From contig JAICNG010000033.1 of NCBI GenBank assembly GCA_025931335.1, positions 1-34,667 of the forward strand: DNA of 34,667 bases, read 5' to 3'. A program made the position numbers and the translations under genes. The stretch is from Gemmatimonadaceae bacterium (lineage in GTDB: Bacteria; Gemmatimonadota; Gemmatimonadetes; Gemmatimonadales; Gemmatimonadaceae). Of this stretch, positions 1-34,667 are shown in pieces. The notes beneath the pieces are model-generated. The model was not told where the DNA came from. It worked only from the letters and a program-made list of their open reading frames with translations, and did not search any database. Position 1 is the first letter of the stretch. Each line of letters begins with the position of its first letter.

Positions 1-612
1 CACCTCGAGTGTCTCGAGGTCGCGGCTGTTGACGCCGACGAGCCTCGCTTGTGCATTCATCGCGGTGTGAAGCTCATCGTCCGTTCGCACCTCGATCAAC
101 GGCTCCAGCCCCCAGTCGCGTGCGACGTCGGCGAGGGCGACGAGATCCGCCGGCGGAAGCGCGCGCGCGATCAACAACACCGCCGATGCGCCCCACGCGC
201 GCGCCTCGATGATCTGCATCTCGTCGACGATGAAGTCCTTTCGCAGCACCGGGACGTTCACCGCATCGCGCACCTTCGTCAGGTCCTCACCACTTCCCGC
301 GAAGTGCGTCGGCTCGGTGAGCACCGAGATCGCCGCCGCTCCCCCTCGCTCGTACTCGCGGGCGTGTGACGCGGGATCGAGCCGCGCGTTGATGTCACCA
401 CGCGACGGTGACCGCCGCTTCACTTCCGCGATGAGTCTGACCCGGTCCCCGCGAAGCGCGGCGAAGAAATCGGGCGCGACCTCGGCCGCTCGAGCCCGAA
501 TTTCGAGGTCCGAGCGCCGGCCGCGTGCCGTCGCGACCCGTCTGCTCGTCTCGTGTATGATCCGGCCGAGGACACCGGTCGGTGGGACCCATTTGGCGGG
601 AAATGCTTGCAC
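1..612 (-). CDS. trpC: Indole-3-glycerol phosphate synthase, 3' part cut off by window edge
   Basis: This enzyme closes the indole ring in tryptophan synthesis, converting CdRP (1-(2-carboxyphenylamino)-1-deoxyribulose 5-phosphate) to indole-3-glycerol phosphate. About 204 residues are visible and the C-terminal part of the TIM barrel lies outside the window. Family motifs read in order: LIAEVKRRSPSRG (E63, K65), SVLTEPTHFAGS near 97-107, VPVLRKDF with K125, EPLIEV with E174, and GVNSRDLE near 193-200. The chosen start is GTG at 612; no in-frame ATG gives a longer plausible N-terminus and no strong Shine-Dalgarno is seen, so the start is uncertain. The gene is divergent from lexA with about 90 bp between starts. 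trpD lies on the same strand upstream but is separated from it by lexA. Confidence 0.93.
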   Translation of the reverse strand, partial: MQAFPAKWVPPTGVLGRIIHETSRRVATARGRRSDLEIRARAAEVAPDFFAALRGDRVRLIAEVKRRSPSRGDINARLDPASHAREYERGGAAAISVLTEPTHFAGSGEDLTKVRDAVNVPVLRKDFIVDEMQIIEARAWGASAVLLIARALPPADLVALADVARDWGLEPLIEVRTDDELHTAMNAQARLVGVNSRDLETLEV

Positions 613-654
613 TTCGGCGATTGTTCGGCTAATGTCTATTCGGGCTCTTTTCGG
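613..654. promoter_or_regulatory. Four TTCGG direct repeats between trpC and lexA, candidate operator
   Basis: The pentamer TTCGG occurs at 613, 624, 639 and 650, all in the same orientation. The start-to-start spacings are 11, 15 and 11 bp. The first pair reads CTTC-N7-GTTC at 612-626, one base from the GTTC-N7-GTTC direct repeat known as the LexA box of Alphaproteobacteria. The second pair reads ATTC-N7-TTTC at 638-652. A one-helical-turn period suits a dimeric regulator. That LexA binds here is inference. The pentamers are short and GC-rich, and no convincing -35/-10 pair was found to anchor them. Confidence 0.3.
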
Positions 655-701
655 TCAGGCTGACCGGGCGCCCGCTACTTCTCGTGAACCAGGGGCACGC
701 C

Positions 702-1310
702 ATGCCGCTCACCAAGCGTCAGCGCGAGATTCTCGATTTTCTCACCAGCTACTCGGAGCAGAACGGCTACGCGCCGAGCTTCGAGGAGATCGCGCGGCAG
801 TTCAACTATAACTCGCTGGCGACGGTGCACGAGCACCTCACCAATCTCGAGCGCAAGGGCTACATCAAGCGCGCGTACAATGAGAGCCGCGCGATCGAGA
901 TTCTTCCGTCCGAGGTGAATCCGCGCGCGGTCGAGCTTCCGCTCCTCGGAAGCGTCGCGGCCGGCATGCCGATCGAGGCCGTCGCCTCGAACGAAAGCAT
1001 CTCGGTTCCCGAGGATTTCGTGCGGCGCAGCGAGGAGCACTACTGTCTCCGCGTGCGCGGAAATTCGATGATCGACGAGCAGATTCGCGATGGTGATTTC
1101 GTCGTCGTCGCGAGTCGGAGCCGCGCCGACAACGGCGAGATGGTGATCGCCCTCGTCAACAACGCGGCGGCGACCGTCAAGAAGTTCTATCGCGAGCGCG
1201 ACGGCCGCATCCGGCTTCAGCCCGCGAATGAGACGATGTCACCGATCTACGTGCACGAGAACGAGGTGACAATCCAGGGGATCGTCGTCGGCGTGATGCG
1301 GAAATACTAG
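702..1310 (+). CDS. lexA: LexA repressor, SOS regulator with self-cleaving peptidase
   Basis: LexA represses DNA-damage genes and cleaves itself when RecA filaments form. The 202-residue product has an N-terminal winged helix (residues 1-65, beginning with LTKRQREILDFL) and a C-terminal S24 peptidase domain. The cleavage site is A87-G88 in SVAAGMP. The catalytic pair is S122 in RGNSMID and K160 in ATVKKF, so the protein should be self-cleavable. I start it at ATG 702, which has AGGGG at 691-695. An in-frame GTG at 684 would add six residues but would place this ribosome site inside the gene. It is divergent from trpC, ends in an intrinsic terminator, and is probably a single-gene transcript. 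Autoregulation is usual in the family. Confidence 0.96.
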   Translation: MPLTKRQREILDFLTSYSEQNGYAPSFEEIARQFNYNSLATVHEHLTNLERKGYIKRAYNESRAIEILPSEVNPRAVELPLLGSVAAGMPIEAVASNESISVPEDFVRRSEEHYCLRVRGNSMIDEQIRDGDFVVVASRSRADNGEMVIALVNNAAATVKKFYRERDGRIRLQPANETMSPIYVHENEVTIQGIVVGVMRKY

Positions 1311-1332
1311 CACAGCTTCGAAGGCAGGAATG

Positions 1333-1372
1333 AGGAGTGAGGAAGTTGATTCCTTGCTCCTCACTCCTTTTT
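1333..1372 (+). terminator. Intrinsic terminator of lexA
   Basis: An 11-bp perfect stem (1333-1343 pairing with 1358-1368) is followed by five T on the plus strand (1368-1372), 22 bases after the lexA stop. The right arm also contains the stop codon of the convergent trpD. On the minus strand no T-run follows the stem, so it should act mainly on lexA. Confidence 0.85.
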
Positions 1373-2398
1373 GGGGCTCGCCGCTCTGAGCCGCTCGAGT
1401 GCTCGGAGGGCCGCTCCGCTGCTCAGCGAATCCTCGGCCCGGTCCACCGAGCGAGCGAAGTCGTCGTGCTCGCCGCTCACGTGAATCGCCGCCGCGGCAT
1501 TGAGCACGATCGCGGCACGCGCGCCACCGGCAATGCCTCCAGCGAGAATCCCCTCGATGATGCGGGCGTTGGTCTGCGGCTCGGCACCGGCGAGCTCGCG
1601 GGCATCACGGGCGCTCAGTCCGAATGGCGCGGGATCGATCGTCCATTCGCGCACCTGCCCGTCCCGCACCTCGAGAACGCGGGTGGGCCCGAGCGGCGAG
1701 ACCTCGTCCATCCCCGGCTCGCCGTGCACCACCATCGACCGCCGACTCCCGAGCTCGGCGAGCGCGCCGGCAAGCAGAGGGAGCCGGTGCTCGTCGGCGA
1801 CACCGACCACCTGGCGCCCCGCGCTGGCGGGATTCGCCAGCGGGCCGAGGATGTTCATGACGGTGTGAATGGCGAGCTCCCGGCGCACGGGGCCGACGTG
1901 CCGCATGGCGGGGTGCATGAGCGGGGCGAACATGAACACGATGCCCGCGTCGCGCAGCGTGGCAGCCATCTCGTCCACCGTGCACTCGATGCGCACGCCA
2001 AGCGCCTCGAGGACGTCGGCGCTGCCGCACTGCGAGGTGAAGGAGCGATTCCCGTGCTTGGCGATGCGAACGCCCGCGCCGGCTGCGACGAGCGCGGCGG
2101 CCGTGGAAATGTTGAACGTCGTCACCGCGCCGCCGCCGGTGCCGCAGGTATCGACGAGGGTGTCGGGGGCGTCGGCGGAGAGGCGCACCATGGCCTGCCG
2201 TAGCGCCGCCGCGCCACCGGCGACTTCGTGAATCGTCTCGCCCTTCACTCGCAGCGCGACGAGGATGGCGGCCACCTGCGCGGGGCTCGCCTCCCCCCGC
2301 ATGATCGCCCCGAACGCCTCCGCCGTATCCCCGGCGCTCAACGAATGGCCGCCGGCGAGCTGGCGGATCGCGCGCGCGAGCGGCTCAGTGGGTGCCAA
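1361..2398 (-). CDS. trpD: Anthranilate phosphoribosyltransferase
   Basis: TrpD transfers phosphoribose from PRPP to anthranilate, the second step of tryptophan synthesis from chorismate. The product has 345 residues, the normal length. Motifs are the PRPP loop DTCGTGGG (about 83-90), FNISTAAALVAAGAGV, AKHGNRSFTSQCGSADVLE, and MHPAMRHVGPVRREL followed by NILGPLANPA. The start is inferred to be TTG at 2398, giving an N-terminus of family length. A longer reading back to 2512 has no family-like sequence and lies in the upstream gene. TTG overlaps the end of the GAF-domain gene (stop at 2385-2387) by 14 bases, suggesting translational coupling. Its stop lies inside the lexA terminator stem. Confidence 0.95.
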   Translation of the reverse strand: MAPTEPLARAIRQLAGGHSLSAGDTAEAFGAIMRGEASPAQVAAILVALRVKGETIHEVAGGAAALRQAMVRLSADAPDTLVDTCGTGGGAVTTFNISTAAALVAAGAGVRIAKHGNRSFTSQCGSADVLEALGVRIECTVDEMAATLRDAGIVFMFAPLMHPAMRHVGPVRRELAIHTVMNILGPLANPASAGRQVVGVADEHRLPLLAGALAELGSRRSMVVHGEPGMDEVSPLGPTRVLEVRDGQVREWTIDPAPFGLSARDARELAGAEPQTNARIIEGILAGGIAGGARAAIVLNAAAAIHVSGEHDDFARSVDRAEDSLSSGAALRALERLRAASPKKE

Positions 2399-3701
2399 TG
2401 GTCTCGAGCAGGCGCTCGGGGAGCGCGGCGTTCGTCGCGACCAGGGCGATGACGAGTGCGAGCAGTCGCACGCGCTCGACGTCCTCCTCGAGGAAGAGTC
2501 CCTGTCGCGCACGATTCGTCAGGTTCACCACGCCCACCAGCTCACCACGGTAGACGAGGGGAAAGCTGATGAACGAGCCGGTGGTGAAATACTGGTCGCG
2601 CAGCAGCGGGTGCTTCGTCGCGTCGGTAACGTCCTGAACGAGTATGGGCTCGCGCGAGGCGGCGACCCGCCCAGCTACGCCCTGCCCGATCGGAATTCGC
2701 CGCCCATCGAGGATGCCCGGCTGGAGCCCTCGTGAGGCAGCGAGGAAGAGGTGGTCCCCATCCGGCGCGCGCAGCATGAGCGAGACGCGCTGCGCCTGCA
2801 TGTCGTCGCCCACGAGCGAAAGCAGCTCATCGACCAGCTGCCGCGGATCGGTGGAGTTCGCGTCGAGGCCGAGCACGCGCTCGATGAGGTAGAGCGTCCG
2901 CGTCTTCTCGCGGACCGTCTCCGCGCGGCGGTGGAGTTCGATGTGCGCCTGCTCGAGTTGGCCGACCGCCGCGCCCACCTGCTGCTCCACCGCCTGCGCG
3001 CGCCGCGTTGCGCGCCGCGCTTCCTCCTTCGCACGTGCCGCCTCCGCCTCGAGCGCCACCAGGCGTTCGGCGGCGATGCCCCCCTCCCCACGAGCGGCCG
3101 CGCCACGCACCTGGGCGAGCTCCTGCTCCAGCTCGGTGAGGCGTTTGACGTACTCGCCGTGGACTCGCTGGGTGACATCCTCGAGCGTTCGCACCGCTTC
3201 CTGGCGTGCCTCACGCTCCGAGAAGCGCGCGAACGCGAGCTCGAACAGCGCGACGTACGGTCCAAATCGCTCGACGACCCGGGTGCCGAAGATGCGGCGC
3301 GGCTCGTAGAGCGCGATCACGGCCTCGAGATGCCCGTCGAGTGGAATTCCGCGCAGCGACAGGAGTCCGTCATCGCTCGTCGCGCGCATGCCCAGGAGAC
3401 GCGCCATCTCTTCGGAGCGATCGCCGAGGTCGACGAACTGGCCTCCCCCACTCACGACGACGCGAACCTTGGGCGGGATGTGATCCAGCTTGGTGTCGGC
3501 GCGCGCGCGCTCCACCTCGCCCTGTTCGCTCATCGTGATGCGCTCGCGAAGCATCTCGCGACGCGCATCGTAGCGGTACAGCGCGAGGACAGTGAATCGA
3601 TCCACCTCTGCCAGCGCTTCCGCGAGCGCCACGAAGGCCGTGTCGAGGTCCGCGGCGGCGCCAAGAGCATGCGCGAGCGAGGCGAGCGTGCGGGGCGGCA
3701 T
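2385..3701 (-). CDS. GAF - coiled coil - GAF protein without an output domain
   Basis: The 438-residue protein is probably a cytosolic sensor or scaffold. Residues ~1-155 look like a divergent GAF-type domain. Residues ~160-285 are a long Ala/Glu/Arg-rich coiled coil. Residues ~295-425 form a clearer GAF domain containing IPIGQGVAGRVAASREPILV and FPLVYRGELVGVVNLTN. No kinase, GGDEF, EAL, phosphatase or DNA-binding domain follows, so it may signal through a partner. The ATG at 3701 lies 39 bases downstream of the expected start site of a TTGACA promoter, so a reading extended to 3851 is unlikely. No Shine-Dalgarno is obvious. The gene is first of a two-gene unit with trpD and overlaps it. Ligand and role are unknown. 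Confidence 0.75.
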   Translation of the reverse strand: MPPRTLASLAHALGAAADLDTAFVALAEALAEVDRFTVLALYRYDARREMLRERITMSEQGEVERARADTKLDHIPPKVRVVVSGGGQFVDLGDRSEEMARLLGMRATSDDGLLSLRGIPLDGHLEAVIALYEPRRIFGTRVVERFGPYVALFELAFARFSEREARQEAVRTLEDVTQRVHGEYVKRLTELEQELAQVRGAAARGEGGIAAERLVALEAEAARAKEEARRATRRAQAVEQQVGAAVGQLEQAHIELHRRAETVREKTRTLYLIERVLGLDANSTDPRQLVDELLSLVGDDMQAQRVSLMLRAPDGDHLFLAASRGLQPGILDGRRIPIGQGVAGRVAASREPILVQDVTDATKHPLLRDQYFTTGSFISFPLVYRGELVGVVNLTNRARQGLFLEEDVERVRLLALVIALVATNAALPERLLETIGTH

Positions 3702-3745
3702 TTCGGGGAGGGAAACGGCGCGTGGAAGGGGTGCGCGGGAGTGCC

Positions 3746-3775
3746 AATGTATTGGCGTACGTAGAGGACTGTCAA
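3746..3775 (-). promoter_or_regulatory. Candidate sigma70-type promoter of the GAF gene and trpD
   Basis: Read on the minus strand, TTGACA (3775-3770) is followed by an 18-base spacer and TACATT (3751-3746). Transcription would begin near 3740, leaving a ~39-base leader before ATG 3701. The -35 is perfect and the -10 matches four of six positions. Confidence 0.45.
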
Positions 3776-3834
3776 TCGGTTGGACGATTGTCCATTTGGT
3801 TGCGGCACATGGTCGCACGGCGTAACTTTCGGTC

Positions 3835-4614
3835 GTGACGCGTGAGCGCACCGTGCAGCTCGTGCTGCATTATGACGGCGCGGAGTTCGCCGGGTGGCAG
3901 CGGCAACCCGCCCAGCGCACGGTGCAGGGCGTGCTCGAGGACGCGCTGGCGCGGCTCTGCCGAGGCCCGGTGCCGGCGCTGGGAGCGGGACGCACCGACG
4001 CCGGGGTTCATGCGCGGGGGCAAGCGGTCGGTATCCGCGTGCCGGTCAAATGGGAAGGAGCGTCACTGCGGCGCGCGCTGAACGCGCTGCTCCCCCGCGA
4101 TGTGTGGGTGGCAGCGGCGCACGACATGCGATCGGAGTTTCATGCTCGCTACGATGCGACGGCGCGACGATACAGCTACTACGTGGGCACCGACGATCTC
4201 GCGTACTCTCCGTTTCGACGTCGCTGGGAGTGGCCCGTGCATCACTCGCTGGATCGAGCCCGGCTCGATGAAGCGGCGGCCGCCATCCGGGGAGAGCACC
4301 GCTTTCTCGCGTTCGCGGTGCGCGGCACCGCGCCCCCGACCGACCAGCACCGGTGTACCATCCAGCATGCGGAGTGGCGCGATCGTCCAGGGGGTCTCGT
4401 CTTCGAGATCGAGGCAAATCGCTTTCTCCACCACATGGTGCGCTTTCTGGTCGGCACGATGATCGACATCGCCGCCGGCCAGCGACCGCCTGATTCTCTG
4501 TCCGTGCTCCTCGCGGCCGCGGACAATCAGAACACGTCGCCTCCGGCGCCGGCGAACGCGCTCTGTCTCGACGCGGTGCGCTACCCTCGCCACCTTTACC
4601 TCACGGCCGAATGA
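3835..4614 (+). CDS. truA: tRNA pseudouridine(38-40) synthase
   Basis: TruA isomerises uridines 38-40 in the anticodon arm of many tRNAs. The 259-residue protein has normal length. Motifs are LHYDGAEFAGWQRQP (about 11-25), the catalytic Asp55 in GAGRTDAGVHARGQ, RRYSYYV, and the C-terminal FLHHMVRFLVGTMIDIA. The GTG at 3835 is the best start because the conserved first strand follows at once. No Shine-Dalgarno is visible; TAACTT at 3822-3827 might be a -10 element for a nearly leaderless message, which is weak. It is the first gene of the long plus-strand unit and overlaps the next gene by ATGA. Confidence 0.95.
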   Translation: MTRERTVQLVLHYDGAEFAGWQRQPAQRTVQGVLEDALARLCRGPVPALGAGRTDAGVHARGQAVGIRVPVKWEGASLRRALNALLPRDVWVAAAHDMRSEFHARYDATARRYSYYVGTDDLAYSPFRRRWEWPVHHSLDRARLDEAAAAIRGEHRFLAFAVRGTAPPTDQHRCTIQHAEWRDRPGGLVFEIEANRFLHHMVRFLVGTMIDIAAGQRPPDSLSVLLAAADNQNTSPPAPANALCLDAVRYPRHLYLTAE

Positions 4615-5279
4615 AGATCTTCCTCGATACGGCCTCCCTGCCCGAGATCATCTGGGCCTCCGGCGCGGGACTCATCGATGGGGTGACCACGAACCCGTCG
4701 CTGCTGGCGCAGGAGGATTCCGAGACCGATCCGCGCGACCACCTGAGCGAGATCACTCGATCGGTCACTGGGCCCGTGGGTGCGGAGGTGGTGGCGGTAG
4801 ACGCCGACGGCATATACCGCGAGGGGCGCGACCTGGCGAAGGTGGCCGACAACATCATCGTGATGGTCCCGATGCTGGAGGACGGCATTGTCGCCACCCG
4901 ACGCCTCACGTCGGAAGGGGTCCGCGTCTGCACGACGCTCGTCTTCACGCCGGCGCAGGCGCTGCTGGCCGCGAAGTCGGGGGCCCGCTACGTGAGCCCA
5001 TTCGTCGGGCGCCTCGAGGACATCGGCCAGGATGGGGTCTCCGTGGTCGCGCAGACACGCGAGATCTTCGCGCACTACGGACTGGAGTGTGAGCTTCTCG
5101 CGGCGTCCCTGCGCACCCCGCTGCATTTCATCGGGTGTGCTCGCGCGGGGGCAGACGCCGCGTCCGTTCCGCCGAGTGTCCTGCGTAACATGCTCGTGCA
5201 TCCGCTCACCGATCGGGGAGTCGACCAGTTCCTTCACGACTGGAGCAAGCGGATCGTCCGAAGCCGCGCGGGGGTGTGA
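4611..5279 (+). CDS. Transaldolase / fructose-6-phosphate aldolase-like protein lacking the catalytic lysine
   Basis: The 222-residue product matches the short TalC/FSA class of transaldolases, (beta/alpha)8 barrels that use a lysine Schiff base. Shared features are FLDTA with D6, GVTTNPSLL, YVSPFVGRLEDIG, and LAASLRTP near the C-terminus. The segment that normally reads V-K-V/I-P reads IIVMVPML. Residue 85, which aligns with the Schiff-base Lys85 of E. coli FSA, is Met (ATG at 4863-4865), one base from AAG. The usual Thr after that Pro is also changed. If the base is correct, the protein cannot run the normal lysine chemistry. It overlaps truA by ATGA and is one base from the protease gene, so it is well placed for co-expression. 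Confidence 0.85.
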   Translation: MKIFLDTASLPEIIWASGAGLIDGVTTNPSLLAQEDSETDPRDHLSEITRSVTGPVGAEVVAVDADGIYREGRDLAKVADNIIVMVPMLEDGIVATRRLTSEGVRVCTTLVFTPAQALLAAKSGARYVSPFVGRLEDIGQDGVSVVAQTREIFAHYGLECELLAASLRTPLHFIGCARAGADAASVPPSVLRNMLVHPLTDRGVDQFLHDWSKRIVRSRAGV

Positions 5280-5280
5280 T

Positions 5281-6678
5281 GTGCGGCTGATCGTCGTGAC
5301 CGGAGCGACTGCACTCGCGCTTCAGGCGTGCCGTCCCACGGACGAGGCAACGGACGGGACCCTCGTCCGTGAGGCCCGCGCCGCCCAAACGCGCACGTCG
5401 ATCGCCGAGTCACGTCGCACCGCGATCACCGATGCGGTGGCGCAGGTGGCGCCCGCCGTCGTCACCGTCCAGACGGAGACGGTGGCGCAGGGCCCAGTCG
5501 ATCCGTTCGATGCGTTTTTCGGCGGCCGCGGCGGCACGCGGGTTCTCCCCGGGTTGGGCTCCGGCTTCATTACGCGCCCCGATGGCATTGTCATCACCAA
5601 CGCGCACGTCGTCGTCGGCGCGACGCGCATTTCCGTCGCCCTTCCCGACGGCACCACCTTCCCCGCGCGCCTCCTCGGCGCCGACACGCTCAACGATCTG
5701 GCCGTCCTCAAGATCGAGGGGAGCGATCTTCCGGTCGTGAAGCTCGGCAACTCGAGCGACCTGGTCGTGGGGGAGTGGGCGATCGCGATCGGCAATCCAT
5801 TCGGGTTCGTGCTCGGAAACAGCGAGCCGAGCGTGACCGCCGGTGTCATCAGCGCGACCGGGCGCAATCTCGCCGCGCGCGCCGAGGGCCCCGGCATCTA
5901 CGTGGACATGATCCAAACGGACGCGTCGATCAACCCGGGGAATTCCGGTGGGCCGCTCGTGAACGCCGTCGGTGAGGTCATCGGCGTGAACTCGTCCATC
6001 TATTCACCGACCGGCGGCTCCGTCGGTCTCGGCTTCGCGATTCCGATCAATCGCGTGAAGCGCGTGACGGAAGATCTCCTCGCGCACGGGACGATTCGAC
6101 GGCCGTGGGTGGGCGTCAAGGTGGAGACGCCGGCGCCGGGACGCGCGCGCGACGCGCAGGGCGCCATCGTGAGCGCCGTCGTTCCGGGCTCCCCCGCGGC
6201 GCAAGCGGGGCTCCGCCCCGGTGACATCCTCATCCGCTCGCGCGATCGCACGCTCGAGAATGCCTACGACTGGGAGGCGGAGCTGCTGGAGCTGCGCGTG
6301 GGGGAGCGCCTCCCCGTGCTCGTCAGGCGGAGTGGACGAGAGCTGCGCATGGAGCTGGTGGTCGCCGACCAGCCGGAGGCGAGTGCCCCCAAGGTGGCGG
6401 TGCTTCGCGAGCTCGAGCTCATCACCCTCACGCCCCAGATTCGCGCCGAGCGAAACATCACCAGCCGCCGGGGCGCGCTCATCTATCGCGTGAGCGATCG
6501 AGTCGCCGCCGACCTCGGCATTCAGGCCGGGGACGTGATCGTGCAGATCAACCGCACCCCCATCGAGAGCGCCGACGAGGCCGCGCGCGCGATCGACGCC
6601 TATGCGGGGCGCGGGTTGATCCGCATGTTCTACGAGCGGCGCGGTCGCGCTCATTTCACCGACTTCATCATTCGATGA
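5281..6678 (+). CDS. HtrA/Deg-type serine protease, predicted lipoprotein with two PDZ domains
   Basis: This is a periplasmic quality-control protease of the HtrA family, 465 residues. The N-terminus is a short hydrophobic signal ending in a loose lipobox, LQAC, with C17 as the lipidated residue. The trypsin-like domain spans ~50-265 with the triad H109 (ITNAHVV), D139 (LNDLAVL) and S222 (NPGNSGGPL). PDZ1 lies at ~275-360 and PDZ2 at ~380-460. The GTG at 5281, one base after the transaldolase stop, gives the signal sequence directly. A longer in-frame reading from 5032 is rejected because it lies inside the previous gene. The stop overlaps the purB start by ATGA. The name degP or degQ would be a guess. 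Confidence 0.92.
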   Translation: MRLIVVTGATALALQACRPTDEATDGTLVREARAAQTRTSIAESRRTAITDAVAQVAPAVVTVQTETVAQGPVDPFDAFFGGRGGTRVLPGLGSGFITRPDGIVITNAHVVVGATRISVALPDGTTFPARLLGADTLNDLAVLKIEGSDLPVVKLGNSSDLVVGEWAIAIGNPFGFVLGNSEPSVTAGVISATGRNLAARAEGPGIYVDMIQTDASINPGNSGGPLVNAVGEVIGVNSSIYSPTGGSVGLGFAIPINRVKRVTEDLLAHGTIRRPWVGVKVETPAPGRARDAQGAIVSAVVPGSPAAQAGLRPGDILIRSRDRTLENAYDWEAELLELRVGERLPVLVRRSGRELRMELVVADQPEASAPKVAVLRELELITLTPQIRAERNITSRRGALIYRVSDRVAADLGIQAGDVIVQINRTPIESADEAARAIDAYAGRGLIRMFYERRGRAHFTDFIIR

Positions 6679-8111
6679 CGACGCACAGCCGCTATGTATC
6701 GCCCCTCGGCGAGCGGTACGCGTCCGCGGCGATGCTCGAGCTGTGGTCGGCGCAAACGCGCTATGGCCTGTGGCGTCGTCTGTGGGTCACGCTGGCGGAG
6801 AAGGAGCGCGAGCTCGGCGTGCCGATTCCCGACGATGCCGTCGCGCAGATGCGCGCCCACGTGGACGACATCGACTTCGACAAGGTCGCGGCCTACGAGC
6901 GACGCTTTCGCCACGACGTGATGGCGCACGTGCACGCGTTCGCGGACGTCGCGCCGGCGGCGCGACCGTACATTCACCTGGGCGCCACCAGCGCGTTCGT
7001 CACCGACAACGCCGACCTCATCATCCTCCGGCGCGGGCTGGAGCTGCTGCGGGCGAAGATTCTCGATGTCATCCGCGCGCTCGCCGCCTTCGCTCGCGAG
7101 TGGCGCGACGAGCCCGCGCTCGCCTATACGCACCTCCAACCGGCGCAGCTCACGACGGTCGGCAAGCGCGCGACGCTCTGGATGCAGGACCTCATGCTCG
7201 ACCTCGCCGACATCGACTACCGCGTGCAGGCGCTGCCGCTGCGCGGGGTGAAAGGGACGACGGGAACCCAGGCGACCTTCCTCGAGCTGTTCGACGGCGA
7301 CCATGCCCGGGTACGACGTCTCGAGGAGCTCGTCGTTGCCGCGATGGGGTTCGAGCGCGCCCTACCGGTCACCGGGCAGACGTACACGCGCAAGCTCGAC
7401 GCGCAGATCCTCGGCGTGGTCGCCGGAATCGCGGCCAGCGCCGCGAAGTTCGCGTCCGACATTCGGATGCTCCAGTCGTTCGGCGAGATCGAGGAGCCGT
7501 TCGAGACCGAGCAGATCGGCTCGTCGGCGATGGCCTACAAGCGCAATCCCATGCGCTCGGAGCGCATCTCCGGGCTGGCGCGCTTCGTGATCTCGATGGA
7601 GGAGAACGCCAATCACACGCACGCCGTGCAGTACTTCGAGCGGACGCTCGACGACAGCTCGAACCGGCGGCTCACACTGCCCGAGTCCTTTCTCGCCACC
7701 GATGCGATCCTGGTCCTGATGGGCAACATCGCCGCCGGGCTCGAGGTCCGCACCGCGCGCATCCGCAAGCGAGTCGCTGATGAGCTCCCCTTCATGGCGA
7801 CGGAGAAGCTCCTCGTGCGCGCCGTGCGCGCCGGTGGCGATCGCCAGGCCGTGCACGAGATCATCCGGACACACAGCCTCGCGGCGGCCCAGGCCATGAA
7901 GGACGGCGCGTCGCATAACGACCTGCTGGAGCGACTCGGGGCCGACCGGAGTTTCGGCGTGCCGGTGAGCGAGCTCCGCGAGGTGATGGATGCGCGCGAG
8001 TTCGTGGGCCGCGCACCCGAACAGGTAGACGAATTCCTTGGCCACGTGATCGAGCCGCTGCTCGCCGGCGTTCCCGTGGTCGAGGTCGACAGGGAGCTGC
8101 TTCGCGTATGA
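6675..8111 (+). CDS. purB: Adenylosuccinate lyase
   Basis: PurB removes fumarate from SAICAR in IMP synthesis and from adenylosuccinate in AMP synthesis. The 478-residue protein belongs to the fumarase/aspartase superfamily. Visible motifs are [14 protein letters not shown] (~101-114), YTHLQPAQ with the active His at about 153, [10 protein letters not shown], and the signature loop [15 protein letters not shown] (~282-296) with the mobile catalytic serine. It begins with ATG at 6675, overlapping the protease stop, and its own stop overlaps purC, both as ATGA. Length is at the long end of the family. Confidence 0.97.
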
Positions 8112-9034
8112 CCGCTATCGCCGGAACCAAGTTACCACTGCGCCGCATCGGGCGTGGGAAAGTGCGTGACATCTACGAGGTGGATGAGGCGTGCCTCTTG
8201 CTCGTGGCCACCGATCGCGTGAGCGCGTTCGATGTCGTCATGCACGAGCCGATTCCTCACAAGGGCGCGGTGCTCACCCAGATCAGCGGCTGGTGGTTCA
8301 GCCAGCTGTCCGAGCTCGTGAACCACCACATGATTACCGCCGACACCGAGACGATCATCGCGGCGATTCCCGCGCTCGAGGCCTATCGCGCCGACATCGC
8401 CGGTCGCGCCATGCTGTGTCACCGGGCCGAGGTGTTTCCCATCGAGTGCGTGATCCGCGGATACATCACGGGCTCGGCGTGGAAGGAGTACGCTGCACGG
8501 GGCACGCTCGCCGGCGAGGCGCTTCCGGCGGGGCTGCGCGAAAGCGACCGGCTGGAGCCGTCGATTTTCAGCCCGGCCACCAAGGCGGTGACCGGACATG
8601 ACGAGAACATCACCGTGCGGCGGATGGCCCAGATCGTCGGCGACGACGTGGCGGCTGAGCTGGAGCGACTCACGCGGGCCGTCTATGGGCGCGGACAGGA
8701 AGTCGCGGAGAAACGCGGCATCCTGATCGCGGACACCAAGTTCGAGTTCGGGCGCGACGCTTCGGGGCAGATTCTGCTCATCGACGAGGTGCTCACTCCC
8801 GACAGCTCGCGATTCTGGCCCGCCGATGGCTACCAGCCAGGCCGGTCGCAGCCGAGCTTCGACAAGCAGCCCTTACGTGACTACCTCGATGGCGAGCGCA
8901 AAGCGGGACGGTGGGATGGCGAGGAGCCGCCCCCTCCCCTTCCCGCCGACGTCGTTCGCGCCACCAGTGAACGGTACCTCGACGCGTATGCCCGGCTCAC
9001 TGGGCGCGCCCTCGACCTGCCGGAGTCCGCGTGA
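8108..9034 (+). CDS. purC: SAICAR synthetase (phosphoribosylaminoimidazole-succinocarboxamide synthase)
   Basis: PurC joins aspartate to CAIR using ATP, making SAICAR, the substrate of the PurB encoded just upstream. The product has 308 residues, the longer yeast ADE1-like type rather than the ~240-residue E. coli type. Motifs are GKVRDIYEV (~17-25), [47 protein letters not shown] and [12 protein letters not shown]. Start ATG overlaps the purB stop, and the stop overlaps the GTG start of psd. Confidence 0.97.
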
Positions 9035-9681
9035 GCGTCGCGCGCGAGGGATGGCGGTTCATCGCCATCGGATTCGCGATTGCGCTCGCCGCGGCGGCGG
9101 TGGCGTGGCGGTACGCGACCGTCCCCCTGTGGCTCCTGGCGGCCGTTGCGTTCATGCTCGCGATCTGGGTCGTGTATTTCTTTCGCGATCCGGAACGCAC
9201 GGGGCAGCGCGGCGAGCAGCTCGTCGTCTCTCCCGCCGATGGGAAGATCGTGCAGATCACCGAGGTCGATGAACCGGCGTTCCTGCGCGGCCGCGCGCTG
9301 CGCATCTCGATCTTCATGAACGTCTTCAACGTACACGTGAACCGGTATCCGGTGACCGGAAAGGTCGCGTACGTGCACTACAACGAGGGCAAGTTCCTCA
9401 ACGCGGCGAGCGACAAGGCCAGTCTCGAGAACGAGCAGATGTCGGTTGGCATCGAGACCGGCCACGGCCGACTGCTCGTGCGTCAGATCGCGGGCCTCAT
9501 CGCCCGCCGGATCGTGAACTACGCCGCCGTGGGAGACCACGCCGAGCAGGGGACGCGCATGGGCATCATTCGCTTCGGATCGCGTGTGGATGTCTTCATG
9601 CCGCCGTCGGCGAAAGCGCGGGCCCGGGTGGGGGATTTCCCCGTCGCCGGGGTGACCGTGCTCGCGGATCTCGCCGGCTGA
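9031..9681 (+). CDS. psd: Phosphatidylserine decarboxylase proenzyme, short type
   Basis: Psd converts phosphatidylserine to phosphatidylethanolamine. The 216-residue protein is the short (PSD-A-like) form with two hydrophobic stretches at ~9-27 and ~31-50, followed by the catalytic domain. Family sequence includes [10 protein letters not shown] (~65-74) and [13 protein letters not shown] (~93-105). Proenzyme self-cleavage should occur at G183-S184 in RFGSRVDVF, generating the pyruvoyl group from Ser184. Short PSDs usually read G-S here, so this is normal. It starts with GTG in a GTGA overlap with purC and ends in a TGATG overlap with pssA. Confidence 0.93.
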
Positions 9682-10592
9682 TGGCGACACTCCCCGCCCT
9701 TCGCCGCCCCGACCTGCGTCGGGCCGTCGTGCTTCTTCCCAACGGCTTCACGCTCGGGAATCTGTTCTTCGGCGTGTGGGCCATCGTCGCCGCCTCACGA
9801 GGCAGCTACAGTCAGGCGGGACTGTACGTCGTCCTCGGCGGGGTCATGGACGCCCTCGACGGGCGCGTGGCGCGCGCGACGAAGACCGGAAGCCGCTTCG
9901 GCACCGAGCTGGATTCCCTGGTCGATGCGATCAGCTTCGGGGTGGCGCCGGCGCTGATCATGTACTTCGCGGTGCTGAACCGTGAAGGGTGGGCGTGGCT
10001 CCTCTGTTTCATCTTCATCGCCTGCGTGGTGATGCGGCTCGCGCGTTTCAACGTCGAGCAGGGTGGGCGCGCGAAGACACACTTTCACGGATTGCCCAGC
10101 CCGGCGGCGGGCATGACGCTGGCGACGTATTACTGGTTCAGCCAGACGCCCCTCTACAGCCAAACGGTCATCGGCGACCTCCCCTGGGAAACCGTGATGA
10201 AGGTCGTGATGCTGGTGTTGAGCTGGCTCATGGTGAGCCACGTGCTCTATCCAGCGGTCCCGAACATTAGCTTCCGTTCGTGGAAGGGCTTCATCGGACT
10301 GGCACTCGTCCTCGGCACGCTGGCGGGGCTGCTCTTTGCACCGCGGGAGTTCTTCTTCCCCGCGCTCATGGGCTACGTGCTGTGGGGCTTGTTGAAAACG
10401 GTGTTCGTCGGGCTCATGGACCGCGTGCCCACCGGCGATCCCCTGTTCGAGGAGGGTGATGACGACGACACCGATCACGTCATGCGCCCCGTTATCGTTG
10501 GAGAGTCACCGGGCCGCCGGAAACGGCGTCGCCGGCCGCGCGGCGACAGGCCGACGCCTCCCGTCAACCGATCGATGACCGAGCCCGAATGA
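9681..10592 (+). CDS. pssA: CDP-diacylglycerol-serine O-phosphatidyltransferase
   Basis: PssA makes phosphatidylserine from CDP-diacylglycerol and serine, feeding the Psd encoded upstream. The 303-residue membrane protein has the complete CDP-alcohol phosphatidyltransferase motif: D57, D60-G61, A64-R65, G74, D78 and D82. Several hydrophobic segments follow, up to about residue 250. The last ~50 residues are an unusual charged tail: an acidic stretch (EEGDDDDTD) followed by a basic one ([13 protein letters not shown]), probably cytosolic. The start overlaps psd and the stop overlaps purS by ATGA, which puts lipid synthesis inside the purine operon. Confidence 0.93.
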
Positions 10593-10864
10593 GCTACTTT
10601 CGCGTTGCGATCCACATCGTGCCCCGGCGAGGCCTGCTCGATCCGCAGGGAAAGGCCGTCAGCGACGCCCTGCACGCCCTCGGCTTCTCCGGCGTGCGCG
10701 ACGCGCGCATCGGCCGGTTCATCGTCCTCGAAATGGAGGCGAGCGACGCCATGGACGCCGATGCTTCGGTCCGCCAAATGTGCGAGCGACTGCTCGCCAA
10801 CCCGGTGACCGAGGACTTCGAGATCGAGGGTGTCCACGTCATCGAGGGAGCACACGTCACATGA
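10589..10864 (+). CDS. purS: FGAM synthase subunit PurS
   Basis: PurS is the small structural subunit that bridges PurL and PurQ in formylglycinamidine ribonucleotide synthase. The 91-residue length and the pattern fit the family: [14 protein letters not shown], then [10 protein letters not shown], then [16 protein letters not shown]. Its presence agrees with the short PurL encoded downstream, since organisms with the fused large PurL lack PurS. It overlaps pssA and purQ, each by ATGA. Confidence 0.95.
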
Positions 10865-11553
10865 AGTTCGGAATCGTCACGTTTCCCGGCTCCAACTGCG
10901 ATTACGACGCCTATCACGCCGTCATCGACCAGCTCGGGGAACGGGCGGTGTACCTGTGGCACAAGGCGCGGGACCTGGAGGGGGTGGACGTCGTCATCCT
11001 TCCGGGTGGGTTCAGCTATGGGGACTATCTGCGCGCCGGTGCGATCGCGCGCTTCAGTCCCATCATGCACGAGGTGGCATCGCACGCGCGACGTGGAGGA
11101 CCGGTGATCGGCATCTGCAACGGGTTTCAAATCCTCTGTGAGGCGCACCTGCTCCCGGGTGCGTTGATGCGCAACAGTGGGTTGAAGTTCGTGTCGAAGC
11201 CGGTACGTCTGCGCGTGGAGAACACCGACACGCTGTTCACGCATCGCTACGAGGCGGGACAGGTCCTGCGAATGCCCATCGCGCACGGCGAAGGACGGTA
11301 TGTCGCCGACCGCGCGACGCTCGAACGGCTCGAGGACGAAGGTCGTGTCGTGTTCCGCTACGTCGATGCGCATGGCGAGCCCACCACCGAGGCGAACCCC
11401 AACGGCTCACTCCACGCGATCGCGGGGATCGTGAGCGCAGAGGGAAACGTCCTCGGGATGATGCCGCACCCGGAGCGGGCCGTTGAGCCGCTCCTCGGGT
11501 CGGTGGATGGATTGGGTATATTCCACTCGGTGCTCGAACGAGTCGCCGCCTGA
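10861..11553 (+). CDS. purQ: FGAM synthase glutaminase subunit PurQ
   Basis: PurQ hydrolyses glutamine and passes ammonia to PurL. The 230-residue class I glutamine amidotransferase has the nucleophile C86 in [11 protein letters not shown] and the His/Glu of the triad in MMPHPERA near the C-terminus. [11 protein letters not shown] at ~6-16 and [14 protein letters not shown] at ~47-60 are typical. The ATG at 10861 overlaps the purS stop. The frame is open upstream to 10780, but that part lies within purS and has no family sequence. Confidence 0.96.
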
Positions 11554-11567
11554 CAACGAGGTCCGCA

Positions 11568-11993
11568 ATGCGTCGCGTGATCGTCCTCTCCACAGCGCTC
11601 CTGATCGCAATCGCCGCCGCCGGCGTGCAGGGCGCGGCCGCACAGTCCATTGATCCTGGCATGACGAAGAGCCAGGTGATCGAGCGCCTCGGCGCTCCCG
11701 CCGCCGAGCGAAGCTCGGGCGCCTACACGTACCTGTTCTATCAGAACGGACGGGAGCGCACCGCGGGCATGAGCGATCTCGTCATTCTCCAGAACGACGC
11801 CGTCGTCGATGCGATCTTCCGCTCGGCCGCGCGAGAATACACCGGCTCGAGCAGCTCGCCGGAGGGCAGGATGCCGGCGAATTCGGCCCCCACGGGTGAA
11901 CGGCTTGCCCTGCCGGTCGCGACGCAGGCCCCGGCGCAGAGCGCGCCAGCGCCGGCGAGCCCGCCGCCACCCGATACCACACGAAGCCCCTAG
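11568..11993 (+). CDS. Secreted protein with a SmpA/OmlA (BamE)-like domain
   Basis: The 141-residue protein begins with a clear signal peptide (RR, hydrophobic 4-20, likely cleavage after AAA at ~25). Residues ~28-95 resemble the SmpA/OmlA/BamE fold: GMTKSQVIERLGAPAA, then TYLFYQNG, then a strand with LVILQNDAVVDAIF. The last ~45 residues are Pro/Ala/Ser-rich and look disordered. No lipobox is visible, so it would be a soluble or loosely attached envelope protein rather than the BamE lipoprotein. ATG 11568 has GAGG at 11558-11561. It sits between purQ and purL; a functional link with purines is not apparent. Confidence 0.7.
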   Translation: MRRVIVLSTALLIAIAAAGVQGAAAQSIDPGMTKSQVIERLGAPAAERSSGAYTYLFYQNGRERTAGMSDLVILQNDAVVDAIFRSAAREYTGSSSSPEGRMPANSAPTGERLALPVATQAPAQSAPAPASPPPPDTTRSP

Positions 11994-12009
11994 GAAAGGA
12001 TTCGCGGGA

Positions 12010-12318
12010 ATGCCCATTGACGAAAAGCCCAGTCGTAACGAAGACGAGTATTTCGCCAAGCTCGACGCCGAGTTGATCAAGGCCCAGCGGGCCCGGCTCG
12101 ACCAGGAGCGCAGCAAGTCGGAGCGAGCCGCGCACTTCATGAAGTGCCCGAAGTGCGGCGCCGACCTCGAGGAGCGCGAGTTCCAGCACGTGAAGGTCGA
12201 CACGTGCCCCGAGTGCAAGGGGATGTGGCTCGACGCCGGGGAGCTCGACATGATCAAGTACGTCGACCGAAACGCCATCGGTCGCTTCGTGGGATCGCTT
12301 TTCGGCCACAAGCCGTAG
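12010..12318 (+). CDS. zf-TFIIB domain protein
   Basis: This 102-residue protein has a charged helical N-terminus (~1-42). Then comes one four-cysteine zinc ribbon: C46 and C49 in CPKCGADL, C66 and C69 in [15 protein letters not shown]. That pattern defines the zf-TFIIB family (PF13453), whose function is mostly unknown; the name reflects zinc-ribbon similarity, not transcription. ATG 12010 gives a compact protein; earlier in-frame sequence back to 11809 lies in the preceding gene. Its TAG stop shares a base with the GTG of purL, so the two are probably translationally coupled. Confidence 0.8.
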
Positions 12319-14621
12319 TGGGCGCGGCTCCTCGTCCGGGCGATCCCACCATCACGCCGGCGTTAGTCGCCGAACACGGACTCACGCCGGACGAATTCGA
12401 GCGGCTGCGCGCGATGCTGGGGCGCGAGCCGACGTTCACGGAGTTGGGCATCGTGAGCGCGCTGTGGAGCGAGCACTGCTCGTACAAGCACTCGCGTCCA
12501 CTGCTCCGAACCCTTCCCACGAGCGCCCCCTGGGTCCTTCAGGGTCCGGGCGAGAACGCCGGCGTCATCTCGGTCGGCGAAGGGCTCGCGGTCGCGTTCA
12601 AGATCGAATCACACAACCATCCGTCGGCCGTCGAGCCCTATCAGGGAGCGGCGACCGGCGTCGGTGGAATCCTGCGCGACGTGTTCACGATGGGTGCGCG
12701 CCCCGTCGCGTTGCTGAACTCGCTGCGCTTCGGCTCGCTCGACGTGCCGCGCGTGCGCTATCTCCTCGCTGGCGTCGTCAAGGGGATTGGAGACTACGGC
12801 AACTGCGTCGGGGTGCCGACGGTCGCAGGGGAGGTCGTCTTCGATGAGGCGTACGAGGGGAATCCCCTCGTCAACGCGATGTGCGTCGGGCTCATGCGCG
12901 AGGACGAGCTCATTCGTGCCGTGGCCGAGGGCGTTGGCAATCCCATCATCGCCGTCGGCGCGCGCACCGGCCGGGACGGCATTCACGGCGCCTCGTTCGC
13001 ATCCGAGGATCTGACGGAAGCGAGCGACGCAAAGCGCCCGCGGGTGCAGGTGGGTGACCCGTTCACCGAGAAGCTGCTGCTCGAAGCGTCGCTCGAGCTC
13101 ATTCGGAGCGGCCACATCGTCGCGATCCAGGACATGGGCGCGGCGGGCCTCACCTCCTCGAGCGCGGAGATGGCGGCCCGTGGCGATGTCGGCGTGACGA
13201 TCGACGTGACGCGCGTGCCCGTTCGCGAGCCGGGAATGACGCCGTACGAGATCCTGCTCAGCGAATCGCAGGAGCGGATGCTCGTCGTGGCGCGGCGGGG
13301 GCACGAGCGGGCGGTCGTGGACGTGCTGCGGAAGTGGGATCTGGAAGCGGCGGTGGTCGGCGAGGTGATCGCCGAGCCCGTCTACCGCGTGACCGAGGGC
13401 GCGCGCGTCGTCGCCGAGTTCCCGGGGACGCGGTTGGTCACGGACTGCCCCGTCTACGAGCCGGAAGCGCGCGAGAGCGAGGAGATTCGCAAGCTCCGAG
13501 CGCGAGACGTGCACGCGATTCCCGAGCATCCCGAGGAGCGCAGCGCGACCTGGACGCTCGAGCGGCTCCTGTCGTCGCCGACGATCGCGAGCAAGGAGTG
13601 GATCTTCACGCAATACGACTCGACGGTCCGTACCGGCACCGTGGTCGGCCCAGGGGGAGACGCCGCCGTCATACGCCTGCGCGGGACCGAGCGCGCCCTC
13701 GCTCTCAAGACGGACTGCAACGGTCGGTACGTCTATCTCGAGCCGCGCACGGGCGGCCGCATCGCCGTCGCGGAAGCGGCCCGCAACGTGGCGTGCACCG
13801 GCGCGCGCCCCATGGCGATCACCAATTGCCTCAACTTCGGGAATCCCGGGCGGCCGGAGGTATTCTTCCAGCTGCGCGAAGCCGTCGCCGGGATGGGAGA
13901 GGCGTGCCGCGCTCTCGACACTCCGGTGACGGGCGGCAACGTCTCGCTCTACAACGAGAATCCTGCGGGCGCGGTGTACCCGACCCCCGTCGTCGGAATG
14001 GTGGGCCTCATCGAGTCGCTCGACCACATCACGCGCATGGGCTTTCGTCAGCCCGGGGACACCATCGTCCTGCTCGGCGACCCCACCGATGAGCTCGGCG
14101 GGAGCGAGTATCTGTCATGCATTCACGGCGTCGTCGCAGGCGCTCCGCCCAGCATCGATCTCGCACGGGAGCGCGCGATCATCGACGCTCTGCTCGAAGC
14201 CATTCGAGCGGGCGTCGTGCGATCGGCGCACGATTGCGCCGAGGGCGGGCTCGCGGTCGCGCTGGCGGAGTGCGCGATCGCGGATCGCGAGGCGATGCGG
14301 GGAGCGACGGTCGACCTCGCGAAGTGGAACGCCATTCCGCCTCGTGCCCTGCTCTTTGGCGAGGCACAGGGACGCGTGGTCGTGAGCACGGGCCAGCCAG
14401 CTCGCGTGATCGCCATCGCGAAGGGGCACGGGGTGCCGGCCCACGAGATCGGTCGCGTCACTCAGGATGCGTCGCTTCGCATCACCGCCGGCGATCGCGC
14501 GGTCGACGCGGCCCTCACTCGGCTGGCCGGGCTCTACTACGACGCGATTCCCGCGATGATGCGTCGCGGGCCGGCCGAGGCGGCGGTGGCGGAACAGCAC
14601 CCCTCGATCGCGACGGTGTAG
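12318..14621 (+). CDS. purL: FGAM synthase large subunit PurL
   Basis: PurL uses ATP and ammonia from PurQ to convert FGAR to FGAM, the fourth step of purine synthesis. The 767-residue product is the short, glutaminase-free type that needs PurS and PurQ, both encoded upstream. Motifs are [13 protein letters not shown] (~49-61, catalytic His53), [33 protein letters not shown], and a second repeat with [10 protein letters not shown] and GGNVSLYNE. The GTG at 12318 overlaps the zf-TFIIB stop by one base and precedes the family-like N-terminus. purF begins three bases after the stop. Confidence 0.96.
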
Positions 14622-14624
14622 ACC

Positions 14625-16007
14625 ATGTGCGGTATCTTCGGCGTCCACGGCGTTCCCGACGCGACCCACTGCGTTCACCTCGGCCTTTACTCTCTGCAGC
14701 ACCGTGGGCAGGAGTCCTCGGGGGTCGTGACCGTCGATGAGCACGGCACCGCGCGCGCACTGCGCGCGATGGGGCTCGTGTCCGAGGGAATCGATGGCCG
14801 CTCGCTGAGCGAGCTTCCGGGCGACGCGAGCATCGGCCACACGCGCTACAGCACGGCCGGCTCGTCGACGATCGAGAACGCGCAGCCGATCCTGGCGCGC
14901 TTTCGCGATGGCCACATCGCGCTGGCCCATAACGGGAATCTCGTCAACGCGACGGAGCTTCGCCGCGAGCTCGAGGACGTGGGCTCGATCTTCTCGTCGA
15001 CGATGGACTCCGAGGTGCTCGTGCACCGGATTGCGCGGTCGCGACGCGAGAAGCCCGAGGAGCGGCTGGCCGATGCGCTCCAGGGGGTGGAAGGTGCCTT
15101 TTCGCTGCTCGTCATCATCGGGGACACGTTGCTTGCCGCGCGCGATCCGCGCGGCTGGCGGCCGCTCGTGCTCGGGCGGCTTGGGGATGGGTGGGTCGTG
15201 GCCTCCGAGACCTGCGCGCTCGACCTCGTGGGCGCGACCTTCGAGCGGGACATCGAGCGTGGGGAGATCATTGCCATCAACGGCCACGGCGTGCGCTCGA
15301 CCTTTCCGCTGGAGTCGCGCGAGCCGCGGAAGTGCGTGTTCGAGTACGTGTATTTCGCGCGCCCCGATAGCCGCATCTGGGGCGGCTCGGTCGATCGCGC
15401 CCGGCGGGAGCTGGGGCGCCAGCTGGCACGAGAGCAACCTGCGCCTGACACGGACCTGGTGTTCGCCGTCCCCGACTCCGCCAACTCCGCCGCCGTCGGC
15501 TACGCGGAGGAGTCTGGCCTGCCGTTCGAGCTCGCGCTCATCCGCAACCACTACGTCGGTCGCACCTTCATCCAGCCGTCCCAGCCCGGGCGCGACGCCA
15601 AGGTGAAGGTCAAGTACAACGCCGTGCGGGAAGTACTGGACGGCAAGCGCGTCGTGATGGTCGATGACTCCATCGTTCGCGGCACGACGACGCGCGGGCT
15701 CGTCGCCCTCGTCCGCGCCGCCGGTGCGCGAGAGGTGCACATGCGCGTGAGCTCGCATCCGATCACCGGCCCGTGCTACTATGGCATCGACACGCCGTCG
15801 CGCGAGGAGCTGATCGCGGCCAACCTCGGTGTCGAGGACATCGCCCGGCACATCGGCGTCGATTCGCTCGGCTACCTCTCGCTCGAGGGCATGCTGGGTG
15901 CGGTTCCCGGCGGACCCGACGGATTCTGTCACGCGTGCTTTTCTGGTGATTATCCCACTCCGCCACCGGCGGACCCCAACAAGCTTCGGTTCGGCTGTGG
16001 CTGCTGA
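14625..16007 (+). CDS. purF: Amidophosphoribosyltransferase, predicted [4Fe-4S] type
   Basis: PurF makes phosphoribosylamine from PRPP and glutamine, the committed step of purine synthesis. The 460-residue protein starts MCGIFGV; Cys2 becomes the N-terminal nucleophile after Met removal, with no propeptide. The glutaminase domain covers ~2-235. The PRPP loop is VVMVDDSIVRGTT (~343-355). C237, C384, C435 and C438 sit where the four iron-sulfur ligands of Bacillus PurF lie, so an oxygen-sensitive cluster is expected. The C-terminus ends FGCGC, adding two cysteines of unknown role. It lies three bases after purL. Confidence 0.97.
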   Translation: MCGIFGVHGVPDATHCVHLGLYSLQHRGQESSGVVTVDEHGTARALRAMGLVSEGIDGRSLSELPGDASIGHTRYSTAGSSTIENAQPILARFRDGHIALAHNGNLVNATELRRELEDVGSIFSSTMDSEVLVHRIARSRREKPEERLADALQGVEGAFSLLVIIGDTLLAARDPRGWRPLVLGRLGDGWVVASETCALDLVGATFERDIERGEIIAINGHGVRSTFPLESREPRKCVFEYVYFARPDSRIWGGSVDRARRELGRQLAREQPAPDTDLVFAVPDSANSAAVGYAEESGLPFELALIRNHYVGRTFIQPSQPGRDAKVKVKYNAVREVLDGKRVVMVDDSIVRGTTTRGLVALVRAAGAREVHMRVSSHPITGPCYYGIDTPSREELIAANLGVEDIARHIGVDSLGYLSLEGMLGAVPGGPDGFCHACFSGDYPTPPPADPNKLRFGCGC

Positions 16008-16016
16008 GGAGGCTCC

Positions 16017-18710
16017 GTGAAGCGCCTCGTGTACTTCTTTGGGAACGGCAAGGCCGACGGCACGCGCGAGATGAAAAGCGTGCTGGGCGGCAAGGGCGCG
16101 AACCTCGCCGAGATGACGAATCTTGGCGTTCCGGTCCCCCCGGGGTTCACCATCGCGTGCGAGGTCTGCATCGACTACCTGCGCGATGGGAGCATCTCAT
16201 CCGCGCTGCGCGACGAGGTCGCCCGAAATCTCGAGCGACTCGAGACCGCCACCGGAAAGCGCCTCGGCGATCCGTCCAATCCGCTGCTCGTGTCCGTGCG
16301 GTCGGGCTCTCCGGTCTCGATGCCCGGCATGATGGAGACCATCCTCAACCTCGGCCTCAACAACATCAGCGTGCAGGGGCTCGCGCAGCAGAGTGGAAGC
16401 GCGCGCTTCGCCTACGACTCGTACCGCAGGTTCCTCCAGATGTACGGCGACGTCGTGCTCGGCGTCTCCATTCAGGACTTCGAGAGTCTCCTCAAGGGCA
16501 AGCGGTTGCTCGAAGGGGTAACGACCGACGCCGAGCTCAGCGAGGGCGCACTCCGCAACCTCGTCGAGGAGTACAAGGCGCTCATCCGAACCAGGATCGG
16601 GGATGTCTTTCCGATGGACCCAATCCAGCAGCTGTGGGGCGCCATCGAAGCGGTGTGGAAGTCGTGGATGCTCAAGAAGGCCGTCGACTATCGTCGCGTG
16701 AATGGAATCTCCGAGACCCTCGGGACGGCGGTGAACATCGTCACGATGGTGTTCGGGAACATGGGCGAGGACTCGGGCACCGGTGTCGCGTTCACGCGCA
16801 ACCCGTCGACGGGCGAGCGCAAGTTCTACGGAGAGTTTCTCGTCAACGCGCAGGGCGAAGACGTCGTCGCCGGGATCCGGACACCCCTCGACATCGACGA
16901 GATGGCGCAGCGCTTTCCCGACGCGTATCGGGAGCTCCTCGCCACGCAGGACCGGCTCGAGAAGCACTATGGCGACATGCAGGACATCGAGTTCACGGTC
17001 GAGCGCGGCAAGCTGTACATGCTCCAGACCCGCACCGGAAAGCGCACCGCCGCCGCCGCGGTGCGCATCGCGAACGACATGGTGACGGAGGAGTTGATCG
17101 ACAGCCACGCCGCGGTGATGCGGGTCGCCCCGCAGCAGCTCGACCAGCTCCTGCATCCCACGATCGACCCGAGCGCGCGCGCCGAGCCGCTGTGCGTGGG
17201 CCTTCCCGCGAGTCCAGGTGCCGCGAGTGGTCGCGCCGTGTTCGATCCCGATGTCGCGGAGCAGCGCGCGGCAGCCGGAGAGCGTGTCATCCTCGTGCGT
17301 GACGAGACGACGCCGGAAGACTTCCACGGAATGGTGGCGGCCCGCGCCATCCTGACGACCCGTGGCGGGATGACGAGCCACGCCGCGGTCGTTGCGCGCG
17401 GCATGGGCAAGTGCGCGATCGTCGGCGCCAAGGACATTCACGTCGATCTGGAGCAGCGCTGCTTCGCCGTCGATGGGACGACGGTCAACGAAGGCGACTG
17501 GATCACGCTCGACGGAGCGAGTGGGCGCGTGTTCAAGGGCGACCTGCCGACGGTCCCGAGCGAGGTCGTGCGCGTGATGACCGGCGGGATGGCGGCGCAG
17601 GCCTCCTCCACGTTCGCGCCGTTCGCGCGACTGCTCGGGTGGGCCGACGAGGCACGGACGCTCCGCGTGCGCGCAAACGCCGACACGCCGCAGGATGCGC
17701 GAACCGCGCGCGGCTTCGGCGCCGAGGGCATCGGACTGTGTCGCACCGAGCACATGTTCTTCGAGGGAGATCGCATCCACGCCATGCGCGAGATGATCGT
17801 GGCTCGCGACGAAGGCGGGCGTCGGCGCGCGCTCGCCAAGCTGCTGCCAATGCAGCGAGCCGATTTCGAGGGGATCTTCGAGGCCATGGCCGGGCTCCCC
17901 GTCACGATCCGCCTGCTCGACCCGCCGTTGCACGAGTTTCTCCCGCACGGCGGTGAGGAGTCGAAGCGGCTCGCCCGGATGCTCGGCATCACGCGCATGG
18001 AGCTCACGCGCATCGTCGAATCGCTGCGAGAGACCAACCCAATGCTCGGGCATCGCGGATGCCGCCTGGGTGTGAGCTACCCGGAGATCACCGAAACGCA
18101 GGCGCGGGCGATCTTCGAAGCTGCCGTGCGGACGACGAAACGCGGGATCCAGGTGCTCCCCGAGATCATGATTCCCCTCGTCGCGACGGCGAAGGAGTTC
18201 GCACACCAGCGGGCCATCGTCGACGAGGTGGCGCGCGGGATGTTCGGGGGAATTGGCGACGAGATTCCCTATCTGGTCGGAACGATGATCGAGCTGCCGC
18301 GCGCAGCGCTCACCGCCGATGAGATCGCCGGCGGACCCAAGGGCGCCGAGTTCTTCTCGTTCGGCACCAACGACCTCACGCAGACGACGATGGGTTTGAG
18401 CCGCGACGACGCAGGGCGCTTCCTTCCCACGTACGTCGAGCGTGGCATCCTGCCCGAGGATCCGTTCCAGGTGCTCGACGAGCGCGGCGTGGGCCGCCTG
18501 ATCCGCATCGCCGTCGACGACGGGCGCCGCGTGCGGCCTGACCTCAAGGTGGGCATTTGCGGGGAGCACGGCGGCGAGCCGCGCTCCATTCGCTTCTGCC
18601 ATGAGGTCGGGATGAACTACGTGTCCTGCTCGCCGTACCGGGTGCCGATCGCGCGACTCGCGGCCGGGCAGGCGGCGCTGGGGACATCAGGGGCGCTGGA
18701 GAAGCGCTGA
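16017..18710 (+). CDS. ppdK: Pyruvate, phosphate dikinase
   Basis: PPDK interconverts pyruvate + ATP + Pi and PEP + AMP + PPi, linking carbon and adenylate pools. The 897-residue protein has the three usual parts: N-terminal ATP-grasp domain (GGKGANLAEM at ~23-32), swivelling phosphohistidine domain with His455 in GGMTSHAAVVARG, and C-terminal PEP/pyruvate barrel with Cys848 in GICGEHGGEP. The GTG at 16017 has a strong GAGGAGG at 16006-16012, which fixes the start. It is the last gene of the plus-strand series, nine bases after purF. The last six codons are copied just past the stop, and the 3' end overlaps a convergent gene by 24 bases. Confidence 0.97.
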   Translation: MKRLVYFFGNGKADGTREMKSVLGGKGANLAEMTNLGVPVPPGFTIACEVCIDYLRDGSISSALRDEVARNLERLETATGKRLGDPSNPLLVSVRSGSPVSMPGMMETILNLGLNNISVQGLAQQSGSARFAYDSYRRFLQMYGDVVLGVSIQDFESLLKGKRLLEGVTTDAELSEGALRNLVEEYKALIRTRIGDVFPMDPIQQLWGAIEAVWKSWMLKKAVDYRRVNGISETLGTAVNIVTMVFGNMGEDSGTGVAFTRNPSTGERKFYGEFLVNAQGEDVVAGIRTPLDIDEMAQRFPDAYRELLATQDRLEKHYGDMQDIEFTVERGKLYMLQTRTGKRTAAAAVRIANDMVTEELIDSHAAVMRVAPQQLDQLLHPTIDPSARAEPLCVGLPASPGAASGRAVFDPDVAEQRAAAGERVILVRDETTPEDFHGMVAARAILTTRGGMTSHAAVVARGMGKCAIVGAKDIHVDLEQRCFAVDGTTVNEGDWITLDGASGRVFKGDLPTVPSEVVRVMTGGMAAQASSTFAPFARLLGWADEARTLRVRANADTPQDARTARGFGAEGIGLCRTEHMFFEGDRIHAMREMIVARDEGGRRRALAKLLPMQRADFEGIFEAMAGLPVTIRLLDPPLHEFLPHGGEESKRLARMLGITRMELTRIVESLRETNPMLGHRGCRLGVSYPEITETQARAIFEAAVRTTKRGIQVLPEIMIPLVATAKEFAHQRAIVDEVARGMFGGIGDEIPYLVGTMIELPRAALTADEIAGGPKGAEFFSFGTNDLTQTTMGLSRDDAGRFLPTYVERGILPEDPFQVLDERGVGRLIRIAVDDGRRVRPDLKVGICGEHGGEPRSIRFCHEVGMNYVSCSPYRVPIARLAAGQAALGTSGALEKR

Positions 18711-19514
18711 GGGCGCTGGAGAAGCGCTACTCGCTCCTACTGGGATCTCGTGCACGTAGTACAGCGTCGCCAACCCGATCTTCCGCAGCACCGGCAGCGA
18801 GACGTTGTACACCGGCACGCCGCCGGCCGTGTGGCCCTCGAACGCTCCGGTATGCGCATGCCCGTGGAATACCACGGTGGCGTCGTAGCGATCGAGCGGC
18901 TCCGCGAGGCGATCGCATCCCAGGAATGGATAGATCACCTCGGGCTCGCCGGCGACCGTTCCCGCGATCGGCGCATAGTGCAGGACGACGACTCGCACCG
19001 GCGTGGCGAGACGGCGGAGGCCCATCTCCAGCCGCTGCACTTCCTCGAGCGTCGCGCTCACGAAGGCCTTCGTTTCCACTTCGCCAAACGAGGTCAGCGC
19101 CGCGCGCCCGAACCCGCCCATGAAACCCTTCGTCCCGACGAACCCCACGTGATCATTGAGCTGAAAGGGATCCCCGACGAGGACGTGGATGCCGCGCGCC
19201 CGCAAGATCGCCTCGCCCTCAGCCGCCTGCCCCGCCTCGTGGTCATGATTGCCCAGGACGGCGGTGATCGGCGTCTTGACGTCGGCGAGCTCGCCGACGA
19301 CGGTGCGAAACTCCGCCGGGAGACCGCGACGCGTGAGGTCCCCGCACAGGACCAGCACATCGGCGTCGTCATTCACCCGGGCCAGGTGGTCGCGAAACGC
19401 ACCGCGATCCTCCTCGCCACAGTGAATGTCCCCCACGGCGGCGACGCGCACGACGCGGTCGGACGTGCGCCGCTGCGGAAGCTCAGCGATGTTCGATACG
19501 GGCGTCATACTCAT
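18687..19514 (-). CDS. Calcineurin-like metallophosphoesterase
   Basis: This 275-residue protein has all five blocks of a two-metal phosphoesterase: GDIHCGEE (~29-36), VLCGDLTRRG, VLGNHDHE, VVLHYAP and FHGHAHTG. The substrate is unknown; possibilities are a cyclic nucleotide, a nucleotide-type phosphodiester or a phosphoprotein. It is soluble, with no signal peptide. ATG at 19514 overlaps the end of the nucleotidyltransferase gene by 32 bases; a start further in, near residue 21, would also keep the fold. The last ~12 residues come from the tandem duplication and are probably not part of the fold. It converges with ppdK and overlaps it by 24 bases. Confidence 0.88.
   Translation of the reverse strand: MSMTPVSNIAELPQRRTSDRVVRVAAVGDIHCGEEDRGAFRDHLARVNDDADVLVLCGDLTRRGLPAEFRTVVGELADVKTPITAVLGNHDHEAGQAAEGEAILRARGIHVLVGDPFQLNDHVGFVGTKGFMGGFGRAALTSFGEVETKAFVSATLEEVQRLEMGLRRLATPVRVVVLHYAPIAGTVAGEPEVIYPFLGCDRLAEPLDRYDATVVFHGHAHTGAFEGHTAGGVPVYNVSLPVLRKIGLATLYYVHEIPVGASSASPAPSALLQRP
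18691..18728. repeat. 20-bp tandem duplication at the convergent ppdK / phosphoesterase ends
   Basis: Two copies of an 18-base identical unit start at 18691 and 18711, spaced exactly 20 bases. Each copy can fold as a small hairpin (GCGCT, loop GGAGA, AGCGC; for example 18693-18707). The first copy contains the last six codons and part of the stop of ppdK. The second follows the stop. Both lie within the end of the opposite-strand phosphoesterase gene, whose C-terminal residues they encode. No T-run follows, so terminator function is only possible. Confidence 0.8.
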
Positions 19515-20403
19515 CCACGATCGGTGATCGCTCCATCCAGACGTCGCTCGCCGCGATCGCCCGGACTACCGGGTGTGCCTCACGACGACGCACGCTGTCC
19601 TCGCGCTCGTCGCGAAACTTCCATTCGGTGACGTCGATGTTGAAGCTGAACCGCGAGATCAGCGTGCCACGCGTGACCCGGTCGCCCGTCCGCGGGCGCG
19701 CGACCTCCGCGGCGGCGCGCCCCAACAGCTCTTCGTGCACCCAACGGGGGATGGCGCCCTCCACCTCGGGATACACGTACATGAAGATCTGCAGCTGAGC
19801 GAGCAAGAGGGGCCAGTGCTCGGCGACGCGCTCGAGGAGCCGCTCCCAGCTCATGGCGTGACCGACGCAGGCGATGAGATGAACGATGTCCCCCATGTCC
19901 TGGCGATGCCGCTCATGGATGAAGAGTCGATGCCAGAGCAGCTCTTCGGCTGGCGCAACCCGCACCGGGGTCGCGGCGAGGATCGCCGGCCGGCTGTGCT
20001 GATACCAACCCGCATCGATCAGCGCGAGCCCGTTTCCCATCCCGAAGATCAGATCGATGAACGGGTCGCCGTCGAACGCCTTCGCAAGCCAATGCGGCTG
20101 CTCGAGACGCGTCGTGAATCCCGCGTCGCGCAGCACGCGCGCCGCGGCCACGGTGTGCTCGGGCTCGACGAACACATCGAGGTCCTTCGTATCGCGGTAG
20201 ATTCCCGTGTGCTCGTAGATCGCGTACGCGCCGGCGACGACGTACGGAATTCCCTGCTCGTTGAGCGCGCGAAGGCCGCGCTTGTAGACCTCGCGCTCCG
20301 CCTCCGGCACCCAGAAGTCGCCGTGCGTGACCGACTTCTTCTCTTCCTTGGTGAGGTCGCGCATCCGCGGGACGCGCGTGGCGTTCCCTCCCTCTCGCGC
20401 CAT
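19483..20403 (-). CDS. Nucleotidyltransferase-fold protein
   Basis: The 306-residue protein contains a minimal nucleotidyltransferase core: VVAGAYAIYEHTG (~55-67) in place of the classical hG[GS] helix, then RDTKDLDVFVEPEH with metal-binding D74 and D76. The following region suits the AbiEii-like/uncharacterised NTase group, and WVHEELLGRAA marks the start of an extra C-terminal part. Substrate unknown. It could modify tRNA, protein or a small molecule, and it lacks an obvious antitoxin partner. ATG 20403 has AAGG in AAGGCGG nearby and is preferred over TTG 20406. It is followed by, and overlaps, a metallophosphoesterase gene, so the pair may add and remove a group; that is inference. Confidence 0.75.
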   Translation of the reverse strand: MAREGGNATRVPRMRDLTKEEKKSVTHGDFWVPEAEREVYKRGLRALNEQGIPYVVAGAYAIYEHTGIYRDTKDLDVFVEPEHTVAAARVLRDAGFTTRLEQPHWLAKAFDGDPFIDLIFGMGNGLALIDAGWYQHSRPAILAATPVRVAPAEELLWHRLFIHERHRQDMGDIVHLIACVGHAMSWERLLERVAEHWPLLLAQLQIFMYVYPEVEGAIPRWVHEELLGRAAAEVARPRTGDRVTRGTLISRFSFNIDVTEWKFRDEREDSVRRREAHPVVRAIAASDVWMERSPIVDEYDARIEHR

Positions 20404-20434
20404 CAACGCCGCCTTGGGACGAGGTTTCCGTACG

Positions 20435-21103
20435 TCAAAGCAAGGGTTGCGCCGTCCAGCGACGTGCGTCTCGCGCCGGTGCCGGCTCCCCCGCTCTCGC
20501 GATCAACGCCTCGAGATCCAGCTCCGAGGACGGCATCACCTGGGCCTTCAGGACGACCTCCATTTCCTTCAGGGCGTGCTCGGCCTCGGCGGGATCCGCT
20601 GACGCCACGCAGTCGGACGGGACGACGAGGGCGTAGTCCCGCATGTAGGCGTCGTTGGCGGTGAACAGCACGCAGATGTTCGCCTGCACTCCGGTCATGA
20701 TCAGCGTGCGCGCGCCGAGGTAGTCGAGCAGAATGTCGAGCTGGGTCGAGAAGAACCCCGAGTGCTTGGGCTTGAGCACGAAGTAGTCGTCCTTCTCGGG
20801 GTGCAGGATCTCGGCGAGCGGTTGGCCGGGCACGCCGTCGTGAAGCACATGATGGAGCACCTGGTTCAGGTCGGACTGCCAGCGTCCGAAGTTGTCGTTG
20901 GCGTACACGGTCGGAATGCCGGCCTCCTTCGCGCGTCGTTTGAGCGCCGCGATCTTACGCGCCATTGGCAGCGCGTGCTCGAGCAGCTCTCGGCCGTCAT
21001 CGAAGTCGAGCGCGTTGATCACATCGATCAGGATCAGCGCGACGGGCGACTTGTCCGGCGCGTTCCCGTGGAGGTCGGGATTAGGCCCGGCGGCGTTCGT
21101 CAT
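20435..21103 (-). CDS. Isochorismatase-like cysteine hydrolase
   Basis: The 222-residue protein belongs to the isochorismatase/nicotinamidase superfamily. The catalytic triad can be seen as Asp in LILIDVIN (~27), Lys in VLKPKHSGFF (~112) and Cys in GVQANICVLFTA (~146). The usual cis-peptide segment (TGVQANIC) is present. Members hydrolyse nicotinamide, ureidoacrylate, isochorismate or other amides; the substrate cannot be read from sequence. ATG at 21103 overlaps the stop of the NTF2-like gene as TGATG, while a longer reading to 21166 lacks family sequence. It ends 31 bases before the nucleotidyltransferase start. Confidence 0.88.
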   Translation of the reverse strand: MTNAAGPNPDLHGNAPDKSPVALILIDVINALDFDDGRELLEHALPMARKIAALKRRAKEAGIPTVYANDNFGRWQSDLNQVLHHVLHDGVPGQPLAEILHPEKDDYFVLKPKHSGFFSTQLDILLDYLGARTLIMTGVQANICVLFTANDAYMRDYALVVPSDCVASADPAEAEHALKEMEVVLKAQVMPSSELDLEALIARAGEPAPARDARRWTAQPLL

Positions 21104-21531
21104 CAGCGGCCGGCCCTCGTCGAATTCACGACTTCGCGAAGTCCAGTCGCGCCCGCCACGGACCACGCTCCAGACTCGCGGACGATTGACAGGCGAAAGT
21201 CCGCGTCGCGTCGCTCACCGTCGACCTGAACGCGGACCACCGCCGCATCCCGCGTTCGCTCCGTGATGGTTGCTTCCACCTCGTCGATGCGGCCGAGCCG
21301 CGATCGGAGGCTCGCGGAAACCTGACGCGCGGCCATCCACGGCTCGGCGCCCCGCGCGAGCATGGCGCGCGCCGACTCGACGCGGCCCAGCGCAAGAGCC
21401 CGCACGAACTCCTCGGCCACCACCTCCGGGGGGGAGACGAAGATCTCGTCGTCCCCGAGGCCGAACACGATGCCGCCCACCAGGGCGAGCGAGAGTGCTA
21501 CGATCGCGACCGCGCTCATGAGGCCCTTCAT
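21103..21531 (-). CDS. Membrane-anchored NTF2-like (DUF4878-type) protein
   Basis: This 142-residue protein starts with a hydrophobic anchor or signal (~5-27). A small alpha+beta domain follows: PPEVVAEEFVRALALGRVESARAML (a helix pair typical of DUF4878/NTF2-like lipoproteins), then strands with VVRVQVDGERRDADFRLSIV and ending SGAWSVAGAT. There is no cysteine lipobox, so it should stay anchored with the domain outside the cytosol. ATG 21531 overlaps the stop of the upstream DUF421 gene as ATGA, and its own stop overlaps the hydrolase start. The long frame upstream to 21795 is a shadow of the DUF421 gene. Function is not known. Confidence 0.75.
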   Translation of the reverse strand: MKGLMSAVAIVALSLALVGGIVFGLGDDEIFVSPPEVVAEEFVRALALGRVESARAMLARGAEPWMAARQVSASLRSRLGRIDEVEATITERTRDAAVVRVQVDGERRDADFRLSIVRESGAWSVAGATGLREVVNSTRAGR

Positions 21532-22046
21532 CGGTCCCGCGGACGGAGCCGCACCTTCACCCATTCGGCGTCGTTGCGCTGCACAGGCCTCGCCCAATCG
21601 TGGAACACGACGGCGAGAATCCCCTCCTGCTCCAGCCGCGCCCGCTTGATCTCCGCCCAGCGAGCGGCTGACACCCCGGCGAGCCGCAGCGCCGACGCAA
21701 TCTCCTTGCGATTCATGCGCTCGCGGAGCATCGCGCGGCGCCGCGGGATGCCGTTCTCGAGGACGACCGGTGGCTCGCCTTCGACGAGCCGCCATACGCG
21801 CAGGTCGAGCATGGCGACTACCGCGATCGTCAGTTGCAGCACGGTGAGAGTACCGGCGGCCACGATGAGCTGCGCGAACGGGATCGTGGCGAGCATCGCG
21901 TCATCCACGAGGTCACCAACGATGACGGCGAGCACGAACTGCATTCCGGTGGCTTCCGACACCAGGCGCTTGCCCGAGGCGCGCACGAGCGCCAGCAGCA
22001 CGATGTAGGCGACGAGCGCCCGCAGAGCGATCGCGATGAGCGACAT
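21528..22046 (-). CDS. DUF421 (YetF-like) membrane protein, second copy
   Basis: The 172-residue protein has three predicted transmembrane helices (~4-23, ~37-55, ~60-82) and a soluble C-terminal domain, as in the DUF421/YetF family. GKR at ~25-27, VLAVIVGDLVDDAML, and LVEGEPPVVLENG are family features. No enzymatic role is established for the family; YetF-type proteins are linked to spore or envelope functions in some species. It follows the first DUF421 copy with no intervening base (TAG then ATG) and overlaps the NTF2-like gene by ATGA. Confidence 0.85.
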   Translation of the reverse strand: MSLIAIALRALVAYIVLLALVRASGKRLVSEATGMQFVLAVIVGDLVDDAMLATIPFAQLIVAAGTLTVLQLTIAVVAMLDLRVWRLVEGEPPVVLENGIPRRRAMLRERMNRKEIASALRLAGVSAARWAEIKRARLEQEGILAVVFHDWARPVQRNDAEWVKVRLRPRDR

Positions 22047-22634
22047 CTACTCGCTCCGACCCAGGTGCCCGGGACTGTCGGTGCGGTGCTCGGGCATCGG
22101 CGTGTCGTCGCCCCCGGTATCGGCGCGGCGCTGCTCCTCCATCGCCAGACCGACGTCCGCCTTTTGCACGGGCTCGGCCCAGTCCTGTCGGATGACGCTC
22201 AGCTCCCCGTTGTACTCGATGACGGCGACTTTGACCTCACGAAGGTCGTCGACGCCGCGCAAGCGCAGCTCCGAGAGCACGTCCTTCTCGTTCATGCGCT
22301 CGGCCCGCATTCCCGGGTAGTGAAGCTGCCCCTTCTCGAGGACCACCGTCGGCGACCCCTCGAGCAGGTGCCCGAAGCCGTGATCCCAGTACGTGAGCCA
22401 CGAGTTGCCGTAGTGCAGCAGCGCAATGACGCCGAGGCCGACAAAGCCCTGCGCCATCGACACGCTCCCGTAGATGATCTCGTCGACGACCTCGCCGAGC
22501 ATGATCGCGACCAGGAAGTCGAACGCGCTGAACATCCCGATCGTGCGTTTGCCGGAAAAGCGGATGATGGCGAGCATCACGGCGTAGACCGCCACCGCAC
22601 GCGCCGCCGTCAGCGCCAGGTCCCTCGGGTCCAT
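22047..22634 (-). CDS. DUF421 (YetF-like) membrane protein, first copy
   Basis: A 195-residue DUF421 protein with three hydrophobic segments (~7-25, ~38-56, ~59-80) and the soluble domain after GHLLEGSPTVVLEKGQL. The motif FSGKR is at ~26-30. The last ~35 residues are polar and low in predicted structure, absent from the second copy. ATG 22634 is preceded by a strong GGAGG (22640-22644), which makes it the probable first gene of its unit. The tmRNA terminator lies just upstream, so a promoter must lie in 22645-22720; none is clear by eye. Confidence 0.87.
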   Translation of the reverse strand: MDPRDLALTAARAVAVYAVMLAIIRFSGKRTIGMFSAFDFLVAIMLGEVVDEIIYGSVSMAQGFVGLGVIALLHYGNSWLTYWDHGFGHLLEGSPTVVLEKGQLHYPGMRAERMNEKDVLSELRLRGVDDLREVKVAVIEYNGELSVIRQDWAEPVQKADVGLAMEEQRRADTGGDDTPMPEHRTDSPGHLGRSE

Positions 22635-22720
22635 TGATGCCTCCGTCCGCGTGGTCGCCGGCCAGGAATGCGCTTCTACCGCCGCGCGTGTGGGTGCAGG
22701 AAGCGTGCGCGATGGGGATG

Positions 22721-22758
22721 AAAAAGCGACGCCGGGTCGACAGTCGACCCGGCGTCGC
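22721..22758 (-). terminator. Intrinsic terminator of tmRNA
   Basis: A perfect 15-bp stem (22726-22740 with 22744-22758) and a 3-base loop are followed on the minus strand by five T (22725-22721). It begins six bases after the mature tmRNA end. It isolates the abundant RNA from the DUF421 genes downstream. Confidence 0.92.
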
Positions 22759-22763
22759 GAGCA

Positions 22764-23115
22764 TGGAGGCGCGGGGAATTGAACCCCGGTCCGAGAATGG
22801 ATCCACCACAGCTTCTACGTGCGTAGTCCGCCATTGGATGTCTCCGAACGCTGGCCGGCGGACGGCCCACTTTCGGATAAGCCTCTCTTGATCTCACTCA
22901 GCGCCTGGAGACGCGACGCCGAGCCAGCCCAAATTTGCGATACCCGAAAGACGCCTTAGGCGAGCTTCTTACCGGGCAGGTGCATAACTAAAAGTTACGC
23001 AGCCAGAGCCATGTTAGAGTTGGCAGTTGTGAATCGTCCCGAGGGATTAACCAGGGCTCGAGGACCTGGGCACGCGGCCACGGCTTCACCGACCCCGTCG
23101 AAGCCAGTCGCCCCC
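22764..23115 (-). ncRNA. ssrA: Transfer-messenger RNA (tmRNA)
   Basis: tmRNA rescues stalled ribosomes with SmpB and adds a degradation tag. The 5' sequence at 23115 (GGGGGCGACTGGCTTCGACG) is the classic tmRNA start. It pairs with the 3' strand CGCCTCC (one G-U pair) to form the acceptor stem, with discriminator A at 22764. The T arm is CGGGG-TTCAATT-CCCCG. A tag frame ends in LAA then TAA. The terminal CCA is not encoded and must be added after transcription. The size, about 352 nt, is normal for a one-piece tmRNA. It has its own promoter and terminator. Confidence 0.97.
22995..23024 (-). other. tmRNA proteolysis-tag reading frame
   Basis: Codons GCC AAC TCT AAC ATG GCT CTG GCT GCG then TAA encode ANSNMALAA. 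With the Ala from charged tmRNA the tag would be AANSNMALAA. The start at GCC is assumed from the usual Ala resume codon; the ending LAA is the ClpXP-type signal. Two codons (ACA ACT) directly upstream could also be read if the resume point differs. Confidence 0.75.
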
Positions 23116-23124
23116 GTAGCCCCA

Positions 23125-23153
23125 ATTCTAGCGGCATCGGGCGTCCGAGTCAA
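23125..23153 (-). promoter_or_regulatory. Promoter of tmRNA
   Basis: Minus strand: TTGACT (23153-23148), a 17-base spacer, then TAGAAT (23130-23125). The mature 5' end at 23115 is ten bases past the -10. Transcription from ~23118 followed by RNase P trimming would fit. It is the best-matching sigma70-type promoter in the window. Confidence 0.8.
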
Positions 23154-23191
23154 CGTCAACGTCGCTGTCGTTACCCTCACCATTAGCGTCA

Positions 23192-25279
23192 CTAAGTGGT
23201 TGTTTCAGCAATATTTGGATCAGCGGTCTTCACGCAGTTTCTGCCGCCTCTCTTGGCCTCGTACAGGGCGCGATCCGCGGCGGGGAAAAGCGTGTCCCGG
23301 CTGCTCGTGCTTACGGGGTACGCGGCGACGCCAAACGATGCGGTCACGTCGATCTCGGCGACGCCCACGCGCACCGGCTGCGCGCTGAGAAGTGTGCGAA
23401 GGCGCTCGGCCACCTCCCGCGCGCCCGACAGGTCGGTTTGCGGCAGGAGAATCGCCATCTCCTCGCCGCCGTACCGGGCACACAGGTCGATGTCGGAGCG
23501 GAGCGCGCCCCCAAGGACGCGCGCCGCGTGACGGAGGACGGCGTCTCCAGCATCGTGGCCGTGTTCGTCGTTCACCCGCTTGAAGTGGTCGAGGTCGGCC
23601 AGCAGCAAGGCCACGGGCCGCTGAAAGCGGTCACTCTCCGCCAGGAGGGTCGACAGTCGCTCGTCGAAGGTCCGGCGATTCGCCAGACCGGTGAGCGCAT
23701 CGCGCCGCGCGAGGTCGTGCTGCCTCGAGAACTCCTCCGCCGTCCGCAGGGAGAGCGAGGCAACTCGCGCGAGGAGGCGAACCGTGTCGACCTCACGATC
23801 GATGATCTGCCGGGGCGCGTCCCCCTCGATCACGATTGCCCCGAGCACGGAATGGTCGCGTCGCAGCGGAATCACGGCGAGGGAGCCGATCTGCCGGCGC
23901 GGCTCAGAGTCCGCGAACACCGCCGTGCGCAGCGACGCGCGGTGCGCGTCCTCGAAGACGAACAGCTGGTCGTGCCGGCAGGCCCGGGCCACGAGCGACT
24001 CGCTGCCCAGCGCGAACCCTTCCCGGAGTCCGAATGACGCTGACGCACTGCGAACCACTCCCGTCCCCGACGCGGCGTCCCACGCCACGAACGCCGATCG
24101 AGAGGCGCTGGTGACCTGGAGCGACGTCTCGCAAACGGAGCGCGCAAGCGTGTCCACGACGACGCTCCCCTGAATGCGCTCGGCGGCATCGATGATCGCC
24201 CGCACATCCGCGGCGCGTCGGGCGGTGAGATGCCGCACCTCGAGCAAGCCCAGCAGCGTTCCGAGGTGGGTGCCGTGACGGCGCACCCAGCTCTTGAGCT
24301 CCTCATCGGGAAGCGCCGCGCCGCCGGTGACCGTCACGCTCAGGGCGCCGAACAAGCGGTCGCCTTCCTCCACGGGGCCCGCGACCACCACGCCGCCGTG
24401 CTGCAGCGGTGCCGCGACCGCCATGCGCTGGGCGCCGGCCCACTGCACCAGAGGGACGCCTTCGCGCTCGGGGAAGAGCGCCGGCTCGTCAGGCGAGACG
24501 GTCGACCAGGCGGCGGGCTCCATTCGCTCGTCTTCCTCGGCGAGCCGCCAGTAGATGACCTCGTCGGCGCAGAGGCTGTCGCGGATGTCGCGAAGATAGC
24601 GGCTGGCGATGTGCAGGTGCACCATGCCGATCGCCGCCTCGCGCTCCGACAGCGCTTCACCCCGCAGGTCGCTCGCGACGGCGGTCGAGCCGCGCGGGGT
24701 GGGGCGCCGCTGGAGGAAGCCCTGCACGCGCCGCATGCGCTGACGGTCCGCCTCCACGTCGCGGGCGATCTGCCGCGCATACCAGAGGGGTCCCACAGTG
24801 ATCGCTCCCAACATGGCGGTGGCGCTCATGACGGCCGCCACCTCGGGCGCGCGGCCCAGCAGCGAATCGGCAACGGCGATGACGAGCACCGAGGCTCCCG
24901 CCGCGATCGCACCCGCCCGATAGCCTAACGTCGCCGTCACCCCCATGAGGAGGAGTCCCGCCACCGCCAGGGCCGGGGACCGGAGGCCCCCGCTCCCCTC
25001 CACGAGCACGAAGGCGGGTGCCGAGAGGATGGTGAGGATACCGGGAAGGCGGCGGCGAATCGCGGGGGTGAGGGATCGTCCCGCCACGGCGGCGACCACT
25101 CCAAGGCCCGCAACGAGCGCGACCAGCGCAGGCCACGTGAGGCGGGACCCCGCGGTGAACTCGGCGCGCGTCGCCGGGTGCACAAACAGCGCGGCGGCCG
25201 CGACCCAGAGCGCGGCCGCCGCGATGGAGGCCCAGCGGTGGCGTGCGAGACTACGAATGAGTGATGCGCGAAGCGGCAT
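23192..25279 (-). CDS. Membrane GAF-GGDEF protein, probable diguanylate cyclase
   Basis: This 695-residue protein has ~6 transmembrane segments (~17-170), a linker, at least one GAF-like region (~370-525) and a C-terminal GGDEF domain (~520-690). The GGDEF domain starts DALTGLANRR, has the metal-binding LADLDHFK, and a signature loop at 604-608 that reads GGEEM instead of GGDEF/GGEEF. Asp-to-Glu at position 3 is common in active enzymes; Met at the last position is unusual. The inhibitory RxxD site looks degenerate (RSDID before LCARYGGEE). It may make cyclic di-GMP without product inhibition. ATG 25279 overlaps the larB end by 29 bases. No EAL domain is present. Confidence 0.88.
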   Translation of the reverse strand: MPLRASLIRSLARHRWASIAAAALWVAAAALFVHPATRAEFTAGSRLTWPALVALVAGLGVVAAVAGRSLTPAIRRRLPGILTILSAPAFVLVEGSGGLRSPALAVAGLLLMGVTATLGYRAGAIAAGASVLVIAVADSLLGRAPEVAAVMSATAMLGAITVGPLWYARQIARDVEADRQRMRRVQGFLQRRPTPRGSTAVASDLRGEALSEREAAIGMVHLHIASRYLRDIRDSLCADEVIYWRLAEEDERMEPAAWSTVSPDEPALFPEREGVPLVQWAGAQRMAVAAPLQHGGVVVAGPVEEGDRLFGALSVTVTGGAALPDEELKSWVRRHGTHLGTLLGLLEVRHLTARRAADVRAIIDAAERIQGSVVVDTLARSVCETSLQVTSASRSAFVAWDAASGTGVVRSASASFGLREGFALGSESLVARACRHDQLFVFEDAHRASLRTAVFADSEPRRQIGSLAVIPLRRDHSVLGAIVIEGDAPRQIIDREVDTVRLLARVASLSLRTAEEFSRQHDLARRDALTGLANRRTFDERLSTLLAESDRFQRPVALLLADLDHFKRVNDEHGHDAGDAVLRHAARVLGGALRSDIDLCARYGGEEMAILLPQTDLSGAREVAERLRTLLSAQPVRVGVAEIDVTASFGVAAYPVSTSSRDTLFPAADRALYEAKRGGRNCVKTADPNIAETTT

Positions 25280-26000
25280 AGGCGGCGCCGAACCCGTTGT
25301 CGATGTTGACGACAGTCACGCCGGCGGCGCAACTGTTCAACATCCCCAGCAGCGCGGCGATGCCTCCGAAGCTCGCGCCGTACCCGACACTCGTGGGAAC
25401 GGCGATCACCGGAACGCGGACGATGCCTCCCACAACGGACGGGAGCGCTCCCTCCATTCCCGCGACGACGATCACGACCGCGGCTCGCGTCAACACGTCG
25501 CTGCGTGACAGCAGCCTGTGGATTCCGGCGACGCCGACGTCCGTGAGGCGTTCGACGCAGTTGCCCAGCGCACGCAGCGTGACGGCCGCCTCCTCCGCCA
25601 CCGGAAGGTCGCTCGTGCCGGCCGTGACGACGAGAACCGTTCCAGTACCCTGAGGAACTTCTTTATCAGGCGCCAGGTAAGCCGTTCTGCCCAGATCATT
25701 TACCTCGACGCCTGAAACGCGCTCGGCAATGGCTCGCCTAACGGGTGCATCCGCGCGCGTCACGAGGAATCCGTCGCGGCGAGCGGCAATCCGCTCCGCG
25801 ATCTCGACGACCTGGTCGGTGGTTTTCCCGGCGGCCAGGATCACCTCGGGGAATCCGTGGCGCACCGCTCGGTGATGATCGATGGTCGCGAATCCGAGAT
25901 CCTCGAGCGGGGAAACGGCGAGCGCGTCCGCCGCCAGCTCGGCCGGCATCTCGCCGGCCGCGACGCGCCGCAGAAGCTCGAGCGCGCGGTCCCGATTCAC
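25251..26000 (-). CDS. larB: LarB, nickel-pincer cofactor biosynthesis carboxylase
   Basis: LarB carboxylates nicotinic acid adenine dinucleotide at C5 and cleaves its phosphoanhydride, the first step of the nickel pincer nucleotide. The 249-residue protein has a C-terminal PurE-like domain. Features are FPEVILAAGKT (~50-60), TAGTSDLPVAEEAA (~126-139) and LNSCAAGVTVVNID with C224, matching the covalent Cys of the L. plantarum enzyme. It begins with GTG at 26000, overlapping the dus stop (GTGA). larC, larE and larA are not in the window. PurE can be confused with it, but the N-terminal ~90 residues and the Cys motif favour LarB. Confidence 0.9.
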   Translation of the reverse strand: MNRDRALELLRRVAAGEMPAELAADALAVSPLEDLGFATIDHHRAVRHGFPEVILAAGKTTDQVVEIAERIAARRDGFLVTRADAPVRRAIAERVSGVEVNDLGRTAYLAPDKEVPQGTGTVLVVTAGTSDLPVAEEAAVTLRALGNCVERLTDVGVAGIHRLLSRSDVLTRAAVVIVVAGMEGALPSVVGGIVRVPVIAVPTSVGYGASFGGIAALLGMLNSCAAGVTVVNIDNGFGAAYAASRITHS

Positions 26001-27037
26001 GTCAACGCGGGCTCGCGCTCGCTCAGGGCACCCCCGGGCGCCTCGGCACCGCCTGGCTCGCCACGCTGCATCACGTCGAGGTACGCTTCGAAGATCCCCT
26101 CGACCTGCGCGAGGGAATCGACGGCGTGCAACTGGCGGCGGAGGTCGGCCGAGTGCGGAACCCCTTTGACGTACCAGCCCAGGTGCTTCCGGAACTCGAT
26201 CGCCGCTCCGCGCGGGTCCTGCTCATAGGACTCGGCCATGCGCGCGTGCTCGATCGCGATCGCGAATCGCTCCTCGATAGGCGGCCCGGGCGGCATCTCC
26301 CTGCCCTCCAGCAGCGCCCGTGCCTGCGTGAAGATCCACGGCTGCCCAAAGGAGCCGCGCGCGATCATGACGCCGGCACACCCGGTCTGCTCGCGCATGC
26401 GGAGGGCGTCGTCCGCCGTCTTGATATCGCCGTTGCCGAGCACAGGGATCTCGAGCGCGTCCACGACCGCGGCGATTTCGTCCCAGCTCGCCGCTCCCGT
26501 GTACATCTGGGTGCGAGTACGCGGGTGCAGCGCGAGCACCCGGGCGCCCGCGTCCTGGCATCGCAGCGCGATCGCGACGGGATCTCGCAGCTCTTCGCTC
26601 CAGCCGCTCCGGATCTTCACCGTCACCGGCAGGTGCGTCGCGCGCGACACGGCGCGGATGACACCCTCGACGAGCGAGAGGTCCTTGAGACAGCCAGACC
26701 CGCCGTTCCGCCTCACGACCTTCTTGACCGGACACCCGAAGTTGATGTCGATGAACTCAGGGGCGAAGACGTCGGTCACGAGAGCCGCCGCCTCTCCCAT
26801 GGCCGCCGGATCCGAGCCGAAGATCTGCACTCCGATGGGCCGTTCGTCGCCGCCGAACCGGAGCTTGGCGATCGTGGCCTCGTTCTCGCGCCGGATGCCC
26901 TCGGCCGAGAGAAACTCCGTGACCACCACGTCGGCGCCAAAGCGGCGGCAGAGTCGACGGAACGGCGACTCCGACACGCCCGCCATGGGGGCGAGGTAGA
27001 GGGGAACCCGGTACGGAAGTGGAAACGGGAAGGCCAT
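25997..27037 (-). CDS. dus: tRNA-dihydrouridine synthase (DusB-like)
   Basis: Dus reduces specific uridines of tRNA to dihydrouridine with FMN and NADPH. The 346-residue TIM-barrel protein has LAPMAGVSESPFRRL (~15-29), DINFGCPVKKV with the catalytic Cys102, VKIRSGW, HPRTRTQMYTG, VLGNGDI and GVMIARGSFGQPWIF, then the C-terminal helical domain. The ATG at 27037 starts just before the conserved core; the frame is open up to 27154 but that stretch lacks family sequence and crosses the promoter of the divergent PTS gene. No good ribosome site is visible. It overlaps larB by GTGA. The DusB assignment is by similarity of the core; other subfamilies are possible. Confidence 0.92.
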   Translation of the reverse strand: MAFPFPLPYRVPLYLAPMAGVSESPFRRLCRRFGADVVVTEFLSAEGIRRENEATIAKLRFGGDERPIGVQIFGSDPAAMGEAAALVTDVFAPEFIDINFGCPVKKVVRRNGGSGCLKDLSLVEGVIRAVSRATHLPVTVKIRSGWSEELRDPVAIALRCQDAGARVLALHPRTRTQMYTGAASWDEIAAVVDALEIPVLGNGDIKTADDALRMREQTGCAGVMIARGSFGQPWIFTQARALLEGREMPPGPPIEERFAIAIEHARMAESYEQDPRGAAIEFRKHLGWYVKGVPHSADLRRQLHAVDSLAQVEGIFEAYLDVMQRGEPGGAEAPGGALSEREPALT

Positions 27038-27080
27038 GATGGAAGCTAACGATGCTGCGAAACGCGTGCAACGACATGAT

Positions 27081-27109
27081 TTGACAGCGCTTACAGACTC
27101 CGATATGTT
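27081..27109 (+). promoter_or_regulatory. Promoter of the PTS EIIA gene
   Basis: TTGACA (27081-27086), a 17-base spacer, then TATGTT (27104-27109). Transcription would begin near 27116, giving a ~41-base leader before ATG 27157. No Shine-Dalgarno is clear in that leader. The divergent dus start is 44 bases to the left of the -35. Confidence 0.65.
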
Positions 27110-27156
27110 GCGCGGCACTCGACGTCCTCCCCCTTCTGCGCCCGGCGCGCCCATTC

Positions 27157-27609
27157 ATGGAACTGCGTGAGTTCTTCTCCGATGACGCCATCAAGCTCGA
27201 GCTCGAAGGCACCGCGAAGGACGACATCCTCAAGGAGCTCATCAGGTTGCTGAAGCTCGACGACAAATCGGAGGGGATGCTGTTCAAGATGCTAAAGCGG
27301 CGCGAAAACCTCGGGTCTACCGGCATCGGCCGCGGCATCGCGATTCCGCACTGCCGCTCGCTGGTGGTGAGCAAGCTGCGCGTCGCGTTCGGTCGCAAGC
27401 GCGAGGGGATCGACTTCAAGGCGATCGACGAGAAGCCGGTGCACTTCTTCTTCCTGATCGTCGCCCCGCCACTCGAGGTCTCCAACCAGTATCTCCCCGT
27501 CCTCGGCAAGATCGCGCAGTTCTCGAAGGAAGCGGACGTGCCGCAGCGCCTCATGGCGATGAGGTCACCAGGGGAGTTCATGGCGCTGTTACAGGAAAAA
27601 GGGGTCTAA
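27157..27609 (+). CDS. PTS EIIA protein, fructose/nitrogen type (PtsN-like)
   Basis: The 150-residue protein is a single PTS EIIA domain with the phosphorylated His65 in GIAIPHCRS. Helix and strand order and a C-terminal PVLGKIAQFSKEADVPQRL agree with the PtsN/EIIA-Fru group. EI, HPr, EIIB and EIIC are not nearby, so a regulatory rather than transport role is likely, as for PtsN in the nitrogen PTS. It stands alone on the plus strand between divergent dus and convergent guaA. The real start is taken at 27157; the message lacks a visible ribosome site. Confidence 0.9.
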   Translation: MELREFFSDDAIKLELEGTAKDDILKELIRLLKLDDKSEGMLFKMLKRRENLGSTGIGRGIAIPHCRSLVVSKLRVAFGRKREGIDFKAIDEKPVHFFFLIVAPPLEVSNQYLPVLGKIAQFSKEADVPQRLMAMRSPGEFMALLQEKGV

Positions 27610-27648
27610 GGGATCGAAGGGATCGAAGGGATCGAGGGGATCCGAGGG
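27610..27648 (+). repeat. Tandem 9-base units GGGATCGAA
   Basis: Units start at 27610, 27619, 27628 and 27637; the first two are identical, the third has one change and the fourth diverges. The first unit begins right after the stop of the PTS gene. They form the left arm of the long inverted repeat, so slippage-type expansion may have shaped the hairpin. Confidence 0.85.
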
Positions 27649-27728
27649 TGGGAAAGCAAACGGCCGCGCGCGCGGCCGTTTGTGTTCCACCCCCTCGACC
27701 CCCTTGATCCCTCGACCCCTTCGATCCC
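27610..27728. repeat. Long inverted repeat (~119 bp) between convergent PTS EIIA and guaA genes
   Basis: The center is a perfect 24-base palindrome (27658-27681, AAACGGCCGCGC then its complement). Outside it, the left arm (27610-27657) and right arm (27682-27728) are largely complementary, with both ends reading GGGATCGAAGGG outward to inward. The left arm contains tandem 9-base units. RNA from either strand would fold into a very long hairpin, so it may stop transcription of both genes or shield their 3' ends. No pure T-run follows on either side. Confidence 0.9.
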
Positions 27729-27749
27729 GGCGCCCTTCGCTGCGCGCGC

Positions 27750-29291
27750 TCACTCCCACTCGATGGTGGCCGGCGGCTTCGAGCTCACGTCGTACACGAC
27801 GCGATTCACGCCGCGCACCTCGTTGATGATGCGGTTGGAGATCCGCGCCAGCGCGTCGTGCGGAAACGGGTACCAGTCCGCCGTCATTCCATCACGGCTG
27901 GTCACCGCGCGCAGCGCGACGACGTTCGCGTAGGTGCGGAAGTCGCCCATCACGCCGACGCTCTTCACCGGAAGCAGCACCGCGAACGCCTGCCAGATGT
28001 CGTCGTACAGCTCGGCCTCACGGATGCCTTCGAGGTAGATCGCGTCGGCCTGGCGGAGCGTGTCGAGCTTGTCGCGGGTGACGTCGGAGAGCACGCGGAT
28101 GGCGAGACCCGGGCCGGGAAAGGGGTGACGGCCGACGATCTCCTCGGGGAGGCCGAGCTCGCGACCCACCTGGCGTACCTCATCCTTGAACAGCTCCCGC
28201 AACGGCTCGATGAGCTCGAACTTCATTCCTGGTTTGAGCCCGCCGACGTTGTGATGGGTCTTGATCGTCACCGAGGGACCGCCGTGCGGCGACACCGACT
28301 CGATGACGTCCGGGTAGAGCGTGCCCTGCACGAGGAACCGCGCGTCGTGCCCCGCCTGCGCCGCCGCGTCCTCGAAGACATCGATGAACGTATGGCCGAT
28401 GCGCCGCCGCTTCTCCTCCGGATCGCTCACGCCGGCCAGCGCTCCAAGAAATTGGTCGCTGGCGTCGATGGTCACGAGATCGATGCCGAGGTGTGCGCGG
28501 AAGGTGCGCTCGACCTGGTCGCGCTCGTGGAGTCGCAGGAGCCCGGTGTCGACGAAGATGCAGGTGAGCTGATCGCCGATGGCGCGATGCACGAGCGCCG
28601 CCGCCACCGAGGAGTCGACGCCGCCGGAGAGTCCGCAGATCACGCGCGAGCTTCCCACCTGACGAGTGATCTTCTTCATCTCCTCATCGATGAAGGCACC
28701 AGCCGTCCATGTCGGTTCGGCGCGGCAGACCTCGAACAGGAAGTTCGCGATCACTTCCCCGCCCCGCGGCGTATGCGCCACCTCCGGATGGAACTGCACG
28801 CCGAACACCGGGCGTGTTCGATGGCGCATGCCCGCGATTTTCACGGTCGCGCTGCGCGCGGTCACCTCGTACCCTGAGGGAGGTGTCTCGACGTGATCCC
28901 CGTGACTCATCCAGACGGTGACACGCTCGCGCTCACCAAAGCCCTCGAACAGTTGTTGCGGCTCGAGGACCTCGAGCTCGGCGCGCCCGTACTCGCGTGG
29001 ACCCGGTGCCACCTTGCCCCCCTCCAGGTGGGCGATGAGCTGCATCCCATAGCAGATGCCGAGCACTGGGGCGATGTCGAGCAGCGCTGGATCGGCGCTC
29101 GGGCCGTCGTCGTCGTACACGGAGCTCGGGCCCCCGCTGAGGATGATCCCCGTGGGCTTCCATTCCCGGATCCACTCGAGCGAGCGGGTGTGCGGGTGAA
29201 TCTCGGAGTAGACGCGGGCCTCGCGCACGCGTCTGGCGATGAGCTGGGTGAACTGCGAGCCGTAGTCGAGGATGAGAATCCGGCTACCCAC
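27750..29291 (-). CDS. guaA: GMP synthase (glutamine-hydrolysing)
   Basis: GuaA converts XMP to GMP using glutamine and ATP. The 513-residue protein has the class I amidotransferase domain (Cys80 in [10 protein letters not shown]168 and E170 in [10 protein letters not shown]), then the ATP pyrophosphatase loop SGGVDSS (222-228), and the C-terminal dimerisation domain ending PPATIEWE. Length is normal. The GTG at 29291 overlaps the end of the YfcE-like gene by 8 bases. It complements the plus-strand purine genes but is transcribed separately. The 3' end faces the long inverted repeat. Confidence 0.97.
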
Positions 29292-29796
29292 GGCTCCACT
29301 CCGGTCCTTCGAGACGGATCACCTCGAGCGCTCTGGACTCCAGGTCGAGGATGGCGGCGGTCGGCGCGCCGTGGAGCCACCCACACGCTTCGCCCGGATT
29401 GATGATCATCGTGTCGCCACGCACCCGCATCTCCTGCTTGTGCGTGCATCCGTGAACGACGATCGCGTGCGCGGCGAGAGACCGTCTCTGCACCTCGCCG
29501 ATGTCGTGGACCACGAGAATACTCAAGCCGACGAGCTCGACGCTGTGGGGCGATTCGTAGAGCTCGAAGCCGAGCCCCTTGGCGGCCTCCGCCTGAAGTC
29601 CCTGGCGATCGCCGTCGTTGCGTCCGAACACGCCGGCGACGGCCACGTTCGCGGCACGAAGGGGCGCGACCGCAAACGGGGCGCACCAGTCACCGGCGTG
29701 CAGCACGAACCCCACGCCAGCGTCGGCGAAACGGCGCGCAAACTCGGCGATCGCGGGGACACGGTCATGTGTGTCGGCAAGAAGTCCCACACGCAT
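29284..29796 (-). CDS. YfcE/MJ0936-like metallophosphodiesterase
   Basis: This 170-residue protein has the small calcineurin-like fold: LADTHDR (~6-12), [24 protein letters not shown] and VHGCTHKQE, then NPGEACGW near the end. E. coli YfcE and archaeal MJ0936 hydrolyse simple phosphodiesters in vitro; the cellular substrate is not known. ATG 29796 overlaps the lysA stop as TGATG, and the reading frame upstream to 30036 is inside lysA and lacks family sequence. It is translationally coupled to lysA and guaA. Confidence 0.88.
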
Positions 29797-31079
29797 CAGA
29801 GGCGTCTCCAGTCTGGCGCGACCCGCTCGTGACGGACGAGGTCGGCAAACGTCTCGCGCTCCCGCACGATGGAGTAGCGATCTCCTTCGACGAGCACCTC
29901 CGGCGGGCGCGGCCGGCTGTTGTAGTTCGACGCCATCACGAACCCGTACGCTCCCGCGGAGTGCACGACCAGCAAGTCGCCCTCCGAGACGGCGTCCATC
30001 GTCCGGTTCAGTGCAAGGAAGTCGCCGCTCTCGCATACCGGGCCAACGACATCATAGGTCGCGGTGGCCCCCCTCGGATGCGCCGCCGAGATGTGATGGT
30101 ACGCCTGATAGTGCGAGGGACGAAGGAGGTCGTTCATTCCGGCGTCGGTAATGACGTACTCTCGTCCGCCACTTCGCTTCCGGTAGAGCACGCGGGTGAG
30201 CAGCACCCCTGCGTTGCCGACCAGATACCGGCCGGGCTCGACGATGAGCGTGAGCCCCGAAGCGGCGGCCTGCGGCACCACGGTCGCCGCGAATGCCGCC
30301 GGATTCGTCGGCTCCTCGTTCTCGTAGGTCACGGCGAGGCCGCCTCCGACATCGAGATACTCCAGATCCCGGCAGCCGAAGTCCCGCAGAGCGGCGACGA
30401 GCTCCAGCAGGCGTCGCATCCCTTCCTCGTACGGGTCCAGCGCCGTGACCTGCGAGCCGATGTGCATGTCGACGCCGCGCAGGGCGATTCCGGACATCTG
30501 CACCGCGCGACCGGCGACGTCGAGAGCCTCATCGTACGGGATACCGAACTTCATTCCGCGCTCGCCGGTCCGCGTGTACGGATGCGGCGTATCGACGGTG
30601 ACTTCGGGATTGACGCGGAGCGCCACGGGGGCGACGCGCTCCGTGGCTCGCGCGATGCGATCGAGCTGCCGGAGCTCCGCCTCCGATTCGACGTTGAACA
30701 GCAGCACGCCGGCATCGAGCGCGTCGGCGAGCTCCTGCTCGGTCTTGCCGACGCCACTGAACACGACGTCCAGCCCCGTATATCCCGCGCGCAGCGCACG
30801 CTCGAGCTCGCCGCCGGAGACGATGTCCACTCCGGCGCCGAGGTCGCGAAGCAGCGCCAGCACCGCGAGCGACGAGTTCGCCTTCACGCTGTAGTGAATC
30901 CGGTGTTCTGCGCCCGCGAGGGCCGCCGCGAGCCGCCGATACTGGTCGCGGATGTGCGTGGCGCTATAGACGTAGGCCGGCGTCCCGACGGCGCGAGCGA
31001 GCTGCTCGAGCTCGATATCCTCGCAGCGTCCGGCCCCCGGAGCCCCCGCGGCGGCCGCCTGATCCCGGGTCGCGGTCAA
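29796..31079 (-). CDS. lysA: Diaminopimelate decarboxylase
   Basis: LysA removes CO2 from meso-diaminopimelate to make lysine. The 427-residue PLP enzyme (alanine-racemase fold) has Lys66 in HYSVKANSS for the Schiff base, SGGELERAL, GERGMKFGI, HIGSQ, EPGRYLVGNAG and VCESGDFLA. I place the start at TTG 31079, which overlaps the proS TGA stop (TTGA). GTG at 31094 would also be in frame and adds five residues. Neither has a strong ribosome site. Confidence 0.94.
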   Translation of the reverse strand: MTATRDQAAAAGAPGAGRCEDIELEQLARAVGTPAYVYSATHIRDQYRRLAAALAGAEHRIHYSVKANSSLAVLALLRDLGAGVDIVSGGELERALRAGYTGLDVVFSGVGKTEQELADALDAGVLLFNVESEAELRQLDRIARATERVAPVALRVNPEVTVDTPHPYTRTGERGMKFGIPYDEALDVAGRAVQMSGIALRGVDMHIGSQVTALDPYEEGMRRLLELVAALRDFGCRDLEYLDVGGGLAVTYENEEPTNPAAFAATVVPQAAASGLTLIVEPGRYLVGNAGVLLTRVLYRKRSGGREYVITDAGMNDLLRPSHYQAYHHISAAHPRGATATYDVVGPVCESGDFLALNRTMDAVSEGDLLVVHSAGAYGFVMASNYNSRPRPPEVLVEGDRYSIVRERETFADLVRHERVAPDWRRL

Positions 31080-32545
31080 TACGCCTTGGCCCACACGGCT
31101 TCGGTCGTGGCGGGCCGCCCGCACCGCAAACAGGTACGCGGCGCCTCGGCCGAGCGAAACTCCTCGTCAGGCATCACGCGAATCGTGGCCTTGGTGTCCT
31201 CCTTGACCGCCGTCTCGCACGCAGGATCGCCACACCAGCCGGCGTACACGAAGCCCCCTTCCGCGTCCATCAGTTGGCGGAATCGGTCGTAGGTGATCGG
31301 GCCCCGGTGGCTGTTCTTCTCGCGCCGTTCGCGGGCCGCGATCACCATGTCGTCCTGGATTGTCTCCAGGAGGGCCTCGATGTCCTCTCCGACACTATCG
31401 AGGCTCGCGGTCTGCTTCGCGCGCGAATCACGCCGCACGAGCACGCACTGGTTCTTGTCCAGGTCGCGCGGCCCGAGCTCCATCCGCAGCGGCACGCCGC
31501 GCAGCTCCCACTCGTAGTACTTCGCGCCCGGTTTCAGGTTGTCGCGGTCGTCGAGGTGCACGCGCAGCCGGTTGGGCTCGCGGCGCTCCCAGTCCCGCAG
31601 GTTGTCGTACAGGCGGCGCGCGGCCTCGAGCACGCGCCCGCGCTCCTCGTCGCTCTTCCAGATCGGCACGATGACGAGCTCGGTCGGTGCCAGCAGCGGT
31701 GGAATCCGCAGGCCGTTGTCATCACCATGCGTCATCACCAGACCGCCGACGAGGCGCGTCGAGACGCCCCAGCTCGTGTTCCACGCGTGCTCGATCTCGC
31801 CGTTTTCCGCCTGAAAGGTGAGGTTGAACGCCTTGGCGAAGTTCTGCCCGAGATTGTGGGAGGTGCCCGCCTGGAGCGCGCGATTGTCCTGCATCATCGC
31901 CTCGCACGCATAGGTGCGCAGCGCGCCGGCGAACTTCTCACTCTCGGTCTTCTGCCCGGTAATCACGGGCATCGCCATCCACCCTTCCATGAAATCGCTG
32001 TACAGGCCGAGGATCTTTCGCGCTTCTTCCTCGGCCTCGTCGTGCGTCGCGTGCGCGGTGTGCCCTTCCTGCCACAGGAACTCGAGCGTGCGCAGAAACA
32101 GGCGCGTCCGCATCTCCCACCGCACGACGTTCGCCCACTGATTCATGAGAATGGGCAGATCGCGATAGCTCTGAACCCACTTCGCGAACATCGAGTAGAT
32201 GATCGTCTCCGACGTCGGCCGGATGACGAGCGGCTCATCGAGCTCCTTGCCACCGCCGTGCGTCACGACCGCCGTCTCGGGCGCGAAGCCCTGGACGTGC
32301 TCGGCCTCCTTGTGGAGGAAGCTCTCGGGAATCAGGAGCGGAAAGTAGGCGTTTTGGTGGCCGGTGGCCTTGAACATGTCGTCGAGCGCACGCTGCATGC
32401 GCTCCCATATTCCGTATCCCGCGGGCCGGATGACCATGCATCCGCGCACCGGCGAATAGTCCGCCAGCTCCGCGCGCAGCACGACCTCGTTGTACCACGC
32501 GCTGAAGTCCTCGGCGCGCGTCGTCAGCTTCTTGTCGTCACTCAT
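31076..32545 (-). CDS. proS: Prolyl-tRNA synthetase, archaeal/eukaryal (type 3) form
   Basis: ProS charges tRNA-Pro. The 489-residue protein is the short class IIa form without the editing insertion of E. coli ProRS. Typical sequence includes RGCMVIRPAGYGIWE (~34-48), RPTSETIIYSMFAKWVQS, WEMRTRLFLRTLEFLWQEGH and HGDDNGLRIPP. The C-terminal zinc domain has WCGDPACE and CLRCGR. ATG at 32545 lies 19 bases after the hisS stop. The upstream frame to 32794 is in hisS and lacks family sequence. The enzyme must reject alanine and cysteine without the bacterial insertion domain; trans-editing would be encoded elsewhere. Confidence 0.96.
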   Translation of the reverse strand: MSDDKKLTTRAEDFSAWYNEVVLRAELADYSPVRGCMVIRPAGYGIWERMQRALDDMFKATGHQNAYFPLLIPESFLHKEAEHVQGFAPETAVVTHGGGKELDEPLVIRPTSETIIYSMFAKWVQSYRDLPILMNQWANVVRWEMRTRLFLRTLEFLWQEGHTAHATHDEAEEEARKILGLYSDFMEGWMAMPVITGQKTESEKFAGALRTYACEAMMQDNRALQAGTSHNLGQNFAKAFNLTFQAENGEIEHAWNTSWGVSTRLVGGLVMTHGDDNGLRIPPLLAPTELVIVPIWKSDEERGRVLEAARRLYDNLRDWERREPNRLRVHLDDRDNLKPGAKYYEWELRGVPLRMELGPRDLDKNQCVLVRRDSRAKQTASLDSVGEDIEALLETIQDDMVIAARERREKNSHRGPITYDRFRQLMDAEGGFVYAGWCGDPACETAVKEDTKATIRVMPDEEFRSAEAPRTCLRCGRPATTEAVWAKAY

Positions 32546-32564
32546 CAGGCTCGAAAGTTCGAGG

Positions 32565-33845
32565 TCAGTGCGCGCCAATCCACTCATCGAGACGCACGCG
32601 CGTCTCATCGCCGGTGTCGAGGCGCCGGACCACCGCGTCGCCACGCTCCAGCTCCTCCGGCTGTAGCACCAGCGCCTCCCGAGCGCCGGCGGCCGACGCC
32701 GCCTTGAGCTGCCGGGAGAGCTGCTGCCCACCGAGCGCGAACTCGACCGACCGCCCGCGATCGCGCAGGCGCCGCGCGATGCGCATCGCGTCATCGAGCA
32801 GCCCCGCGTCGGCGTAGGCGACCCACACGTCCACGGCGGGGCTCCACACCGGCATCCGCCCTCGCGCGCGCAGCAGCTCTCCGAGGACGACGTCGCCCAT
32901 GCCGAAGCCTAACGCCGGAAGATCGGTGCCGCCGAGCTGCTTCAGCAGCGAGTCGTACCGCCCACCGCCACAGATGGCGCGCAGCTCCCGCTTGGCGTCG
33001 AACAGCTCGAAGACGATGCCCGTGTAGTAGGCCAGCCCCCGCACGATCGACAGGTCGAACTCCACCCAGTCGCGGACGCCGAGCGCCTCGAGGCACTCGA
33101 AGTAGCGCGCGAGGCGGGTGAAGTCCTCCCGCAGCTCGGGAACATCGCCATACCGGTCACGAAGCGTGTCGAGGTCCGGATGCTTGAGCACCTCGAAGAC
33201 GCGTCCGATGAACACGTCATGCAGCCCACCCGCTCGCAGCTTCGCCTCGAGCGATGCGCGCGGCTCACGGTCGAGCTTGTCGACCACCGCGTACACACCG
33301 GGCAGCATCTCGTCGGTGATTCCCGTCAGCACCAGCAGGCCGCGCAACAGCCGCCGGTCGGACACGCGCGCCCGCACGTCGGACGACGTCAGCCCAAACG
33401 CGCGCATCATGTCGATTGCGGTCGCCAGCAGCTCCGCGTCCGCCGTCACATCGGCTTCGCCGAAGATGTCGACGTTCAGCTGAAAATGCTCGCGAAGCCG
33501 CCCCCGTTGCTTTCGCTCGTAGCGGAAGAGCTGCGGAATCGAGAACCAGCGAATCGGCTTGCGCAGCGCGTTCGCCTTGGCCGACACCATCCTCGCGAGC
33601 GTCGGCGTCATCTCGGGCCGCAGAGCGACCTCGCGTCCGCCCTTGTCGGTGAAGGAGTACAGCTGACCGACGATCTCTTCTCCGCTCTTGCGCGTGTACA
33701 GCTCCAGCGGCTCGAGGGGAGGCCCATCCACCTCCACGAACGCATACCGCCGCGCCACCTCGCGCCACGTGTCGATAATGAAGTTCCGCTCGGCAAGCTC
33801 CGATGGATAGAACTCGCGGAACCCCGGTAGCGCATCCAGTGACAT
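32565..33845 (-). CDS. hisS: Histidyl-tRNA synthetase
   Basis: HisS charges tRNA-His. The 426-residue class IIa enzyme shows motif 1 near 50-85, motif 2 with FRYERKQRGRLREHFQLNVD (~107-126), the histidine-specific GLAYYTGIVFEL and GGGRYDSLLKQLGG, and motif 3 GFGMGDVVL. The anticodon-binding domain follows to the end. HisZ, the catalytically dead paralogue, is excluded because these residues are present. ATG 33845 is nine bases from the folC stop. proS follows after 19 bases. Confidence 0.95.
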   Translation of the reverse strand: MSLDALPGFREFYPSELAERNFIIDTWREVARRYAFVEVDGPPLEPLELYTRKSGEEIVGQLYSFTDKGGREVALRPEMTPTLARMVSAKANALRKPIRWFSIPQLFRYERKQRGRLREHFQLNVDIFGEADVTADAELLATAIDMMRAFGLTSSDVRARVSDRRLLRGLLVLTGITDEMLPGVYAVVDKLDREPRASLEAKLRAGGLHDVFIGRVFEVLKHPDLDTLRDRYGDVPELREDFTRLARYFECLEALGVRDWVEFDLSIVRGLAYYTGIVFELFDAKRELRAICGGGRYDSLLKQLGGTDLPALGFGMGDVVLGELLRARGRMPVWSPAVDVWVAYADAGLLDDAMRIARRLRDRGRSVEFALGGQQLSRQLKAASAAGAREALVLQPEELERGDAVVRRLDTGDETRVRLDEWIGAH

Positions 33846-33854
33846 GGGTGGAAT

Positions 33855-34667
33855 CTACCCGGCCAAAGGATTCACCTGCAAGCGCGCCATCGCATCACCA
33901 ACGGTGTGAAATGAGCCGGTGATGAGTGTCGTCGCGCCCATTGCATCGGCACGCGCAATCGCATCATCGAAGTCCGGCTCGGCCACCGCTTGCCAGGCGA
34001 GCGTGCGCGCGAATTCGAGCGCCTCGGCGAGATTCCAGATTCGCCCCGCCGGCGCGGACGGTGGCCGAGTCAGCACGACCGTGTCGGCGACGCGTGCCAG
34101 CGCGTGCATTATAGCACGCCAATCCTTGTCGCCGAGCACGGCGAGTAACACCACCAGGGGTCGCGGGAGCTCGACCTCGCGAATTGTTTCGGCCACGACC
34201 TCCGCCCCGGAGGGATTATGTGCGACGTCGAAGAGCCAGCGTCCCACACGCTGGAAGCGACCAGGGAGGGCGACGTGCGGGATGAGGACGCCCGTCCCGG
34301 AATCGGGCCACGGGGCGAGTCCAGCCGTGTCGAGCGCTGCGAGTGCAGTCACCGCGTTGCACGCCTGATGGGCGCCCGCCAAGGGCGTGTGCACCGCGAA
34401 TGGTCGCTCCCCCTCGACCGTGAACGATGTTCCCTCCATGGTCGTCCGCACGTCGGTGATCGCGCCGCGATCGCGCACGAGCGTGATGGGCCGGGCATCG
34501 TGCGATGCGGCAATACGAGCCAGCAGCGAGGCGATCTCCGGGTCACGCTCCCCGATGACGGCCGGACGTCCCGCCTTGAAGATGCCACCCTTCTCGCCGG
34601 CGATCGCCGCGATCGAGTCGCCAAGCCATTCGGTGTGATCGAGCGCGATCGACGTGACGACCGCCGC
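33855..34667 (-). CDS. folC: Dihydrofolate/folylpolyglutamate synthase, 5' part cut off
   Basis: FolC adds glutamate to folates (and may add the first one to dihydropteroate). The window holds the last 270 residues; the N-terminus with the ATP P-loop is outside. Visible features are TSIALDHTEWLG and EKGGIFKAGRPAVIG near the left end, HQACNAVTALAAL and LFDVAHNPSGAEVV (the DxAHNP motif) in the Mur-ligase C domain. Mur ligases share the fold, but the DHTEWLG motif favours FolC. It is the first seen gene of the minus-strand chain and lies nine bases before hisS. Confidence 0.93.
   Translation of the reverse strand, partial: AAVVTSIALDHTEWLGDSIAAIAGEKGGIFKAGRPAVIGERDPEIASLLARIAASHDARPITLVRDRGAITDVRTTMEGTSFTVEGERPFAVHTPLAGAHQACNAVTALAALDTAGLAPWPDSGTGVLIPHVALPGRFQRVGRWLFDVAHNPSGAEVVAETIREVELPRPLVVLLAVLGDKDWRAIMHALARVADTVVLTRPPSAPAGRIWNLAEALEFARTLAWQAVAEPDFDDAIARADAMGATTLITGSFHTVGDAMARLQVNPLAG

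Follow-up and report, generated by a model that had tools for sequence, protein, structure and literature searches.

Paired TTCGG direct repeats upstream of lexA are putative LexA operators in Gemmatimonadota

We analyzed a 34,667-nucleotide stretch of DNA from a Gemmatimonadaceae bacterium (contig JAICNG010000033.1), hereafter the window, which opens with trpC, lexA and trpD and with a repeat array between the first two genes (Table 1). A preliminary description made from the DNA letters had named the flanking genes trpC (indole-3-glycerol phosphate synthase) and lexA, and both names are confirmed. The LexA protein of the window scores above the cut-off for both PF01726 and PF00717 and aligns over its whole length with LexA chains of solved structure, and its AAG, GNSM and TVKK stretches align with the Ala-Gly cleavage site and the catalytic serine and lysine of those chains, identifying it by sequence as a LexA repressor family member that keeps its putative self-cleavage residues. 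The gene order is widely shared: at 66 of 70 loci trpC is divergent from lexA, and at all 30 loci whose flanks reach far enough trpD lies downstream of lexA in antiparallel orientation, so that lexA lies reversed between trpD and trpC. A trpD–trpC transcript would run antisense to lexA.

Table 1. Features at the start of the window
Feature	Positions	Strand	Basis
trpC, cut by the window edge; divergent from lexA	1–612	−	IGPS match; candidate GTG start at 612
TTGCAC, read as lexA promoter −35	607–612	+	Conservation; weak consensus match
Putative LexA box O1, TTCGG-N6-TTCGG, within the promoter spacer	613–628	+	Sequence, conservation; predicted function
TAATGT, read as lexA promoter −10	630–635	+	Reading from conservation
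Putative LexA box O2, TTCGG-N6-TTCGG, on or beside the expected transcription start	639–654	+	Sequence, conservation; predicted function
lexA, ATG at 702, 202 aa	702–1310	+	Pfam LexA_DNA_bind and Peptidase_S24
Terminator-like hairpin with T tail, 3′ of lexA	1331–1363	+	1 found vs 0.6 expected in shuffles; weak alone
trpD, antiparallel, downstream of lexA	1361–2512	−	Protein family match

In the window sequence the word TTCGG stands at 613–617, 624–628, 639–643 and 650–654. The preliminary description had reported four copies in 42 bases with 11/15/11 spacing (starts 613, 624, 639 and 650) and a CTTC-N7-GTTC pair, which occupies 612–626, and each of these details is exact. In a GC-rich genome a common pentamer might cluster by chance, which would be in keeping with the frequency of TTCGG in the window, where the word is not over-represented (80 found vs 87 expected), and with simulations in which clusters of this kind built from any pentamer averaged 0.8 per simulated window (n = 40) vs 6 in the real window. 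In 300 first-order Markov windows of equal length, neither four TTCGG words within 42 bp nor two 11-bp TTCGG pairs within 40 bp arose even once. Because any-pentamer clusters do arise in simulation, a single window cannot settle the role of chance, and conservation across loci does. The earlier caution that so short a pentamer might recur by accident was therefore sound for one window but lapses once lexA loci are compared, as the box is kept at every lexA locus read and recurs at recA and at an imuB-like gene, and we consider a chance origin extremely improbable.

We read 100 lexA regions across the phylum, comprising 70 loci of the same order (54 from the family of the window and 16 from families f2 and f3, with 23 further f2/f3 lexA matches left out), 20 from other families of the class, and 10 individually chosen loci, five of them from f10, another class of Gemmatimonadota. 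LexA of the window was matched in 98 of 99 genomes and in 197 of 200 genomes of the phylum, two sets that overlap. At least one TTCG[GC]-N6-TTCG[GC] box lies within 250 bp upstream of lexA in 100 of 100 regions, and two boxes lie there in 93; by the strict TTCGG form, two boxes are present at 64 of the 70 loci of the order. The seven loci with fewer than two boxes are L056, L068, L335, L352, L353 and the f10 loci L358 and L359, in both of which the second box ends in TTCGT. The repeats are strongly directional, with TTCGG found 401 times in the 100 upstream regions vs 25 times for its reverse complement, and none of these regions contains GAAC-N4-GTTC or CTGT-N8-ACAG. The base 5′ of TTC is variable, and exact GTTC-N7-GTTC is found in just 9 of 100. 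Within a box the half-site period is constantly 11, and of 64 inter-box distances 43 are 26 or 27 bp, the others being 24, 25, 28, 32, 36 or 37 bp. A fixed period inside the box and a varying distance between boxes argue for two independent operators rather than one phased array, and the earlier picture of a phased array of four accordingly keeps its 11-bp spacing and gives way, as a single array, to two separate 16-bp boxes.

The upstream box occupies a particular place in the presumed lexA promoter. O1 exactly fills the 17-bp spacer separating TTGCAC and TAATGT, and an order of TTG, box and then a TAnnT or TAnnnT hexamer recurs at 92 of 100 lexA loci. A sigma-70 consensus scan of the window called no promoter at the lexA array at its threshold, the hexamers being weak matches, and the promoter assignment therefore rests on conservation. 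The exact fit of O1 in this spacer, together with imuA boxes and many recA boxes that adjoin or overlap promoter-like hexamers, could be taken to mean that the boxes are core promoter or other transcription-conserved elements rather than operators. Promoter spacers are not normally conserved in sequence, however, and O2 lies outside the hexamers; moreover, the genome of the window has 14 boxes, far fewer than its promoters, and promoters of a second LexA-like gene, lexA2, lack the box. We judge a promoter-element origin very unlikely.

Conservation extends to other promoters expected in an SOS regulon. The assembly of the window genome lacks recA, and this gene was therefore examined in relatives, of which 89 genomes scored above the cut-off and 50 were read (the 30 best-scoring and 20 picked from other families). 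All 50 recA loci read, which belong to the same order, have TTCG-N7-TTCGG upstream, including 20 of 20 in families f2 and f3. The full TTCGG-N6-TTCGG form is present at 23 of 50, and the imperfection of more than half of the recA boxes counts against reading them as LexA operators. In the family of the window the recA box is mostly TTCGTANTTTNTTCGG, and TTGNNN-N16-18-TA.TTT fits 25 of 30 recA loci, an arrangement in which the final base of the first half-site apparently also belongs to the −10 element. A search of 106,276 bp around recA on both strands returned no 11-bp direct-repeat box. A box, mostly with a T-rich N6, also precedes an imuB-like gene at 25 of 30 loci, a count that includes four weak matches (L143–L146), one with the box and three without. 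The imuB-like protein has an IMS_C domain, and the frame upstream, a weak RecA-domain match below the cut-off, is read as imuA. The preliminary description had proposed that conservation at lexA orthologues and copies at other SOS promoters would be telling, and the counts at lexA (100/100), recA (50/50, in relatives) and the imuB-like gene (25/30) support its suggestion that this lineage uses a direct-repeat SOS operator.

Genome-wide, the box is enriched over a reversed control pattern, with 14 matches vs 1 in the genome of the window and 1,493 vs 382 across 99 genomes, where it exceeds the control in 97 and equals it in 2; this control is imperfect, and some of the 1,493 are clearly chance matches. 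Boxes common to this genome and its congener G001 stand ahead of lexA, imuA-imuB, ruvB, gyrB, a 219-aa gene of no known family and a small gene near a Rad52-like gene. The gyrB box is present at 15 of 28 readable loci, comprising 15 of 21 in the family of the window and 0 of 7 in f2, from 30 loci read of 58 matching genomes, two of the 30 being unreadable. To our knowledge, SOS control of gyrB would be unusual. A radical SAM gene is preceded by a box in G001 and in a second genome, G023, and this class of gene is reported to be SOS-regulated in other bacteria (PMC8565304, PMC7739468).

Several further boxes have neighbors of less obvious function. One shared box (L076) precedes the 219-aa protein (positions 1496–2152 of locus L076), which has no Pfam match and is followed by a gene that is weakly sigma-factor-like, below the cut-off; an S24 peptidase-like match lies about 1.9 kb from this box. 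Another, noted at locus L302 (positions 454–1500 of that locus, minus strand) and at L074, stands at the start of a small frame beside a gene assigned by Pfam, in the congener, to the Rad52/Rad22 family. Shared boxes also fall in the gap between a protein kinase gene and an NADH-dehydrogenase-like gene (L086/L290) and within or close to a gene for a penicillin-binding protein (L078/L300), with no obvious repair gene at either, and a box near an RND permease gene in the genome of the window (L077) is absent from the matches in the congener.

A change of half-site in one lineage points to the protein that reads the box. In f10, where window-type LexA is present in 5 of 6 genomes, the lexA half-sites are TTCGC (18 of 20) or TTCGT (2 of 20) in the same layout as other lexA promoters, with TTGACT before the first box in 5 of 5, TATAAT after it in 4 of 5 and TAGAAT in the fifth; the first box starts 66–82 bp ahead of the start codon in three genomes, and at distances of 166 and 200 bp in the other two. 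Residue 44, in the LexA recognition helix, is lysine in 5 of 5 f10 proteins and glutamate in 94 of 94 readable others (LexA of L056 is cut by a contig end and its recognition helix is unreadable). This residue aligns with Glu45 of E. coli LexA, which is listed as a DNA contact (PMC3091678). Glutamate can accept a hydrogen bond from the cytosine opposite G and lysine can donate one to the guanine opposite C, a chemistry that would suit the two half-sites. That TTCGC and Lys44 change together points to LexA itself as the reader; the change from TTCGG to TTCGC is one event in one lineage, in which LexA helix positions 36 and 39 also differ. Elsewhere in f10, a umuDC-like operon (S24 peptidase and IMS polymerase) in one genome has a TTCGC box. 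Two observations in f10 count against the LexA reading: visual inspection of about 260 bp upstream of recA showed no box at any of 4 loci, and TTCGC-N6-TTCGC is not enriched genome-wide (40 matches vs 40 control).

Together, these observations lead us to interpret the TTCGG words as a pair of direct-repeat LexA operators that govern lexA and an SOS regulon, a reading to which we assign a probability of about 0.93 from comparative sequence evidence. Each operator would be TTCGG-N6-TTCGG, with half-sites 11 bp apart, about one helical turn. A point against this reading is that a symmetric LexA dimer could engage a direct repeat only by rotating one of its domains. LexA on O1 would sit between the −35 and −10 elements of its own promoter and LexA on O2 would cover the start region, so that two LexA dimers per promoter may account for lexA autorepression. 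DNA damage would then lift repression through RecA-stimulated self-cleavage of LexA, and the same box would bring recA, imuA-imuB, ruvB and the radical SAM repair gene into a single inducible regulon, which in one family would also include gyrB.

Conservation of position alone does not name the bound protein, and the boxes could instead serve another damage regulator, such as the LexA-like paralog lexA2 or a PafBC-like activator, with LexA reading something else. In the family of the window, 49 of 59 genomes do carry at least two LexA-like matches. Yet 37 of 40 genomes of families f2 and f3 have at most one LexA-like match, and in these families the box is kept at lexA (16 of 16 loci read) and recA (20 of 20), the promoters of lexA2 have no box of their own (0 of 20 read), the TTCGC change accompanies a change at a DNA-contact position of window-type LexA, and a site in the −35/−10 spacer suits a repressor. 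We regard a different regulator as unlikely and favor LexA as the protein that binds the boxes. In the genome of the window, lexA2 lies 3′ of a glutamyl-tRNA-synthetase-like frame (named by eye), and relatives of it occur in most genomes of the family.

A broader formulation, in which the phylum has its own direct-repeat operator, almost all f10 half-sites have gone from G to C at their final base together with Glu-to-Lys at residue 44, and one family has recruited gyrB, is one we hold tentatively and at somewhat less than even odds. LexA may in addition gate trpC. A candidate GTG start for trpC falls right at the array edge at 16 of 29 loci with a frame found, and 10 of 29 have no start codon outside the array; in the window the candidate GTG overlaps the lexA −35 element. 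Any trpC promoter between the two genes would adjoin the boxes or overlap them, so that LexA bound there could also control trpC, an extension suggested by position that we consider possible and rather doubtful.

Matches in other contigs place the double box beside lexA in related bacteria. A double-box scan matched at least 120 stretches, of which 80 were read. Fifteen of these carry Gemmatimonad or Longimicrobiales titles, and in 12 of the 15 lexA adjoins the box; among the matches listed, these 12 are titled Gemmatimonadetes, Gemmatimonadales, Gemmatimonadaceae, Gemmatimonas or Longimicrobiales, and the closest LexA proteins, at 80.6 and 79.2% identity, are both from Gemmatimonadaceae. The other three so titled (L158, L214 and L218) and the remaining stretches read have no LexA match in the retrieved DNA. 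Among those listed, most non-Gemmatimonad double-box matches are 11-bp units repeated four times in tandem (96 matches have a 6-base gap). Seven stretches from genomes with Bacteroidota names (L148, L154, L173, L188, L194, L199 and L223) carry TTCGG in tandem repeats of 11 bp arranged head to tail, and their retrieved DNA has no LexA match.

LexA boxes are known to change between phyla, with 17 motifs counted in one account (PMC8565304), and the comparison of about one hundred species adds a phylum with a direct repeat. We found no earlier description of a LexA box of Gemmatimonadota in the titles and abstract openings of the open-literature papers listed for LexA and the SOS response in this phylum and for LexA with this word, subscription papers being outside this scope; direct-repeat LexA boxes are already known in other groups, and the box of this phylum is apparently newly described here. 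The correspondence of Glu or Lys at residue 44 with TTCGG or TTCGC provides a one-residue, one-base prediction and, if true, a natural and readable case of a repressor and its operator changing together, and the boxes at gyrB raise the possibility of an SOS-controlled gyrase gene.

The alphaproteobacterial LexA box stands at lexA and recA, as does the box here, and the recognition helix found here, ATVHEH, differs from the alphaproteobacterial helix. The two operators are alike in being direct repeats built on a TTC core with half-sites 11 bp apart, the alphaproteobacterial form being reported as GTTC-N7-GTTC (PMC3323433, PMC8565304). They differ in that here TTCGG or TTCGC is the constant word, the 5′ G varies and two boxes are the rule at lexA; the 11-bp direct repeat is thus shared, whereas GTTC on both sides is not. 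A paper on Acidobacterium capsulatum reportedly ties an alphaproteobacterial-type box to Acidobacteria. The LexA helix of B. subtilis has TVH, like the helix here. In Firmicutes and Actinobacteria the reported box is GAAC-N4-GTTC (PMC3323433), whose half-site GTTC(G) resembles TTCG when taken in one direction, although theirs is inverted and ours direct. The inverted form, as given above, is absent from all lexA upstream regions read in this phylum. Synechocystis LexA is not known to target the SOS genes. The preliminary description held that other phyla use palindromes, a view now outdated, as a direct repeat CTA-N9-CTA has been proposed for the Synechocystis LexA ortholog (PMC3091678) and a direct repeat, TTACACATATTTTWTACATA, is reported with gel shifts for Balneolaeota (PMC7739468). 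The Synechocystis repeat differs from the TTCGG box in both half-site and period. The Balneolaeota box differs in half-site and resembles the Gemmatimonadota box in being a direct repeat, one that controls lexA and recA as well as translesion polymerases and a radical SAM gene (PMC7739468).
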